Source: Martelella alba
GTDB lineage: Bacteria; Pseudomonadota; Alphaproteobacteria; Rhizobiales; Rhizobiaceae
Direction of reading: 5' to 3'
Length of the DNA stretch: 64,000 nucleotides
Assembly: GCF_006516955.1 (NCBI RefSeq)
Contig: NZ_VHLG01000003.1
Coordinates: 248,001 to 312,000, forward strand
The translations under genes were made by a program, and so were the position numbers. Of this stretch, positions 1 to 64,000 are shown one piece after another. Each line of letters opens with the position of its first letter. Positions within the stretch are counted from its first letter, which is position 1. The notes beneath the pieces were generated by a model that was not told where the DNA came from, made no database searches, and saw nothing but the letters and a program-made list of their open reading frames with translations.

Positions 1-2
1 TG

Positions 3-1418
3 GCGATCCTGATTCCGCTCGCCTTCACGCTTGGCCTTCCGGCAACACCGGCGCTGATCCTGCTGACGAGCGTCTATTTCGGCGCCATGTATGGCGGGCG
101 CATCTCGTCGATCCTGCTCAATATTCCGGGTGATGAACCGGCGGTGATGACGACGTTGGATGGCCATCCCATGGCCTTGAAGGGCCAGGCGGGCGAGGCA
201 CTGGCCATTTCCGGCATCGCCTCCTTTTTCGGCGCTTTCGTTGCGATCTGCGGCCTTGCCGTTCTGGCGCCGCAGCTGGTCAAGGTGGCGCTTTTGTTCG
301 GTCCGGCCGAATATTTCGCGCTTTATGTTCTGGCCTTTGCCACGCTTGGCGGCATTACCAGCCGCAATCAGGCAAAATCCGCGCTCGCAGCCGCTATCGG
401 GCTTGGCGTTGCCATGATCGGTATCGATCAGCAGACCGGCGTGCCGCGTCTGACCTTCGGGCAGATGCATCTTTATGATGGCATCGATTTTCTCGTTGCT
501 ATTGTCGGCCTCTTTGCGCTGTCGGAGGTTTTTACCTTCCTCGAGCACCATGGCAGCAAGGTCGATAGTGCTGATCATGGCGACAAAACCGTCAAAATCG
601 GCCGGATCGTGCCGCGGCTGTCAATGATCCGGCAGACATCCGGCTCCATGGTGCGTGGGACCGTGATCGGCTTTATCGCTGGCGTTCTCCCCGGTGCCGG
701 TGCCTCGCTCGGCTCATTCCTCGCCTATGGTGCGGAGAAGAACCTGAAGAACCGTGACGACACTTTCGGCAAGGGCGATCCGCGCGGCGTGGCCGCGCCC
801 GAAGCCGGCAACAATGCTTCGGCCGGCGGGGCGCTGGTGCCGATGCTGGCGCTCGGCGTTCCGGGGTCGGGCACGACGGCGGTGCTGCTTGCCATGCTAT
901 TGGCACTGAATGTGACGCCGGGGCCGCTGCTCTTCACCAAAAACCCGGACGTCGTCTGGGGGCTGATCGCTGCGCTGATGCTCGCCAATGTCATGCTGCT
1001 TCTGCTCAACATTCCGCTGGTCGGCATGTTTGTGCGGATCTTGCTGATCCCGTCGAAATATCTGATGCCGACGGTGGCGATGATCTCCTTTGTCGGCATT
1101 TACGGGATTTCGGGCTCGGTCTTTGATCTCACCGTCATGGTCGCATTCGGCCTTGTCGGCTGGCTTCTGCGCAAGCTCGATGTGCCGTTGGTACCGGTGA
1201 TCATGGGGGTGCTGCTCGGCAACCAGATGGAGGTCAATCTGCGCCGTGCCATGACGATCTCCGATGGTGACTGGTCGGCGCTGTTTGCCTCGCCGCTTGC
1301 CATCGGTCTCTGGATCGTGGCGGTGGCGGGCTTTGTCCTGCCGATCATTCTGAATATGACCAAGCGGCGCAACCGGGTGCTGATGACCCATAATGAGGAA
1401 CTGGCGGAAGGCGACTGA
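3..1418 (+). CDS. tctA: Tripartite tricarboxylate transporter large permease, TctA family (5' end outside window)
   Basis: This is the large membrane subunit of a TTT-type secondary importer, which takes up carboxylates with a periplasmic TctC-type binding protein. The open frame runs in from the window edge. Residues upstream of the first Met (position 87) still read as a hydrophobic TctA sequence, so the true start lies outside the window. The family's conserved glycine-rich segment GVLPGAGASLGSFLAYG is visible near position 690, followed by many hydrophobic helices. About 470 codons are present, close to the usual 500. TctB and TctC would be expected upstream. The gene ends at a strong bidirectional terminator, so it is not part of the neighbouring ureide operon. 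The substrate cannot be read from the sequence. Confidence 0.93.
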   Translation, partial: AILIPLAFTLGLPATPALILLTSVYFGAMYGGRISSILLNIPGDEPAVMTTLDGHPMALKGQAGEALAISGIASFFGAFVAICGLAVLAPQLVKVALLFGPAEYFALYVLAFATLGGITSRNQAKSALAAAIGLGVAMIGIDQQTGVPRLTFGQMHLYDGIDFLVAIVGLFALSEVFTFLEHHGSKVDSADHGDKTVKIGRIVPRLSMIRQTSGSMVRGTVIGFIAGVLPGAGASLGSFLAYGAEKNLKNRDDTFGKGDPRGVAAPEAGNNASAGGALVPMLALGVPGSGTTAVLLAMLLALNVTPGPLLFTKNPDVVWGLIAALMLANVMLLLLNIPLVGMFVRILLIPSKYLMPTVAMISFVGIYGISGSVFDLTVMVAFGLVGWLLRKLDVPLVPVIMGVLLGNQMEVNLRRAMTISDGDWSALFASPLAIGLWIVAVAGFVLPIILNMTKRRNRVLMTHNEELAEGD

Positions 1419-1440
1419 AGTGCTGCGCCTCCCGCAATTC

Positions 1441-1471
1441 AAGCCCGGCCGGTTTGACCCGGCCGGGCTTT
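1441..1471. terminator. Bidirectional intrinsic terminator
   Basis: A perfect 12-bp stem (AAGCCCGGCCGG paired with CCGGCCGGGCTT) encloses a 6-nt loop, with T residues on one side and A residues on the other. It lies between the convergent tctA and D-carbamoylase genes and can serve both. Confidence 0.9.
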
Positions 1472-1477
1472 CATATT

Positions 1478-2404
1478 TCAGCCGTCCAGATTGGCGCTGG
1501 TGAGCGCGGTGTAGAGTTCCGGGCGGCGGTGAAGCTTGAAATTGAAGATGTTCCTGCGAATTTCCAGACAGCGGTCGAGATCGCAGTCATAGGTGATCAG
1601 CTCATCGCCCAGCGTACCGGCCATGGCGACGATCTCGCCTGTGGGCGCAATGATGCAGCTCTGGCCGATCAGGTCACAGCCTTCTTCCTTGCCGGCCTTG
1701 GCAATGCCGACCACCCACATGCCGTTCTGATAGGCGCCAGCCTGCAGGCTCAGATGATTGTGGAAGCATTGCAGGTGATCATGTTCCGGGGCCAGCGGAT
1801 AATGGACCGGCGTATTATAGCCGATCAGCACCATTTCCACGCCGCGCAAGGCCAGTTCGCGATAGGTCTCCGGCCAGCGGCGGTCATTGCAGATCGCCTG
1901 ACCGAAGACGCCGCCAAATACGTTTGCGGCCGAGAAAGGCTCGGGGCCCGGCTCGAAATAGCGCTTTTCCAGATGCTGAAACGGGCGCCATGGTTCGTGT
2001 TCCGGGTGGCCGGGCAGATGGATCTTGCGATAACGGTGGACGATATTGCCGGCCTTGTCGACGATGATCGTCGTATTGTAGCGATGGGTAACGCCGTCAA
2101 TCTCGGTCAGCTCGCCATAGCCGAGCGAAAAGCCGATCTTGAGTTCCCTGGCGCGGGCAAAGAGTGGCGCGACATCGTCATTCGGCATGGATTTTTCGAA
2201 AAAGGCGTCAACATCTGCCTGATCTTCCATGAACCAGCGCGGAAAAAAAGTGGTCAGCGCCAGTTCGGGAAAGGCGACGACGTCGCAATGACGGCTGGCG
2301 GCCTTTTCCACCAGCGCGATCATGCGCGAAACGACTTCGGCGCGGGTTTCTTCACGGGCGATGGGGCCAAGCTGGGCCGCGCCGACAACAACAACTCTTG
2401 CCAT
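1478..2404 (-). CDS. N-carbamoyl-D-amino acid hydrolase (nitrilase superfamily)
   Basis: This is a cytoplasmic C-N hydrolase predicted to release CO2 and ammonia from N-carbamoyl-D-amino acids. At 308 residues it has the length of the Agrobacterium D-carbamoylases. The catalytic triad falls at the same numbering as in that family: Glu47 in FPELALTTFFPRW, Lys127 in HRYRKIHLPG and Cys172 in AICNDRRWPE. It is the last gene of the dpaL operon. Its ATG overlaps the stop of the upstream M20 gene (TGATG), so the two are probably translationally coupled. Together with the M20 enzyme it would allow processing of both D- and L-carbamoyl compounds. A related ureidopropionase or amidase substrate is possible. 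Confidence 0.9.
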   Translation of the reverse strand: MARVVVVGAAQLGPIAREETRAEVVSRMIALVEKAASRHCDVVAFPELALTTFFPRWFMEDQADVDAFFEKSMPNDDVAPLFARARELKIGFSLGYGELTEIDGVTHRYNTTIIVDKAGNIVHRYRKIHLPGHPEHEPWRPFQHLEKRYFEPGPEPFSAANVFGGVFGQAICNDRRWPETYRELALRGVEMVLIGYNTPVHYPLAPEHDHLQCFHNHLSLQAGAYQNGMWVVGIAKAGKEEGCDLIGQSCIIAPTGEIVAMAGTLGDELITYDCDLDRCLEIRRNIFNFKLHRRPELYTALTSANLDG

Positions 2405-3654
2405 CAGGCAATCTCTCCATTGGTTGGCATGGCCTGCTTCAGTGCCACCTGCAACAGCACGTTGGCACCGTTTTGAAGGTCTGCCGCTTCTGTGAATTCC
2501 GTGACGTTGTGGCTGATGCCGTTGACGCTCGGAACGAAAATCATCGCAGCGGGCGCAAGGCCGGCGATGATCTGGGCATCGTGGCCAGCGCCTGAAAACA
2601 TGCGCCGCGTGGAAAGGCCGAGCCCTTCGGCTGCTGCCTCGACACTGTCGACAAGGGGAGGGGCGAAATCGGTCGGCGGAAAATCGGCAAGTGCGCGCGT
2701 GGTGATGGTGACATCCTCACGCGTCGCCACATCGGCAATCAGTGCGGCCAGTTTTTCATCGGCCATCTTCAGCGTTGCGGCATCAGGGTGACGAAGGTCG
2801 ACGGTCATCAGCGCCTTTTCTGCGACCACATTGACGAGATTGGGCTTCAGTGTGATTGCGCCGACCGTGCCGACCATGTCGCCGCCGATCTGCCGGACGA
2901 AATCGCCGACGCCTGCGGCAATGCGGGCAGCGGCAAGGCCAGCATCGCGCCGCAGCCGGATCGGCGTGGTACCCGCATGGGACGCGCGGCCTGCAATCGT
3001 GATCTCGGTCCAGGAAATACCCTGGACGCCGCGGACGACGCCGATCTGCAACCCTTCATCTTCCAGCACCGGTCCCTGCTCGATGTGAAGCTCGAAATAG
3101 GCGGCAATCGCCTTCGGGCCGCAGCCGGTACCGGCATAGCCGCTTTTGTCCAGCGCATCGCCGAGCCGCTCGCCATCAATGGCGATGATATCGCGTGCCG
3201 TTGCCACCTTCATGCCGCCGGCAAAGACCAGACTGCCGAGCATGTCGGGCTGAAAGCGCGCACCTTCCTCATTGGTGAAGGCGGCAACGACAATCGGATG
3301 TTCGGTCTCAATGCCTGCATCATTCAGTGATGCGACAACTTCGAGACCGGCGAGCACGCCAAGCGCGCCATCATAATAGCCGCCGGTCGCCACCGTATCG
3401 ATATGGGAGCCGAGCATGACGGCGGGGCCATCCGTGCGGCCCTTGCGGGTGCCGAAAATATTGCCGATCGGATCGATCGCGACGGTGAGGCCGAGCGCCT
3501 TCATCTCGCCGACCAGATGGTCGCGACCAAGCTTTTCATCGGCGCTCAGCGCCAGACGGCAGACGCCGCCGCCGGGCAATGCGCCGATCTTGCCGAGGTT
3601 TTCCAGCCGTTTCACCAGCCGGGCACCATCGACCTGCATGGTATTGACGATCAT
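2404..3654 (-). CDS. M20-family Zn hydrolase: N-carbamoyl-L-amino acid hydrolase / allantoate amidohydrolase type
   Basis: This binuclear metal-dependent amidohydrolase of the hydantoinase/carbamoylase family has 416 residues, the family's usual length. Visible metal-site motifs are GSHIDTVATGGYYDGALG and the NEEGARF segment; the LHIEQGPVLE motif is also present. It probably cleaves N-carbamoyl-L-amino acids or another ureido acid. Its ATG overlaps the stop of dpaL (ATGA), and its own stop overlaps the start of the D-carbamoylase, so the three genes form a tight operon. The family cannot be narrowed to one substrate by eye: beta-ureidopropionase, allantoate hydrolase and L-carbamoylase share these motifs. 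It is distinct from the second M20 gene at 20877-22127. Confidence 0.88.
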   Translation of the reverse strand: MIVNTMQVDGARLVKRLENLGKIGALPGGGVCRLALSADEKLGRDHLVGEMKALGLTVAIDPIGNIFGTRKGRTDGPAVMLGSHIDTVATGGYYDGALGVLAGLEVVASLNDAGIETEHPIVVAAFTNEEGARFQPDMLGSLVFAGGMKVATARDIIAIDGERLGDALDKSGYAGTGCGPKAIAAYFELHIEQGPVLEDEGLQIGVVRGVQGISWTEITIAGRASHAGTTPIRLRRDAGLAAARIAAGVGDFVRQIGGDMVGTVGAITLKPNLVNVVAEKALMTVDLRHPDAATLKMADEKLAALIADVATREDVTITTRALADFPPTDFAPPLVDSVEAAAEGLGLSTRRMFSGAGHDAQIIAGLAPAAMIFVPSVNGISHNVTEFTEAADLQNGANVLLQVALKQAMPTNGEIA

Positions 3655-4880
3655 TTCACAGACTCCACTTCAGCGGCAGTCCGGCCGACGATCTCGGCAT
3701 AAAGTGCCGGGTCCGTATCGCCTTCGCTGCCAAAACATAAGACGACTGATTGTGCATTCAGTCCCAGCATGTCGCGCCAGTCCTTGCGTTCGCTTGCCAT
3801 CAGAAAACCGGCAAGCCCCGCAACGCCGCTTTCGCCACTGGCAAGCTGCGCCCCCGCTTGACCGGAGGCCAGGAGCCGCATGGTTTCAGCTGCGGCCTCA
3901 TCCTCGATGGCCATGAAAGCCGAAACGCCGCCGTTCAGGATCGGCCAGGCGATGATGGAGGGTTCGCCGCAGGCAAGGCCCGCCATGATGGTGTCAAGCG
4001 CGCCGCCAACGGTGACAGGGCTTCCCGCTTTGGCGCTTTCCTGAAGGCAGGCTGCATTTTCCGGCTCAACCACGGTGACGATCGGGGCATTGGCGCCGAA
4101 TGTCTCCCAGAAATGCGCGGTCACGGCGGCAGCCAGTCCGCCGACGCCGCCCTGGATGAAGATGTGCGTCGGGCATTTGCCCCCCAGCTGGCGGATCGCT
4201 TCTTCCGCCATCACGCTATAGCCCTGCATCACATTGCGCGGGATATCGGTGTAGCCGGGATAAGAGGTGTCGGAGACAACGAACCAGCCCTGTTCTTCCG
4301 CCTGGCGCGCAGCCTCGCGGATGCTGTCATCGTAATTACCCTTGGCTCGGACCACACGGGCACCGTAATGGGCGATGGCGTCTTCGCGGGCCTTCGATAC
4401 GGTTTCATGGATGAAGATCACCGCCTTGCAGCCGAACAGTTGAGCCCCCCAGGCAACCGAACGGCCATGATTGCCATCGGTGGCGCAGGTGACAGTCAGG
4501 TCTGAGATAATGTCGCTATAGGTGCCAGCAAGCAGGTCTGCCGTTTCGGGCGCTTTTCCGGTGACGGCTTCAATCCGGGCCGCCAGAAGGCGGAACACCG
4601 CATAGGCGCCGCCAAGCGCCTTGAAGGAACCAAGTCCGAAGCGGCCAGCCTCATGTTTGTAGTAGATCGCTGCGACACCGGTCTTGTCGGCCAGCGCGTC
4701 AAGCGCAACAAGCGGGGTCTCGTCATAACCTTTCCAGGCCGAGACGGTGTCGAGCGCGCGTTTGCCCGCTTTAAGGCTCAGTGTTGGCTGGAGGGCAGGC
4801 GGATAGGGGCCGCTTGCCGCCGGATGGCCTGCAACGAGGCTTGCCCGGAAATGCGAAAAGTCGAAGACCATGGGAGACAT
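3651..4880 (-). CDS. dpaL: Diaminopropionate ammonia-lyase
   Basis: This PLP enzyme converts D- or L-2,3-diaminopropionate to pyruvate and two ammonia. The PLP lysine is Lys87 in GLGSFKALGGAYAVF. The catalytic aspartate expected in this family is Asp135 in CATDGNHGRSVAWG, and the segment SDTSYPGYTDIP matches DpaL. The length, 409 residues, is normal for the family. It is the first gene of the leftward operon with the two carbamoylases and diverges from the rpiR gene across 105 bp carrying a candidate operator. The grouping with an M20 hydrolase and a hydantoinase recalls the E. coli ygeX-ygeY-hyuA locus (established knowledge), which supports the assignment. Another ATG three codons downstream is an alternative start. 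Confidence 0.93.
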   Translation of the reverse strand: MSPMVFDFSHFRASLVAGHPAASGPYPPALQPTLSLKAGKRALDTVSAWKGYDETPLVALDALADKTGVAAIYYKHEAGRFGLGSFKALGGAYAVFRLLAARIEAVTGKAPETADLLAGTYSDIISDLTVTCATDGNHGRSVAWGAQLFGCKAVIFIHETVSKAREDAIAHYGARVVRAKGNYDDSIREAARQAEEQGWFVVSDTSYPGYTDIPRNVMQGYSVMAEEAIRQLGGKCPTHIFIQGGVGGLAAAVTAHFWETFGANAPIVTVVEPENAACLQESAKAGSPVTVGGALDTIMAGLACGEPSIIAWPILNGGVSAFMAIEDEAAAETMRLLASGQAGAQLASGESGVAGLAGFLMASERKDWRDMLGLNAQSVVLCFGSEGDTDPALYAEIVGRTAAEVESVK

Positions 4881-4938
4881 TCCAAAAATGGCGAAACTGT
4901 GCGAAGGATAGCGTGGATGCTTGACCAGTCAACAAGAA

Positions 4939-4956
4939 ATGAAAATAATTTTTCGT
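4939..4956. promoter_or_regulatory. Candidate RpiR-family operator (site 1, upstream of dpaL/rpiR)
   Basis: The site is an inverted repeat ATGAAA-N6-TTTCGT with one mismatch between arms, in the 105-bp divergent region between dpaL and rpiR. The same repeat with perfect arms occurs at 5894-5911 before the solute-binding gene. Shared spacing and arms suggest that both bind the locus regulator. Confidence 0.55.
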
Positions 4957-4985
4957 AAATTCTAGTTTGTGAAAATGAGGCGCGA

Positions 4986-5879
4986 ATGACCGAACAGGAG
5001 GATACCCGTCCCATCGATGTCCGCATCATGGAAATTTATGATGAGCTGACGGCATCAGAGCGGCGGCTGGCGGCGGTGGTCATGGAGGCACAGGCCAATC
5101 TTGCGAGTTTCACGGCGGGTGAACTGGCGGCGAAGGCCGATATCTCCAACGCTACGGCGGCGCGGTTCTTCCGGCGCTTAGGCTATGCCAGCTATAACGA
5201 GGCAAGGCTGATGGCGCGTCAGAGCGAGGACTGGGGGTCGCCGCTTTACGAGCTGACAGGGACGGGCGGAAAGCGGCTTTCGCCCGGCGATTTCGGGCTT
5301 CATATCGCCCAGGATCTGCAGAACCTGACACGCACGGCCGAGATGCTGGAGGAGGCTGATCTCGACCGGGCGATCGCCATGCTGACAGGTGCAAAACGCA
5401 TCTGGATCATCGGCTTCCGCAATTCCATGGCGCTTGCCACCTATGCCCGGGCGCTTCTGACCAATCTGAAGCCTGATGTCCGGCTGGTACCGGCAGCCGG
5501 CATGTCGATGGGCGAGGAACTTGCCGGGATCGGGCCTGACGATCTGTTTTTGGTGTTCGGCTTTCGCCGCCGCCCGGCCCAGCTGCGTGAAATCATGGCG
5601 GTGGTGCAGGAGGCTGGAACGCCGATCCTTCTGGTGGCCGACATGACTGCGGCCCGGACAGCGCAGCTCGCGACGCTGACATTGCGCTGTCACAATCGCG
5701 GCCATGCGATGTTTGACAGCTATGCGGCGCCAATGAGCCTGATCAACTATCTCTGTTCGGCCGTCAGTCAAACGCTTGGTGAGGAGGCTGTTGCCCGACT
5801 CGCTGAGATCGAAGCGCTGCATGGGCGGCTGGATCAGCTCGGTGCGCCGTTTCTCGGGCGCAAAATGCCCAAGTCTTAG
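4986..5879 (+). CDS. MurR/RpiR-family transcriptional regulator
   Basis: This is a DNA-binding regulator of 297 residues. The N-terminal RpiR helix-turn-helix is visible at about residues 15-85 (FTAGELAAKADISNATAARFFRRLGY in outline). A SIS sugar-phosphate-isomerase-like domain follows from about residue 125 (IWIIGFRNSMALATYARALL). RpiR proteins usually sense a small metabolite through the SIS domain. It diverges from dpaL and precedes the ABC importer genes, with inverted repeats in both promoter regions, so it is the likely local regulator of the ureide island. The effector is unknown and may not be a sugar phosphate. Whether it represses or activates cannot be read from the sequence. Confidence 0.92.
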   Translation: MTEQEDTRPIDVRIMEIYDELTASERRLAAVVMEAQANLASFTAGELAAKADISNATAARFFRRLGYASYNEARLMARQSEDWGSPLYELTGTGGKRLSPGDFGLHIAQDLQNLTRTAEMLEEADLDRAIAMLTGAKRIWIIGFRNSMALATYARALLTNLKPDVRLVPAAGMSMGEELAGIGPDDLFLVFGFRRRPAQLREIMAVVQEAGTPILLVADMTAARTAQLATLTLRCHNRGHAMFDSYAAPMSLINYLCSAVSQTLGEEAVARLAEIEALHGRLDQLGAPFLGRKMPKS

Positions 5880-5893
5880 TCAATTGCCGAAAA

Positions 5894-5911
5894 ATGAAAC
5901 AATATTTTCAT
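5894..5911. promoter_or_regulatory. Candidate RpiR-family operator (site 2, upstream of the ABC importer)
   Basis: This is a perfect 6-bp inverted repeat, ATGAAA-N6-TTTCAT, in the AT-rich 132-bp gap between rpiR and the binding-protein gene. It has the same arms and spacing as the site before dpaL. Confidence 0.58.
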
Positions 5912-6011
5912 GTTGATGATTTTATGAAAAAGGTTTTTAATTAAGTCGGGTCGAATGAAAAACATCGACCACTCGCGCATGACATTGGGGAACCTAAAAG
6001 GGATCGAGCCT

Positions 6012-7094
6012 ATGACTTTTGAAATTAACCGCCGCGGATTGCTCAAGACCGCCGCAGCGGGTGCCGCGCTCAGCGCGTTTTCGCCGCTCAGCCGCGCCTT
6101 TGCCGCAACCGATATCGCCTGGATGACCTGGGAAAACCTGGCCAAGCCGGATTATCTCGCTGCTTTTATGAGCGCCAATCCGGGCGTCGATATCACCAAG
6201 ACCTTCATTGGTACGGATGATGAGCAGTTCGCCAAGCTGCGTGCCGGCGGCGCTTCTGCAGTCGATCTGATTACGCCCGGCCTCGACAAGGTCGAATATT
6301 ACGTTGCCTCCGACCTGCTGCAGCCGATCGACTTTTCCAAGGTCACCAATGGCGACCTGCTCTATGACACGTTCAAGAATACCAGCCTCGGCAAGAAGGA
6401 TGGCAAGACCTACGGCATTCCCTTCTATTGGGGCATCAACCCGATCGTCTATCGCGCCGATCTGATGGATGGCGAGCCGGACTGGTCGGTTTTCTTTGAA
6501 GGCGACAAATATGCGGGCAAGCTTGCGATGCGCGATTATGCGCTGGAAGGCATCATGATTGCCGCCATGTATCTCGGCATTCCGCGCGATGAAATGTTTG
6601 TCATGGATGACAAGCAGCTGGCTGAGATCAAAAAGGCGCTGATGGCGCAAAAGAAACTGCTTCGCACCTACTGGAACTCGATCGGCGATCTGACCAATCT
6701 GTTTGCCTCCGGCGAAGTCGTCTGCGCCTTCTCCTGGGTGCCGCCCTATTATGATCTTAAGGAACGCGGCCTGGACATGGGCATGGCCAAGCCGAAGCAG
6801 GGTGTTATCGGCTGGTGTGACACGCTTGCCGTTCCGGCCAGTGTCGAGGGCGAGAAGCTTGATGCGGTCTTCAGCCTCGTCAACTACCTGCTGGGTCCGG
6901 CCTATGGCGAAAAGCTCGCCTTTGGTGGCCCCTATGCCCAGTCGACCTCGGCTGCGCGCGATCTCATCCCAGACGATCAGAAGGAAAAGATCTTCATCAG
7001 CGATCTGTCTGTGATGGACAGCTTCGTCTGGAAGCAGAACCCGCCGCGCTACAATGACTGGGTGGCACTCTGGAACGAAGTAAAGGCCAGCTAA
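6012..7094 (+). CDS. Extracellular solute-binding protein, spermidine/putrescine type (PotD-like), Tat signal
   Basis: This is the periplasmic binding component of the adjacent ABC importer. The chosen ATG has an AGGGA ribosome site and begins a short N-region with a twin-arginine motif (NRRGLLKTAAAG), a hydrophobic core and an Ala-X-Ala cleavage site near residue 30. The in-frame ATG at 5955 would add 19 residues ahead of a normal signal. The mature protein of about 330 residues has the size and features of family-1 polyamine-type binding proteins (WMTWENL; YGIPFYWGINPIVYR). Given the enzymes around it, the ligand may be a ureide or cyclic nitrogen compound rather than a polyamine (inference). 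It is two bases from the ATPase gene. Confidence 0.9.
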   Translation: MTFEINRRGLLKTAAAGAALSAFSPLSRAFAATDIAWMTWENLAKPDYLAAFMSANPGVDITKTFIGTDDEQFAKLRAGGASAVDLITPGLDKVEYYVASDLLQPIDFSKVTNGDLLYDTFKNTSLGKKDGKTYGIPFYWGINPIVYRADLMDGEPDWSVFFEGDKYAGKLAMRDYALEGIMIAAMYLGIPRDEMFVMDDKQLAEIKKALMAQKKLLRTYWNSIGDLTNLFASGEVVCAFSWVPPYYDLKERGLDMGMAKPKQGVIGWCDTLAVPASVEGEKLDAVFSLVNYLLGPAYGEKLAFGGPYAQSTSAARDLIPDDQKEKIFISDLSVMDSFVWKQNPPRYNDWVALWNEVKAS

Positions 7095-7096
7095 GC

Positions 7097-8212
7097 ATGC
7101 TTTCCGCATCCCCGACGAAAAATGCCGGTGCGACCGGCATCGTGAAGCCGGAGACACCGCTGTTACAGGGCGTTGCCGTTCACAAGGAATATGGCACTGT
7201 CCATGCCGTTCGCGGCATTGATTTTGCCATCGAGGCCAATTCCTATGTCACGCTTCTGGGCCCGTCGGGCTGCGGAAAGACTTCGCTGCTACGCATGATC
7301 GGTGGCTTCGAGGAAATCTCCTCGGGGCTGATCGAGCTTGATGGCCGCTCGCTTGCCGGAACACCGGCGGCGAAGCGGCCGGTCAACACCGTATTTCAGA
7401 ACTATGCGTTGTTTCCGCACTTGAGCGTCAGGGAAAATGTCGGCTTTGGTCTTGCCTATCGTCATCTTTCCAAGGCCGAGATTGCCAGCAAGGTTGAGGC
7501 CGCCCTTGCCATGGTGCAGATGGAGAGCATGGCGGAACGGCGTCCTCGCCAGCTCTCCGGCGGGCAGCAGCAGCGCGTGGCGCTGGCGCGTGCCATCGTC
7601 AATGAACCGCGGATCCTGCTGCTTGACGAGCCGCTTTCCGCCCTTGACCGGCGCATGCGCAAGGATATGCAGATCGAGCTGAAGGACCTTCAGCGCCGGC
7701 TCGGCATGACCTTTCTGCACGTGACCCACGATCAGGAAGAGGCGTTTGCGCTTTCGGATCATATCATCGTCATGAATGATGGCCGGATCGAGCAGCAAGG
7801 CGCACCTGCCGAGATCTACCGCCGTCCGCAAAGTGCCTATGTGGCTGATTTCATCGGCGGCGCCAATCTGGTTGCCGGCCGGATTACCGATCTGGCCGAG
7901 GGCGGAGCGACGATTGAAACCGTGGCGGGGCTTTTCTTCTGCCCGGCCGTTGGCGGGCTTGCCGTTGGTGATGCCGCGGTTCTGACATTGCGGCCGGAGC
8001 AGGTCAGCCTGAAAGACGACGGCACCATTGCAGCCACGGTGACGCATACCGTGTTTCGCGGTTCTGAATGGCTGGTTGAAACCGTGCTGGCTGATGACAC
8101 GGCGCTCAGCCTGACAACGAGTGCCGACGAAGCCCCGAAGGTGGGCAGCGCCGTCAAGCTTGGTTTCGATCCCTCGCGCGGCTGGATTACCGCCGCAGGC
8201 CGGGGCGTCTGA
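7097..8212 (+). CDS. ABC transporter ATP-binding protein (PotA-like)
   Basis: This ATPase energises the neighbouring importer. Walker A is [18 protein letters not shown], the Q-loop is [10 protein letters not shown], the signature is [15 protein letters not shown] and Walker B is [16 protein letters not shown]-terminal TOBE-like region from about residue 270 (LRPEQVSL) is typical of the PotA/MalK branch. At 371 residues it has the normal length. It is tightly packed with the binding-protein gene (2-bp gap) and the first permease gene (3-bp gap). Confidence 0.95.
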
Positions 8213-8215
8213 GCC

Positions 8216-9085
8216 ATGGAGAAATCCCGCATCGGCGCTTTCCTGGCTGCCCCGGTCTTTGTTGCCATTCTGGCGCTGTGCATCGCGCCGCTGGCGATCC
8301 TGTTTGCCTATTCCTTTTTCCGGGTCGATTTCGTCGCCATCGTCACCGATCCTTCACTGAAGAATTATGCCCGCATCGCCTCAAGTGCGACCTATCGCTG
8401 GCTGATTGCCAAGGCCTTTCTTTCCGGCCTGGCCATTGCCGCGCTGACGGCGGTGATCGGTTATCCGGTCGCCTGGTTCATTGCCAAGCGGGGCCTGCAT
8501 TATAAATCGGCTTTGCTGACCCTGCTGCTGGTGCCGCTTTACACCGGCGACATGGTGCGCATTTTCGCCTGGCGGGTGCTGCTCGGGGCTGAAGGTGTTT
8601 TGAATGCATTTCTGGTATGGGCGGGCATCGTCGATCACCCGATCGATGCGCTGCTGTTTTCGCCGCTCGCCACCCATATCGTGCTCACCTATAATTATCT
8701 GCCTTTCATGGTGATCGGTCTTTGGCTCGCCTTCGAGGCGCTGGATGACCGGCTGATCGAGGCGGCTGCCGATCTCGGCGCCAGCACGGGTTCGACTTTT
8801 CTCAGAGTGACATTGCCGCTGACAGCGCCCGGCCTTATCGCCGGCGCGCTGATGGTGTTTGTCATGGTGGTCGGTGATTACCTGACGCCGCAGCTGGTTG
8901 GGGGCGCTTCGGGCGTCACGATCATCTCGGCGATCAATGATCTGTTCGGTACGGCCTTTGACTGGCCGCTCGGTTCGGCGATCGCCTGGACCATGCTGGC
9001 CATCCTGTTCTGCTTCTTTGCTGCTGCGGTGGTGGGTATCGCCCGCTCGTCGCTTGGCAAGGCTATGGTGGGAGGGGAGGCCTGA
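8216..9085 (+). CDS. ABC transporter permease (PotB-like)
   Basis: This is an inner-membrane subunit of the polyamine-type importer, 289 residues with about six hydrophobic helices. The EAA-type loop that contacts the ATPase is visible near residue 180 (EAAADLGASTGSTFLRVTLP). The gene overlaps the next permease by one base (TGATG junction). Operon position and length match PotB. Confidence 0.94.
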   Translation: MEKSRIGAFLAAPVFVAILALCIAPLAILFAYSFFRVDFVAIVTDPSLKNYARIASSATYRWLIAKAFLSGLAIAALTAVIGYPVAWFIAKRGLHYKSALLTLLLVPLYTGDMVRIFAWRVLLGAEGVLNAFLVWAGIVDHPIDALLFSPLATHIVLTYNYLPFMVIGLWLAFEALDDRLIEAAADLGASTGSTFLRVTLPLTAPGLIAGALMVFVMVVGDYLTPQLVGGASGVTIISAINDLFGTAFDWPLGSAIAWTMLAILFCFFAAAVVGIARSSLGKAMVGGEA

Positions 9086-9864
9086 TGAAAAGCCGCGCGA
9101 CACAGGTCGCGACCCTTTGGGTCTATCTCGTTTATTTCTTCATGTATCTGCCGGTCGCGATGATCGCGATCTTCTCCTTCAACGCTTCCGAGATCATCGC
9201 TTTTCCGCTGCAGGGTTTTACCTTTCAATGGTATCAGGACACCTTCACTGATTTGCGTTTGCTCGGCGGGTTGAAGCTGACATTTCTCGTCGCCATTCCC
9301 ACCGCGCTGTTTTCCACGATATTGGGCGCGATGGCCGCTCTGGCGCTGACGCGCTTCCCGATCAGGCGGCGGATGCTGTTGCTCGTCCTGATCCTGCTGC
9401 CTTTCCTCATTCCGAAGATGATCCTGGCGGTGGCGCAGCTGATCCTTCTGTCCGATCTCGGCATCGCCCGCACGATCTGGACCATCATCGCCGGACAGAC
9501 GATCATCATCCTGCCTTTCACCACGCTGGTGAACGCCTCGGTGCTGATGCGGATCGACAAGCGGCTGGAGGAAGCGGCCTTTGATCTCGGCGCCAGCCAT
9601 TTCTCGGCCTTTCGCCGTGTGACGCTGCCTTTGATGAAAAATGGCTTGATGGCTGCCTGGTTCATCGCCTTCGTGCTTTCTTCGGCGGAATATGTACTTA
9701 CCTCTTTCCTCTCGGGCCGGGCGCAACCCCTGTCCATTCTGGTGGCATCCGATTTCCGCTTCAATATTTCTCCCGCCCTTGATGCGATCGCGCTTATGCT
9801 GGTCGTCGCCAATATCGCGCTGATCGGGATTGGCGAATTCATTCGCCTGAGATCGCAGAAATAG
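9085..9864 (+). CDS. ABC transporter permease (PotC-like)
   Basis: This second membrane subunit has 259 residues, about six transmembrane helices and the EAA loop EEAAFDLGASHFSAFRRVTL. Its start overlaps the stop of the PotB-like gene. A 40-bp gap separates it from the hydantoinase gene, so importer and ring-opening enzyme are probably co-transcribed. Confidence 0.94.
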   Translation: MKSRATQVATLWVYLVYFFMYLPVAMIAIFSFNASEIIAFPLQGFTFQWYQDTFTDLRLLGGLKLTFLVAIPTALFSTILGAMAALALTRFPIRRRMLLLVLILLPFLIPKMILAVAQLILLSDLGIARTIWTIIAGQTIIILPFTTLVNASVLMRIDKRLEEAAFDLGASHFSAFRRVTLPLMKNGLMAAWFIAFVLSSAEYVLTSFLSGRAQPLSILVASDFRFNISPALDAIALMLVVANIALIGIGEFIRLRSQK

Positions 9865-9904
9865 CGGGCGTTCAGTCTTAGCTTGTGAAAGACAGGAGTG
9901 TTTC

Positions 9905-11323
9905 ATGGCCGATTTCGACCTCCTCATTCGCGGTGGCACCTGCGTGACAGCCGCCGATACATTTGTTGCGGATATTGCCGTCAAGAACGAAACGATCATT
10001 GCGACGGGCACCAATCTCGGTTCTGCCGACAGGGAAATTGATGCGTCCGGCCTGTTGGTGATGCCGGGCGGGATCGACAGCCATGTGCATCTGGATCAGC
10101 CGTCTGATCCCGGCGGTCCGCAAATGGCGGATGGTTTTGAAACCGGTACCCGTTCCGCCATTGCCGGCGGCACGACGACGGTCATTCCCTTCGCGCTGCA
10201 GCCGCGCGGGGCAAGCCTTCGCGACAGTGTGGCCGCCTATCATGAAAAGGCGCGCGGTCAGGCCTATTGCGATTATGGCTTTCATCTGATCATCACCGAT
10301 CCGACGCCAGAGGCGCTGGGGCAGGATCTGCCAGCGCTGGTTCAGAACGGCTACACCTCCTTCAAGGTCTTCATGACCTATGACGACATGGTGCTGAATG
10401 ACCGTCAGCTTCTCGATGTGTTTGACTGCGCGCGTGATTGCAGAGCGCTGGTCATGGTCCATTGCGAGGGTTATGACGCGATCCGCTTCATGACCGAGAA
10501 GCTGGAAAAGGCGGGCAAGACGGCACCCTTCTACCATGGTGTCTCTCGACCGGAAGTGGTGGAGCGGGAGGCCGCGCATCGCGCGATCAGCCATGCGCAG
10601 CTGGTCGATGTGCCGATCATGATCGTCCATGTCTCCGGCCGCGAGGCCATGGAACAGATCCGCTGGGCACAGCAGCGCGGGTTGAAGATCTACGGTGAGA
10701 CCTGCACGCAATATATCGCGCTGACGGCAGACGATATGAAGGGCTTCAACATGGATGCCACGGGTGGTAAATATGTCTGCTCGCCGCCGCCGCGCGATCG
10801 CGCAAGCTGGGATGCCATCTGGGAAGGGATTCGCGGCGGCGTGTTCTCGACCTTTTCGTCTGATCACTGCCCCTTCTATTTCGATGGCCCGAATGGCAAG
10901 ATGTCGGGCAAGGGCAAGACCTCGTTCCGCTGGGTGCCGAACGGCATTCCCGGCGTGGAAAACCGTCTTCAGGTGTTGTTTTCCAAGGGGGTCAGCGAGG
11001 GGCGGATTTCGCTCAATGAATTTGTTGCTCTGACCTCAACCAACCATGCCAAAATGTATGGTCTCTATCCGAAGAAGGGATCAATCGCGCCGGGTTTCGA
11101 CGCCGATCTGGTGCTGTGGGACGCCAATCGCGAGGAAGTCATCACGCAGGACGGCATGCATCACGGCGCAGATTACACCGCCTATGAGGGGCTTAAAGTG
11201 AAGGGCTGGCCGGTGATGACAATCCTGCGCGGCAAAACCGTCTGCGAGGAGGGACGGATTGTGGGGGCGGTCGGCGACGGGCAGTTTCTGCCGCGCGCCA
11301 TTTCCCCTTACGCGGCGGCTTGA
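9905..11323 (+). CDS. hydA: Dihydropyrimidinase / hydantoinase
   Basis: This cyclic amidohydrolase opens dihydropyrimidine or 5-substituted hydantoin rings to N-carbamoyl acids. All expected binuclear metal-site residues are visible: His60 and His62 in DSHVHLDQP, the carboxylated Lys154 in TSFKVFMTYDD, His186 in VMVHCEGY, His242 in IMIVHVSGREA and Asp320 in FSSDHCPFYF. At 472 residues it has the normal family length. The ATG follows an AGGAGTGTTTC ribosome site. Its product would be the substrate of the two carbamoylases encoded by the divergent operon, so import, ring opening and decarbamoylation are together. A transcription terminator follows. Confidence 0.93.
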   Translation: MADFDLLIRGGTCVTAADTFVADIAVKNETIIATGTNLGSADREIDASGLLVMPGGIDSHVHLDQPSDPGGPQMADGFETGTRSAIAGGTTTVIPFALQPRGASLRDSVAAYHEKARGQAYCDYGFHLIITDPTPEALGQDLPALVQNGYTSFKVFMTYDDMVLNDRQLLDVFDCARDCRALVMVHCEGYDAIRFMTEKLEKAGKTAPFYHGVSRPEVVEREAAHRAISHAQLVDVPIMIVHVSGREAMEQIRWAQQRGLKIYGETCTQYIALTADDMKGFNMDATGGKYVCSPPPRDRASWDAIWEGIRGGVFSTFSSDHCPFYFDGPNGKMSGKGKTSFRWVPNGIPGVENRLQVLFSKGVSEGRISLNEFVALTSTNHAKMYGLYPKKGSIAPGFDADLVLWDANREEVITQDGMHHGADYTAYEGLKVKGWPVMTILRGKTVCEEGRIVGAVGDGQFLPRAISPYAAA

Positions 11324-11330
11324 CGATGGA

Positions 11331-11367
11331 CCCGCCGGCACCCGGCAAGGCGCTGGCGGGCTGTTTT
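11331..11367 (+). terminator. Probable terminator after hydA
   Basis: The arms CCCGCCGGC and GCTGGCGGG form a 9-bp stem with one G-T pair, followed by CTGTTTTC. It begins eight bases after the hydA stop codon and closes the ureide island. Confidence 0.6.
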
Positions 11368-11528
11368 CTGCCTCCAGTTGTTTTGGCGAAAGCCAAATTC
11401 CCAGAAAAAGTCTGCGTTCGTGTAAAGTAACATTTTACTGCCCGTTGAGAGGCTGCTCTTATTGCCGTGACCGCTGACAACCTGGTTGTCGCACTTGGAC
11501 TGGTCCTGTTGAAAAGGGTAGCGCAAGC

Positions 11529-13664
11529 ATGGCATCGACGAAGATTACCTGGAGCTGGGGAACCGACACGGTGCTGGATTTTGATCCGGCAACAGACGTG
11601 CTCGATTTTGGCTGGTTTTCATCAAATTTTTTCACGATCGAAGAGGTCGATGGATCAGTGGTGATCTCGATCCCGTCAAACAACCAGACCTATACGCTTT
11701 CCGGCGTCAGCCTTTCCGATCTGACGATCGACAATATCACGGCCAGCGACACAAGTGCCATTTCTGCCTGGGAAGACGCGCTTGCCGATGCCGGCAGCGA
11801 TAGCAGCGATGACGACAGTGACGCTGCCGTTGTTCCCGATGCGCCGGAAAACCTCACGGCGACGACGGTGTCCGAAAGCCAGGTGGAACTGAGCTGGGAT
11901 GCGGCAACCGTGGAGGGAACAGGCACGGTTTCCCAGTACAATGTTTATGTGAATGGTGAACTGGTCGGTACAACAAGCGATACCAGCTATACTATCAGCG
12001 ATCTTGATGCAGATACCGAATATTCCATAACCGTTTCAGCCGTTGACGAGGCAGGAGAATCCGCTACCTCGGATGCGCTCGATGTCACGACAGATGCGAG
12101 CACTGATGACAGTGGCGATACCGATACGGACGATAGCGACACGGGTGACACATCCGGCAGTGACAGCGACGGAAGCTCTGATGATGCCTCCGGCGACGAC
12201 ACATCAGACAGCGATGACAGCGACAGTTCCTCCTCGTCCAAGACCTTCTCGCCCTATATCGACATGAGCCTGAGTTCGGCACAGGATGTGGTGGATATCG
12301 TTTCCGAGGCTGGCCTGAGCGCCGTGACGCTGGCCTTCCTGGTCACATCCGGCACAGATACGATCGGCTGGGGCGGCTCCGGTGATGTCGAGGATGCAAC
12401 GCTTTACAACGGCACCTCCATGGCATCGGTGATTGCCGAGCTTCAGGAAATGGGCGTGGAGGTGACAATCTCGCTCGGTGGGGCCGCCGGATCCGAGGCG
12501 GCAACGACCTTTTCAAGCGTTGATGCACTGGTCGCTGCCTATCAGTCGATCATTGACACCTATGGCGTGACCAAGCTGGATTTCGACATCGAAGGCTCTT
12601 CGCTGTCCGACACCGATGCCAATGATATGCGCAACGAGGCACTGGCAATACTCCAGGCCAACAATCCTGATCTGGAGATTTCCTATACTTTGCCGGTGAC
12701 GACCGATGGGCTTACCGATGCCGGTCTGGCGCTGCTGGAATCGGCTGCTGAGGCCGGGGTTGAGATTTCCTACGTCAACATCATGGCGATGGACTACGGC
12801 GATTATTACGACAGCGGCGATATGGGCGATGATGCCATTTCGGCAGCCGAAGCGACGCTGGCCCAGCTGGATGAACTCGGCATCGATACCCAGCTCGTGA
12901 TCACGCCGATGATTGGCATTAACGATGTGACCTCCGAGGTCTTCACGCTGGAAGACGCTCAGCAGCTTGTCGATTATGTCGAATCCAATGACGATATTGC
13001 CGGCATCTCCATGTGGTCGCTGAGCCGCGATAATGGCGATACGGAAGGTTATGTCTCGGCCGTCGGCAGCGGTCTCAGCCAGGATGACTATGATTTCAGC
13101 ACGATCTTCAATTCGGTGACGACCTCCGACAGTTCGGATGATACGGCTGATGACGACACATCAGACGACACCAGCGATGACACATCGGATACCGATAGCG
13201 GCACGGACGACACGGCAAGCGGCGATACGGGCGACAGTTCAGACAATTCCGATACATCGGACGATGATACGGCCGACAACACGGATGACAGTGACACATC
13301 CGACGACAGCAGTGATGTCGCTGATGACAGCAGCACGGATGATGACAGCACCGGCACGACCACATCGATTGTCTGGAACTGGGGCACCGACACGGTCATT
13401 GATTTCGATCCCTCGACCGATACGCTGGATTTCGGCTGGTTCTCGTCGTCCAATTTCGACATTTCCGAAGAAGACGGCAATGTCGTGATTTCGATCCCGT
13501 CCAACGACCAGACCTATATTCTGGAAGATGTCAGCCTTGCCGATATGACGATCGACGATATCGTCGCCAATGATGCGTCCGCGCTTGCTGAATGGGAAGA
13601 TGCCATCGAGGAAGCACAGGCGGAGGCTGATGCGCTGGACACGACTGATGGTCTGGTGGCCTGA
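11529..13664 (+). CDS. Large acidic GH18-type (chitinase-like) protein, predicted type I secretion substrate
   Basis: The protein has 711 residues and no N-terminal signal peptide. Domains in order: an 85-residue WGTDT domain (4-88), a fibronectin type III domain (about 100-190), an Asp/Ser/Thr linker (about 190-240), a GH18-like TIM-barrel region (about 241-520), a second Asp/Ser/Thr linker (about 530-610), and a second copy of the WGTDT domain (612-696). The GH18 catalytic signature is visible as LDFDIEG, with Asp351, Asp353 and Glu355. The chain ends in DGLVA; an acidic residue followed by hydrophobic residues is typical of C-terminal type I secretion signals. Secretion ATPase and adaptor genes follow after 34 bp. 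Chitin or another N-acetylglucosamine polymer is the likely substrate, but GH18 also includes lectin-like and endo-N-acetylglucosaminidase forms. Confidence 0.85.
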   Translation: MASTKITWSWGTDTVLDFDPATDVLDFGWFSSNFFTIEEVDGSVVISIPSNNQTYTLSGVSLSDLTIDNITASDTSAISAWEDALADAGSDSSDDDSDAAVVPDAPENLTATTVSESQVELSWDAATVEGTGTVSQYNVYVNGELVGTTSDTSYTISDLDADTEYSITVSAVDEAGESATSDALDVTTDASTDDSGDTDTDDSDTGDTSGSDSDGSSDDASGDDTSDSDDSDSSSSSKTFSPYIDMSLSSAQDVVDIVSEAGLSAVTLAFLVTSGTDTIGWGGSGDVEDATLYNGTSMASVIAELQEMGVEVTISLGGAAGSEAATTFSSVDALVAAYQSIIDTYGVTKLDFDIEGSSLSDTDANDMRNEALAILQANNPDLEISYTLPVTTDGLTDAGLALLESAAEAGVEISYVNIMAMDYGDYYDSGDMGDDAISAAEATLAQLDELGIDTQLVITPMIGINDVTSEVFTLEDAQQLVDYVESNDDIAGISMWSLSRDNGDTEGYVSAVGSGLSQDDYDFSTIFNSVTTSDSSDDTADDDTSDDTSDDTSDTDSGTDDTASGDTGDSSDNSDTSDDDTADNTDDSDTSDDSSDVADDSSTDDDSTGTTTSIVWNWGTDTVIDFDPSTDTLDFGWFSSSNFDISEEDGNVVISIPSNDQTYILEDVSLADMTIDDIVANDASALAEWEDAIEEAQAEADALDTTDGLVA
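11538..11792 (+). repeat. WGTDT domain, N-terminal copy
   Basis: This stretch encodes residues 4-88 of the GH18 protein. It aligns without gaps to residues 612-696 with about two thirds identical residues by eye. Shared core motifs are WGTDTV, DFDP, LDFGWFSS, VVISIPSN and WEDA. The motif GTDTV-DFDP-TD-LDFG resembles the end of RTX/serralysin C-terminal domains, but no nonapeptide calcium repeats are present. Confidence 0.85.
13362..13616 (+). repeat. WGTDT domain, C-terminal copy
   Basis: This stretch encodes residues 612-696 of the GH18 protein, the second copy of the domain at the N-terminus. Only about 15 residues follow it, so it sits where a type I secretion signal is expected. Confidence 0.85.
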
Positions 13665-13698
13665 CGCTTTGCGTAAGGTTTTTTCAGGAGGTGGCAGG

Positions 13699-15450
13699 AT
13701 GGGCGGGCAGGGGCAGCCAGACGTGGATCACGCGGTGGAACCCAAAACGCTTATTGCCAGTCTGCGGGCCAGGCCATCTGCATTTTGGGGTGTGCTTCTG
13801 TTCAGCGGCATGGCCAACCTCCTGATGCTGACCGGACCGGTCTTCATGCTGCTGGTCTATGACCGGGTGCTTGTCACCCGGTCGATCCCGACGCTCGTTG
13901 CGATCGGCCTGATCGCAACGGGGCTCTATATCGCCTTTGGCCTGATCAGCTATGCGCGCGGCCGCGTTCTCGCCCGCCTTGCCGATGCACTTGAAACAGA
14001 GGTTGCACCGGCGCTGTTCCGTGTTGAAATCGCTGACAGTTTCAGCGGTGTGCGTTCGGGACGCTATCCGCTTTCCGATCTTTCGACGGTGCGGCGTTTT
14101 CTGCCGTCGTCAACGGCGACAGCCCTGTTCGATCTGCCCTTTGTTCCCCTGTTTCTCGGCCTTCTGGCGATCCTGCACTGGTCCTTGGGGCTTGCCGGAC
14201 TGATCGGTGCCGTCATTGTCATCTGTCTTGCGCTGATCAATATCCGGCTGACGCGTGCTGGTGTTGAACAGGCAACGCTGCGCGGTGCCGGCGCGACTGT
14301 TGTGCTGGAAGAGGCACGGCGCTCGTCGGAGGCGATCACTGCGCTCGGCATGGTGCCGAACCTGCTTGCCCGCTGGACGTCAGCACGCGATGGCGTGATC
14401 GGCGCCGATTATCATGCGGGCAATGTCGGGGCGCGGATATCGGCGATTTCGCGCTCCTTCCGGTTGTTTCTGCAATCCACCATGCTGGCGCTTGGTGCCA
14501 TTCTGGTGATCAATGATCAGGCCAGCGGCGGCGTGATGGTTTCGGCCTCCATCCTGCTCGGCCGGGCGCTTGCGCCGATCGACCAGTCCGTTGCGGGCTG
14601 GCGCACGATCGAGGCATTGCGTGGTGCCTGGCGGCGTATCGATACAGCCCTTGCGCGACAGATGCCGCGGCGGGGAAATGTCGACCTTCCCGCGCCGAAA
14701 GGACATGTCAGCGTGGAAGAACTCGTGGTCATCCCGCCCGGAGAGGTCAAACCGGTTCTGCAAGGCGTTGGCTTCACCCTCGCTCCGGGGGAGGGGCTTG
14801 GCATTCTCGGACCCAGTGCTTCGGGAAAGTCATCGCTGGCCCGGCTTTTGGTCGGTCTGTGGTTTCCTGCATCGGGAACGGTGCGGCTGGACGGCGCCAC
14901 GCTAGATCAGTGGGATCCGGACCGGCTCGGCCGCCATATCGGCTATCTGCCGCAGGATGTGGAACTGATCGGCGGAACGGTCAGGGACTGCATCTGCCGC
15001 CATGCGGAAGACGCCAGCGATGGTGATGTGATTGCGGCTGCCAAGGCGGCCGATGCGCATGAGCTGATCCTGCGTCTCAAGAATGGTTACATGACCCGGC
15101 TGGGGCCGGGCGGGGCTCGGCTTTCGGCCGGCCAGCGCCAGCGGATTGGACTGGCGCGGGCGCTGTTTGGCAATCCCGCGCTGCTGGTGCTGGATGAGCC
15201 GAATGCCAATCTCGATCAGGATGGCGATGCTGCATTGACGGAGGCGATCCGGCGCGCACGTCAGCGTGGCGCTGCCGTGGTGGTGATCACCCATCGCGCT
15301 ACGGCTCTTGCCGCCGTTGATACGGTGCTGGTGCTGAAAGAGGGGCGCATGGTCGCCAAGGGGCCGAAGGAGGCAATCATGCGGCAAATGCTGCGTGGCA
15401 AGGCTGCCCCCGCCGCCATTCCCGGCAATGATGAGAGTATCCGCGCATGA
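13699..15450 (+). CDS. Type I secretion system permease/ATPase (PrtD-like)
   Basis: This fused ABC exporter has 583 residues: an N-terminal membrane domain (about 20-310) and a C-terminal nucleotide-binding domain. Walker A is GILGPSASGKSSLARLL, the signature is LSAGQRQRIGLARAL and Walker B is LLVLDEPNANLDQ. There is no C39 peptidase domain, as in PrtD-type exporters of C-terminal-signal substrates. The start at 13699 is chosen because CAGGAGGTGG lies just upstream; a longer frame would overlap the GH18 gene. Its stop overlaps the start of the HlyD gene (ATGA). The outer-membrane TolC partner is not encoded here. Confidence 0.94.
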   Translation: MGGQGQPDVDHAVEPKTLIASLRARPSAFWGVLLFSGMANLLMLTGPVFMLLVYDRVLVTRSIPTLVAIGLIATGLYIAFGLISYARGRVLARLADALETEVAPALFRVEIADSFSGVRSGRYPLSDLSTVRRFLPSSTATALFDLPFVPLFLGLLAILHWSLGLAGLIGAVIVICLALINIRLTRAGVEQATLRGAGATVVLEEARRSSEAITALGMVPNLLARWTSARDGVIGADYHAGNVGARISAISRSFRLFLQSTMLALGAILVINDQASGGVMVSASILLGRALAPIDQSVAGWRTIEALRGAWRRIDTALARQMPRRGNVDLPAPKGHVSVEELVVIPPGEVKPVLQGVGFTLAPGEGLGILGPSASGKSSLARLLVGLWFPASGTVRLDGATLDQWDPDRLGRHIGYLPQDVELIGGTVRDCICRHAEDASDGDVIAAAKAADAHELILRLKNGYMTRLGPGGARLSAGQRQRIGLARALFGNPALLVLDEPNANLDQDGDAALTEAIRRARQRGAAVVVITHRATALAAVDTVLVLKEGRMVAKGPKEAIMRQMLRGKAAPAAIPGNDESIRA

Positions 15451-16802
15451 GCGAGCCGAATAATATCCGTGAACTGGCCGTTTCCTGCACCCGTCCGCTT
15501 CGCTTCGGATTGCTGGTCACCGGGCTTGTCGTGTTTGGTTTTGGCGGATGGTCGGCCTTCGCCTCGCTGCGCACGGCCGTTGTAGCCTCCGGAACCTTGA
15601 GCGCTGAAGGCGAGACCCGCAGCGTTCAGCATGCCGATGGCGGCATTGTCAGCGCCATTCCGGTGCGTGATGGCGATCACGTCCATCGCGGCGATATCGT
15701 CATGCAGCTTGACCCCACCCAGATCCGCAGCCAGCTTGCGATCGTCGAAAACCAGCTTTACGAGGCGCTTGCCCGCAAGGCGCGGCTGGAGGCGGAGCGT
15801 GATGGCGAGGCCGAGATCCAGCGTCCCAGGCTTCTTGCCGAAATGCTGGCCTCCGACAGGGCCGACATTGTGCCGGATGGCATGGAAGAAACCGGCCGAC
15901 AGGCGGCAGATCGGGTTTTCCTGGGGCAGCAACGTCTGATGAAGGCGCAGCTCAGCAAGGTCGAGGCTGAGGTCAATCAGCTCGAAACAGCGATCGGCCA
16001 GAGCCGCGAGCAGATCACCGGTATCGAGGGTGAGAAGGCCTCGGAAGAGCGCCAGCGCGATCTGATCGTCAAGGAACTCGACAGTATCCGCGAATTGTTC
16101 AAGCAGCAGCTTGTGACGCTTTCGAGGGTCCTGGCGCTTGAGCGGCAGCAGGCTTCGCTTGAGGGCGACATTGCCGGCAATGTTTCCGATATTGCCGCAT
16201 TGAAGCAGTCAATCAGCGAGCAGCAATTGCAGATCCTGCAGACGCGACTCGAATGGCAGGAACAGGTGCTGAGCGATCTGAGGGATGCCGAAAGCGATGT
16301 GCAGGATCTCACTGCCCGGCGCATTGCAGCGCTCGATCAGCTGAGCCGCGTCGATATTCGTGCACCTGTCAGCGGCACGGTTACCAATCTTGCTGTCCAC
16401 ACGATTGGCGGCGTGATCGAGGCGGCTGAGGTGGTGATGGGGATCGTACCGGATGACGAGCCGCTGATCGTTGATGCGAAGGTTGATACATCGGCGGTTG
16501 ATCAACTCTGGCCGGGGCTTCCGGCACGGGTGCGCCTGTCTGCCTTCGACCGCCGCACCACGCCGGAAATCGATGGCAGCGTCATTACGGTTTCAGCTGA
16601 TCGGCTGGTCGATGAGCGCACCAATGGGGCCTATTATGCGGTCAAGGTGCGGCTTGATCAGGATGAGATTGCCGATCTCGGCGAAAAACTGGTGCCGGGC
16701 ATGCCGGCGGAGGTGTTTCTGGTGACTGGCAGCCGCACGCCGATGAGCTATCTGACCAAGCCGCTGACCGACCAGTTTGCGCGGGCGATGCGCGACGATT
16801 GA
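15447..16802 (+). CDS. HlyD-family type I secretion periplasmic adaptor
   Basis: This membrane fusion protein joins the inner-membrane ATPase to an outer-membrane channel. It has 451 residues, with one N-terminal transmembrane segment (about 25-45), a lipoyl/biotinyl half-motif (GGIVSAIPVRDGDHV), a long coiled-coil region (about 150-290), a second lipoyl half (VDIRAPVSGTVTNLAVHT) and a C-terminal beta-barrel region. Length and layout are typical of PrtE/HlyD. The start codon overlaps the stop of the ATPase gene. It completes a dedicated export unit for the upstream GH18 protein. Confidence 0.94.
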   Translation: MSEPNNIRELAVSCTRPLRFGLLVTGLVVFGFGGWSAFASLRTAVVASGTLSAEGETRSVQHADGGIVSAIPVRDGDHVHRGDIVMQLDPTQIRSQLAIVENQLYEALARKARLEAERDGEAEIQRPRLLAEMLASDRADIVPDGMEETGRQAADRVFLGQQRLMKAQLSKVEAEVNQLETAIGQSREQITGIEGEKASEERQRDLIVKELDSIRELFKQQLVTLSRVLALERQQASLEGDIAGNVSDIAALKQSISEQQLQILQTRLEWQEQVLSDLRDAESDVQDLTARRIAALDQLSRVDIRAPVSGTVTNLAVHTIGGVIEAAEVVMGIVPDDEPLIVDAKVDTSAVDQLWPGLPARVRLSAFDRRTTPEIDGSVITVSADRLVDERTNGAYYAVKVRLDQDEIADLGEKLVPGMPAEVFLVTGSRTPMSYLTKPLTDQFARAMRDD

Positions 16803-16810
16803 AGACCGCT

Positions 16811-17245
16811 TCAGGCGTCCGGCTGCCAGATTTCCTTATGGCCAAAGCCTTTCGCATTGTCGGTAAGTTTGATCATCAATGGCGAAAGCGCCCAGAGTGG
16901 CGCTTTCATGCCGGAGATCTCGGGAAAGGCGGCGATGAAGGAGGCGTGCCCGGATTGCGCCTCTGCCCCTTCAAGCATGGTTGCATGGCCCTCGATCTGG
17001 ATGCCGCAGAGCCGGGCAATATCACGCTCCTGACCGGCAATGGTGGCGGCAACGGCGCCAGCCCTCATCAGCGCATCGCCATGACGTGTTGACGTGGCCG
17101 TGAAGAACAGCAACCGCCGTGCTGCAAGATCCGGCACATAAAAAACGCTTGCAGCCCATGGCCTGCCATCTGCGCTGACGGCAAGCGATATCACATGGTG
17201 GCTCAGGAGAAAGGCGTCAATCGTTTCCGAGTAGGCTGCCGTCAT
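16811..17245 (-). CDS. UPF0306 / YhbP-like protein (pyridoxamine-phosphate-oxidase-like fold)
   Basis: This small protein of 144 residues has the C-terminal pattern IKLTDNAKGFGHKEIW, which closely matches the end of E. coli YhbP (recalled, not searched). The N-terminal part (HHVISLAV; FYVPDLAARRLLFFT) fits a split-barrel flavin-binding fold. The biochemical role of the family is not established. The ATG at 17245 is preferred over a TTG 15 codons upstream. With this start the gene overlaps the end of the double-LysR gene by 29 bp, suggesting coupled expression. It is convergent with the HlyD gene. Confidence 0.82.
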   Translation of the reverse strand: MTAAYSETIDAFLLSHHVISLAVSADGRPWAASVFYVPDLAARRLLFFTATSTRHGDALMRAGAVAATIAGQERDIARLCGIQIEGHATMLEGAEAQSGHASFIAAFPEISGMKAPLWALSPLMIKLTDNAKGFGHKEIWQPDA

Positions 17246-19115
17246 GGCTGGGTCTGTCCTGTTCTGTCTGCGGTTCGGCGAAGCTTGCAATCAACGCCTG
17301 AATAATGGCCCGTTCGGCGGTGGAAAGCGCGCGGTCCATGGAAAAGATCACCGACAGCTGGCCGGAAATATCCTCTGCGGCAATCGGCATGGTCTTCAGC
17401 CGCCCTTCGGCGACATCACGGCGGACGGAGGAGGCGGGCAGCACCGTGCAAAGCGGTGCGCGCCTTGCCATGGCGATCGCCAGCGGAAGCGATCCGACCT
17501 CGACGGCGGGCTGCAGTCTCAGATGGCGCGCCCGCACTGCGGCCATGACGCTCTGGTGGATGCTTAGATGCCGGCTTCCCATAACCAGCGGCAGACGGCA
17601 GACCTCTTCAAGGGTCAGTGTCGGGCCGCTACCGAGATTGACGTCCGGATTGGCGATGACGGAAAGCGGCTCGCTGGGGCCGAGCGCGATGCGCCCGACC
17701 TTCGGCCCGGCCATGCCGACAATGGCAAGGTTCAGCGTACCGGAGCGGACCCGCTCGTTGAGCGTTGTGTTGGAGGCCTCGCTGATCTCCAGCCGCCAAT
17801 GCGGATTGAGATCGTGGATGCGCGTCGCCATCTCGGCCACACGCGCTGTCAGCGCGCTGTCATGGCCGGAGCTTGGCAGCGTGCCGACCGAAACAATGGC
17901 CTGAGTATGGGCGGCGATATCGCGCGAAAGGCGCAGCATGGCAGCTTCGCGCGCTTCGATTTCCAGTGTGAAGGGCAGCAGCCGGTCACCGGCTTCCGAG
18001 ATCGAGCTGCCATCGCTGCGGCGGGTGAAAAGCGCCCTGCCGACGCTTTCCTCCAGCTTCTGCAACTGGGCGGAAACCGAGGGCTGCGACAGATTGGCAA
18101 CGCGGGCGGCGGCGGAAATGCCGCCGCTGCGGCAGGCAAGGTTGAAAAGCTGGATCTGCCGCATGGTCGCCTCTGGCTCAAAGACGATATTGTCCTCCGG
18201 TGCTGCAAGATTTTCCTTCACGAGCCGGAGAAATGTTTGCGCACGACCGGAAAGCGCGCCGCTGATACGGGCGCCGACATTGGAGGTCAGCGGCGGATTG
18301 AGCGGGGTCGCCTCGGCCTGATGCAGGCCCATGCGGGCGGAGAGGATCGAGGCGGGCAGAAGAAAGCGCAGATGCGGATTGTCGACAAGCAACTGGCCGA
18401 GATCATGCGGATCGGCATCGATCATGCTGAGCTGGTTACCGAGGCCGTTGAGCTCAACATAGCGGGCAATAGCGTTGGCGAGCGCGGGACGCATGCGGGT
18501 CACAGCCAGCCGGTCGGTAACGATATTGGGCGGCGCATCGCCCGCTGATGCGCTGACGGAGACCCAGGGATCGGAATAGAGCACCTCGGCGAAGGCATAA
18601 TCGCTCATTTCGATTTCGGGATAGGAAAAAATGTCGATCTGGGCCGTCAGTTCACGCGGGATACGCTCGTAAAGCCCGGCCTCACTGTCTGAATGGCGCG
18701 AGCGGATATCGGCGAAGCGGCAGTCGATCAGCGTTTGCGGCGCGATCGTGCCCATGCGGTGGATGGCACGGTCAACCGCCTTGGATAGGCGGCCGATGGC
18801 AAAGGAAAGGTCAATATCCACCACAAGCTTTTCGAGCGGCAGGCTTGTGGCGCGACCGGCGTAATGGCGGGCCTGATGCTCAAGCTGGAGAATATGACAG
18901 GCATCACGATAGAGCCAGAAGGCGGACGACAATAGCCCGAGATGTCCGCCCTGCCGCGAAAACAGGCTCATACCGATCCGGGTTTCAAGCGTTTTGAGTG
19001 CGGTGCTGAGTGTGGAGGTTCTCAGTCCCTGTCCGGCGGCGGCCTCGGAAATCTTCAGGTTCTGGCAGGCCAGAACAAATTTCGCCAGCAACCTGAATTC
19101 GGTGACGCTCTCCAT
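17217..19115 (-). CDS. Double LysR-type regulator (two LTTR units in one polypeptide)
   Basis: The protein has 632 residues, about twice the 300 usual for LysR regulators. The first winged helix lies at about residues 5-60 (KISEAAAGQGLRTSTLSTAL) and is followed by a divergent effector-like region. A second, more canonical helix-turn-helix lies at about 318-375 (GISAAARVANLSQPSVSAQL), followed by a normal substrate-binding domain (about 405-610). It is one continuous reading frame with no stop or frameshift. It sits downstream of the hutH-like operon, on the same strand but beyond a terminator, so it may control that operon or the UPF0306 gene. The ATG at 19115 is chosen over an upstream TTG; neither has a strong ribosome site. 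Confidence 0.88.
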   Translation of the reverse strand: MESVTEFRLLAKFVLACQNLKISEAAAGQGLRTSTLSTALKTLETRIGMSLFSRQGGHLGLLSSAFWLYRDACHILQLEHQARHYAGRATSLPLEKLVVDIDLSFAIGRLSKAVDRAIHRMGTIAPQTLIDCRFADIRSRHSDSEAGLYERIPRELTAQIDIFSYPEIEMSDYAFAEVLYSDPWVSVSASAGDAPPNIVTDRLAVTRMRPALANAIARYVELNGLGNQLSMIDADPHDLGQLLVDNPHLRFLLPASILSARMGLHQAEATPLNPPLTSNVGARISGALSGRAQTFLRLVKENLAAPEDNIVFEPEATMRQIQLFNLACRSGGISAAARVANLSQPSVSAQLQKLEESVGRALFTRRSDGSSISEAGDRLLPFTLEIEAREAAMLRLSRDIAAHTQAIVSVGTLPSSGHDSALTARVAEMATRIHDLNPHWRLEISEASNTTLNERVRSGTLNLAIVGMAGPKVGRIALGPSEPLSVIANPDVNLGSGPTLTLEEVCRLPLVMGSRHLSIHQSVMAAVRARHLRLQPAVEVGSLPLAIAMARRAPLCTVLPASSVRRDVAEGRLKTMPIAAEDISGQLSVIFSMDRALSTAERAIIQALIASFAEPQTEQDRPSHDGSLLGND

Positions 19116-19171
19116 GCCGGCGAGTGTAGATGTGGGACTGCGGCTTTTCAAGACGGTGTCACCAATGGCGA

Positions 19172-19196
19172 AACCGCCCGGCCTGGCCGGGCGGTT
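19172..19196 (-). terminator. Terminator after the hutH-like operon
   Basis: The arms AACCGCCCGGCC and GGCCGGGCGGTT form a perfect 12-bp inverted repeat around one base. On the minus strand it is followed by TTTCGCC. It lies 16 bases beyond the hutH-like stop codon and separates the catabolic operon from the double-LysR gene. Confidence 0.8.
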
Positions 19197-19212
19197 CTGC
19201 TCTGTTTCGTGC

Positions 19213-20826
19213 TTACTTCAGCGCGCCGATCGCATCTTCGACAATGGTGAGCACCTTGGTGGAGGTGACCATGTCGAAGGCCGGGCGGATCTGCTTCTGC
19301 ATGTAGCTGTCTTCTTCGACCAGCGGGATCACGTTGGTCAGTGCCTTGTAGAGCGCATCGGTGCCCTTGCCGAGCTCGAAGCTGCCGAGCTTGTCGCGTG
19401 TCAGGAAGATGGCGCGCGTGGCCAGAAGCGTCTCGACACCGACGATCTTGTGCATGTTGTCGAGGATCTGCTGCGCCTTGCGGCAGGACCAGGGGGCCAT
19501 CGAAACATGGTCTTCCTGGCTGCTCTTGGTCGAGATCGAGTCCGCAACCGAAGGGAAGGCCAGCGTCTTGTTTTCCGATGCAACGGCCGTTGCTGCCGTG
19601 GCGATGATGCCATAGCCATAGTTGAGGCCGATCGGCCGGCCGGCAAGGTTCGGCGGCAGACCGTAATTCAGCGTCGTGTCGCAAAGCGCAAACAGGCGGC
19701 GTTCCGAGATGTTACCGATTTCAACCAGCGCGATGGAGAGAATATCCATGGCAAACGCGATCGGTTCGCAGTGGAAATTGCCGCCGGAAAGGAATTCCAG
19801 CGCACCATTCTCGTTCCAGAACACCAGCGGGTTGTCGGTTGCAGCATTCAGATCGCGGCTGACGAGGTTGCGGGCATGTTCCAGCTGGTCGCGGCACGAG
19901 CCGTGAACCTGCGGCATGCAGCGGAAGGAATACTGGTCCTGAACGCGGGCGTGATGCACCGGATGCAGAATGTCGTCATCGAGATGAACGGCGCGGGAGG
20001 CTTCCGACGTGCGGCGCGAACCCTCGATCAGGCGGCGGACGTTTTCGGCGGCATTGATCTGGCCGGTCTGCTTGCGCACGGCGTGGATGCGCGGATCGAA
20101 GGCGGCCTGTTCACCGCGAACGGCTTCAAGGCTGAGCGCGGCGATGGCATCAGCCATCTTCATCATCTTCTCGGCGTCATAAAGCGTCAACGCGGCCATG
20201 CCGGCGCACAGGCTGTTGCCATTGATCAGCGCCAGGCAGTCCTTGGCCTGCAGCACGAATTCAACCGGCGAAATCCCGGCCTTCTTCAGTGCTTCCGGCG
20301 CGCTCATGCGCACGCCTTCAAAATAGGCTTCGGCTTCTTCATAGCCGATCATCACCGAGACCATGTGGGCGAGCGGGGCAAGGTCACCGCAGGCGCCGAC
20401 CGAACCCTGGATCGGAACAACCGGGTGTACGCCACGGTTCAGCATGTCGACCAGGCGGTCAACGACTTCGATGCGAAGGCCCGAAACGCCGAGGCAGAAG
20501 GCGTTGATGCGCACGGTCATCATGGCGCGGACCATTTCTTCCGATGCCGGTTCGCCAACGCCGGAGGAATGCGACAGGACGATGTTCTTCTGGAACTTCT
20601 CGTTGTCAGCCTGGCTGATCGGGTAATCCTTCAGCTTGCCGACACCGGTGTTGAAGCCATAGGTGGCGGGCGCATTCTCGGTCAGCCAGTTTTCTTCGAT
20701 ATAGGCGCGCTTCTTGATGATTTCGGCACGCGAGGCGGCAGCGATTTCGACCTTGACGCCTTCGCGGGCAACCGCAACAACCTGCTCGATCGTCAGATTG
20801 TCGCCGTCCAGAATGATAGTGCTCAT
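19213..20826 (-). CDS. hutH: Histidine ammonia-lyase-like enzyme with an Ala-Cys-Gly cofactor motif
   Basis: This is an aromatic amino acid ammonia-lyase of 537 residues. Positions equivalent to the P. putida histidase active site are conserved: Tyr56, His86, Asn202, Gln296, Tyr299, Arg302, Phe336 and Glu438 (SSQEDHVSM). The one striking change is in the tripeptide that cyclises to the MIO electrophile: it reads Ala-Cys-Gly (Cys146, codon TGC) where Ala-Ser-Gly is usual. An insertion of about a dozen residues lies before VQDQYSFR. The ATG at 20826 has an AAAGGA ribosome site. No urocanase, imidazolonepropionase or formiminoglutamase gene is nearby; its partners are a hydantoinase-like enzyme, a carbamoylase and UbiD/UbiX. 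The substrate may therefore be a histidine analogue. Confidence 0.85.
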   Translation of the reverse strand: MSTIILDGDNLTIEQVVAVAREGVKVEIAAASRAEIIKKRAYIEENWLTENAPATYGFNTGVGKLKDYPISQADNEKFQKNIVLSHSSGVGEPASEEMVRAMMTVRINAFCLGVSGLRIEVVDRLVDMLNRGVHPVVPIQGSVGACGDLAPLAHMVSVMIGYEEAEAYFEGVRMSAPEALKKAGISPVEFVLQAKDCLALINGNSLCAGMAALTLYDAEKMMKMADAIAALSLEAVRGEQAAFDPRIHAVRKQTGQINAAENVRRLIEGSRRTSEASRAVHLDDDILHPVHHARVQDQYSFRCMPQVHGSCRDQLEHARNLVSRDLNAATDNPLVFWNENGALEFLSGGNFHCEPIAFAMDILSIALVEIGNISERRLFALCDTTLNYGLPPNLAGRPIGLNYGYGIIATAATAVASENKTLAFPSVADSISTKSSQEDHVSMAPWSCRKAQQILDNMHKIVGVETLLATRAIFLTRDKLGSFELGKGTDALYKALTNVIPLVEEDSYMQKQIRPAFDMVTSTKVLTIVEDAIGALK

Positions 20827-20876
20827 GTGTAGTCCTTTGAGATGGGGGGAAGGGCCGGGGGAGACGGCGGCTTCGT

Positions 20877-22127
20877 TTACTGTTGGTCGAGACGCATCAG
20901 CGTTTCGGCGAGAAGGTTTGCGGCGGAGACAAAATGGGCCGTATCGGTCCATTCCTCCGGGCAATGGCTGCGGCCGTCCTTTGACGGCACGAAGATCATG
21001 GCGGCCGGCGCCAGCCGGGCGACAAAGGCGGCATCGTGACCGGCTCCCGAGGCAAGCGGGCGGGTCTTGAGGCCAAGATTTTCTGCTGCGTCGGCGATGG
21101 TGTCGCGCAGATGCTGGTCGCAGGGCACCGCGAAGGTGCGGCTGAGGCGTGTCACCGTGGCCGTGCAGGCTTCTGCGTCTGCGGCTTCGCGCGCCATGGT
21201 CTCGGCTGCGGCTAGGAATTCATCCATGGCGCGGTCATCTTCGGCGCGGATGTCGACGATGACTTCCGCCCCGCCCGGCACGACATTGGCGCCGTTTGGT
21301 TCCAGGTGGGCAACGCCGGTCGTGGCGGTGAAATGGCCACGGCCCTGGCCAGCGAGATCGCGCGCGCCATCACGGACGGCCAGCATGAAGCGGGCAGCCG
21401 CAAGGCCCGCATCCTGACGCATGGTCATCGGTGCGGTACCGGCATGGGCGGCGATACCTTCGAAGCGGACCTTCAGCCGCCCGATTCCGGCAATGCCGGT
21501 GACGATGCCGATCGGCAGGCCTTCGGCTTCCAGCACCGGTCCCTGTTCGATATGGATCTCGACAAAGGCGCGAATGTCATCGCGCAGCGGCTTGCCAAGG
21601 GCGGCCGTGTCGCCGCCGATCCGGTTGATTGCTGCGTCGAGCAGCTCTTCATCCGGGCCGACAAGGGCAAATTCCTTTGATCCAAGAGCACCAGCCATGC
21701 CGCGGCTGCCGACACAGGAAAGGCCCCATTCGCTCGGTTCTTCGGCCAGAAAATCAACCAGCTCGATCGTGTGACGTGGCTTGTAACCACTGGCTTTCAA
21801 CGCGCGGATCGCCGCAAGGCCGCAGACAATGCCTGCGATGCCGTCAAAACGTCCGCCCGATGGCACGGTGTCGGAATGCGAGCCGGTCATGATCACACCG
21901 GGCTCGGAGCCTTCCAGACGGCCGATCAGATTGCCGGCGGCATCAAGGCGAACGGTCAGTCCTTCTGCCTCGAAGCGAGCCTTCAGATAATCGCGGCCTT
22001 TAAGGAACATCGGCGTGAAGGAACGCCGTGTCCAGGGCTTGTCCGCTTCGGTGATCGCTGCAAGCGCGTCGAAATCGGCCTGTACGGCCTCGGTCTCGAC
22101 GGCTGCAAGGTTGGTGCGTTTGCTCAT
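20877..22127 (-). CDS. M20-family Zn hydrolase: carbamoylase / allantoate amidohydrolase type (second copy)
   Basis: This binuclear metal amidohydrolase has 416 residues. Metal-site and family motifs visible include TGSHSDTVPSGGRFDGIAG, LAEEPSEWG and VEIHIEQGPVLEAEGLP. The EE pair expected after the first metal motif is present. It is a paralogue of the gene at 2404-3654 with an identical length but clearly diverged sequence. Its ATG overlaps the stop of the upstream hydantoinase-like gene (ATGA), so the ring opener and the ureido hydrolase are coupled. The natural substrate may be an N-carbamoyl amino acid or allantoate-like acid. Confidence 0.88.
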   Translation of the reverse strand: MSKRTNLAAVETEAVQADFDALAAITEADKPWTRRSFTPMFLKGRDYLKARFEAEGLTVRLDAAGNLIGRLEGSEPGVIMTGSHSDTVPSGGRFDGIAGIVCGLAAIRALKASGYKPRHTIELVDFLAEEPSEWGLSCVGSRGMAGALGSKEFALVGPDEELLDAAINRIGGDTAALGKPLRDDIRAFVEIHIEQGPVLEAEGLPIGIVTGIAGIGRLKVRFEGIAAHAGTAPMTMRQDAGLAAARFMLAVRDGARDLAGQGRGHFTATTGVAHLEPNGANVVPGGAEVIVDIRAEDDRAMDEFLAAAETMAREAADAEACTATVTRLSRTFAVPCDQHLRDTIADAAENLGLKTRPLASGAGHDAAFVARLAPAAMIFVPSKDGRSHCPEEWTDTAHFVSAANLLAETLMRLDQQ

Positions 22128-23500
22128 GCTGCCTGCCCCTGAAGCGGGCGGGAAGGACGCACAAAACGACCGGCACCCGGTTCTGCCAGAACATCAGTGC
22201 CGTCAAAGATCGCCTTGCCGCGCTGGAAGGTGGCGACCGTCGCGTGGCGGATATTCATGCCCTCATAGGGGCTCCAGCCAACAACATTGTGACCGCTGGC
22301 GGCGGCGTCATAAATGCGCGGACGCTCTGCAAAGACGGCGATATCGGCATCAAGACCGAGCTTCAGCCCGCCCTTCTGATCGGCGATGCGGAACAGGCGT
22401 GCCGGATTACCGGCCATCAGCCTTGCGGCAATGGTCAGCGGCAGGCCGCGTTTGGTCAGTCCGTCGAGGAACAGGCTCGCCATGACTTCAAGGCCCGGCA
22501 TGCCGGAGGCATTTTCCAGCATGTTGTCGGAGGATTTGGCCTTGAGGCTCCAGGAGACATGGTCGGTGGAAATCACCGTGACATTGCCGGCGGCAACCTG
22601 TTCCCACAATGCCTCGCGCTCCTTCATCGTGCGGATCGGCGGGTTGCACTTGGCGCGGCCGAGCAGACGGGAGACGTCTTCTTCTTCGGAGAGAACGAGA
22701 TAGTGAATGCAGGCCTCGATAGTCGATTCAAAGCCCTGTGCGCGGTAGGCGGCGGCCATGTCATAGCCACGGCTGGCCGAGCAATGGACGATATGGGCAG
22801 GGCAGCCGGTGGCAGCACCCAGCTCATAGACCTCCGCCGTTGCCAGCATTTCAGCAACGATCGGGCGGGAGGCGGAATGGGCAGCGTAGTCGGTGCGCCC
22901 GGCATCCTTCATCGCCTTCAGCCAGGTCTTGACGCATTCATCGTTTTCATTGTGGACACCGGCGGCAAGGCCGGTCTTGGCCACTTCGGCAAAGGCATCA
23001 TGCAGCATCGGCGTGGTGATGCGCGGGAAGCGGTTGGGATCGGTCTCGAAGGTGGAAAACTTGAAAGCCGCAGCACCCGCTTCCGCCATTTCGGCAATAT
23101 GGGCTGCGCCATGCAGCGGGTTGATCGTGCCGTAGAGGGCGAAATCGACGCGGGCCTGTTCGCCGGCACTTGCGGCCTTCTCGGCGATCATGTCGGCGGT
23201 CGAAATCAGCTTGCCGGCATCATAGGGCATGTCGACAATGGTGGTGACGCCACCGGCTGCTGCCGAACGGGTCGACCAGACGAAATCTTCCTGGTCCTTC
23301 TGCGAACGCGAATGAACCTGCGGGTCAATGGCGCCGGGAAGAATGAGCGCGGACCCGAAATCCTGGGTTTCGCGGGCAGCAGGCGGCGTGCCGGTGCCGA
23401 GACCTGCAATCTTTCCGTCGCGAATGGCGACAAATCCGCCTTCGCTCACGCCGTCTTCCGTAACAAGCGTACCACGGATAACCGTATCGAAGTCACTCAT
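22124..23500 (-). CDS. Dihydroorotase/hydantoinase-family cyclic amidohydrolase with altered HxH motif
   Basis: This amidohydrolase-superfamily protein has 458 residues. The first metal motif reads DPQVHSRSQ, with Gln in place of the first His of the usual HxH. Other ligands look intact: the Lys in AAAFKFSTFE, His in AAGVHNEND, His in PAHIVHCSA and Asp in ISTDHVSWS. A Gln at this place is, as far as I recall, found in some dihydroorotase-like subfamilies, so the change need not abolish activity. It probably opens a hydantoin, dihydropyrimidine or allantoin-like ring and feeds the coupled M20 hydrolase. Confidence 0.85.
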   Translation of the reverse strand: MSDFDTVIRGTLVTEDGVSEGGFVAIRDGKIAGLGTGTPPAARETQDFGSALILPGAIDPQVHSRSQKDQEDFVWSTRSAAAGGVTTIVDMPYDAGKLISTADMIAEKAASAGEQARVDFALYGTINPLHGAAHIAEMAEAGAAAFKFSTFETDPNRFPRITTPMLHDAFAEVAKTGLAAGVHNENDECVKTWLKAMKDAGRTDYAAHSASRPIVAEMLATAEVYELGAATGCPAHIVHCSASRGYDMAAAYRAQGFESTIEACIHYLVLSEEEDVSRLLGRAKCNPPIRTMKEREALWEQVAAGNVTVISTDHVSWSLKAKSSDNMLENASGMPGLEVMASLFLDGLTKRGLPLTIAARLMAGNPARLFRIADQKGGLKLGLDADIAVFAERPRIYDAAASGHNVVGWSPYEGMNIRHATVATFQRGKAIFDGTDVLAEPGAGRFVRPSRPLQGQAA

Positions 23501-23529
23501 TTTGTCTTCCTTTCTGTCCCCTTTTGCCC

Positions 23530-24549
23530 TCAGGCCGGTTTCATGCCCGGCGCGGGTTCGTCATGGGGAAAATGGCAGGCAGCGAACTGTCCGCCAGGGG
23601 CCTTTTCAAGCTTCGGCGTCACGCTGGCGCATTTGTCTTGTGCCCGCGGGCAGCGCAGGCGGAAGGCGCAGCCTTCCGGCGGGCGGATGCGCGAGGGAAC
23701 GGCGCTGCGTGCGCCGGCAGGGGCAAGCGGCTGGTCGAGATCGATCACCGGCACGGCCTCAAGCAGGGTGCGGGTATAGGGATGGGCCGGGCGGTCATAG
23801 ATCGCCTTGGCATCGCCGATTTCGACGATTTTGCCCATATAGAGCACGCAGACACGGTCGGAGACATTCTTCACCACGGCGAGATCATGCGAGATGAAGA
23901 TCAGCGCCAGCTTGCGCTGTTCGCGAATGTCCTGCAGCAGATTGATGATATGAGCCTGGACCGAAACATCGAGCGAGGCGACCGGCTCGTCGCAGACGAT
24001 CAACTGCGGTTCAACAGCGAGCGCGCGGGCAATGGCAAGGCGCTGGCACTGGCCGCCGGAGAACTGGTGTGGCTTGCGTCCGGCGACCTGTTCGCGGGTA
24101 AAGCCGACGGCAGCGAGTGCTGCATCGACGCGTCTGTCACGCTCTGCGCGCGAGACGCCCTGGATTTCAAGTCCCTCGGCGACGATATCCTCGACCTTGC
24201 GGCGCGGATTGAAGGAGGACACCGGATCCTGGAAGATCATCTGCAGATGCTGGCGCATGCGGCGCATGTCACCGGCCGACAGGCTGTTGATGTCCTTTTC
24301 CTCAAAGGTGATCGCACCTTCTGTTTCGGTGTTGGCGGCGCCGAGAAGGCGTAGCACGGCACGGCCGATCGTTGTCTTGCCGGAGCCGGATTCACCGACA
24401 AGGCCGAGTGTCTCACCGGCTGCGACATCGATGGAAACATTATCGACGGCCAGCATGGTTTTGCCCGCACGGGTAAAGCGCACGGAAAGATTTTCGACCT
24501 TCAGCAGTGCATCATCGCGCAGCGTAAGGGCAGGGGGCTGATTGTTCAT
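23530..24549 (-). CDS. Peptide/opine-type ABC transporter ATP-binding protein (DppF-like)
   Basis: This ATPase of 339 residues belongs to the oligopeptide-type importer encoded upstream. Walker A is LVGESGSGKTTIGRAVLRLL, the signature is FSGGQCQRLAIARAL and Walker B is LIVCDEPVASLDV. The C-terminal oligopeptide-type extension with clustered cysteines is present (CAFRLRCPRAQDKCA). It follows the DppD-like gene directly. Confidence 0.94.
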   Translation of the reverse strand: MNNQPPALTLRDDALLKVENLSVRFTRAGKTMLAVDNVSIDVAAGETLGLVGESGSGKTTIGRAVLRLLGAANTETEGAITFEEKDINSLSAGDMRRMRQHLQMIFQDPVSSFNPRRKVEDIVAEGLEIQGVSRAERDRRVDAALAAVGFTREQVAGRKPHQFSGGQCQRLAIARALAVEPQLIVCDEPVASLDVSVQAHIINLLQDIREQRKLALIFISHDLAVVKNVSDRVCVLYMGKIVEIGDAKAIYDRPAHPYTRTLLEAVPVIDLDQPLAPAGARSAVPSRIRPPEGCAFRLRCPRAQDKCASVTPKLEKAPGGQFAACHFPHDEPAPGMKPA

Positions 24550-25584
24550 CTATTCGGCCCTTTCCGTTTCGGCATGGTTGATCACAGGACCGTCCGGCTG
24601 ACCAACGGGAAAGTGGCAGGCAAAACGGTGGTTGCCGTCACTGTTCACTGTCATTTGCGGCATGATCTCGTGGCAGATTGCCTCGGCTGCCGCACAGCGC
24701 GGGGCAAAGGGACAGCCCTTGCGGCCAACGGCGAGTGAAGGCGGAGAACCCGGAATGGTGGTGAGCTTGGTATGGGCCGGCTGGTCCATCTTCGGCATGG
24801 CCGAAAGCAGGGCTTGCGTGTAACGGTGGCGCGGATTGCGGAACACGACATCGGTTTTGCCATATTCGACGATATGACCGCCATAAAGCACCAGAAGTTC
24901 ATCGGTTCGCCCGGCGACGATGGCCAGATTGTGCGAGACGATGATCATCGACATTTCGCGTTCACGCTGCAACGCCTGAAGCAGGTCGAGCACTTCCTTC
25001 TGCACGGTCACATCAAGCGCCGTTGTCGCCTCATCGGCAATCAGCAACTCCGGCTTGCAGGCAAGGGCGGCGGCAATCATGATGCGCTGCTTCATGCCAC
25101 CGGAGAAATGATGCGGGAAATAGCCGTAGCAGTCTTGTGGATCGGGAATGCCGACAACGCCGAGCAGTTCGATGGCGCGGGCGCGGGCGTCCTTCTTGGT
25201 GAGGCCGAGATGGGCGCGGGCTGCTTCCTCGATCTGGCGGCCGATGCGCACGAACGGGTTAAGCGAGGTCATCGGGTTCTGGAACACCATGCCGACGCGG
25301 CGGCCGGTCAGTTCGGCGCGCTTTTGCTGCGGCAGGCTCAACAGATCCTCGCCATCGAAGAAGATCCTGCCGTCGACGCGCATGCCGTTGGGCGTGATGC
25401 CCATGATCGCCTTGATCAGCATGGATTTGCCGGCACCGCTTTCACCGACAATGCCAAGTGCGGTTTTTGCGTTGAGGCGGAAGACAATATCTTCGAGCAC
25501 GCGCACAGGGCCGCTGTCAGTGTTCAGCGTGCAGGAGATCGTGTCGACCCTCAAAAGCGGATTTTCTTTTTCTGTATCAGCCAT
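24550..25584 (-). CDS. Peptide/opine-type ABC transporter ATP-binding protein (DppD-like)
   Basis: This partner ATPase has 344 residues from the chosen ATG; a GTG three codons upstream would overlap the permease gene. Walker A is GIVGESGAGKSMLIKAIMG, the signature is FSGGMKQRIMIAAAL and Walker B is LLIADEATTALDV. The C-terminal Cys motif (CPFAPRCAAAEAIC) is typical of DppD/OppD. It is one base from the permease stop. Confidence 0.94.
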   Translation of the reverse strand: MADTEKENPLLRVDTISCTLNTDSGPVRVLEDIVFRLNAKTALGIVGESGAGKSMLIKAIMGITPNGMRVDGRIFFDGEDLLSLPQQKRAELTGRRVGMVFQNPMTSLNPFVRIGRQIEEAARAHLGLTKKDARARAIELLGVVGIPDPQDCYGYFPHHFSGGMKQRIMIAAALACKPELLIADEATTALDVTVQKEVLDLLQALQREREMSMIIVSHNLAIVAGRTDELLVLYGGHIVEYGKTDVVFRNPRHRYTQALLSAMPKMDQPAHTKLTTIPGSPPSLAVGRKGCPFAPRCAAAEAICHEIMPQMTVNSDGNHRFACHFPVGQPDGPVINHAETERAE

Positions 25585-25585
25585 C

Positions 25586-26512
25586 TCAAGCACTCCGGTC
25601 GCGGCTGTTGAGCCGTCTGGCGAAATAGTCGCCCACCGTGTTCAGCGCATAGACTGTCAGCACAATGGCAAGGATCGGGCCGAGGATCAGTAGCGGAAAA
25701 CGGCTGATAAGGTCAGTCGAGGCGGCAATCATGCCGCCCCAGGACGGGGCAGGCGCCGGGATGCCGTAACCGAGGAAGGAGAGTGAACCTTCCGTCACGA
25801 TCAGGCCGGCCATCAGCGTCGGCATGATGGCGGTGAGCGCGGGAACGAGGTTCGGCAGAATTTCCTTCATAAGAATGCGACGGTCGGAAGCGCCCATGGC
25901 GCGGGCGGCCAGCACATAATCACGGCTAGACTGCGAAATCACACCGCCCTTGGCGACGCGGGCATAGGTGCCGATGTCGAGAATGCCGAGCACCAGCGTG
26001 ATCGTCATCACCGAAGAGCCGGTAACGGCAACGAAGGCCAGCACGACGAGGATCGACGGCAGCGACGACATGGTGTTGGCGTAAAGATCGACGATGCGCT
26101 CGACGATACCGCGGTAATAGCCGGCCAGTAGACCGAGCATCAACCCGCAGCAGGCCGAAAGCAGCGTCGCAAACAGCACGATGGTCAGCGAGGCGCGTGC
26201 GCCCCAGATGACGCGGGACAAAATGCTGCGGCCGATCTCATCTGTGCCAAGCAGTCCGTTGAGCGTCAGGCTCGGCGGCTGCGAGAAATCGCCATAGGGG
26301 AAGATCGGGCTGACAAGGCCGGGAATGAAATTCACGAAGGCAGCCGCCAGCACAAGAATGATCAGGAAAATTGCAGAGAGCACTTCGAAGATGGATGCTT
26401 CGGGGAAACGCAGCAGCCGGGTTTTGGGCAGAGCCGCTTCAACGATGGCCGAAAGTGTTGCCTTATCGCTTTCTTCCGGCAGGCCGGTCGGAATGTGGGA
26501 TGACTGACTCAT
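25586..26512 (-). CDS. Peptide/opine-type ABC transporter permease (DppC-like)
   Basis: This inner-membrane subunit has 308 residues, with an N-terminal OppC-type segment and about six helices. The EAA loop is visible as AARAMGASDRRILMKEILPN. It overlaps the DppB-like gene by four bases (ATGA). Confidence 0.94.
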   Translation of the reverse strand: MSQSSHIPTGLPEESDKATLSAIVEAALPKTRLLRFPEASIFEVLSAIFLIILVLAAAFVNFIPGLVSPIFPYGDFSQPPSLTLNGLLGTDEIGRSILSRVIWGARASLTIVLFATLLSACCGLMLGLLAGYYRGIVERIVDLYANTMSSLPSILVVLAFVAVTGSSVMTITLVLGILDIGTYARVAKGGVISQSSRDYVLAARAMGASDRRILMKEILPNLVPALTAIMPTLMAGLIVTEGSLSFLGYGIPAPAPSWGGMIAASTDLISRFPLLILGPILAIVLTVYALNTVGDYFARRLNSRDRSA

Positions 26513-27474
26513 GCGACATCTACCCTGGGATCAATGATGGCGTAGCAGAGATCAACGAGAATGAAGATCGCGACGAAGATGACGACTGTCAGCGAGAGAA
26601 TGCCCTGAACCACCGCCAGATCATGGTTCTTGACCGCCGAGAGCACGGTCCAGCCAATGCCTGGCACTGCAAAATAGGCCTCGACGACAAAGGAACCGGC
26701 CAGCAGATAGGTCATCGACATGCCCATGACCGTGATGATCTGCGGCAGCGCCGGCCGCAACACATGGCGGAACAGGATATAGCTGAGCGACAGGCCCTTG
26801 ACGCGGGCAACCTGAACGAAATCCTCCTGCAGCGCCGTAACAAATTCGTTGCGGGCCACCCGGTAGAGATAGGCGCATTGGTGCGCTGCAAGGCACATCA
26901 CGGGAAGACAGACATACCAGAGATTGGCGAGCGGATCGTCGGAGAAAGATTCCCAGCCGGTGGCGGGCAGCCAGCGCAGGATCAGCGAGAAGACATAGGA
27001 CAGAAGCACGACGATGACGAAGGTCGGCACCGCCAGAAGCAGCGACGAGACGGACCGCATCGCCGTGTCGGCGAATTTGCCCGGATGGCTTGCCGTATAC
27101 ATGGCAAGCGGCACGCCGATCAGGAAGGAGACCAGCTGGGCGAGAAGCGCGATTTCGAAGGTCACGGCCGCCCGGTCAATCAGAAGCTGGGACACCGGTT
27201 GCTGGGAAAACAGCGTTACGCCGAAATCGCCATGGATGACGCCGCCGAGCCAGTGCAGATAGCGCTGGAAGATCGGCAGGTTATAGCCATATTCAGCATT
27301 GAGCTTGGCAATCTGCTCCTGGGTGGCATTGTCCCCGAGGATCAGCTGAGCTGGTGAACCCGGCGACAGGCTTGCAAGCGCCGTGGCCGCAAATGTGACC
27401 AGGAAAAACACCGGCACCCCGGCCAGCAGCCGCATTCCGATCGCTTTTCCGTAAAGCAGGACGCCGTTTCTCAA
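26509..27474 (-). CDS. Peptide/opine-type ABC transporter permease (DppB-like)
   Basis: This inner-membrane subunit has 321 residues. The large periplasmic segment after helix 1 (LSPGSPAQLILGDNATQEQI), usual in DppB/OppB, and the EAA loop VARVKGLSLSYILFRHVLRP are visible. It is separated from the upstream lyase gene by about 100 bp containing a stem-loop. Confidence 0.94.
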   Translation of the reverse strand: MRNGVLLYGKAIGMRLLAGVPVFFLVTFAATALASLSPGSPAQLILGDNATQEQIAKLNAEYGYNLPIFQRYLHWLGGVIHGDFGVTLFSQQPVSQLLIDRAAVTFEIALLAQLVSFLIGVPLAMYTASHPGKFADTAMRSVSSLLLAVPTFVIVVLLSYVFSLILRWLPATGWESFSDDPLANLWYVCLPVMCLAAHQCAYLYRVARNEFVTALQEDFVQVARVKGLSLSYILFRHVLRPALPQIITVMGMSMTYLLAGSFVVEAYFAVPGIGWTVLSAVKNHDLAVVQGILSLTVVIFVAIFILVDLCYAIIDPRVDVA

Positions 27475-27514
27475 GGCTCCGCTCCTTCTGTTCTTGTCTT
27501 CGCGCCCGAATGTC

Positions 27515-27553
27515 AGGCGGGGACGGGGTTATCCGTTGATCCGGTCCCCGCCT
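27515..27553. other. Intergenic stem-loop between lyase and DppB-like genes
   Basis: The arms AGGCGGGGAC and GTCCCCGCCT form a 10-bp stem. On the minus strand, the direction of transcription, no U-tract follows. It is more likely an mRNA processing or partial attenuation element than a full terminator. T residues follow on the plus strand. Confidence 0.55.
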
Positions 27554-27575
27554 TTTTCAGGGCGAGGTGACCGCC

Positions 27576-28508
27576 TCAGACCTTCTTCCATTCAGCTTCG
27601 GCATCGAGCCAGCCGCTGTCGCGCTCCAGAAGCTGCTTCTGTTCGGCCTTGGTATAGCCGCCCATGTCATGCTCATCGGCGTAGCGGGTCGACTGGTCGG
27701 CGAAGACGTGACGGCCGTAATCCATCATGCCGAACATGGACGCCTTTTCCAGATAGTGCATGGTGACGAGGTTGAAGCCGAGTTCGGCGATCTCATCGAG
27801 GGTGACGAAGGGTTTGCCGTCAATGGTGGCGACATCGCCGAACATCTTCCAGCCGGGCAGAACCTTGGCGACCTTCTTGCATTCGTCCAGCGTGCGCAGT
27901 CCGTGGACATAGGTCATCTCGGCGCCGAGTTCGGCAGCACGCACACAGCGTTCGATCGCATCGTCGAGGCCTTTTTCAAGCTTCGATTCCGAGCGGGCGA
28001 TGATGACGCAGTCGGTGCCTTCGCAGGCTTCGATGCCGGCCTTGATCTTGGCGAGCCAGAGTTCGGCGGATACGACTTCATGGGTAACATTGCCGTCGAG
28101 CTTGCCGGCCAGCGTTGCCTCTTCCATCGCGCGGCCGAAGCGGGCATAGCCGCGCTCGTTCGGGGTATCTTCAATCAGGATGGCAGCGGCACCGGCCTTG
28201 GCCAGGCGCTTGCAGGTGCGATAGGCCTGGGCAACGTCGCCAAACCCGTCATCGGCATCGATGATCAGCGGCAGCGGCGAATAATCGGCAATCCGGTCGG
28301 TGGCCCAGATCAGTTCTTCCTGATTGTGCAGGCCCATATCGGGAACGCCGGACATGGAGAAGCCGACCGATGCGCCGCTCAAAAGTGTGGCCTTGAAGCC
28401 GGCCATTTCGGCGGCCTTGGCGGAATAGCAGTCCCAGACGCAGGGGGTGAAGACCTGTTCGCGGGCGAAAAGCTCGCGGAAAGTGGTTCTGGGTCGCTTG
28501 TCGAACAT
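27576..28508 (-). CDS. Isocitrate lyase / PEP mutase superfamily lyase
   Basis: This TIM-barrel enzyme of 310 residues belongs to the group that includes methylisocitrate lyase, oxaloacetate decarboxylase and PEP mutase. Visible motifs are SGASVGFSMSGVPDMG, the metal-binding DADDGFGDV and IEDTPNERGYARFGR. It lacks the KKCGH-type catalytic loop of true isocitrate lyase, so it probably cleaves or decarboxylates a small 2-oxo or hydroxy acid. It lies between the binding-protein gene and the permeases of the importer, which suggests that it handles a fragment of the imported compound. The precise reaction cannot be assigned. Confidence 0.85.
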   Translation of the reverse strand: MFDKRPRTTFRELFAREQVFTPCVWDCYSAKAAEMAGFKATLLSGASVGFSMSGVPDMGLHNQEELIWATDRIADYSPLPLIIDADDGFGDVAQAYRTCKRLAKAGAAAILIEDTPNERGYARFGRAMEEATLAGKLDGNVTHEVVSAELWLAKIKAGIEACEGTDCVIIARSESKLEKGLDDAIERCVRAAELGAEMTYVHGLRTLDECKKVAKVLPGWKMFGDVATIDGKPFVTLDEIAELGFNLVTMHYLEKASMFGMMDYGRHVFADQSTRYADEHDMGGYTKAEQKQLLERDSGWLDAEAEWKKV

Positions 28509-28582
28509 GTGTGATGCCTTTTTTTAAGGGATGGTTGTTCTTCCGCCGGGGCAGGCCGCTGAAATGCCGGTCGGCCCGGGTT

Positions 28583-28606
28583 GCGATCCGCCCTCAGGCG
28601 GATCGC
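28583..28606. other. Stem-loop after the solute-binding-protein gene
   Basis: A perfect 10-bp stem (GCGATCCGCC with GGCGGATCGC) and a CTCA loop lie 17 bases beyond the stop of the binding-protein gene, with no U-tract in the direction of transcription. Such hairpins often stabilise binding-protein mRNA so that it exceeds the permease mRNA. Confidence 0.6.
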
Positions 28607-28623
28607 GATATCTACGTTCTAGC

Positions 28624-30246
28624 TTACTTCTTGGCCTGGCAGGCGTCGTCGCAAACATAGAGATACTGCTTCTGCAGCATGCCGCCATCGGACGGTACGA
28701 TGCCGCCGGTGTTGTCGCGCAGCAGCAGGAAGCGCGTTTCCGAACCGAAGATATAGAGCGGTAGGTCTTCTGCGACCATCTTCTGAACGTCGAGATAGTC
28801 AGCCTTGACCTCGGCGTCGTCCATGGTGGCGCTGGCGGCCTTCAGCTCTTCGTCCATCTTCGGATTGCTGTACTGGCCCCAGTTGTAGATGCCGTCGGAC
28901 GCCAGATGACCGGAAATGGTCGGCTCGGCGCCGTTGGCAACCAGAACGCCGCCGTCGACGCAAAGGTCGAAGTTCAGCTGGTCCTTGCAGGTGGTGGTCA
29001 GCATGGCCTGATCGACGATGTCGACGTCGACCTTGACGTTCTTGTAGGCGCTCATGACCTGCTGGACGTAGGATGCCAGACGCTTCAGGTCGGAGTTGGA
29101 ATAGGTGACCAGCTTCATTTCGAAAGGCTTGCCCTCATCGGCCAGCTCATCGAAAATCTTCTGGGCATCTTCCGGATTGTATTCCGGCAGATTGTATTCC
29201 GTCTGGTAGTAAGGCGAGACCTGCGTGAAATAGTTGTTCGGCGTGACATAGCCACCGGTCTGCGTATAGGCCTGCATCAGGCGCGAACGGTCGATCGCCT
29301 CATAGAAAGCCTTGCGGGCACGCACATCGGTGAAGGGGCCGGATGTCTGGTTGAAGAAGGCGCGGTAGAGGCCCGGGATCGGGATCTCATGCGTGGCAAC
29401 GCCGGGGGCTTCAGCATTGGAGCCGAACTGGTAGGGGTAACCGGCCATCATGGTCGCGCCGCCCTGAACAACAGTTGCGATACGGCTGTTGGTTTCCGGA
29501 ATGATCTTGAAGTTCAGCGTGTCGAGATAGGGGCGCGGCTGATCCCAGTAGTTGGGGTTGCGCTTCAGCGTCATGGAAACGCCCTGATCCCAGCTGTCAA
29601 AGATGAACGGGCCGGCGCCGACGGGCTTGATGTCGGACTTCTGCTTGGCAGCGGCCAGTTCCTTCGGCGAGCCGATGAAGGGCGCCTGCTGGGCAAGCTG
29701 CGAACCGAAATTGCGGTTCGGCTGGTCGAGCGTGATCGTCAGTGTCAGCGGATCGATGATCTTGATGCTCTTGTCCCAGGACGAAACGAAAGCCTGGGTC
29801 GGGGCCATGGTTTCCGGGTCGGCCATGCGATCCCAGTTATACTTCACGGCTTCGGCGTCATAGGCTTCGCCATCGGAAAAGGTGATGCCGGGGCGCAGCT
29901 TCAGCGTCCAGGTCTGGGCGTCTTCGCTGGTCAGGCTCTCGGCCATGCCGCCCTGGATCTTGCCGTTGACGTCGATATAGACGAGCACGCCGTAAATGGC
30001 GTCACGGACGTCCATCGGGCCACCCGGATAGGTGCCGTTGGTCAGCGCCGGATCCCAGCTGGTGATATCCGAACCGTTAATGATGGTCATTTCACCACCG
30101 GCGATCGGCTGCTGGTCGTCAGCAACGGCCTTGGTGGCGACTGCGCCCGAAATGACGGGTGCGGTTGCTGCAAGCGCCAGCGCCATCATCAGCGCGCGGC
30201 CAGAGGTGAGGAAAGTGCCGGAAAGGCGCTTCGAAGTGAATGGCAT
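28624..30246 (-). CDS. ABC transporter substrate-binding protein, family 5 (DppA/OppA-like)
   Basis: This periplasmic receptor has 540 residues including the signal peptide. The ATG at 30246 follows a GGAG ribosome site and gives a basic, hydrophobic N-terminus ending near residue 40 (Ala-rich, VISGAVATKAVADD). Family-5 features include LTSEDAQTWTLKLRPGITFSD in outline and YYQTEYNLPEYNPEDAQKI. Family members bind peptides, opines or other bulky amino-acid conjugates. Here the downstream enzymes suggest a ureido or imidazole-containing compound (inference). Confidence 0.92.
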   Translation of the reverse strand: MPFTSKRLSGTFLTSGRALMMALALAATAPVISGAVATKAVADDQQPIAGGEMTIINGSDITSWDPALTNGTYPGGPMDVRDAIYGVLVYIDVNGKIQGGMAESLTSEDAQTWTLKLRPGITFSDGEAYDAEAVKYNWDRMADPETMAPTQAFVSSWDKSIKIIDPLTLTITLDQPNRNFGSQLAQQAPFIGSPKELAAAKQKSDIKPVGAGPFIFDSWDQGVSMTLKRNPNYWDQPRPYLDTLNFKIIPETNSRIATVVQGGATMMAGYPYQFGSNAEAPGVATHEIPIPGLYRAFFNQTSGPFTDVRARKAFYEAIDRSRLMQAYTQTGGYVTPNNYFTQVSPYYQTEYNLPEYNPEDAQKIFDELADEGKPFEMKLVTYSNSDLKRLASYVQQVMSAYKNVKVDVDIVDQAMLTTTCKDQLNFDLCVDGGVLVANGAEPTISGHLASDGIYNWGQYSNPKMDEELKAASATMDDAEVKADYLDVQKMVAEDLPLYIFGSETRFLLLRDNTGGIVPSDGGMLQKQYLYVCDDACQAKK

Positions 30247-30351
30247 TGCCTGTTTCTCCAATCTCTCCGTCCCTTCATGAGCGGACGGATACATGTTCCC
30301 GATTGTGATTTCTATGCGGCATGGGTTGCATGCCGGAAAACGAACCCCACG

Positions 30352-30933
30352 CTAGTGGTCCGCCTGATCCGTGTCCCTCCATCTCCTGACGGCCGGATGG
30401 CTGATATCAAACAGGTCGAGTGCCCGGCCGACACTCTGATTGATGATGTCGTCGATCGTCTTGGGCTTTGTGTAAAAGCCCGGAACGGGGGGCATGATGA
30501 TGGCGCCGCTGCGGGTCGCCTGATCCATCAATGCGATATGTCCGGCATGGAACGGGGTCTCGCGCAGCATCAGCACGAGCCGGCGGCGTTCCTTCAGGCA
30601 GACATCGGCTGCCCGCGTAATCAGGTCTTCGGCGTAGCAATGGGCAATGCCGCTGAGCGTCTTGACCGAGCAGGGCGCGACCAGCATGCCGGCGGAGCGG
30701 AACGAGCCCGATGCAATGGCCGCCCCGATATCCTTATGGCTGTAATTGACGTCGGCGAGCGCGCGGATTTCGTCCGCGCTCATGTCGATGCCCTCTTCCT
30801 GCGCAGTGCGGATCGCCGATGGCGAGATCACCAGATGGGTCTCGACATCCTCGATCGCGCGCAGCATTTCGAGCGCGCGGATGCCGTAGCAGGTCCCGGA
30901 TGCTCCGGTGATGGCGACGATCAAACGGCGCAT
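30352..30933 (-). CDS. ubiX: UbiX-type flavin prenyltransferase
   Basis: This enzyme makes prenylated FMN, the cofactor of UbiD decarboxylases. It has 193 residues, the usual size. Family motifs are IVAITGASGTCYGIRALEML, VAPCSVKTLSGIAHCYAEDL and RRRLVLMLRETPFHAGHI. The ATG at 30933 follows CAGGAGACGACA; a longer frame would run into ubiD. It lies 67 bp downstream of the UbiD gene and is probably dedicated to it rather than to ubiquinone synthesis. Confidence 0.94.
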   Translation of the reverse strand: MRRLIVAITGASGTCYGIRALEMLRAIEDVETHLVISPSAIRTAQEEGIDMSADEIRALADVNYSHKDIGAAIASGSFRSAGMLVAPCSVKTLSGIAHCYAEDLITRAADVCLKERRRLVLMLRETPFHAGHIALMDQATRSGAIIMPPVPGFYTKPKTIDDIINQSVGRALDLFDISHPAVRRWRDTDQADH

Positions 30934-31000
30934 TGTCGTCTCCTGTTTCCGGCGCTCCGCGCGCTTTGTCCGTTGCTTCCGACAGCGAAGGGGGGAACTG

Positions 31001-32425
31001 TCATGGCAGAAGGTCCGGACGGATGGTTGAGAGAAGGCTGCGCATGCGGGCATAGGCGTCTTCTGGCGGCAGGGCCTTGTCATAGCCCTGTGAACGGTCG
31101 CCGGCCTTCATCGTCGCGTCGTAGCCGATCTTGGCGACAACGCCGCCGTCTTCCTGGGCTTCAGAGCGGTCAGCCGGCAGGTCGTTGATGATCAGAACGT
31201 CGCGTTCGGCGCGCATGCGGGTCATCTTGGCAAGTTCGACGGCTGCCAGATCCCACGGATCGACATCTGCGTCGATGATGGTGACATTCTTGATGATGCT
31301 GACAGCACCCCAGCAGATTGCCATGGCGCGGCGCGCCTGACCGGGGCGGGGATCCTTCAGCTGGACGATCACGTCGTTACGGCCGGAACCGGTGGCGGTG
31401 ACGGCAACATCACCGACATTTTGCAGCGCGCGGGAAAGCTGCGCCTTCAGCGAGGCGGCGATCGGCACGGCCGCGATGAAGATATGTTCGGCGTGATAGC
31501 CGGGCTCGATCACCTGGAACATGGCATCAGCCCGGTTGGTGCGGGCCTGGAAGCTGCAGATCAGACCGCTGCCATAATCCTCATACATGCCGTGATATTC
31601 GGAGACCGGGCCTTCGACCAGCGGACGGTCCGAATGAATGAGGCCTTCGAGGACAACCTCGGCTTCGGCCGGAACAAGCAGGTCGGAACTGACGGTCTTG
31701 GCCATGCGTACCGGCGCGCCGAGCAGGGCACCGGCATTTTCCATCTCGTCATCGCCGAGGCCGAGATAGAGGCAAGCGGCCAGCTGAATGGCAGGGTGGG
31801 CACCGAGTACGACGGCGAAGGGCAACGGTTTGCCCATGGCGGCGGCCTTGCGGGCCATGATGGCGAGGTGATGGTTCGGCGCAATGCCGATCATCGCCTC
31901 ATTTTCGTTGAGGACCTTCAGACGGGCGTAAGAGGCATTGCCGAGACCGGTTTCGGGATCCTTGGCGATGATCATGCCGGCAGAAATGTAAGGGCCGGTC
32001 TCCCGCTGGAAAAAATGCGGAACCGGCAGACCAGCGAGAACATTTTCGCGGACGACAACCTCCTGGACCGGGGCGTTGTCGATGATTTCCGGCTTGAGCG
32101 GATTGCGCACGGCGTCCGTCAGGGTCTTCTGGATCTGATCGACAGACACGCCAAGTGCCATTGCAATGCGCTCGCGGCTGGTCAGAAGGTTGCCGAAGAG
32201 CCGCATGTCGGAGCCTTCGATTTTGTCGAAGCGCACGGCCGCGCGGTGGTCGGCGAGCGACAGCATCGCCGATACATCGAACTTCGCACTGACCGGCTTG
32301 TCGACAACGAGCAATTCGCCCTTGCCCTCAAGAGCATTGAGAATGCTTCTGCATGACTGATCATCCGTGCGGGTGTTTTCCGCTGCGGGGATCGGGGAAA
32401 TGGTCTTTTCAACAACAGACGTCAC
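31001..32425 (-). CDS. UbiD-family (prenylated-FMN) decarboxylase
   Basis: This enzyme of 474 residues reversibly decarboxylates aromatic or alpha,beta-unsaturated acids with prenyl-FMN. UbiD-type active-site segments are visible: the Arg in YARLKV and the glutamates in VLEGLI and EGPVSEYHGMYEDYG. It is the first gene of the leftward catabolic operon, ahead of ubiX and the ABC importer. Genomic context argues against ubiquinone biosynthesis. The companion ammonia-lyase would make an acrylate-type acid, a class of substrate used by some UbiD enzymes, but no direct link is proven. Confidence 0.9.
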   Translation of the reverse strand: MTSVVEKTISPIPAAENTRTDDQSCRSILNALEGKGELLVVDKPVSAKFDVSAMLSLADHRAAVRFDKIEGSDMRLFGNLLTSRERIAMALGVSVDQIQKTLTDAVRNPLKPEIIDNAPVQEVVVRENVLAGLPVPHFFQRETGPYISAGMIIAKDPETGLGNASYARLKVLNENEAMIGIAPNHHLAIMARKAAAMGKPLPFAVVLGAHPAIQLAACLYLGLGDDEMENAGALLGAPVRMAKTVSSDLLVPAEAEVVLEGLIHSDRPLVEGPVSEYHGMYEDYGSGLICSFQARTNRADAMFQVIEPGYHAEHIFIAAVPIAASLKAQLSRALQNVGDVAVTATGSGRNDVIVQLKDPRPGQARRAMAICWGAVSIIKNVTIIDADVDPWDLAAVELAKMTRMRAERDVLIINDLPADRSEAQEDGGVVAKIGYDATMKAGDRSQGYDKALPPEDAYARMRSLLSTIRPDLLP

Positions 32426-32776
32426 GCAGGCAGTCCTTCATCACATTCAAATTATGAAAATGATTATGAGAGACGGGTTCCGGCCTTGGTAGCGGTCTGA
32501 AACCGAAGCGGCCCATAGGAGAAATTGAACAGTGATACTCTATGGTTGCTTGTCGAATTTAATAAAACCCAGGGTGTTTTCGATGGCCGGATTTTAAGGG
32601 CACCGGTGTCGAACCTGATCGCAGCGATCTGCGGAGGGCCGGCGGGGCGACTCGTCAATTTGGCCGCAGCCGCTGTGGAAAACCACTATTCTCCGGTGCT
32701 CAAGTGATGTATCGATTGCTCAGGGCAGAGCTCCTGCCGGAACCTTTCCTTTCATTTCTGTTTTGTGCTGGTCCTC
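32426..32776. other. Divergent intergenic region between ubiD-like and MFS genes (351 bp)
   Basis: The region is AT-richer than its neighbours near 32440-32580 and should hold the promoters of the 13-kb leftward operon and of the rightward MFS gene. Short open frames on both strands (60-64 codons) have no ribosome sites and no recognisable features. One small inverted repeat is listed separately. Confidence 0.5.
32446..32458. promoter_or_regulatory. Weak candidate operator upstream of the ubiD operon
   Basis: TTCA-AATTA-TGAA is a short inverted repeat starting 21 bp before the ubiD ATG, in an AT-rich stretch. LysR regulators often bind interrupted dyads of similar size, and a double-LysR gene lies at the other end of this operon. 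Confidence 0.3.
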
Positions 32777-33976
32777 ATGCCCAAGACCCTGTCGCTCGTC
32801 TATTCGAATCCCGTGCTCAGACTGTCTGCTACCGGGCTATTCTTTTTTGGTTTTGCCGGTGCTGCGACCTCGCCCTATCTGTCGATCATCGGCATTCAGG
32901 AGCTGGGCATGTCGGATCGCGCTTATGCGCTGGTGATCCTTCTCGGCGCCCTTGTCTCGGTGGTGGCGAGTATCCTGATCGGCTCGCTCGCCGATCGGAT
33001 CGGCAGTTTCAGGGTCTCGCTGATGATCACCAGCCTCACTGGTGTGATCGGGTTTCTCTGGGTCTATCTGCTGCCGTCACAATCCTCTTTCATGATCGCC
33101 AAAATACTGTTCATCCCCTTTTTCACGGCGCTCAATCCGCTGATCTTCGCCAATGTCAGGGTGCAGATCGTTGGGCGACCCTATCAGGAAATGGTGTCGG
33201 TCAACGCGGCGGTCCGCGCCGTTCTGTCGCTGTCCTGGGTGCTGGTGCCGGGCGTGGTCGGCGCCATGCTCGCAGGCAGTTCCAGCATGCTGCCGTCCTT
33301 CCTTTTCGCAGGTCTTGCGTCACTTGTCTGCGTGACACTGTTTTCGCTTTCGGGCCACGAGCCGGAGGCCGTGGTTGCCAGTCGCCGCAGCGAGCCGTTC
33401 CTGAAGGCTTTTGCCGCCTTTGCCGGGGCGGGACTGTGGATCCGCCTGCTGGCAATCTCGCTGATCACGGCGATGATGCATATGTGCGGCACGGTGCTGC
33501 CGCTGATCATCACTGGTCAGGCGGGCGGAACGGTCTCGGATGTCGGCATGCTTGTCGGTATTGTCGCGGGCCTGGAGATCGTTTTCATCATCTTCTGGTC
33601 CTATGTCGAGCGCGTGCTGCCGCATGTGGTTACGTTGGTGATCGGTGCATCGGTCTATGTCGTCTATCTCTATCTGCTCGGCCATGTCACCGCGCCCTGG
33701 CAGGCCTATGCGCTGACGCCGGTTGCAGGCCTTGGCGCTGCCGCGATCATTTCCGTGCCGATCACCTATCTGCAGAACCTGATCGAAGATCGTCCCGGCG
33801 TCGGCAGTTCGCTGATTTCGGTGAACATGTTCGCAAGTGCTGGCCTTGCTGCGGGCCTGTTTGCGCTTGGAACGCGTTTTACCGACTATTCCGGCACGGC
33901 GATCCTTTCGGCCGCCGCCGGTCTCATCGGCTGTATTCTGGTTCTGGCGCTTGACGGACCGAAGCGGCTGCGCTGA
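32777..33976 (+). CDS. MFS transporter, sugar-efflux-like (SET) group
   Basis: This integral membrane protein has 399 residues and about 12 hydrophobic helices. The motif-A region between helices 2 and 3 is visible as GSLADRIGSFRVS. The N-terminal stretch FGFAGAATSPYLSIIGI resembles SetA/SetB-type sugar efflux carriers. The ATG at 32777 is chosen; a GTG four codons upstream is possible and neither has a clear ribosome site. It diverges from the ubiD operon and is followed by a strong terminator. The transported molecule is unknown. Confidence 0.85.
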   Translation: MPKTLSLVYSNPVLRLSATGLFFFGFAGAATSPYLSIIGIQELGMSDRAYALVILLGALVSVVASILIGSLADRIGSFRVSLMITSLTGVIGFLWVYLLPSQSSFMIAKILFIPFFTALNPLIFANVRVQIVGRPYQEMVSVNAAVRAVLSLSWVLVPGVVGAMLAGSSSMLPSFLFAGLASLVCVTLFSLSGHEPEAVVASRRSEPFLKAFAAFAGAGLWIRLLAISLITAMMHMCGTVLPLIITGQAGGTVSDVGMLVGIVAGLEIVFIIFWSYVERVLPHVVTLVIGASVYVVYLYLLGHVTAPWQAYALTPVAGLGAAAIISVPITYLQNLIEDRPGVGSSLISVNMFASAGLAAGLFALGTRFTDYSGTAILSAAAGLIGCILVLALDGPKRLR

Positions 33977-33992
33977 ACAGCTGACAAGCAGA

Positions 33993-34022
33993 AGGCCTCC
34001 CGGTTGCTGCCGGGAGGCCTTT
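33993..34022. terminator. Intrinsic terminator (MFS gene; possibly bidirectional)
   Basis: A perfect 11-bp stem (AGGCCTCCCGG with CCGGGAGGCCT) with loop TTGCTG is followed by TT. It begins 16 bases after the MFS stop and faces the decayed locus on the other strand. Confidence 0.88.
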
Positions 34023-34041
34023 GTCCGTCTGACCGTTGCTT

Positions 34042-34680
34042 TCAGGCGTTTTCGTAGCGAAAGCTGTCAAAATCGGCGGAAAAAGTGCCTCCGGCGAGGT
34101 CATAGGCGGCCATGCCGATGAAATTGCCGGTGAAGCTGCCATTGGCACCGCGTCCGCCCTTGCTATCGCCGGAAAGCGCCGGATAGTTGCGTAACCAGCC
34201 CCGGAATTCGCCGGAGCTGAGAATATCGGCATAATTGCTAAGTATCCATTCATGCGGCAGGCCGATCGGCGAAAAGCGCAGCTCGCCAAGGCTCTTGAAG
34301 CCACCGAACACGGTGATGGAGAGCGGCAGCTGGATAAACAGCGATGTGCCGATGATCTTCAGCGAATTGCCGAAGGAATGGAGAAAAATCCGGTTTCCCG
34401 CCAGCCGCTCGAAATTCTGCAGGCCGACGAAATCCGTCGGCGAACCGTAGCCATTCCACTTGTAGAGCGAGAAATGCGCCGCATCGATCATCGGCAGCAT
34501 GACGACAGTGGTGAAGAGAATGAAGGCGGGCAACATGAAGATCACGAGCGTTACCAGCGCATTCGAGGGGCGTTCATGGTCTTCGTTGGGCCTTCCCTTT
34601 GCTGCCCGCATTCCCGTCGATGATGCACGGATGCTGGATGAGAGCGCCTGCGGAAAGCCGTTCAGCTTATCCTTCGTCAT
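34042..34680 (-). pseudogene. Mosaic remnant: two sugar ABC permease fragments joined to a GH43-type glycosidase tail
   Basis: This single open frame is a composite of three broken genes. About 34569-34318 encodes the N-terminal part of a MalF/UgpA-type permease (TLVIFMLPAFILFTTVVMLP; LYKWNGYGSP). About 34317-34186 encodes a piece of the partner MalG/UgpE-type permease (GGFKSLGELRFSPIGLPHEW). About 34185-34042 encodes the C-terminal end of a GH43 beta-xylosidase-type protein (FTGNFIGMAAYDLAGG; ADFDSF). Both permeases lack their EAA loops and most helices, and the glycosidase lacks its catalytic domain, so no function is expected. In-frame deletions across an old permease-permease-glycosidase operon would give this structure. 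The original permease start was probably near 34611. Confidence 0.8.
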
Positions 34681-34732
34681 GGAAAAGGCGCATGTCTTTG
34701 ATGACGAGACGGGCGCCAATCTGACGCTCTGA
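34646..34732 (+). pseudogene. Tail fragment of a UgpC/MalK-type ABC ATPase
   Basis: On the plus strand, the last 28 or so codons before the TGA at 34730-34732 read KPFSLSFVMEKAHVFDDETG and then ANLTL. This pattern (hydrophobic strand, then AH-FD-ETG) matches the extreme C-terminus of sugar-importer ATPases of the UgpC/MalK type. No upstream ATPase domain is present. It lies antisense to the start of the permease remnant and fits the same decayed sugar-uptake locus. Confidence 0.55.
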
Positions 34733-36022
34733 TCAGTCCTTGTCGGCGATGAGATGGGCGTAGCGGGCAGGGTCCCGCTCGCTGGCAATGGCTGCAAGCC
34801 GCTCGCGTTCGCTTTCATATTCAAGCATGCGTCCCGCGCGCTCCAGTGCCATTTCGGCATAGGCGCGGGAGGCCTTGCCATAGCCCGCGCCCGGCAGATG
34901 CTCCAGCGATTTCAGCGCCCGCTGCAATGCAATGCCGACCTCGATCAGACCGGCGCCATCGCGTGAAATGCCAGTGAAAGCGGCATCGAAAAAGGCATTG
35001 GGCTCCAGCGGCATGATGTGAATGTGGCGATGAAGCGGTTCTGTCTCGGCCTTGATTTCCCGTCCGACAGCCAGAACCCGCACCAGATTGTTGATCACAT
35101 CGATGGCGGTGCCGGGATCGTTGATGCCGGGCGACATGGCGCGCATGGCGATCTGCGATAAGACCGTCAGGCCGTAAAGCGGGTCCTGGTCATAGCTGCG
35201 TTCGGGTCCAAGCGCGAAAGTGGCGCGGATTTTCTCGATCATCTCGTCAGCGGGGCGCTTTCGGCCTTCAAGCTTCAGCCCGGCAACGAAACGGCCGGGC
35301 GTGACAAAGACACCGGGGCGCTCGAGGATATAGATATCCGCATCGACTTCCTCGGCGACAGCATTGAGCGCGGCAAGGTCGATGAAACGCAGATAGCCGA
35401 TGTGATTGTGCTCGATCAGCGTCAGATCTTCAGGCGCATCGTGAAAGGCATGAGCACCGAAAAGCGGTGTCTGGCGAAAGCTGCACATGGCGAGCTGGGC
35501 GGCCTGTTCGACCTGCATGATGGTGTTGGAGACCTGGCCAAGGCTGCCGAGATGGCTGATCCAGCGCAGCAGCATGACGACGATCACCACGATCAGCAGC
35601 AGCGTGACGACGAACAGGACGAAACGCCCGCCATCGCCGTAAAGCCCGGACTTCAGGGCAATCAGCCCGACAAGGGAAAACAGGAAGGCACCGAGAAAGG
35701 TCGCCAGCGCGCCCTGCGCCGTGCGGTCCTGCAGCAGGTTGGAAACAGCGCGCGGCGTAGCGTTCTGCGCGGCTGACGAGGTGGCGGAAACAAGCGTGTT
35801 GAGTGAGAAGACTGTGACCGTCAGCATGCTGGTGGCGATGATTTCCAGCAGTGATCCGACGGCATCGATCCCGGCGAAATCACCAAGTGCCACAGGGATG
35901 TAGGGATCAAGCGCCGCACCGGCAAGCGCGGTGAAAACACCGGCAAGGCAGAAGGCCGCCGCCATGAACCAGATCTGGCGCATGGCCTCGCGGATCTGCC
36001 AGAGCGACATGCCCAGTTTCAC
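34733..36022 (-). CDS. DUF2254 domain-containing membrane protein
   Basis: This protein of unknown function has 429 residues. Four hydrophobic segments lie in the first 160 residues (for example FVLFVVTLLLIVVIVVMLLR), followed by a soluble domain with the family pattern YDQDPLYGLTVLSQIAMRAM and SPGINDPGTAIDVINNLVRV. Length and motifs match DUF2254. Its ATG overlaps the stop of the DUF1697 gene (ATGA). Confidence 0.9.
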   Translation of the reverse strand: MKLGMSLWQIREAMRQIWFMAAAFCLAGVFTALAGAALDPYIPVALGDFAGIDAVGSLLEIIATSMLTVTVFSLNTLVSATSSAAQNATPRAVSNLLQDRTAQGALATFLGAFLFSLVGLIALKSGLYGDGGRFVLFVVTLLLIVVIVVMLLRWISHLGSLGQVSNTIMQVEQAAQLAMCSFRQTPLFGAHAFHDAPEDLTLIEHNHIGYLRFIDLAALNAVAEEVDADIYILERPGVFVTPGRFVAGLKLEGRKRPADEMIEKIRATFALGPERSYDQDPLYGLTVLSQIAMRAMSPGINDPGTAIDVINNLVRVLAVGREIKAETEPLHRHIHIMPLEPNAFFDAAFTGISRDGAGLIEVGIALQRALKSLEHLPGAGYGKASRAYAEMALERAGRMLEYESERERLAAIASERDPARYAHLIADKD

Positions 36023-36546
36023 GTTTCATCCCCTTCACATTCTGCTGCCATGACGCTGAGCTTTCTCAACGTATTGAGATTGCGTCCGGTTCCCCGTTCC
36101 AGCCCTTTCAGTTTCAGCTTCGAACGTCCCGAACCGGTCGGATAGTGGACATGGACCGCGTGGCCGATAATGCTCACCGTCTCGCCATCCGGCGCCATCA
36201 TGGTGTCGAGTATGGCGGGATCGGGCGGTGTCTGGAACAGGTAGATGATCGAGCGGGCCGGATCACCGTCTCCCAGCGGTGAGGCCGCGAGCATCTGGTC
36301 GAATGCGGCGCGCGAGCACAGAAAAACCTCGAAATCCTGCCCGGTCAGCGCCAGAAGTGCCTGTTGCAGCCCGAAACGGGCGGCATCTTCCTGAAGCTGC
36401 GTTGCAAAGACGGCGTTGCCGCTCTGGATATAGGTCTTTACGCCGGAAAAACCCGCCGCCTCGCAGGCTGCTTTAAGCTCGGTTGCGGCAAGTCTGCCCC
36501 GGCCGCCGACATTGACCGCACGCAGGAGCGCTATGAATGCGGCCAT
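36019..36546 (-). CDS. DUF1697 domain-containing protein
   Basis: This is a small cytosolic protein of 175 residues with the family N-terminus AFIALLRAVNVGGRGRLAAT and the motif TYIQSGNAVF. The function is not known. It is transcribed after the oligopeptidase gene (33-bp gap) and overlaps the DUF2254 gene. Confidence 0.92.
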   Translation of the reverse strand: MAAFIALLRAVNVGGRGRLAATELKAACEAAGFSGVKTYIQSGNAVFATQLQEDAARFGLQQALLALTGQDFEVFLCSRAAFDQMLAASPLGDGDPARSIIYLFQTPPDPAILDTMMAPDGETVSIIGHAVHVHYPTGSGRSKLKLKGLERGTGRNLNTLRKLSVMAAECEGDET

Positions 36547-36579
36547 GTCGGTGTCCTCGCTTTGCTAGAACTTGCTGGG

Positions 36580-38694
36580 CTAGAGCTTGCCCGCTGCCTT
36601 GATGGCGAAGGCATATTCAAGGGCGATTTCCTCCAGCCGCTGGAACCGGCCGGAGGCGCCGCCATGGCCTGCATCCATATTGGTGCGCAGCAGGATCGGC
36701 GCATCATCCGTGCTCCTGTCGCGCAGACGCGCCACCCATTTCGCAGGTTCCCAATAGGTTACCCGCGGATCGGTGAGGCCGCCAAGCGCCAGGATCGCCG
36801 GATAGGGCTTTTCCGCGACATTATCATAGGGGCTATAGCTCGCCATGTAGTCGTAGGATTCCTTCGATGCGATCGGATTGCCCCATTCGGGCCATTCCGG
36901 CGGTGTCAGCGGCAATGTATCGTCCAGCATGGTGTTCAGCACATCGACAAAGGGCACGGCGGCGATAATGCCGGAGAATAGTTCCGGCGCCATATTGGCA
37001 ACCGCGCCCATCAGCATGCCGCCGGCCGAGCCACCCTCGGCGACGATCTGTCCCCGCGTGGTGAAGCCTTCGGCGATCAGCGCTTCGGCACTGGCGAGGA
37101 AGTCTGTGAAAGTGTTCTTCTTGGCAAACATCTTGCCGTCTTCATACCAGCCAAAGCCCTTGTCCTTGCCGCCGCGAATATGGGCGATGGCATAGATGAA
37201 GCCGCGATCAACCAGCGACAGGCAATTGGTCGAGAAGGAGGCGGGGATAGTGATGCCATAGGCGCCATAGCCATAGAGCAGGCAGGGCGCTGAGCCATCC
37301 AGCGGCGTGTCCTTGTGATAGACGATCGAGACCGGCACCAGCTGCCCATCGGCGGCTTTTGCCTGAATGCGGCGGGTGACATAATCATCCGGATTATGGC
37401 CAGACGGCACGTCCTGCGTTTTCAGAAGCGTGCGCTCGCGCGTCGCCATATTGTAATCATAGAGCTGCGACGGGGTCGTCATCGATGAATAGGAGAAGCG
37501 GATGACGTCGGTGTCATATTCGGCGGCACCCTGAAGGCCGAGCGCATAGGCTTCCTCATCAAAGGCAATGGCGTGCTCTTCACCGCTCTTGCGGTCGCGG
37601 ATGACGATGCGCGGCAGGCCGCCGAAACGCTCGAGCCAGATGAGATGGCGGGCAAAGGCCATGTGGCTGAGGATCAGCCGGCCTTCCACATGCGGCACGA
37701 CCTCGCGCCAGTTTTCCTTGCCCGGTGCCGTCACGGGTGTTTCGACGATCTTGAAGTCCTTGGCACCGTCGGCATTGGTGAGGATGTAGAAGACATCGCC
37801 GCCTTCCGTCAGATCATATTCGACCTGGGTCTCACGCGGGGCAACCAGCGCCGGGGGCTGGCCCAGCCGGTCTGCGGCGATGAGGTGCGTTTCCGAGGTC
37901 TCATGGTCGTGAATATCGATAAAGACGAAATCATCAAGGAGTGAGCCGCCGACACCGACGAAGAAACCAGGATCTTCTTCTTCGTAAACCAGGACGTCGG
38001 CGCTCTGTGCGGTTCCCAGAATATGGCGGAAGACCTTGGAAGGGCGGTGATTTTCGTCAACCTCGGTATAGAAGAAGCTTTTGCCGTCCGGTGCCCAGAT
38101 CCCGTCGCCGCCGGTGTTTTCGATCCGGTCGTCAAGATCCGTGCCGGTCGTAAGGTCGCGAACACGCAGGGTGTAAAATTCCGACCCCTTGTCATCATAG
38201 CTCCAGATGCCAAGCTTGTGATCGCTGGAATGAGAAAGCCCGCCAAGCCGGAAATAGGCCTTGCCTTCGCTTTCCCTGTCGCCGTTGAGCAAGGTTGCGC
38301 GGATTGCCGCATCTTTGACATCACCGTCGCGCGGGATGCGAAAGAAATGCGGCTGCTCGCCACCAGTGACGAAGCCGGTGCCGTAGGCGAAGGGGCCGTC
38401 CTTCATTGGCACCGAGCTGTCATCTTCCTTGATACGGCCGCGCATTTCGGCAAACAACGCCTTTTGCAGCGCTTCGGTGTCTGCCATGGCGGCGGTCATA
38501 TAGGCGTTTTCCGCCTCCAGATGGGCGCGGATTTCCAGATCCAGAATGGCCGGGTCCTTGAACATGGCCTGCCAGTTATCGGCGCGCAGCCAGGCATATT
38601 CGTCCGTGCGGGTGATGCCATGGCGCGTGTCTGTTGCCGGATGTTTGGGCGCATGCGGCGCTTTGGGCAGGTTTTTGAAGCGTTGTTCGGGCAT
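36580..38694 (-). CDS. Oligopeptidase B-like serine peptidase (S9A, prolyl oligopeptidase family)
   Basis: This cytosolic peptidase has 704 residues, with an N-terminal seven-bladed propeller region (about 1-400) and a C-terminal alpha/beta hydrolase domain. The nucleophile is in EGGSAGGMLMGAVAN, the acid is in the GGLTDPRVTYWEPAKW region and the His is in MDAGHGGASGRFQRLEE. Oligopeptidase B cleaves short peptides after basic residues. The ATG at 38694 has an AAAGGA ribosome site; an upstream in-frame Met would add 18 residues without a signal. It heads a unit with DUF1697 and DUF2254. Confidence 0.92.
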   Translation of the reverse strand: MPEQRFKNLPKAPHAPKHPATDTRHGITRTDEYAWLRADNWQAMFKDPAILDLEIRAHLEAENAYMTAAMADTEALQKALFAEMRGRIKEDDSSVPMKDGPFAYGTGFVTGGEQPHFFRIPRDGDVKDAAIRATLLNGDRESEGKAYFRLGGLSHSSDHKLGIWSYDDKGSEFYTLRVRDLTTGTDLDDRIENTGGDGIWAPDGKSFFYTEVDENHRPSKVFRHILGTAQSADVLVYEEEDPGFFVGVGGSLLDDFVFIDIHDHETSETHLIAADRLGQPPALVAPRETQVEYDLTEGGDVFYILTNADGAKDFKIVETPVTAPGKENWREVVPHVEGRLILSHMAFARHLIWLERFGGLPRIVIRDRKSGEEHAIAFDEEAYALGLQGAAEYDTDVIRFSYSSMTTPSQLYDYNMATRERTLLKTQDVPSGHNPDDYVTRRIQAKAADGQLVPVSIVYHKDTPLDGSAPCLLYGYGAYGITIPASFSTNCLSLVDRGFIYAIAHIRGGKDKGFGWYEDGKMFAKKNTFTDFLASAEALIAEGFTTRGQIVAEGGSAGGMLMGAVANMAPELFSGIIAAVPFVDVLNTMLDDTLPLTPPEWPEWGNPIASKESYDYMASYSPYDNVAEKPYPAILALGGLTDPRVTYWEPAKWVARLRDRSTDDAPILLRTNMDAGHGGASGRFQRLEEIALEYAFAIKAAGKL

Positions 38695-38855
38695 GATTTT
38701 CCTTTCCCGTTTGGACAGGAAGATAAGTGGCTGCCACTTTTGCATCAAGATCCCTGTTCAATGTAGGCTAGCGCTGACACTGAAAACTATGCATAGTGCC
38801 GTCGCTTCGATTACAAGTTATTGCAAAAACTAGGAAAACAGGGAAACAAAGTACG

Positions 38856-39248
38856 ATGAAAAAAAGGCTCGCTGCCGTCCTGTTGATTCTGGCCGGCTCC
38901 TGCCACAGCGTCTATGCCGAAAGCAAACGCATCGATAATGAACTCGAAAAACTTGAGCCGGAGGAAAGGCTTGAACAGCGCTGCGACATTGAGGCCCTGA
39001 GCCGAATCGATGCAGCACGCAAGGACATGTCACCCGACAAGGTGATCGCCTATACGTTCGGTGCACCGAAAGTTAAGGGCACGACCATTGATGCAAAGGG
39101 GGCGGTATTCCGCTCGCATGAACACTGGTACCGGCTGAGCTATCACTGCGAAGCCGATCCGACAGAACTGAATATCAAGAAATTTTCATTCAAGATCGGT
39201 GCGGAAGTGCCGCGCGCCAAGTGGACCCACTACTATCTCTATCCCTAA
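38856..39248 (+). CDS. DUF930 domain-containing secreted protein
   Basis: This protein of 130 residues has an N-terminal signal peptide (KKRLAAVLLILAGSCHSVYA) and the DUF930 core EKLEPEERLEQRCDIEAL. The family is common in Rhizobiales and of unknown function. The ATG at 38856 is preferred to an upstream Met because it directly starts the signal peptide and follows AGGGAAAC. It diverges from the oligopeptidase gene. Confidence 0.88.
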   Translation: MKKRLAAVLLILAGSCHSVYAESKRIDNELEKLEPEERLEQRCDIEALSRIDAARKDMSPDKVIAYTFGAPKVKGTTIDAKGAVFRSHEHWYRLSYHCEADPTELNIKKFSFKIGAEVPRAKWTHYYLYP

Positions 39249-39263
39249 ACGGGCGGGTGCAAT

Positions 39264-39302
39264 AAAGGGGCCCCGAGTGCTGTCGCCGGAGTCCCCTTTG
39301 TA
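39264..39302. terminator. Probable convergent terminator
   Basis: The arms AAAGGGG and CCCCTTT enclose a 22-nt GC-rich segment, between the convergent DUF930 and SQR genes. A and T residues border the stem on both sides. Confidence 0.5.
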
Positions 39303-39308
39303 TCGCGA

Positions 39309-40595
39309 TCAGTTGTCGAAGGTGACGGCCTTGAGCTTGTCGATCTTCAGCGCCTGAAGCGCGAGTTTTTCATAAAATGGCTCGGCATGGCCATTGCGAA
39401 CCTTGTGCAGAAAATATTTTTCAAAGCCCACCTTGGCCGTGTGGACCCAGCGTCCCGACGAGGACCAGTTGACATTGCGCGGCGGGATCTGCGGCTGCGC
39501 GACGAAGGCAACGCCCCCGTCACCGAAGTCGGCCAGGCAGACCGCATTCCATGTTGCCTGAACATTCGGTGCTTCACCCTCGATCATCAGCGCAATATTG
39601 GCGGCGGTGGCCGTCACCATCGATTCAATCATAAAGCCGGTTTTCGGTACGCCGACAGGCACGGCTGTCTTGCCGGTCGGGGCGATGGCAACGCAAACGC
39701 CGATGGCGAAGACATTTTTGAACTGCGGATTTTGCTGGTGGCGATCGACGATGATGAAGCCGCGCGGATTGGTGAGCCCTTCAATGCCGCGGACGGCGGA
39801 AACGCCGCGGAAGGCCGGCAGCAGCATGGAAAAGACCGCCGGTACCTCATGATGCTCCTTCACCGAGCCATCGTCATTGATCTCATCGGCAATGATTTTG
39901 TCGCCTTCGATCCGCTCGATCTTGGCATTGTTGATCCATTTGATGTGACGGGCGCGCAATTCGCTTTCCATCAGCCCCTTGGTGTCGCCCACGCCGTCAA
40001 GACCGAGATGGCCGATATAGGGCTCAGGGGTGACGAAGGTCATCGGCACGGCATCACGCACCTTGGCATCGCGCAGCGCCTTGTCGAGAATGAAGGCGAA
40101 TTCATAGGCCGGGCCGAAGCAGGAGGCGCCCTGAACAGCCCCGACGACCACCGGGCCTGGCTTCCGCACCAATTGATCGAAAGCCTGCTTGGCGTCTGCA
40201 GCATGATCCGTCTGGCAGACGGACTGGGTAAAGCCCGCCGGGCCAAGCCCGTCGATCTCGTCGAAAGCCAGCTCCGGCCCGGTCGCGATAACGAGATAAT
40301 CATAATCGACGGAAGAGCCGTCGGTTAGTTCAACACGATTTTCGTCCGGGTGAAGCTTTGCCGCGCCTTCCGGCCGCAGCGTGATGTTGCGCTTCTTAAA
40401 GGCCGGAACGAGGTCGACTTCCACGGCTTCGCGTTCGCGCCAGCCAACGGCGACCCACGGGTTAGAGGGGACGAATGAATAGACCGAGCCCTTGTTGACG
40501 ACGGTGATTTCATGGTCACGGCCAAGTTTGTTTCTCAGCTCATAAGCCATGATCGTGCCGCCCAGGCCGGCGCCCAGAACAACGATTTTTGCCAT
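39309..40595 (-). CDS. sqr: Sulfide:quinone oxidoreductase (type I-like)
   Basis: This membrane-associated flavoprotein of 428 residues oxidises sulfide and passes electrons to quinone. The N-terminal FAD dinucleotide fold is IVVLGAGLGGTIMAYEL. The three cysteines of classical SQR are present: Cys127 (QSVCQTDHA), Cys159 (VQGASCFGPAYEF) and Cys353 (WNAVCLADFG). The C-terminal quinone-side segment is also present. The ATG at 40595 follows GGAGG. It diverges from the universal stress protein gene across about 410 bp carrying an AT-rich inverted repeat near the SQR side and an FNR/FixK box near the other. Confidence 0.93.
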   Translation of the reverse strand: MAKIVVLGAGLGGTIMAYELRNKLGRDHEITVVNKGSVYSFVPSNPWVAVGWREREAVEVDLVPAFKKRNITLRPEGAAKLHPDENRVELTDGSSVDYDYLVIATGPELAFDEIDGLGPAGFTQSVCQTDHAADAKQAFDQLVRKPGPVVVGAVQGASCFGPAYEFAFILDKALRDAKVRDAVPMTFVTPEPYIGHLGLDGVGDTKGLMESELRARHIKWINNAKIERIEGDKIIADEINDDGSVKEHHEVPAVFSMLLPAFRGVSAVRGIEGLTNPRGFIIVDRHQQNPQFKNVFAIGVCVAIAPTGKTAVPVGVPKTGFMIESMVTATAANIALMIEGEAPNVQATWNAVCLADFGDGGVAFVAQPQIPPRNVNWSSSGRWVHTAKVGFEKYFLHKVRNGHAEPFYEKLALQALKIDKLKAVTFDN

Positions 40596-40680
40596 TTTTT
40601 CCTCCACTCGAATAGCTTGCGATGTCGTCTTGCCCAACAGCCGGGCCCTGACGCCTCCCATCGCGCCTTGTCTAGATTAT

Positions 40681-40694
40681 ATATTCGTAAATAT
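40681..40694. promoter_or_regulatory. AT-rich inverted repeat upstream of sqr
   Basis: ATATT-CGTA-AATAT is a perfect 5-bp dyad 86-99 bp upstream of the sqr ATG, followed by further AT-rich sequence. Sulfide-oxidation genes in this group are often controlled by ArsR-type repressors (BigR/SqrR) that bind AT-rich dyads. No such repressor gene is in the window. Confidence 0.4.
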
Positions 40695-40818
40695 GAACAT
40701 ACGCAATAGTGAATTAGTTGGGCGCCTTTGAAGGCATCGGTGCGTTGTAAATGAGGCTTGTCGGCGGATGCGGCCTGTGTAACGCTTTGCGTGATGCTGA
40801 TAATGATCAATTGCGTTC

Positions 40819-40832
40819 TTGATTCGGATCAA
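40819..40832. promoter_or_regulatory. FNR/FixK-type box (anaerobox)
   Basis: TTGAT-TCGG-ATCAA is a perfect match to the TTGAT-N4-ATCAA consensus. It lies 172 bp before the universal stress protein ATG and 223 bp before the sqr ATG. Oxygen-limitation control of universal stress proteins by this class of regulator is well known. Confidence 0.75.
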
Positions 40833-41004
40833 TGGCGGCGCAAGTCAACGGGGGCAAGCTTGCTGCATGGGAATACCGGCCCCCGTCAGTTGAACACCGG
40901 GTCAGATTGAAGCCCGGGAAATGGTGGGAGAGACATGGTGCCGCGAGGCATTGTGATCAGGGCATGACCGGCAGGTGTTCCGGCGTTGGGCAAAGGAGGA
41001 TGCC

Positions 41005-41415
41005 ATGTTCAAACAGATACTCGTACCCGTTGATATTGCAGCGCTTGAAAAGGGTGGTGACATTCTTCGCAAGGCTTCGGAGCTTCTTGATGAGGGCGGC
41101 AGCATCACGCTTCTGCATGTCGTTGAAGAGGTCCCGGCCTATCTGTCGATTGATATCCCTGTCGATGTGATCGACAATGCCGTGGAAGATGCCAAGGACA
41201 AGCTGAAACAGCTCAAGGATGAGCTGAAGGTGGATGCCCATATTGAGCTTCGGACCGGGCCGGCCTCGCGTGAAATTCTCTCGGCAGCCAAGGACCGCAA
41301 GACCGATCTGATCATCATTGCGTCGCATCGGCCGGATCTGTCGAATTATCTCCTGGGGTCGACGGCCGACCGGGTGGTGCGTCACGCGACCTGCTCGGTG
41401 CTCGTGCGCCGCTGA
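41005..41415 (+). CDS. Universal stress protein (UspA family)
   Basis: This single-domain Usp has 136 residues. The N-terminus FKQILVPVDIA and the C-terminal nucleotide-binding pattern LLGSTADRVVRHATCSVLV are typical of ATP-binding members. The ATG at 41005 follows AGGAGG, so the frame upstream is not used. An FNR/FixK box upstream suggests induction at low oxygen. The DksA-like gene follows after 38 bp and may share the transcript. Confidence 0.93.
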   Translation: MFKQILVPVDIAALEKGGDILRKASELLDEGGSITLLHVVEEVPAYLSIDIPVDVIDNAVEDAKDKLKQLKDELKVDAHIELRTGPASREILSAAKDRKTDLIIIASHRPDLSNYLLGSTADRVVRHATCSVLVRR

Positions 41416-41453
41416 GCGGCGTTTCAACCACGCGTCAGTTTGGGAGGACTGCG

Positions 41454-41780
41454 ATGATGGATAGCTCTGTCTATAAAAATCGGCTTCTGGAGCGCAAGCA
41501 CGAAATTCTCGGGCGCCTGACCAAGATCGACAACGATCTCGGGCGGACGAAAAACCCCGACAGTGCCGACCGCGCAACCGAGGCGGAGAATGATGAAGTG
41601 CTAGAAGAGTTCGGCCAGGTCGGCTCGGACGAGATGCGCGCCATTGATGCAGCCCTCGATCGGATCGAGGACGGTACGTTCGGCATCTGCGTGAATTGCG
41701 GCAAGCCGATCTCTGAGGAGCGGCTGGAGGCGGTTCCCTACACGCCGTTCTGCAAGAAATGTGCTGCTGAACTGAGATAG
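41454..41780 (+). CDS. TraR/DksA-type zinc-finger protein
   Basis: This small protein of 108 residues has an N-terminal coiled-coil region and a C-terminal four-cysteine finger (CVNCGKPI and CKKCAAEL). The chain is shorter than DksA (about 140-150) and resembles the YbiI/short DksA-like group. It may bind RNA polymerase through the secondary channel, but this is not certain. Two tandem ATGs follow a GGGAGGAC ribosome site. It probably shares the stress-protein transcript, which a hairpin ends. Confidence 0.9.
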   Translation: MMDSSVYKNRLLERKHEILGRLTKIDNDLGRTKNPDSADRATEAENDEVLEEFGQVGSDEMRAIDAALDRIEDGTFGICVNCGKPISEERLEAVPYTPFCKKCAAELR

Positions 41781-41802
41781 GGGTTCTGCCACTCGAACGA
41801 TG

Positions 41803-41830
41803 GCCCCGGCCTTTCGCGACCGGGGCTTTT
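41803..41830 (+). terminator. Intrinsic terminator after the usp-dksA-like unit
   Basis: A GCCCCGG/CCGGGGC stem of 7 bp with a 10-nt loop is followed by TTTT, beginning 23 bases after the stop codon. Confidence 0.85.
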
Positions 41831-42058
41831 GCGCGTCCGGAGCAAGGTGATCTGGTTCGCTTTCGCCGGGTGGTGCGCTTTGAAACGGCTGACATCATCC
41901 GCCGTGAAAAGGCAGGGCGTGAGCTTGAGCGCCACCGGCCTTCGCATTGACCGGGCGTTCAGACATATCGTGTCTGTCTTGTCTGCCCTGACAATCGCCA
42001 TAAATATAGGAGATGGACGGCCAGAATTTTCATCAGGCAGAGACTGGCAGGAGCGGTT

Positions 42059-42733
42059 ATGGCGCACATTTTCCGTGTCAAGGCAACGTATGATTTCGGT
42101 GAGCTTGTCGCCGATGGCGTGGTGCATGGGATTGGCATCGTTTTCGCGCTTATCGGGGCTACGGTTCTGATTTTCTATGCCACCGTGTGGTCGACGCCGG
42201 GGGAGCTGGCTGCGGCCTGGATCTATAGTGCGGGCCTGGTTCTCGCACTGGCGATTTCGTGTTCCTATAATCTCATGCCGGGGACTGTGCCGCGAACCAA
42301 GGCGGTGTTCCGGCGGCTCGATCATTCGGCGATTTTCGTGCTGATTGCCGCTACTTACACGCCCTTTCTTGAGCGCGGTGCGGAGGACCCGGCGATCCGT
42401 GCTCTGCTTTTCGGCATCTGGATCATGGCTGGTGCCGGCGTCTTGCTGAAGGTTTTCTTTGCCGGACGCTATGACCGTCTGGCGATCCTGCTTTATCTTG
42501 CCATGGGCTGGAGCGGTGTTGCCGTGGCGCGGCCGCTCTTTCCCATGCTGCCGCTTGCCACCAGCATTCTGATCGTCATCGGCGGTGTCATCTATTCGGC
42601 CGGGGTTGTCTTTCACATCTGGGAGCGGCTGCGGTTTCAAAATGCGATCTGGCACGGATTTGTCGTTGCTGCCGCAGCCGTGCATTATGCTGCCATACTG
42701 GTGTTTTTCAGTGTGACGGGAACCGGGAGCTGA
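42059..42733 (+). CDS. Hemolysin III family (PAQR-like) membrane protein
   Basis: This seven-helix membrane protein has 224 residues. Family motifs are DGVVHGIGIVFALIG, RRLDHSAIFVLIAATYTPF and IWHGFVVAAAAVHYAA, which contain the Ser/Asp/His residues typical of the PAQR fold. The bacterial function is unsettled despite the name. The ATG follows GCAGGAGC. The 228-bp upstream region shows no clear operator. Three bases separate it from the DUF1311 gene. Confidence 0.92.
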   Translation: MAHIFRVKATYDFGELVADGVVHGIGIVFALIGATVLIFYATVWSTPGELAAAWIYSAGLVLALAISCSYNLMPGTVPRTKAVFRRLDHSAIFVLIAATYTPFLERGAEDPAIRALLFGIWIMAGAGVLLKVFFAGRYDRLAILLYLAMGWSGVAVARPLFPMLPLATSILIVIGGVIYSAGVVFHIWERLRFQNAIWHGFVVAAAAVHYAAILVFFSVTGTGS

Positions 42734-42736
42734 GCG

Positions 42737-43249
42737 ATGAAACTGAGCCTTGCCTTGCTGACGACAGCATTGGGCCTGCTGGCGGCGGTGCCGACGCGCG
42801 CCGATGATATCCGCTATTCCAATGCGGCGACGGCGGCCTGCCTGGCGGATGCGGGTGATGCGGCGGCGCGACGGGATTGCGCCGGTCTCTCGGCAAAGGC
42901 CTGCGAAGATGCCACCGACGACGGCGCCACCACCTATGGCATGATCGAGTGCCTGCGGTTGGAAACCGGCTATTGGGATGATCTTCTGAACAAGACCTAT
43001 CAGGATCTGCTCAAGCGTGCGGGCGACATGGATCAGGCCAATGCCGATGATCCGCGGACAACCATGCTGGTGCGCGATACATTGCGCGACATGCAGCGCG
43101 ACTGGATTTCCTTCCGCGACAAGACCTGCACCTATGAATATTCGCTCTGGCAGGGCGGGACGATTTCTGGTCCGGTGAGCGCGTCGTGTTTTCTGCGCAT
43201 GACCGCGGATCAGTATCTTTATCTGGCCGGTTCCTGGCCGGGCGAGTGA
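42737..43249 (+). CDS. DUF1311 / LprI-like secreted protein
   Basis: This protein of 170 residues has a signal peptide (LSLALLTTALGLLAAVPTRA) and the DUF1311 region with CLRLETGYWDDLLNKTYQDL and RDMQRDWISFRDKTCTYEY. Members include the LprI lysozyme-inhibitor group. Several cysteines in the mature part suggest disulfides in the periplasm. It immediately follows the hemolysin III gene. Confidence 0.9.
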   Translation: MKLSLALLTTALGLLAAVPTRADDIRYSNAATAACLADAGDAAARRDCAGLSAKACEDATDDGATTYGMIECLRLETGYWDDLLNKTYQDLLKRAGDMDQANADDPRTTMLVRDTLRDMQRDWISFRDKTCTYEYSLWQGGTISGPVSASCFLRMTADQYLYLAGSWPGE

Positions 43250-43337
43250 GCGATCGAAGAAATTCGACATGAGGCGTGGCCTTGCCGGTAAAGCTGATCT
43301 ATCAAGGACCAAAAGCCTTTGATGAGAAAGCCTCCCC

Positions 43338-43829
43338 ATGCTGATCCGTGATGCCCGCGAAAGCGATCTGCCTGTTATTGTCGAGATCTATAACGACGCC
43401 GTGGTTAACACGACCGCGATCTGGAACGATGTCCTGATTGATCTTGAAAACCGTGCATACTGGCTGGATCAACGCCGCCAGCGTGGCTTTCCGGTTCTGG
43501 TCGCCGAGGCGGAGGGCAGGGTGCTGGGCTATGCCAGCTATGGCGATTGGCGCGCCTTTGACGGCTACAAACATACAGTCGAACATTCGGTCTATGTCCA
43601 CAAGGATGCGCGCGGCAAAGGCACCGGCCTCAAGCTGATGCAGGAATTGCTTGTCCGTGCCCGGGCCGGCAATGTCCATGTCATGATTGCCGCAATCGAT
43701 GCCAGCAATAGCGCTTCGATCCGCCTTCATGAAAAGCTCGGCTTCGTTCATGCAGGACTCTACCGTGAAGTTGGCACCAAATTCGGCCGCTGGCTCGACC
43801 TGGCGACGCTGCAATACAGATTTGACTGA
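43338..43829 (+). CDS. GNAT N-acetyltransferase, MnaT/phosphinothricin-acetyltransferase type
   Basis: This acetyl-CoA-dependent enzyme has 163 residues. Family motifs are IRDARESDLPVIVEIYNDAV, EHSVYVHKDARGKGTGLKLM (acetyl-CoA loop) and SASIRLHEKLGFVHAGLYRE. The closest recognisable group acetylates methionine sulfone/sulfoximine or phosphinothricin. The natural role may be detoxification of amino-acid analogues. The ThuA gene follows after 8 bp. Confidence 0.9.
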   Translation: MLIRDARESDLPVIVEIYNDAVVNTTAIWNDVLIDLENRAYWLDQRRQRGFPVLVAEAEGRVLGYASYGDWRAFDGYKHTVEHSVYVHKDARGKGTGLKLMQELLVRARAGNVHVMIAAIDASNSASIRLHEKLGFVHAGLYREVGTKFGRWLDLATLQYRFD

Positions 43830-43837
43830 GGTGCGGT

Positions 43838-44482
43838 ATGGCGCGGCGGGCTCAGATCATTTGGGGCGGATGGCCGGGGCATGAGCCTGAGCGCTGCGCC
43901 GATGTGATCGCCGGGATGCTGGAGGATGACGGTTTTTCCGTTTCGGTCTCAGGCGACCTGTCGCGGATTGCTGCGGGTGAAACGCTTGCTTCGGATCTGC
44001 TGGTGCCGATCGTTACCGGTGAGATGCTTGATGATCTTGATGTTCAAGCGTTGACCGGGGCGGTGCGCGGCGGGCTTGGCCTGGCAGGTTTTCATGCCGG
44101 CCTTGCAGCAAGCTTCAAGGCATCGACTGCGTTTCGATATCTGGCTGGTGTCACCTTTGCCGGTCATCCGGGCGGGATCATCGATTATCACGTCGATATC
44201 GCCCGGCCGGATGATCCGGTCATGGCGGGCGTTGAAGGTTTCGACTACCGCTCGGAGCAATATTACCTTCATTATGACCCGTCGGCCGATGTGCTGGCGA
44301 CCACGCGTTTTTCCGGCCAGCATGATGATGCAACGAAAGGTGTCACCATGCCGGTCGTCATCAAAAGGCGCTTCGGGGCCGGACGGGTCTTTTATTCGGC
44401 CCTCGGTCATTCGGCGGCAGAGCTTTCCCACCCGCAGGCGCGGCTGATCCTTGAGCGCGGCCTTTCATGGGCTGCGCGATAA
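43838..44482 (+). CDS. ThuA-domain protein
   Basis: This protein of 214 residues has a class-I glutamine-amidotransferase-like fold of the ThuA group, whose members are linked with trehalose and sugar use in rhizobia. Visible features are IIWGGWPGHEPERCADVIAG, the GFHAGLAASF segment and YRSEQYYLHY. The ATG follows CTGAGGTG. Its stop is only 7 bp from the glpK stop on the opposite strand, with no terminator between. Confidence 0.88.
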   Translation: MARRAQIIWGGWPGHEPERCADVIAGMLEDDGFSVSVSGDLSRIAAGETLASDLLVPIVTGEMLDDLDVQALTGAVRGGLGLAGFHAGLAASFKASTAFRYLAGVTFAGHPGGIIDYHVDIARPDDPVMAGVEGFDYRSEQYYLHYDPSADVLATTRFSGQHDDATKGVTMPVVIKRRFGAGRVFYSALGHSAAELSHPQARLILERGLSWAAR

Positions 44483-44489
44483 CAGCTAT

Positions 44490-45986
44490 TCAGCCAGCAA
44501 GCGGCCCCAATGTCCGGCTGACGGCATCCTTCCAGCCGCGATAGAGGCTCTCGCGTTTCTCCCGGTCCAGACGGGCGTGAAACTGCTTTTCAAGCGCCCA
44601 GTTCTCTGAAAACTCGGACAGACCCGGATAAAGCCCGGCGCGGCTGCCGGCAAGCCATGCGGCTCCGAGTGCCGTCGTCTCAACGACCTTCGGCCGGTCA
44701 ACCGGAACGCCGAGAATGTCGGCCAGAAACTGCATGGTCCAGTCATTGGCGCTCATGCCGCCATCGACCCGCAGGATATTGGCAGAATCCTGCCCGCCCC
44801 AGTCCGCATGCATGGCCTCCAGCAGGTCGCGCGTCTGGTAGCCGACGGCCTGCAGGGCGGCGCGGGCGAATTCGGCCGGGCCGGAATTGCGGGTCAGGCC
44901 AAAAACGGCGCCACGGCATTCCGCATCCCAATAGGGGGCGCCCAGACCGGTAAAGGCGGGAACCATGTAGAGCGTCTGCTCGGGATCGGCGGCATTGGCT
45001 AGCTTGTCGGTTTCACTGGCATGGCGGATCACCTTCAAGCCGTCGCGCAGCCATTGCACCACCGCGCCAGCGATGAAGATCGAACCTTCCAGCGCATAGG
45101 TCGGCTTGCCGTCAAGCTGATAGGCAAGCGTGGTCAGCATGCGATGCGTGCTGGCAACGAATTTGTCGCCGGTGTTCAAAAGCGCGAAACAACCCGTGCC
45201 ATAGGTGGATTTGATCATGCCCGGCTCGAAACAGGCCTGGCCGACGGTGGCCGCCTGCTGATCGCCCGCAACACCGAAAATCGGGATTTCGCGGCTGAAG
45301 AGATCGGCACGTGTCATGCCGAAATCGGCGGCGCAGTCCTTCACCTCCGGCAGGATCTCCATCGGGATGTCAAGAAGCGCGCAGATATCCTCGTCCCAGC
45401 ACCCTTTGCGAATATTGTAGATCATCGTGCGGGCGGCATTGGTGGCGTCTGTCACATGGCTCTTGCCGCCGGTCAACCGCCAGATCAGATAGGTGTCGAC
45501 GGTGCCGAAAGCGAGCTTGCCCGCCTTTGCCTCGGCGCGCGCGCCTTCCACATGATCCAGCAGCCAGGCGATCTTGGTGGCGGAGAAATAGGGATCGAGG
45601 ATCAGCCCCGTTGCCGAGCGGATGAAGCCCTCATGGCCTTCCTCGCGCAGCCGCGCACAGGTATCGGCCGTGCGCCGGTCCTGCCAGACAATGGCATTAT
45701 GGATCGGCCTGCCGGTCTCCTTGTCCCAGATCAGCGTGGTTTCGCGCTGATTGGCAATGCCGATTGCGGCAATCTCGGCTGCTGAAATTTCCGCGCGTTC
45801 AATGGCTGAGCGGCATGTGCCGGCAACGGTCGACCAGATATCGGCGGGGTCATGTTCCACCAGGCCCGACGAGGGGTAGATCTGCGGAAACTCCTCCTGT
45901 GCGGAGGCGACGATCCGCATGTGCCTGTCAAACAGGATCGCCCGGCTGGACGTCGTGCCCTGGTCGATCGCCAGAATATAACCCAT
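44490..45986 (-). CDS. glpK: Glycerol kinase
   Basis: This enzyme phosphorylates glycerol to sn-glycerol 3-phosphate. It has 498 residues, the normal length. Motifs include [47 protein letters not shown] and [19 protein letters not shown]. The ATG follows GGGAGGAATGA. It lies 97 bp downstream of glpD and is probably co-transcribed with it under the GlpR-like repeats at 47669-47707. Confidence 0.97.
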
Positions 45987-46083
45987 TCATTCCTCCCATT
46001 GCCGGTTCCCTGAGCCGGCGCGATGGCGCGGTCAGGCGCGCATCGGATTTTGCGGCACAAACGCCTCCCGGGTGCTCCGCACC

Positions 46084-47616
46084 TCAGGCGGTCCTCCTCG
46101 ATGCCCTGTCGGCAAGCCATGCGTCAAGGGCGATGACCTCCTCCTGCGTCATCTTCAGACCCAGCTTGGTCCGTCGCCAGACAATATCTTCGGCGTTCAC
46201 GGCAAATTCCCGGCTTACCAGCCATTTGACCTCGGCTTCATAGAGCGTATGGCCGAAATCCTGACCGAGATCCGCGGCTGATGTTGCCTCGCCGAGAATG
46301 TGCCAGCAATCCCGGCCATAATTGCGAAACAGGCGCTCTGCCCAGCCTGTCGTCAGGAAGGGATAATCGGTGATCAGTTCACCGAGAAGGGCGTTGCGTT
46401 CGCCGACGGCGAATTCACCGCCCGGCAAAATGCTGTCGGCCGTCCATTCCCCCTTTGCATCGGGGAAAAAGGGCTGAAGCTTTTCCAGCGCATGTTCGGC
46501 AAGCTTGCGATGGGTGGTGATCTTGCCGCCGAAGATGGACAGCAGCGGCGCGCCTTCCGCACGCAGCGACAGAACATAATCGCGTGTGGCAGCCGTCGCC
46601 GATTGTGCACCATCATCATAAAGCGGACGGACGCCGGAATAGGTCCAGACGACATCGGCAGGCGTCACCGGCTTTTCGAAATAGTCCGAGGCAAAGCGAC
46701 AGAGATATTCGGCTTCCTCAGGCGTGCATTCGACCTTGCCGGGGTCGGCCTTGTGATCCTTGTCGGTCGTGCCGATCAGCGTGTAATCCTGCTCATAGGG
46801 AATGGCGAAGATGATCCGGCCATCCTTTCCCTGAAAGAAATAGCAGCGGTCGTGGTCGTAGAGCTTTTTCACCACGATATGCGAGCCGCGCACCAGCCGC
46901 ACGCCTTCACTCGAAGCAAGATTGAGCGTGTCGGTGATGACGTTTGCGACCCAGGGTCCTCCGGCATTGACCAGTGCACGGGCATAGACGGGGGCCAGCG
47001 TGCCAACGCCCTCGGCGGAAAGCGAAACTTTCCAAAGTGGCCCGTTATTACCGTCAATCTGCTTCGCTGCGGTGACACGGGTACGGGTCATGATGGTTGC
47101 GCCGCGCTCAAAGGCGTCGCGGGCCATCAGCGAGACCAGGCGCGCATCCTGAACCCAGCAATCGGAATATTCGAATGCGCGGTGATAGTCGCTTTTCAAG
47201 GGGGTGCCAGCTGGATCGCCTGAGAGCTTCAGCGCTCTGGTTGCGGGCAGGATCTTGCGGCCACCCAGATGATCATAGAGAAACAGGCCGAGCCGCAGCA
47301 TCCACCAGGGGCGCAGCCCCTTGTGATAGGGCAGGACAAAGCGCATCGGCCAGGAAATATGCGGCATGGATTTCAAAAGCACTTCGCGCTCGATCAGCGC
47401 CTCGCGCACCAGTCTGAACTCGTAATATTCGAGATAGCGCAGGCCGCCGTGAAACAGCTTGGTCGAGGCCGATGAGGTGGCGGAGGCAAGATCATGCATT
47501 TCCGCCAGCCCGACCGTCAGACCGCGTCCGCAGGCATCGCGGGCAATTGCGGTTCCATTTACACCGCCACCGATCACAAACAGGTCAAGCGGGTCAGCAG
47601 AGCTTGCACCAGGCAT
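46084..47616 (-). CDS. glpD: Aerobic glycerol-3-phosphate dehydrogenase
   Basis: This inner-membrane-associated FAD enzyme oxidises glycerol 3-phosphate to dihydroxyacetone phosphate with quinone as acceptor. It has 510 residues. The N-terminal FAD fold is LFVIGGGVNGTAIARDACGR, the following motif is LASATSSASTKLFHGGLRYL, and the C-terminal region shows WRRTKLGL. The ATG follows a GAGGAG ribosome site. The glpD-glpK order on one strand indicates a glycerol operon. No glpR or glpF gene is in the window. Confidence 0.97.
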   Translation of the reverse strand: MPGASSADPLDLFVIGGGVNGTAIARDACGRGLTVGLAEMHDLASATSSASTKLFHGGLRYLEYYEFRLVREALIEREVLLKSMPHISWPMRFVLPYHKGLRPWWMLRLGLFLYDHLGGRKILPATRALKLSGDPAGTPLKSDYHRAFEYSDCWVQDARLVSLMARDAFERGATIMTRTRVTAAKQIDGNNGPLWKVSLSAEGVGTLAPVYARALVNAGGPWVANVITDTLNLASSEGVRLVRGSHIVVKKLYDHDRCYFFQGKDGRIIFAIPYEQDYTLIGTTDKDHKADPGKVECTPEEAEYLCRFASDYFEKPVTPADVVWTYSGVRPLYDDGAQSATAATRDYVLSLRAEGAPLLSIFGGKITTHRKLAEHALEKLQPFFPDAKGEWTADSILPGGEFAVGERNALLGELITDYPFLTTGWAERLFRNYGRDCWHILGEATSAADLGQDFGHTLYEAEVKWLVSREFAVNAEDIVWRRTKLGLKMTQEEVIALDAWLADRASRRTA

Positions 47617-47668
47617 TGTTCTTCACTCCTCAGAAGGGCCATCGCTTGCCCATAGATGCGCGTAAATT

Positions 47669-47707
47669 TTCGTTTTGTCAAATTTATGGTTCGTTTTGGT
47701 TCGTTTT
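47669..47707. promoter_or_regulatory. GlpR/DeoR-type operator: three TTCGTTTT direct repeats
   Basis: TTCGTTTT occurs at 47669-47676, 47690-47697 and 47700-47707, starting 53 bp upstream of the glpD ATG. Repeats of this kind are typical DeoR-family (GlpR) operators. The rest of the 396-bp gap to the next gene is AT-rich with a 12-bp palindrome at 47798-47809 and no credible gene. Confidence 0.7.
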
Positions 47708-48012
47708 TTGGACCTGAATAGAGGTGCCTTGAGCGCATCTTCGGCAGTGCAGCAAGGCGTGACAAAGATGATATTTGTTAAAATGCTGATTTAAATATTC
47801 AAATTTGAACTTTCGAATTGCTCGGCCACGCGAATCTTCTAGTATGTCAGTTGCGGGAGGGGGAACCGGACGGCTCCGGGAGGTTTATCAGATGGCGCGG
47901 TTTCGCGTCCGGGCGTCGTGCGTGTTGTTTCCTCTTCTCTTGATCCCTGGACATGCAGAGAGTGCTCCCGGCTTTTCTGCCGCCTTGGCGATCTTATCCT
48001 GGAGGACTATTC

Positions 48013-49179
48013 ATGAAGTTGCTGACATCAACCATTCTGATCGGACTTGCCATGGCCACCACCGTCTATGCTCAATCCGCCGAGACACCGCTGGAGCCGA
48101 AATCGGGGACTTTCTTCGAGACGCATCCGATCACCGATGGCAATCTGCCGACCTTCTTTTCCGAACTGAAGGCGAAGATGACCTATCCGCTTGCCTATGA
48201 TGGCGGCGATCCGAAGGCCTGGCATGACCGCGTTTTGCCATCGGCCGAAGCGCTGATGTTACCGTCGACCGATACGGTGGATTTCGCGCCGGAAGTGATC
48301 GACAAGGTCGATCGCGGTGGATTCACCGCCATGCGCGTTGCCTTCAATGTCACCGATGAAAGCCGCATCGCGGCCATCGTTCTGGTGCCCAAGGGCGAGG
48401 GACCGTTTCCCGGCGTCCTGATGCTGCACGATCACGGTGCACGTTTCGATATCGGCAAGGAAAAATGGATCCGCCCCTGGTATGATGAGGAGCGGCTGAA
48501 ATCGACAACCCAATGGTCGCAGAAATATTTCTCCGGCCTGTTCCCGGGCGAGGAACTGGTAAAGCGCGGCTATGTGGTGGTTGCCACCGATGCGCTCGGC
48601 TGGGGTGATCGTGCCGGCAATGGCTATGAGGCGCAGCAGGCGCTTGCCTCCAATCTCTCCAATCTCGGCTCATCGCTGGCCGGCATCATGGCCCAGGAAG
48701 ATGTGCGGGCCTCTGAATTTGTTGCCAGCCTGCCGGAGGTCGATCCCGACAAGGTTGGGGTGGTCGGCTTCTCCATGGGCGCATTCCGCGCCTGGCAGGT
48801 CGCCGCGCTTTCCCCCGTCGTCAAGGCAACGGTCGCCGATTGCTGGATGGCGACCTATGACGGGTTGATGGTTCCGGGCAATAACCAGCTCAAGGGCCAG
48901 TCGGCCTGGTATATGAACCATCCCGGCATTGCACGGCTGATGGACTATCCCGATGTCGCCTCGCTTGCAGCTCCCAAGGCGCTCTATTTCATGGAGGGTG
49001 TCGAGGATCCGCTGTTTCCCAAGGCTTCGGTGGAGGATGCCTATGCCAAGATGCGCGTTGTCTGGGACGCCTATAATGCCGATGACAAGCTGAAGACCGA
49101 TTTCTTCGATGGTGGCCACATCTTCACGGAAGACCGGCAGAAGGCGGCGTTCGACTGGCTCGACAGCCAGCTGAAATAA
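48013..49179 (+). CDS. Secreted alpha/beta hydrolase (dienelactone-hydrolase/esterase-like)
   Basis: This protein of 388 residues has a signal peptide (LLTSTILIGLAMATTVYA). The hydrolase triad can be placed: Ser in VGFSMGAFRAW, Asp in EGVEDPLFPKA and His in FFDGGHIFTED. The strand before the oxyanion hole reads PFPGVLMLHDHGARFDIGKE. The overall layout resembles large bacterial esterases such as glucuronoyl or acetyl-xylan esterases, but the substrate is not identified. The ATG follows GGAGGACTATTC. A second hydrolase gene follows on the same strand. Confidence 0.85.
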   Translation: MKLLTSTILIGLAMATTVYAQSAETPLEPKSGTFFETHPITDGNLPTFFSELKAKMTYPLAYDGGDPKAWHDRVLPSAEALMLPSTDTVDFAPEVIDKVDRGGFTAMRVAFNVTDESRIAAIVLVPKGEGPFPGVLMLHDHGARFDIGKEKWIRPWYDEERLKSTTQWSQKYFSGLFPGEELVKRGYVVVATDALGWGDRAGNGYEAQQALASNLSNLGSSLAGIMAQEDVRASEFVASLPEVDPDKVGVVGFSMGAFRAWQVAALSPVVKATVADCWMATYDGLMVPGNNQLKGQSAWYMNHPGIARLMDYPDVASLAAPKALYFMEGVEDPLFPKASVEDAYAKMRVVWDAYNADDKLKTDFFDGGHIFTEDRQKAAFDWLDSQLK

Positions 49180-49244
49180 TTCGGCCCTGGCTAAATAATA
49201 CGACCGGTCCCGCTTGTCGTGCTTGCGGAACTGGTCATTCTTTC

Positions 49245-49283
49245 GACCGGCGGAATGGGTGCAGTGCAGCCGTTCCGCCGGTC
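49245..49283 (+). terminator. Stem-loop between the two hydrolase genes
   Basis: The arms GACCGGCGGAA and TTCCGCCGGTC form an 11-bp stem with a 17-nt loop, followed by TCGTCTC rather than a clear U-tract. It may be a weak terminator or a processing site. Confidence 0.5.
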
Positions 49284-49315
49284 TCGTCTCGGCCATGCAT
49301 AGAGGAGTGCATATC

Positions 49316-50194
49316 ATGGCGCTTGCCCACGAACAGGTTATTCCGCTCTGGCCCGGACGTCCGAAGGGTACGCCTGCCGATCTTGAGCCGGTTATCACCG
49401 AAAGATCCGAGAACCTGTTTCGCACCAGCCGTGTGATCACCGGTGTCAGTGCACCATCGCTGACGGCCATCGTGCCGGAAAAGCCCAATGGGGTCTCTCT
49501 GATCGCCGCGCCAGGCGGCGGTTATCGCCGGATATCGCTCGATGCAGCCGGCTATCAACTGGCGCTGGAGCTGGCCCCGCTCGGGATCACGACTTTCATG
49601 ATGATCTACCGGTTGCCGGGAGAGGGGCATGAGAATGCCGCGGATGTGCCTTTGATGGATGCACAGCGGGCCGTTCGCCTGATCCGGCGCAACGCTGCCG
49701 ATTGGGGGCTGTCCCCGGACCGGATCGGTTTTCTCGGCTCGTCCGCCGCCGGGCATATGGCGGCTTCGGTGGCAACGGCTCATGCAAGGCAGGTCTATGC
49801 ACCGATGGATGATGCCGACCAGCTTTCCGCCAGACCCGATTTTTTGGGCCTGATGGTGCCGGTCATCACCATGCAGGATCCCTTTGTTCATAACGGCTCG
49901 CGTGAGGCGCTTTTAGGCGATAGGGCCGATGAAGCGGCAAAGCGGGATTATTCGCCCGATCTTCAGGTCACGTCAGATGCGCCGGAAACCTTTTTGGTCC
50001 TGGCCGATGATGATCAGTCGGTGCCAGCCGAAAACGGTCTTGGCTTTTATGCTGCCCTGCGCCGGGCCGGTGTGCCTGCCGAGCTTCATGTCTTCCGCGA
50101 TGGCGGACACACCTTTTCCGTGCCGGGCGCACCGGTCCGCGACTGGTCGCGGCTGTTCATCGACTGGCTGCGGCAGATCGGCATGCTGGACTGA
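49316..50194 (+). CDS. Alpha/beta hydrolase (acetyl-esterase/lipase-like)
   Basis: This protein of 292 residues has no signal peptide. The oxyanion segment is IAAPGGGYRRIS, the nucleophile is in RIGFLGSSAAGHMAASVA, the acid is in LVLADDDQSVPAENG and the His is in FRDGGHTFSVPG. The group includes acetyl-xylan esterases and BD-FAE-like enzymes. The ATG at 49316 follows AGAGGAGTG. Together with the upstream hydrolase it could remove ester groups from plant polysaccharide fragments (inference). Confidence 0.87.
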   Translation: MALAHEQVIPLWPGRPKGTPADLEPVITERSENLFRTSRVITGVSAPSLTAIVPEKPNGVSLIAAPGGGYRRISLDAAGYQLALELAPLGITTFMMIYRLPGEGHENAADVPLMDAQRAVRLIRRNAADWGLSPDRIGFLGSSAAGHMAASVATAHARQVYAPMDDADQLSARPDFLGLMVPVITMQDPFVHNGSREALLGDRADEAAKRDYSPDLQVTSDAPETFLVLADDDQSVPAENGLGFYAALRRAGVPAELHVFRDGGHTFSVPGAPVRDWSRLFIDWLRQIGMLD

Positions 50195-50203
50195 CGGATA
50201 CTC

Positions 50204-51604
50204 TCAATGGCCGCCTTCGGCCGCACCGTGACGGTTCTGACCGGAAACATTGGCGCCGGATTCACGCGTCAGTGTCAGGATCGGCACCACGGCTAGTGCC
50301 GAGCAGATCGCCACCACATGGAAGGCGACATGGAACTGGGCAACGGACAGGGCTGTTCCGGCAAAGAGCGAGGAGATTTCCAGCACCACGGCGGCAAAGG
50401 CGACACCGAGCGCCAGGCTGACCTGCTGGATTGTCGAGCTCATCGCCGTCGCCTGGCTGGCGGCGCGGCCGTCAATATCGGCATAGGCCAGCACGTTGAT
50501 GCTGGTGAAGAAGAAGGACCGCGTGAAGCCGGAAATCAGCAATACACCGAGAATGACGGCAGTGGGTGTTGTTGGTTCGATCAGACCGATGGCGAACATT
50601 AACAGCGCGCCAAGCGTTCCGGTGGTCAGCAGCAGGCGCTTGAAGCCGGCAAAGGCCAGAACACGCGGGGCGATGAATTTGGTGGCGATCGCACCAATGG
50701 CGCCGATAAAGGTGGTCATGCCCGACTGGAAGGGCGTGAAGCCGAAGCCGATCTGCAGCATCAGCGGCAGCAGAAAGGGGAAGGCGCCGGCGGCGATGCG
50801 GAAAAACGTTCCGGCCAGAATGGCGGTGCGGAAGGTCGGCACGGCAAACAGCTTGAGATCGAGAAGCGGCTTTTCAACTTTGCGGGCGTGGATGATGTAC
50901 CAGAGCGTTGCGCCACAGCCGATGACCGTCGTGCTGATGCCAACTGCTGGCGGCAATGCCGGCATGCTGATCACCGACAGACCGAACACGACACCGGAAG
51001 CGGCGGTGGCGAGAAGGACAAAGCCGGTCCAGTCGATCGGCGGCGGGCGCTCCGCCTCGATCTTCGGCAGATAGATCGAGGTCAGGATCAATCCCAATAT
51101 GCCGATCGGGATGTTGATCAGAAAGATCCAGTGCCAGGTGAAATAGGTGGTGATGAAGCCGCCAAGCGGCGGACCGGCCAGAGGGCCGACAAGGCCTGGA
51201 ATGGTCAAAAGTGCCATGGCGCGTACCAGCTCGGTCCGCGATGTCGTACGCAGGATGACGAGGCGGCCGACCGGCGTCATCATCGCGCCGCCCATGCCCT
51301 GCAGAAAGCGCGAGATGACGAATGCACTCAGGCTTCCGGAAAAGGCGCACATGGCCGAACCGGTCAGAAACACCGCGATTGCGGTTCGAAACACCAGCTT
51401 GGCGCCGAAGCGGTCTGCCATCCAGCCGGAGATCGGAATGAAGATCGCCAGCGCCACCATATAGGCCGTCAGCGCCAGTTTCAGCGTGATTGGCCCGACA
51501 TGAAGATCGGCTGCAATTGCCGGGAGTGCCGTGGCGATCACGGTCGAATCCATCTGCTCCATGAACAGGGCGACGGCAAGGATGAGCGGGACGATCGGAT
51601 TCAT
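50204..51604 (-). CDS. MFS drug/metabolite efflux transporter, DHA2 (EmrB/QacA) group
   Basis: This membrane protein has 466 residues and about 14 hydrophobic helices. Motifs typical of DHA2 exporters are FMEQMDSTVIATALPAIAAD (helix 1), SGWMADRFGAKLVFRTAI (motif A) and RFLQGMGGAMMTPVGRLVIL (motif B). The substrate is unknown. It is convergent with the esterase gene and diverges from the MBL-fold gene across 261 bp in which no operator was recognised. Confidence 0.92.
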   Translation of the reverse strand: MNPIVPLILAVALFMEQMDSTVIATALPAIAADLHVGPITLKLALTAYMVALAIFIPISGWMADRFGAKLVFRTAIAVFLTGSAMCAFSGSLSAFVISRFLQGMGGAMMTPVGRLVILRTTSRTELVRAMALLTIPGLVGPLAGPPLGGFITTYFTWHWIFLINIPIGILGLILTSIYLPKIEAERPPPIDWTGFVLLATAASGVVFGLSVISMPALPPAVGISTTVIGCGATLWYIIHARKVEKPLLDLKLFAVPTFRTAILAGTFFRIAAGAFPFLLPLMLQIGFGFTPFQSGMTTFIGAIGAIATKFIAPRVLAFAGFKRLLLTTGTLGALLMFAIGLIEPTTPTAVILGVLLISGFTRSFFFTSINVLAYADIDGRAASQATAMSSTIQQVSLALGVAFAAVVLEISSLFAGTALSVAQFHVAFHVVAICSALAVVPILTLTRESGANVSGQNRHGAAEGGH

Positions 51605-51865
51605 CGGTTGGATTTTGGCCAGATTTATGTGACAAGAGCAAACGTCTTATCCGCCTTCTCGATGCTTGCCAATCCGGAAAATACAGATGCTCCGATCAGG
51701 GTTCCGGCTGTCTGCTTTGTCTGTCGCCGCTTTCACAAACTCTTGATCGGCGGACAGCCACCTTATCCGGCTTAGCCCGTTGAAACTGGCCTTAGAAAGG
51801 CAAGTTTTAGTCCATGCATGTTGAGCAGCCGGTCATGGTGCCGCAAACAGCGAGGGAAGTGCGTG

Positions 51866-52855
51866 ATGAAGACAACAGTTAAACTCGGACGCCGCGGCCT
51901 GATGAAGGGTGTTGGCTTGACCACTTTAGCGGCTCCCGCTCTGCTTGCGGGTGCCGCCCATGCGCAGGAAGACCAGATGACAGAAATGCCGAAAGACATG
52001 CCCGAGACGAAACGGTTTTCGATGGGGGACTTCAAATTCGTCGTCGTGCGCGACGGTGTTCGCAAGATGGAAAATCCAGGCTCGATCTTTGGTGCCGATC
52101 AACCGCCTGAGACGGTTGCAGCGCTGCTCCGGCAAAATTTCCTGCCCGCCGATGTCTCGGTCAACATGTTCTCGCCGACGCTGATTGATACAGGTTCCGA
52201 GGTGATGCTGTTCGACACCGGCATGGGCGAGGCGGGCCGCTCCTGGGGGGCAGGGCAGCTGCGGAAAGGGCTTTCGGCGGAAGGTTACGATCCTGAAGAT
52301 ATCGATGTCGTGGTGATCACCCACATGCATGGCGACCACATAAACGGGCTGATGGAAGCCGGTGCGCCAGCCTTCCCCAATGCGCGCTATGTTTTCGGGC
52401 AGACGGAATATGATTTCTGGACCGATCCGGCCCGGATCGGCACGCCGGCCGAGGGTGGCCATAATGCGGTCAAGGCGATGGTCGTGCCGTTGGCGGAAAA
52501 GGCAAGCTTCATCGCCGACGGGGCAAGCATCGCGCCGGGGATCACCGCCATGGACGCGCCCGGCCACACGCCCGGCCACATGGTCTTCATGGTCGAATCG
52601 GCCGGTCGCCAGCTGCTGCTGACCGCTGATACAGCGAATCACTATGTCTTGTCGCTGCAGCGACCGGACTGGCAGGTTCGCTTTGATACCGATCCGGTAA
52701 TGGCGTCGGCCACCCGCCGCAGGATCTTCGACATGGTGGCTGCGGACCGCATTCCCTTTCTGGGGTATCACATGCCGTTTCCGGCGGTCGGATACGCCGA
52801 AAAACAGGGCGAAGGTTATCGTTTCGTGCCGGCAAGCTATCAGTTTGAGCTCTGA
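51866..52855 (+). CDS. Metallo-beta-lactamase-fold hydrolase with Tat signal
   Basis: This exported protein has 329 residues. The N-terminus has a twin-arginine motif (KLGRRGLMKGVGLTTLAA) and cleavage after AAHA. The zinc motif is VVITHMHGDHINGLMEAG, with further ligands in DAPGHTPGHMVFM and LGYHMPFP. Its fold group includes AHL lactonases and other MBL hydrolases, and the periplasmic location argues against a beta-lactamase of known class. The ATG at 51866 follows GAGGGAAG. Confidence 0.88.
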   Translation: MKTTVKLGRRGLMKGVGLTTLAAPALLAGAAHAQEDQMTEMPKDMPETKRFSMGDFKFVVVRDGVRKMENPGSIFGADQPPETVAALLRQNFLPADVSVNMFSPTLIDTGSEVMLFDTGMGEAGRSWGAGQLRKGLSAEGYDPEDIDVVVITHMHGDHINGLMEAGAPAFPNARYVFGQTEYDFWTDPARIGTPAEGGHNAVKAMVVPLAEKASFIADGASIAPGITAMDAPGHTPGHMVFMVESAGRQLLLTADTANHYVLSLQRPDWQVRFDTDPVMASATRRRIFDMVAADRIPFLGYHMPFPAVGYAEKQGEGYRFVPASYQFEL

Positions 52856-52894
52856 TCCGCGCCTGCGGAAACGCATTTCTTAAGATATGGCTGA

Positions 52895-54551
<1,657 letters not shown>

Positions 54552-54581
54552 TCCGATCTGTTCCATCTGAAATTCTGGAAC

Positions 54582-54602
54582 CCCCGGTGCCTGGCACCGG
54601 GG
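54582..54602 (+). repeat. Gene-proximal copy of the guaB terminator stem (no U-tract)
   Basis: Arms CCCCGGTGCC and GGCACCGGGG surround one base, beginning 30 bases after the guaB stop. The same 21 bases occur again at 54814-54834. This copy is followed by TCAGACTG instead of T residues. Confidence 0.85.
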
Positions 54603-54610
54603 TCAGACTG

Positions 54611-54805
54611 TTGACAAAGCCATTCATATTGGATGTTTGAGGTGGAGCACCCCCTCCCTCCGTCGTCATCCCCGTGCTTGTCACGGGGATCCATACTCTC
54701 AAGGATTTGAATAAGCAGTTTCTTTCGCCGCGCGGACGCGCGGCGGCTGGATGCCTGTGGACCAAGCACAGGCATGACGTCAGAAAAAGGGGCAAGTTTT
54801 GTCAG
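54611..54805 (+). mobile_element. MITE/RIME-like intergenic element, copy 1 (about 195 bp)
   Basis: The ends are inverted: TTGACAAAG on the left and TTTTGTCAG on the right. Inside are several conserved hairpins: CCCCGTG/CACGGGG, CCGCGCG/CGCGCGG and ATGCCTGTG/CACAGGCAT. Two more copies lie at 55625-55820 and 59579-59771. No protein is encoded. The internal palindromes resemble rhizobial intergenic mosaic elements (inference from memory). Confidence 0.75.
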
Positions 54806-54813
54806 CAATCTGA

Positions 54814-54839
54814 CCCCGGTGCCTGGCACCGGGGTTTTT
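54814..54839 (+). terminator. Gene-distal copy of the guaB terminator, with U-tract
   Basis: This is the same 21-base stem as at 54582-54602, here followed by TTTTT. Transcription from guaB would have to pass through the inserted element to reach it. Confidence 0.85.
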
Positions 54840-55017
54840 CTATAGCTGGGCGCTGTTCACACGGGCGTGATCGTCAACGATGATTTTGTGATCGATGCGT
54901 GAATGTCTATGAATAGTGAACAATCAGTTGATTAAATGTGGAATTGTCGTCGGCTCCTCATCGGACTATCTCTCCGTCAACAGAAACGAACAACAAACAT
55001 TCCCAAGGAGAATTCAA

Positions 55018-55245
55018 ATGTCCAAGTTCATCGCTGCCGCTGCCCTCGTTGCAAGCTTCGCCGCCGCTCCCGCCGTCTTCGCCGCTCAGCCTGTTGCCCA
55101 GAGCGCCGACCACCTGACCAAGGCGCCGGCCGGGTCGATGGTTCAGATCGAAAGCCGCGACAATGGCACCCAGATCGACAACATCTACCGCGTCAGCGCC
55201 GATGGTTCGCTGAAGCTCGTTGATCAGGTTCGTCACGAAGACTGA
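55018..55245 (+). CDS. Small secreted protein of unknown function, tandem copy A
   Basis: This protein of 75 residues has a signal peptide (FIAAAALVASFAAAPAVFA). The mature part of about 50 residues has no cysteines and ends in YRVSADGSLKLVDQVRHED. It is a near-duplicate of the next gene. The ribosome site, signal peptide and C-terminal third are nearly identical at DNA level, while 11 codons at 55147-55179 differ completely. The ATG follows AAGGAGAATTCAA. I do not recognise a characterised family. Confidence 0.85.
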   Translation: MSKFIAAAALVASFAAAPAVFAAQPVAQSADHLTKAPAGSMVQIESRDNGTQIDNIYRVSADGSLKLVDQVRHED

Positions 55246-55333
55246 TTGCGACTTTAAAGAAAAATAACGGAAACCCCCGCGGTCAACCGGCGCTTTTGAA
55301 AACAGCCGGAACCGCCCCCCAAGGAGAATTCAA

Positions 55334-55561
55334 ATGTCCAAGTTCATCGCTGCCGCTGCCCTCGTTGCAAGCTTCGCCGCCGCTCCCGCCGTCTTCGCCG
55401 CTCAGCCGGTTGCCCAGAGCGCCGACCACCTGACCAAGGCCCCTGCCGGTTCGATGGTTCAGGTGAGCGATATCCACCAGGGCGATCGGGTTGAAAACAT
55501 CTATCGCGTCAGTGCCGATGGTTCGCTGAAGCTCGTTGATCAGGTTCGTTACGAAGACTGA
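55334..55561 (+). CDS. Small secreted protein of unknown function, tandem copy B
   Basis: This is a 75-residue paralogue of copy A, 88 bp downstream on the same strand. The first 85 or so bases after the ribosome site are identical to copy A. The variable block lies at 55463-55495 and encodes VSDIHQGDRVE where copy A has IESRDNGTQID. The C-terminus differs by one residue (Tyr for His near the end). A separate ribosome site is kept, and a stem-loop follows. Confidence 0.85.
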   Translation: MSKFIAAAALVASFAAAPAVFAAQPVAQSADHLTKAPAGSMVQVSDIHQGDRVENIYRVSADGSLKLVDQVRYED

Positions 55562-55587
55562 TTGCCGGTCTGATACAGCACACAATA

Positions 55588-55625
55588 GCAGAAGGCCTCG
55601 GATCGCATGATCCGGGGCCTTCTGC
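55588..55625 (+). repeat. Gene-proximal terminator-like stem after copy B (no U-tract)
   Basis: GCAGAAGGCC...GGCCTTCTGC encloses CGGATC/GATCCG, forming a long stem with a GCAT loop. It is followed directly by the TGACAAG end of the inserted element instead of T residues. A related stem recurs at 55830-55852. Confidence 0.8.
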
Positions 55626-55820
55626 TGACAAGCTCATCCAGATTGCCTGTTGGGGGCGGAATAGCCGCCCCCTCCGTCGTCATCCCCGTGCCTGTCACGG
55701 GGATCCAGTTTCATATGGCACTGAACAGAGGCGGAGTCCTTCGCCGCGCGGACGCGCGTCGGCTGGATGCCTGTGACAGGCACAGGCATGACGTTGGAGA
55801 AGGGGGCAAGCTTTGTGTCA
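55625..55820 (+). mobile_element. MITE/RIME-like intergenic element, copy 2 (about 196 bp)
   Basis: The left end is CTGACAAG and the right end CTTTGTGTCA. The central segment shares the CCCCGTG/CACGGGG, CCGCGCGGACGCGCG and ATGCCTGTG/CACAGGCAT hairpins with the other copies, while the middle between them is diverged. It has the same orientation as copies 1 and 3. Confidence 0.72.
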
Positions 55821-55828
55821 ACGGTCTT

Positions 55829-55861
55829 CCCCCGGATCATGCCGATCCGGGGCCTCTTTCG
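55829..55861 (+). terminator. Gene-distal terminator stem after element copy 2
   Basis: A CCCCGGATC/GATCCGGGG stem with a 5-nt loop is followed by CCTCTTTCG. Its arms match the inner part of the stem at 55588-55625, with a different loop. Confidence 0.7.
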
Positions 55862-55873
55862 TTTCTTTCTCTG

Positions 55874-56698
55874 TCAGCTCTGGCTTTGCGACTGGCTCTG
55901 ATTTTGGCTGATGACCTGCAGGTTGACCGACATCTGGCCGGGGCCGCCGCCAAGCGTCATGCCGACAACTGGTGCGGCATCCGTGTAGTCGAGACCACAG
56001 GCGATCCGAACATAGCGCTCATCCGGGCAGACTTTGTTGGCGGCATCGAAGCCAACCCAGCCAAGCCCTTCCAGATAGATCTCTGCCCAGGCATGGCTTG
56101 CCGACTGGTCAGTGGTGCCTTCCATGAAAAGGTAGCCGGAAACATAGCGTGCGGGCAGTTTCATTTGCCGCGCGCAGGCCAGAACGATATGGGCATAGTC
56201 CTGACAGACGCCGGCTTCGTGCTCCAGTGCCTCTTCCGCTGAGGTCGTGGTGCTGGTTATGCCCGGCTTGAAGGTCATCTTTTCGTAAAGCCTTCCCATC
56301 AGATCATGCAGGCGTGCCAGATCACTGTCGCCTTCCAGCGATGACACGATTGCACGGGTGTGCTTGCCGATCTCTGTCAGCGGCGTTTCCCTGAGGAAAA
56401 GCCACAATGGGCAATCGGAAGAATGCGGGCCGAAAATACCGTCTGTGTCACGCGTTTCCACCGTGCCGGTGGCGATCAGCCGCATGGCGGACTGTTCGCC
56501 ATCAACAGAGACGAGCCGGACCAGATTCTCATACTGGTCACTATAAGTGACCTCGTTCTTGGCCCCTTCAATGGCAACGCTCCAGTCAACGACCGTCTGA
56601 CCCGCTGAATTGACGGGTGTCAGTCGCAGCCGCTGCAGCGAAAAGACGACCGGCTCCTCATAGCGGTATTCGGTCACATGGTTGATCTTCAAAAACAT
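55874..56698 (-). CDS. Transglutaminase-like cysteine peptidase-fold protein
   Basis: This protein of 274 residues has an N-terminal bacterial transglutaminase-like beta domain (INHVTEYRYEEPVVFSLQRL) and a transglutaminase core. The catalytic Cys is in EHEAGVCQDYAHIVLACAR, the His in QSASHAWAEIYLEGLGWVGF and the Asp in the following strand. It is the third gene of the ATP-grasp/alpha-E/transglutaminase operon. The operon is widely conserved and predicted to make or modify peptides, but no product is known. The ATG at 56698 leaves a 37-bp gap; a Met 20 codons upstream would overlap the alpha-E gene. Confidence 0.92.
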   Translation of the reverse strand: MFLKINHVTEYRYEEPVVFSLQRLRLTPVNSAGQTVVDWSVAIEGAKNEVTYSDQYENLVRLVSVDGEQSAMRLIATGTVETRDTDGIFGPHSSDCPLWLFLRETPLTEIGKHTRAIVSSLEGDSDLARLHDLMGRLYEKMTFKPGITSTTTSAEEALEHEAGVCQDYAHIVLACARQMKLPARYVSGYLFMEGTTDQSASHAWAEIYLEGLGWVGFDAANKVCPDERYVRIACGLDYTDAAPVVGMTLGGGPGQMSVNLQVISQNQSQSQSQS

Positions 56699-56735
56699 CG
56701 TCGTTTCCCGATCCCTGTTTGTGCCTGCTACCGCT

Positions 56736-57674
56736 TCATTGATAGAAACGGTAGCCATCGCTGATTTGCTGGCTCAGCTGGTTGTTGTGACAGACGAAAT
56801 CCTCAAGAAACTCGTGCAGCCCATTGTCCATGATCGTCTTGATCTTCTGGCTGCGGAGCTTGTTGCGAATGCCATTCGCCGTATCATGGGCAGCAAGCCT
56901 GCTGCCGTAATCGGCCGCCAGATAATCGAGATTGGCGACGATCTTTTCATAGCAATAGGCGAGCGAACGCGGCAATTGCACATCAAGAATCAGAAAATCG
57001 GCGATCTGGCTCGGAATATATTCGCCATTATAGACCCAGCCATAGGCCCTGTGGGCCGATACCGACCGCAGGATTGATTCCCATTGCAGATTGTCGAGCG
57101 AGGAACCGACGTGATGGACTGAGGGCAGCAGGACGTAATATTTCACGTCGAGAATCCGGCTGGTATTGTCCGCGCGCTCGATGAAAGTGCCGATATGCGC
57201 GAAATTATAGATCTCGTTGCGCAGCATCGATCCGTGAAACGTGCCGCGGATGAGTGCCGTCCGGTGCTTGATCGAATCGATCACCTGCGGCAGGTCGGCT
57301 GCCTTGACCTTGCCTGACAGGATCCGTGTGACCTCGATCCAGCATTCATTGGTCGCTTCCCAGATCTCGCGGGTCAGCGCCGTGCGCACCAGGCGCGCAT
57401 TGTTGCGGCCGGCATCGATGCATGACAGCACGCTTGAAGGGTTGCGGCGGTCGCGCAGCAGAAAGTCGACTGCATTATCAGCGGTCAGCTCATCATAGGC
57501 GTCCTTGAAGGTGTCGGCGACGCCGGCACTTTGCAAAACGCCGTCCCAGTCATCCGCACCTTTGGAGCGGGTCAGAGAGACACGCTGACCGGCGTCGATC
57601 AGTCGGGCGATATTTTCGGCCCGCTCGATGTAGCGGAACATCCAGAAGAGGCCGTTTGCGGTTTTTCCCAGCAT
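56736..57674 (-). CDS. Alpha-E domain-containing protein
   Basis: This helical protein of 312 residues has the family start LGKTANGLFWMFRYIERAEN and the motif FIERADNTSRILDVKYY. The biochemical function is unknown; it is almost always encoded with the permuted ATP-grasp protein upstream. Three bases separate the two genes. Confidence 0.93.
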   Translation of the reverse strand: MLGKTANGLFWMFRYIERAENIARLIDAGQRVSLTRSKGADDWDGVLQSAGVADTFKDAYDELTADNAVDFLLRDRRNPSSVLSCIDAGRNNARLVRTALTREIWEATNECWIEVTRILSGKVKAADLPQVIDSIKHRTALIRGTFHGSMLRNEIYNFAHIGTFIERADNTSRILDVKYYVLLPSVHHVGSSLDNLQWESILRSVSAHRAYGWVYNGEYIPSQIADFLILDVQLPRSLAYCYEKIVANLDYLAADYGSRLAAHDTANGIRNKLRSQKIKTIMDNGLHEFLEDFVCHNNQLSQQISDGYRFYQ

Positions 57675-57677
57675 CGA

Positions 57678-59090
57678 TCAGTCCTCCAGAACCCAGGTAT
57701 CCTTGGTGCCGCCGCCCTGCGAAGAGTTGACGACGAGCGACCCCTCCTTGAGTGCGACACGGGTCAGTCCGCCCGGCATGATGCGGACGCGATCCGAAAC
57801 CAGGACATAGGGGCGCAAATCGACATGGCGTGGCGCGATGCCTTTTTTCACCATGATCGGCACAGTCGACAGCGAAAGCGTCGGCTGGGCGATATAATTG
57901 GCGGGTTTTGCCTTCAGCTTGTCGGCAAAGGCCTCGCGTTCCTTCTTGCTGGCGGTCGGGCCGACCAGCATGCCGTAGCCGCCGGAACCATGCACTTCCT
58001 TGACCACCAGATCAGCCAGATTGTCGAGCACATAGGCAAGGCTCTCCGGCTCCGAACAGCGCCAGGTCGGAACATTTTCCAGCATCGGCTTGGCGCCGGT
58101 GTAGAATTCGACGATTTCCGGCATATAGGAATAGATCGCCTTGTCATCGGCAATGCCCGTTCCCGGCGCATTGGCGATGGTGATATGGCCGGCGCGATAG
58201 ACATCCATGATACCGGGAATGCCAAGCGCCGAATCCGGGCGGAAGGTCAGAGGATCGAGAAAATCGTCGTCGACACGGCGATAAAGCACATCGATTGCCT
58301 CATAACCGCGGGTGGTGCGCATCTTCACCTTGCCGTCGATGACGCGCAGATCCGAGCCCTCGACCAGTTCCGCACCCATCATGTCGGCGAGAAAGGAATG
58401 TTCGTAATAGGCTGAATTGAAGATGCCGGGTGTCAGCACGCCAATGCGCGGCCGGGTGCCGGTGAAGCCGGGTGGTGCAAGTGTCGCCAGGCTCTGGCGC
58501 AGCGCCTGGGGATAGTCTTCGACGCGACGAACACGGTTCTTGTAAAACAGTTCCGGGAACATCTGCATCATGGTTTCGCGATTTTCCAGCATGTAGGAAA
58601 CGCCGGAAGGTGTGCGGACATTGTCTTCCAGCACATAGAACTGGTCTTCGCCGGTGCGCACAATATCCGTGCCGCAAATATGGGTATAGACCCCGCCGGG
58701 CGGTTCAAAGCCAATCATCTGCGGCAGAAAGGCGTCGTTTTCCTCGATCAGCCGGCGCGGCACGCGGCCCGCCTTGATGATCTCCTGCTTGTGATAGATA
58801 TCCTGCAGAAAAGCATTGAGCGCAATCACGCGCTGCTCGATGCCGGCTGCAAGTTTGCGCCATTCCTTGCCGGAAATGATGCGCGGAATGATATCGAAGG
58901 GGATCAGTTTCTCAGACGAATCCGCATGTCCGTAGACGGCGAAGGTGATGCCTGTTTTTCTGAAAATATTCTCTGCTTCGCGGGATTTCGCCAGCAGATG
59001 TTGAGGATTTTGTTGGGAATACCAGTCGTAATAATCTTTATATGGCTCACGCGGTGCTGAGCCGTCGCCCATCATTTCATCGAAGGTCAA
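57678..59090 (-). CDS. Circularly permuted ATP-grasp protein (type 2)
   Basis: This protein of 470 residues is predicted to form an amide or peptide bond using ATP. Family motifs are DFMGDGS-type N-terminus (DEMMGDGSAPREPYKDYYDW), YVLEDNVRTPSGVSYMLENR, and VVKEVHGSGGYGMLVGPTAS. It is the first gene of the three-gene operon with alpha-E and transglutaminase partners. A bulged inverted repeat lies 20-46 bp upstream of the ATG and may be an operator. Confidence 0.93.
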   Translation of the reverse strand: MTFDEMMGDGSAPREPYKDYYDWYSQQNPQHLLAKSREAENIFRKTGITFAVYGHADSSEKLIPFDIIPRIISGKEWRKLAAGIEQRVIALNAFLQDIYHKQEIIKAGRVPRRLIEENDAFLPQMIGFEPPGGVYTHICGTDIVRTGEDQFYVLEDNVRTPSGVSYMLENRETMMQMFPELFYKNRVRRVEDYPQALRQSLATLAPPGFTGTRPRIGVLTPGIFNSAYYEHSFLADMMGAELVEGSDLRVIDGKVKMRTTRGYEAIDVLYRRVDDDFLDPLTFRPDSALGIPGIMDVYRAGHITIANAPGTGIADDKAIYSYMPEIVEFYTGAKPMLENVPTWRCSEPESLAYVLDNLADLVVKEVHGSGGYGMLVGPTASKKEREAFADKLKAKPANYIAQPTLSLSTVPIMVKKGIAPRHVDLRPYVLVSDRVRIMPGGLTRVALKEGSLVVNSSQGGGTKDTWVLED

Positions 59091-59109
59091 AGCGTTCTTC
59101 CCCCGTTTG

Positions 59110-59136
59110 TTATGCTTGTATAGAAATACAACATAA
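59110..59136. promoter_or_regulatory. Inverted repeat upstream of the ATP-grasp operon
   Basis: TTATGCTTGTAT and ATACAACATAA form an 11-bp inverted repeat with one bulged base around AGAA. It lies 20-46 bp before the ATP-grasp ATG. It could be an operator or a leader hairpin. Confidence 0.45.
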
Positions 59137-59540
59137 GCACCAATGCAAGCACCATGCCTGATTGAAAATGGCTTTCTGTTCAGCTTTCCCCGGTGTCAAA
59201 GGTTCTGAAAAAAAGGCATTTTTCCAAGTTCGCTGAACATTTGGGCAAAGTTTGCCGCAGGTCTATCCCTGCTATTGGGCGCCAAAAAGCGGAAGCCGGG
59301 ACTTTTCCGGATGCATTTTCAATGCTTCGCGGGGAAAATATGGAACCCGCCGGTTGAAACCGCATGCCGGATGCAAGCGCCGGAAAGAGCATCCAAAATC
59401 TGCCGGACGGTAGCGTCTGTTGCGCCACAAGCCCGAGAGACTCTGCGTCAACTATGCGAGCGACAGGGAAGATGTTGACATGACCGGCATGCCGCTTTCG
59501 GTGAACAGCCGCGACAGCCCGTGGAAGTACAGCTTCACAG
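59137..59540. other. Intergenic region without a recognised gene
   Basis: This stretch of about 400 bp lies between the ATP-grasp operon and the terminator stem at 59545. Short open frames on both strands (67-102 codons) lack ribosome sites and familiar motifs. The segment just before 59540 (MPLSVNSRDSPWKYSFTEKA in one frame) might be a gene remnant, but nothing supports this. Confidence 0.4.
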
Positions 59541-59571
59541 AAAAGGCCCGCCGGTCATGTGCCGGCGGGCC
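59541..59571 (-). terminator. Gene-distal copy of the helicase terminator, with U-tract (minus strand)
   Basis: The arms GGCCCGCCGG and CCGGCGGGCC form a 10-bp stem with a 7-nt loop. Read on the minus strand, the stem is followed by TTTTCTG. It is separated from the DEAD-box helicase gene by the inserted element copy 3 and a second stem. Confidence 0.8.
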
Positions 59572-59578
59572 CAGCTTG

Positions 59579-59771
59579 CTGACAAAGTCATTCAGCTTGT
59601 CTGTTTGGGGTGAAATCGCCCCTCCCTCCGTCGTCATCCCCGTGCTTGTCACGGGGATCCATACTCTTAAGGATTTGAATAAGCAGAGTCTTTCGCCGCG
59701 CGGACGCGCGTCGGCTGGATGCCTGTGACAAGCACAGGCATGACGTTAAAGAAGGGGCTAGGGTTTGTCAG
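59579..59771 (+). mobile_element. MITE/RIME-like intergenic element, copy 3 (about 193 bp)
   Basis: The inverted ends CTGACAAAG and TTTGTCAG are clearest in this copy. The interior is very close to copy 1 over the first hairpin and the AAGGATTTGAATAAGCAG segment. It lies in the same orientation as the other two copies, although its host gene is on the opposite strand. Confidence 0.77.
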
Positions 59772-59779
59772 AAATCTGA

Positions 59780-59804
59780 GCCCGCCGGTTATGTGCCGGC
59801 GGGC
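59780..59804 (-). repeat. Gene-proximal copy of the helicase terminator stem (no U-tract)
   Basis: The stem GCCCGCCGG/CCGGCGGGC with a TTATGTG loop differs from the stem at 59545-59571 by one loop base. Read on the minus strand it is followed by TCAGATTT rather than a run of T. Confidence 0.8.
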
Positions 59805-59829
59805 CTTCTTCTTCATTGGTCAATCAGCC

Positions 59830-61257
<1,428 letters not shown>

Positions 61258-61536
61258 AACAAAGCGCCTTTCAAGGCAAAACCAATCGACCCGGACGAGG
61301 TCATCAGACCTTCCGGTATCGTCTGGTTTCAAGAACCCCGCGTGAAGTGGGAACTTGTCGGGTGAAAACTGCTTTCCCGCGCGCCGGAGACCCGGCCTTA
61401 CGTCAGTTGCGCTTGTCCCAGACCTGCCGGCGATCCCGTTTAAGGAAAATCCTGTCCGGCCGGCATGCTCACGCGGCATGCGGAAAAGGAGGAAAGCTTC
61501 GGCCTAGATGCGGGTGAACCTTCAAAATGTCAAGTT

Positions 61537-62289
61537 TTATTTCGGCATGGTTGCATTGCATCGCCGGCCCGCCAGCATCTCGCGCTTGCCGGCAAAGCCG
61601 GGCAGGCGTTCAACGATGAAGCCGGCTGCAGCAAGGTTGCGCCGCACGAAACCGGCCGCGGTATAGGTGCCGAAAGTCCCGCCATCGGCGGTCAGACGGA
61701 AGACGTGGCGCAGCAGGTCTTCCGACCACATGTCGGGATTTCTTGATGGCGCGAAGCCATCAAGAAACCAGGCATTGAATGTCTGATCCAGTCGGGACAA
61801 CTGCTCCAGTGCGTCGCCGCATGAAATGGTGAGGCGGGTCTGGTCATCGATTGAAAGCGAGAATGTTGCAGACGGGATCGGCGGCCAGAGCCGGACAAGC
61901 GCGTCACGCTCGCTGTCGATCTCAATCCAGCGCGACAGCGCCCGGTCAATGTCTGATGCCTTCAGCGGGTAGCGCTCGAAGGAGGTGAATTCAAGCATGG
62001 CGCCGGGCAGGCGGGCTGCCTTCCACTGTCGATATGTCTCGCAGAAATTGAGCCCGGTGCCAAAGCCAAGTTCACCAATGCGGATCGTGCCGCCAGCGGC
62101 AAAGCGTGAAGGCAGGGCATTGGCGTTGATGAAGACATGGCCGCATTCGGCGCGGCCATCGTTTTTCGAATAGAAATGGTCGCCGAAGCCTTCAGAAAAA
62201 GGCTGACCGTCCTCATCCCAGGAGAGGGAGAGACTTTCGCCATCGGTTTTTCTTGCATCGGGCGCTTGTTTGTGGTCCGCATCGCTCAT
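61537..62289 (-). CDS. mnmD: tRNA 5-methylaminomethyl-2-thiouridine methyltransferase (MnmD / MnmC N-terminal domain)
   Basis: This SAM-dependent enzyme of 250 residues performs the last methylation of mnm5s2U34 in tRNA. It corresponds to the N-terminal half of bifunctional MnmC. Motifs are RIGELGFGTGLNFCETYRQW (SAM site) and NAWFLDGFAPSRNPDMWSE. It stands alone here, with no fused FAD domain; a FAD oxidoreductase gene diverges from its start codon. The two start codons overlap on opposite strands at CATG (62287-62290). Confidence 0.9.
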   Translation of the reverse strand: MSDADHKQAPDARKTDGESLSLSWDEDGQPFSEGFGDHFYSKNDGRAECGHVFINANALPSRFAAGGTIRIGELGFGTGLNFCETYRQWKAARLPGAMLEFTSFERYPLKASDIDRALSRWIEIDSERDALVRLWPPIPSATFSLSIDDQTRLTISCGDALEQLSRLDQTFNAWFLDGFAPSRNPDMWSEDLLRHVFRLTADGGTFGTYTAAGFVRRNLAAAGFIVERLPGFAGKREMLAGRRCNATMPK

Positions 62290-63484
62290 GATTGATGGCG
62301 ATAAATCCGGAATGGCCGCCGGTCAAACGGCTTCTGCGAAAATGACGGCTGATCTCGTGATTGTCGGCGGCGGCATTATGGGGCTTTGGGCGGCTTATCA
62401 CGCTGAAAAAGCAGGGATAGAGACCCTTGTTGTCGATGCCGGGACGCCGGGGCATGGCGCCAGCAACGGGCTTGTCGGCGTGCTGATGGCCTATATGCCG
62501 GATCTCTGGGACGAGAAGAAGCAGTTCCAGTTCGATGCGCTTTTGCGGCTGGAACGCGATCTTGCCATGCTTTCCGCCGAAACCGGGATTGAGACCAGCT
62601 ATCGCCGCAGTGGCCGCATCATGCCGATCAACAGCGAGCGTCAACGCAACACCGCCCTTGCCCGCCAGGAAGAAGCCCGCATCAACTGGAAGGTGGGCGA
62701 TCGCCGGTTCCGCTTTGACGTGTTGGAGGATGCGCCGGTTACCGGTTGGCCTGCCGCCCGGCCGGACCGTTTCGGCTATATCTTCGACGATCTGGCGGCG
62801 CACGTCTTTCCGCGCGATGTGGTTACCGCACTTCTGGCGTTTCTGGCTGATGCCCGCCATGTGCGGATCATGCCGGAGATGCCGGTTACAGGGATCGATA
62901 CAGCTGGCCATGCGATCCGGTTGGCCGATGGTGGAACAATTGGTTTCGGCTCGGTCATCATCGCCGCAGGTACCGGTGCTTTTCCCCTGATGCAGCCGCA
63001 TCTGGCGCCTGAAGGCCGCGCTCTCGGGCGCGGCGTCAAGGGGCAGGCGGCGCTGATGGCCGCCGATCTCGATCCAGGCCTGCCGATCCTTTATGATGAG
63101 GGGCTTTATGTCGTGCCGCATTCCGGCGGGCGTGTTGCCATCGGCTCGACCAGTGAGGACCGTTTTGCTGATCCGTCCTCGACCGATCAGCAGCTTGAGG
63201 CGCTGATTGCCGCCGCCCGGCTGGCGGTGCCGGCACTTGCCGATGCGCCGGTGATCGAGCGCTGGGCAGGGCTCAGGCCGCGGGCAATTGCACGCGATCC
63301 CGTCGTCGGGGCTTTGCCCGGTCTTGACCATGTGATCGCGCTTGCCGGTGGCTTCAAAACCTCTTTCGGTCTTGCCCATGTTCTGGCCGAACATGCCGTG
63401 CTTACTGCAGCAGGTAATGTTTCGGTTGCGCTACCATTGAAATTTCATCCGAAAATTCATCACGACTGGGCAATGAAAAAGTAA
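62288..63484 (+). CDS. FAD-dependent oxidoreductase (DadA/ThiO/MnmC-C type)
   Basis: This flavoprotein has up to 398 residues. The FAD fold DLVIVGGGIMGLWAAYHAEK begins near residue 21, and the C-terminal end (GFKTSFGLAHVLAEHA) is typical of the glycine-oxidase-like group. The ATG at 62288 overlaps the mnmD start on the other strand. ATGs at 62312 and 62342 are alternatives, and none has a strong ribosome site. Adjacency to mnmD suggests the oxidase half of MnmC, which removes the carboxymethyl group, but a role as an amino-acid or amine oxidase is equally possible from sequence alone. Confidence 0.85.
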   Translation: MIDGDKSGMAAGQTASAKMTADLVIVGGGIMGLWAAYHAEKAGIETLVVDAGTPGHGASNGLVGVLMAYMPDLWDEKKQFQFDALLRLERDLAMLSAETGIETSYRRSGRIMPINSERQRNTALARQEEARINWKVGDRRFRFDVLEDAPVTGWPAARPDRFGYIFDDLAAHVFPRDVVTALLAFLADARHVRIMPEMPVTGIDTAGHAIRLADGGTIGFGSVIIAAGTGAFPLMQPHLAPEGRALGRGVKGQAALMAADLDPGLPILYDEGLYVVPHSGGRVAIGSTSEDRFADPSSTDQQLEALIAAARLAVPALADAPVIERWAGLRPRAIARDPVVGALPGLDHVIALAGGFKTSFGLAHVLAEHAVLTAAGNVSVALPLKFHPKIHHDWAMKK

Positions 63485-63579
63485 AGTTCAAGTATTTCCG
63501 TCTTTCTTGTCGTCTTGCTGTCACCCAAATCACCTAATTCGGGCGTGAGGGAAGGAACTCTATTTGAAAGTTGGCGACA

Positions 63580-64000
63580 ATGGCCGAGACCAGGCGCTAT
63601 GCGATTTACTTTTCGCCCGCACCCGATGATGCGCTGACGCTGGTGGCAGCAAGCTGGCTGGGGCGCAATCCCTATTCGGGTGAAATGGTCGACCCGCCGA
63701 TGATACCGGGGATCGGCATGCATGAAATCGCCTATCACACTGCGCTTCCGCGCCGCTATGGTTTTCACGCGGCGCTCAAATCCTCCTTCATCATGGCGGA
63801 TGATGATGATGAGCAGCAGCTCTTGCGGGCGCTGATGCATTTCGCTTTCATTTCTGAGCCTTTTGTGCTGCCGCGGCTTGCTGTCGTGACAATCGGCGAT
63901 GTTCTGGCGCTTGTTCCCGCAGTGGATTGTCCGCAGATCAACGCACTTGCGGCGGAAATCGTTGCCCGCTTCGATCACTTTCGCGCGCCCCTGTCGGAGG
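63580..64000 (+). CDS. DUF1045 protein, 2H-phosphoesterase-like (3' end outside window)
   Basis: The frame is open from the ATG at 63580 to the window edge, giving the first 140 residues. The N-terminus ETRRYAIYFSPAPDDALTLV and the segment RRYGFHAALKSSF match DUF1045, a family often found in phosphonate operons and related to 2H phosphodiesterases. The usual H-x-T/S-L motif is HAAL here, so Thr is replaced by Ala. The rest of the protein and any phosphonate genes are outside the window. Confidence 0.85.
   Translation, partial: MAETRRYAIYFSPAPDDALTLVAASWLGRNPYSGEMVDPPMIPGIGMHEIAYHTALPRRYGFHAALKSSFIMADDDDEQQLLRALMHFAFISEPFVLPRLAVVTIGDVLALVPAVDCPQINALAAEIVARFDHFRAPLSE

Follow-up and report, generated by a model that had tools for sequence, protein, structure and literature searches.

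The window, a 64,000-nucleotide stretch of the Martelella alba genome, carries three copies of a repeat associated with three host genes. Family searches confirmed two of these genes as IMP dehydrogenase (guaB) and a DEAD-box RNA helicase, and found no Pfam or NCBIfam match for the third, which encodes a small protein. The first-pass annotation had described the copies as about 195 bp long; their number held, but the true ends lie further out, giving lengths of 207–211 bp (Table 1). The outer ends of copy 1 are CAGACTGTTGACAAA and TTTGTCAGCAATCTG. Judged from its sequence, the repeat is a non-autonomous transposon (MITE) of ~207 bp with CAGACTGCTGACAAA ends, this being the majority sequence of both MITE termini. 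Copy 3 has a RIME1-like palindromic core. The RIME1 repeats of rhizobia are intergenic and built of two large palindromes that are similar to it. An Rfam scan of the window at gathering thresholds gave no match.

Each copy is flanked on both sides by a version of the local terminator stem-loop. As had been claimed at the outset, the two guaB stems are identical and the helicase stems differ by a single base. The right-hand guaB copy is likely to be the terminator of that gene. At the small-protein gene the arms match as described, but the loop looks flipped rather than merely different, since the flanks score 40 when aligned inverted and 20 when aligned directly. The absence of a U-tract from the gene-proximal stem, also pointed out earlier, follows from the duplication, which leaves each outer flank beside its own stem copy. 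The right helicase stem-loop also scores as a terminator on the plus strand.

Table 1. Positions of the repeat copies and their flanking stem-loops in the window.
Feature	Position	Strand	Remarks
guaB terminator stem-loop, left (gene-proximal) copy	54582-54603	+	No U-tract; 22/22 identical to 54814-54835
MITE copy 1	54604-54812	+	Terminal inverted repeats
guaB stem-loop, right (distal) copy and T-tract	54813-54839	+	Terminator-like site at 54812-54836
Small-protein gene terminator stem-loop, left copy	55593-55617	+	
MITE copy 2	~55618-55828	+	Degenerate ends, approximate bounds; not among the 80 scored copies
Small-protein stem-loop, right copy	55829-55858	+	Loop flipped relative to left copy; followed by CCTCTTTC
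Helicase-gene terminator stem-loop, left copy	59546-59571	-	Distal to gene; T-tract on minus strand
MITE copy 3	59572-59778	+	Search query
Internal palindrome pair, RIME1-like core	59632-59745	+	Inside copy 3
Helicase stem-loop, right copy	59779-59805	-	Gene-proximal; 25/26 identical to 59546-59571

Searches of the same genome gave, after merging of matches, 111 copy clusters, from which we scored 80 unique, well-bounded copies, setting aside one duplicate row and 30 clusters with poor ends (window copy 2 among them). The suggestion that the element duplicates flanking stems extended to most of the scored set: the direct-repeat score between the two flanks reached at least 26 in 62 of 80 copies, compared with 14 of 6,320 mismatched-pair controls, and among the 80 copies 50 left and 51 right flanks had a stem of at least 8 pairs at the edge, versus 12 of 798 control windows. 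Perfect duplications were 18–27 bp long. Among the 30 excluded clusters, 6 reached the same direct-repeat threshold and 13 had stems of at least 6 pairs at both edges. The remaining 18 scored copies showed no matching duplication at threshold. At 9 of 91 MITE sites the stems aligned better in inverted orientation, which is not a product of simple duplication and counts against the explanation that we favor below.

We also considered whether selection keeps the stem copy that bears the U-tract. The prediction that this copy is better preserved did not hold, which also counts against the explanation favored below. In the 44 copies with a tract on one side only, the U-tract stem was longer in 15, equal in 12 and shorter in 17; in terms of folding energy it was the more stable of the two in 14 and the less stable in 29, with 1 tie (sign test p 0.03, Wilcoxon p 0.10).

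Comparison with relatives allowed us to look at sites lacking the element. Full MITE copies were found in only one of 12 congeners, G005, and three others each had a single 33–38-base match to the core; among 151 genomes of the family, a sample that did not include G005, the pattern with exact termini occurred in the M. alba genome only. In G005, 19 of 23 bounded MITE copies have a duplicated stem (27 loci examined). Its guaB site, 93% identical to ours, has no element and a single stem-loop. We then drew on 32 candidates for 16 further sites, each with a strong duplication and no more than two on any contig. Seven are cleanly empty in G005, spanned gap-free with one stem-loop, and 3 are occupied; BLAST did not resolve the other 6, of which two show a single stem-loop on realignment. 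Thus, where they could be resolved, empty orthologous sites carry one stem and not two. Together with the 62 of 80 duplicated stems, these sites bear out the original proposals that the stem-loop is itself the target duplication and that the element aims at terminator-type hairpins of differing sequence.

The ends of the MITE led to a group of larger elements. Insertion sequences (IS) of the IS1182 family are bounded by inverted repeats with the same ends, sharing a 15-bp terminal consensus with the MITE, and CAGACTGCTGACAAA is also the end of most of these IS loci. Among the matches listed there were 80 named loci, 47 of them unique with readable ends on both sides. A whole stem-loop formed the target duplication in 37 of these 47 listed loci compared with 15 of 2,162 controls, and the duplication was perfect, at 17–28 bp, in 36. 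Stems of at least 6 pairs lay on both edges of 45 of the 47; counted per end among the listed loci, stems were present at 71 of 72 left and 54 of 55 right ends, versus 95 of 721 control windows. In plasmid relatives that we chose at 57–80% identity, including some from Bacillota, all 7 of 7 had a perfect stem-loop duplication of 18–25 bp. IS1182 elements of genera other than that of the window also act in this way. Of the 10 listed loci without a matching duplication at threshold, 9 carry a stem-loop at each end, and in most of them the two differ. For the MITE and IS copies that lack a matching duplication, decay or recombination between copies might be the cause, a reading that we offer as conjecture.

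All four of the transposases scanned, each in a single frame, scored 470–486 bits against the NF033551 IS1182 profile (cut-off 270) and were above cut-off for both PF13751 and PF05598. With the family cut-off passed and inverted repeats bounding them, the autonomous elements were assigned to IS1182, and the MITE to this clade of it by its shared termini and the same kind of target duplication. A search of solved structures with the transposase profile gave nothing convincing (best E 0.45), and an AlphaFold2 model from 24 aligned transposases had a pLDDT of 46, making it unusable.

We therefore think it very probable, from comparison of the ends, the stem-loops at the edges, the variable-length duplications of whole stem-loops and the single-stem empty sites, that the repeat is a MITE mobilized by a DDE transposase of the IS1182 family acting in trans, and that this enzyme targets DNA able to form hairpins, chiefly intrinsic terminators. 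Because no transposase of this type was detected in the genome of the window or in G005, mobilization in trans rests on the shared ends and the target signature; possibly the MITE is an orphan, or else the draft genome is incomplete.

A different reading of the same target preference is possible, although we consider it clearly less probable. The transposase could read the context of the terminator (A-tract, G+C-rich stem and T-tract), or a paused transcription complex, as B-form DNA, with the length of the duplication set by edge signals of the A|AGG...CCT|T type and not by an extruded hairpin. The 36 perfect IS duplications fit this, as A is first in 31, T is last in 25 and both hold in 21, and A- or T-tracts lie beside 36 of 37 duplicated IS sites and 53 of 62 duplicated MITE sites (on both outer sides in 20 of these and on one in 33). 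However, among 20 perfect MITE duplications A is first in only 10 and T is last in 10, and both tracts are missing at 9 of 62 MITE sites and 1 of 37 IS sites. Furthermore, a fixed synaptic stagger would not yield lengths that vary over 17–28 bp with the hairpin.

It is very unlikely that recombination spread the repeat as an ordinary, structured RIME-like intergenic element and that the stem duplication is a by-product or due to gene conversion. Its core does resemble repeats that occur, unlike the window MITE, without IS1182-type termini in three plasmid copies (from Agrobacterium, Rhizobium and Sinorhizobium, one copy each); the transposon termini, the target duplications and the IS1182 elements with the same signature all speak against this reading. 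RIMEs are mentioned in the excerpted text of PMC2573895. Scarcely credible is the idea that double terminators already existed and the element inserted between two stems, as might be read from the different stem-loops at most of the 10 IS loci without duplication, because the eight clean empty sites (guaB and 7 of 16) have one stem-loop, which already contradicts it, and the stem copies are identical including their loops in 36 of 47 IS loci though stems differ between sites.

Returning to a transposase that targets hairpins, the target DNA would be extruded as a hairpin or cruciform, and the two 3’ ends of the element would be joined to the hairpin, one at the 5’ foot of each arm; gap repair would then copy the hairpin on both sides. 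The four-way junction would hold both attack points together, so that a transposase of fixed geometry could yield 17–28 bp duplications that match the hairpin. Since a full stem is kept at each outer flank, transcripts would still meet a complete terminator beyond the far side of the element, and the insertion would be nearly neutral.

Members of the same family treat stem-loops differently. In the excerpts of PMC5678879 and PMC4923244, IS1272 and TnSha1 of staphylococci, which share the transposase family, likewise target stem-loops, several of them terminators, with no sequence specificity. There, IS1272 replaces or deletes the stem-loop with no target duplication, whereas we find a stem-loop on both sides of the element and one at resolved empty sites. 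Duplication of the hairpin was drawn as a hypothetical “pathway b” for IS1272 by Wan et al. (2017), as excerpted from PMC5678879. ISPse1 of Paracoccus is also an alphaproteobacterial IS1182 element and MITEPye1, a 159-bp MITE, has IS1182-type ends like the window MITE; the excerpts of PMC3281130 and PMC11578231 give 4-bp direct repeats and report no whole-hairpin duplication, while perfect duplications here span 17–28 bp (IS) and 18–27 bp (MITE). MITEs of 160–169 bp in Methanosarcina acetivorans are similarly attributed to an IS1182 partner (ISMac2), and the entries examined in the table of PMC3852290 report neither terminator hairpins nor long duplications. REP sequences are also described as palindromic intergenic targets of IS elements (PMC1525189), but there a repeated sequence is hit, whereas the hairpins here are unrelated. 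In ISBspe1 (an annotation name; IS1182-like, from Alkalihalophilus), the one copy examined resembles the present elements in its termini and has duplicated a stem-loop of 20 bp. The literature that we searched, excluding ISfinder and TnPedia, showed no published demonstration of whole-hairpin target duplication.

We also examined 39 loci of a second IS1182 clade, of which 20 had recognizable termini. Direct repeats were exactly 4 bp in 14 of these and 5 bp in 1, and 5 had none. That this clade duplicates the loop of a hairpin is a lead only, because strong arms surround the 4-bp repeats in just 4 copies from 2 genomes, counted without a shuffled control. The family could then have three outcomes according to the point of attack: removal of the hairpin (IS1272), duplication of the whole hairpin (this clade) and, as the 4 copies suggest, duplication of the loop only. 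We give about an even chance to the broader view that, from Bacillota to alphaproteobacteria, the present clade uses the extruded hairpin as a ruler, with strand transfer at the 5’ feet producing one whole-hairpin duplication of any length, and that these three outcomes coexist within the family.

A DDE transposon normally makes a short target duplication, the fixed length of which is dictated by the synaptic complex. In ~100 natural insertions (62 MITE, 37 IS and 7 plasmid relatives) the length instead tracks the secondary structure of the target, and the hairpin duplication that Wan et al. drew as a hypothetical pathway can now be tested directly. As each terminator that is hit would be rebuilt by the duplication, terminators would offer safe landing sites, which suggests a route by which a mobile element can colonize them cheaply for its host. 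Genomes with such insertions may also act as natural maps that show where hairpins extrude in vivo.

The three repeat copies that the first-pass annotation described are indeed one element, a non-autonomous transposon (MITE) whose true ends lie slightly further out than had been placed there, giving 207-211 bp, with CAGACTGCTGACAAA as the majority sequence at both ends. One copy and three motifs served as queries against the window's own genome (55 contigs, 5.0 Mb); the matches, once merged, formed 111 clusters, which approximates the number of copies. We read the flanks of all 111, from search loci or fetched stretches, and scored the 80 unique copies with both ends well bounded, leaving out one duplicate row and 30 clusters whose ends were poor or truncated (including window copy 2). 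Direct repeats between the flanks reached a score of at least 26 at 62 of 80 copies, compared to 14 of 6,320 mismatched pairs. Similarly, a stem of at least 8 pairs adjoined the element on the left in 50/80 and on the right in 51/80, compared to 12/798 windows further out. The repeats are entire hairpins that vary in sequence between sites, and 20 are perfect, spanning 18-27 bp. Among the 30 excluded clusters, 6 also reach the score of 26 and 13 bear a stem of 6 or more pairs at each edge. In the closest congener (G005), 27 loci were examined and 19 of the 23 bounded copies showed the duplication.

Element copies and other loci discussed in the text (window positions unless a contig or locus is named)
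Feature	Position	Context
MITE copy 1	54604-54812	after guaB (IMP dehydrogenase)
MITE copy 2	about 55618-55828	after small-protein gene without family match
MITE copy 3	59572-59778	after DEAD-box RNA helicase gene, opposite strand from the other two host genes
Tandem small proteins	55002-55249 and 55318-55565	near-identical, 75 aa
Relative of the tandem genes	C48:145264 (L015)	gene end
Tandem insertion	G000:C54:203800-204242 (L030)	stem-element-stem-element-stem
Apparently flipped loop	55593-55617 vs 55829-55858	
Apparently flipped loop	G000:C52:137368	
Apparently flipped loop	L262	
IS copies whose two flanking terminator-like hairpins differ	L161, L163, L166, L206, L210, L213 and others	

At 9 of 91 MITE sites the stem copies align better inverted than direct, so that the loop looks flipped, and one empty site in G005 (site 76) appears flipped between species too. 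These inverted copies suggest loop inversion within terminator hairpins. Of the three stems in the tandem insertion, the outer pair resemble each other but not the one between them. The tandem small proteins have a start that looks signal-peptide-like by eye and gave no match in Pfam or NCBIfam; at the end of a related gene elsewhere in the genome, the element likewise lies within a similar terminator.

Across the 13 genomes searched in this genus, only G005 and the window's own contained full element copies. The guaB query matched in 12/12 congeners, and in G005, 93% identical there, the sequence downstream of guaB lines up with the element absent and holds a single stem-loop followed by a T-tract. 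We also searched G005, with one query, for 16 further predicted empty sites, picked from 32 candidates for their strong duplications. Seven gave a one-piece match across the join, each with a single stem-loop. Three were split by 201-208 bp, and therefore carry the element in both species; the remaining six were partial or absent, two of them realigning with one stem-loop. The earlier proposal that the stem is itself the target duplication thus stands, because the flanks are mostly duplicated (62/80) and the resolved empty sites in G005 carry one stem-loop.

A PF13751 search across 61 genomes (the element's own and 60 relatives) revealed three insertion sequences (L119, L120 and L125) with MITE-type termini, each flanked by two near-identical hairpins. 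With part of one transposase as query, a scan of named genomes gave 249 relatives, of which 80 were retained, by title mostly from rhizobia and their relatives. At 48 loci, 47 of them unique, both ends could be read with 40 or more bases of flank; L204 and L205, in two Mesorhizobium genomes, are the same insertion with identical flanks and were counted once. Hairpin duplication was found at 37/47 loci, compared to 15/2,162 controls, and 36 of the 37 were perfect, with lengths of 17-28 bp. Over all measurable ends, a stem adjoined the IS at 71/72 on the left and 54/55 on the right, compared to 95/721 control windows. Of the 10 loci with no matching duplication, L181 has one weak end and the other nine bear a stem of 6 pairs or more at each end; in most of the nine the two hairpins differ, which would fit recombination between IS copies. 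All four single-frame transposases scanned belong to the IS1182 family by NCBIfam and contain PF13751 and PF05598. Furthermore, perfect hairpin duplications of 18-25 bp flank all seven plasmid relatives (57-80% identity) that we chose from 30 of 326 plasmid records; the seven include Salinivibrio, Vibrio, a Klebsiella plasmid and the Bacillota element ISBspe1. We found no transposase of this type in the window's genome or G005, and the MITE therefore appears orphaned there. It appears to combine a RIME1-like core with IS1182 ends. The three plasmid copies read, one each from Agrobacterium, Rhizobium and Sinorhizobium (L286-L288, 3 of 77 matching records), have the core palindrome pair but no IS1182-type termini.

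The stagger of a DDE transposase is normally fixed. Here, duplication length tracks the hairpin, with bounds at, or a few bases from, its feet. The cut sites would be 17-28 bp apart in linear coordinates, yet neighbours in the four-way junction of an extruded hairpin. Such a hairpin-duplicating step was drawn for IS1272 as the hypothetical pathway b by Wan et al. (PMC5678879), and we infer that it operates for this element. IS1272 itself, according to Wan et al. (PMC5678879) and Furi et al. (PMC4923244), removes the stem-loop, in contrast to the whole-hairpin duplication seen here. Alternatively, the transposase might recognize the terminator context: both tracts are missing at just 1/37 IS and 9/62 MITE sites, and perfect IS duplications start with A in 31/36 and finish with T in 25/36, whereas for perfect MITE duplications each figure is only 10/20.

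Whole-hairpin duplication leaves a full stem in each outer flank. Transcription should therefore still meet a complete terminator beyond the element, which would join the 3' untranslated region. Among 44 copies with a tract on one side, we did not see the expected faster decay of the tract-free stem: the stem next to the tract exceeded its partner in length in 15, matched it in 12 and fell short of it in 17; judged by folding energy, it was the more stable of the two in 14, equally stable in 1 and the less stable in 29.

IS1182 elements, their MITEs and hairpin targeting were already known. In the literature listings and paper passages covered, we found no account of a widespread clade that duplicates whole hairpins as a rule. 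In a second IS1182 clade, 39 loci were examined and termini were recognizable in 20, with repeats of exactly 4 bp in 14, of 5 bp in one and none in five; the 4-bp repeats resemble those of ISPse1 and MITEPye1, as described in PMC3281130 and PMC11578231. At four loci of this clade from two genomes (L123, L131, L325 and L332), the 4-bp repeat forms the middle of a hairpin in which 9-10 of 12 arm positions pair, at present a tentative lead. If duplication of the hairpin centre is general in this clade, there would be three outcomes on one type of target within the IS1182 family.
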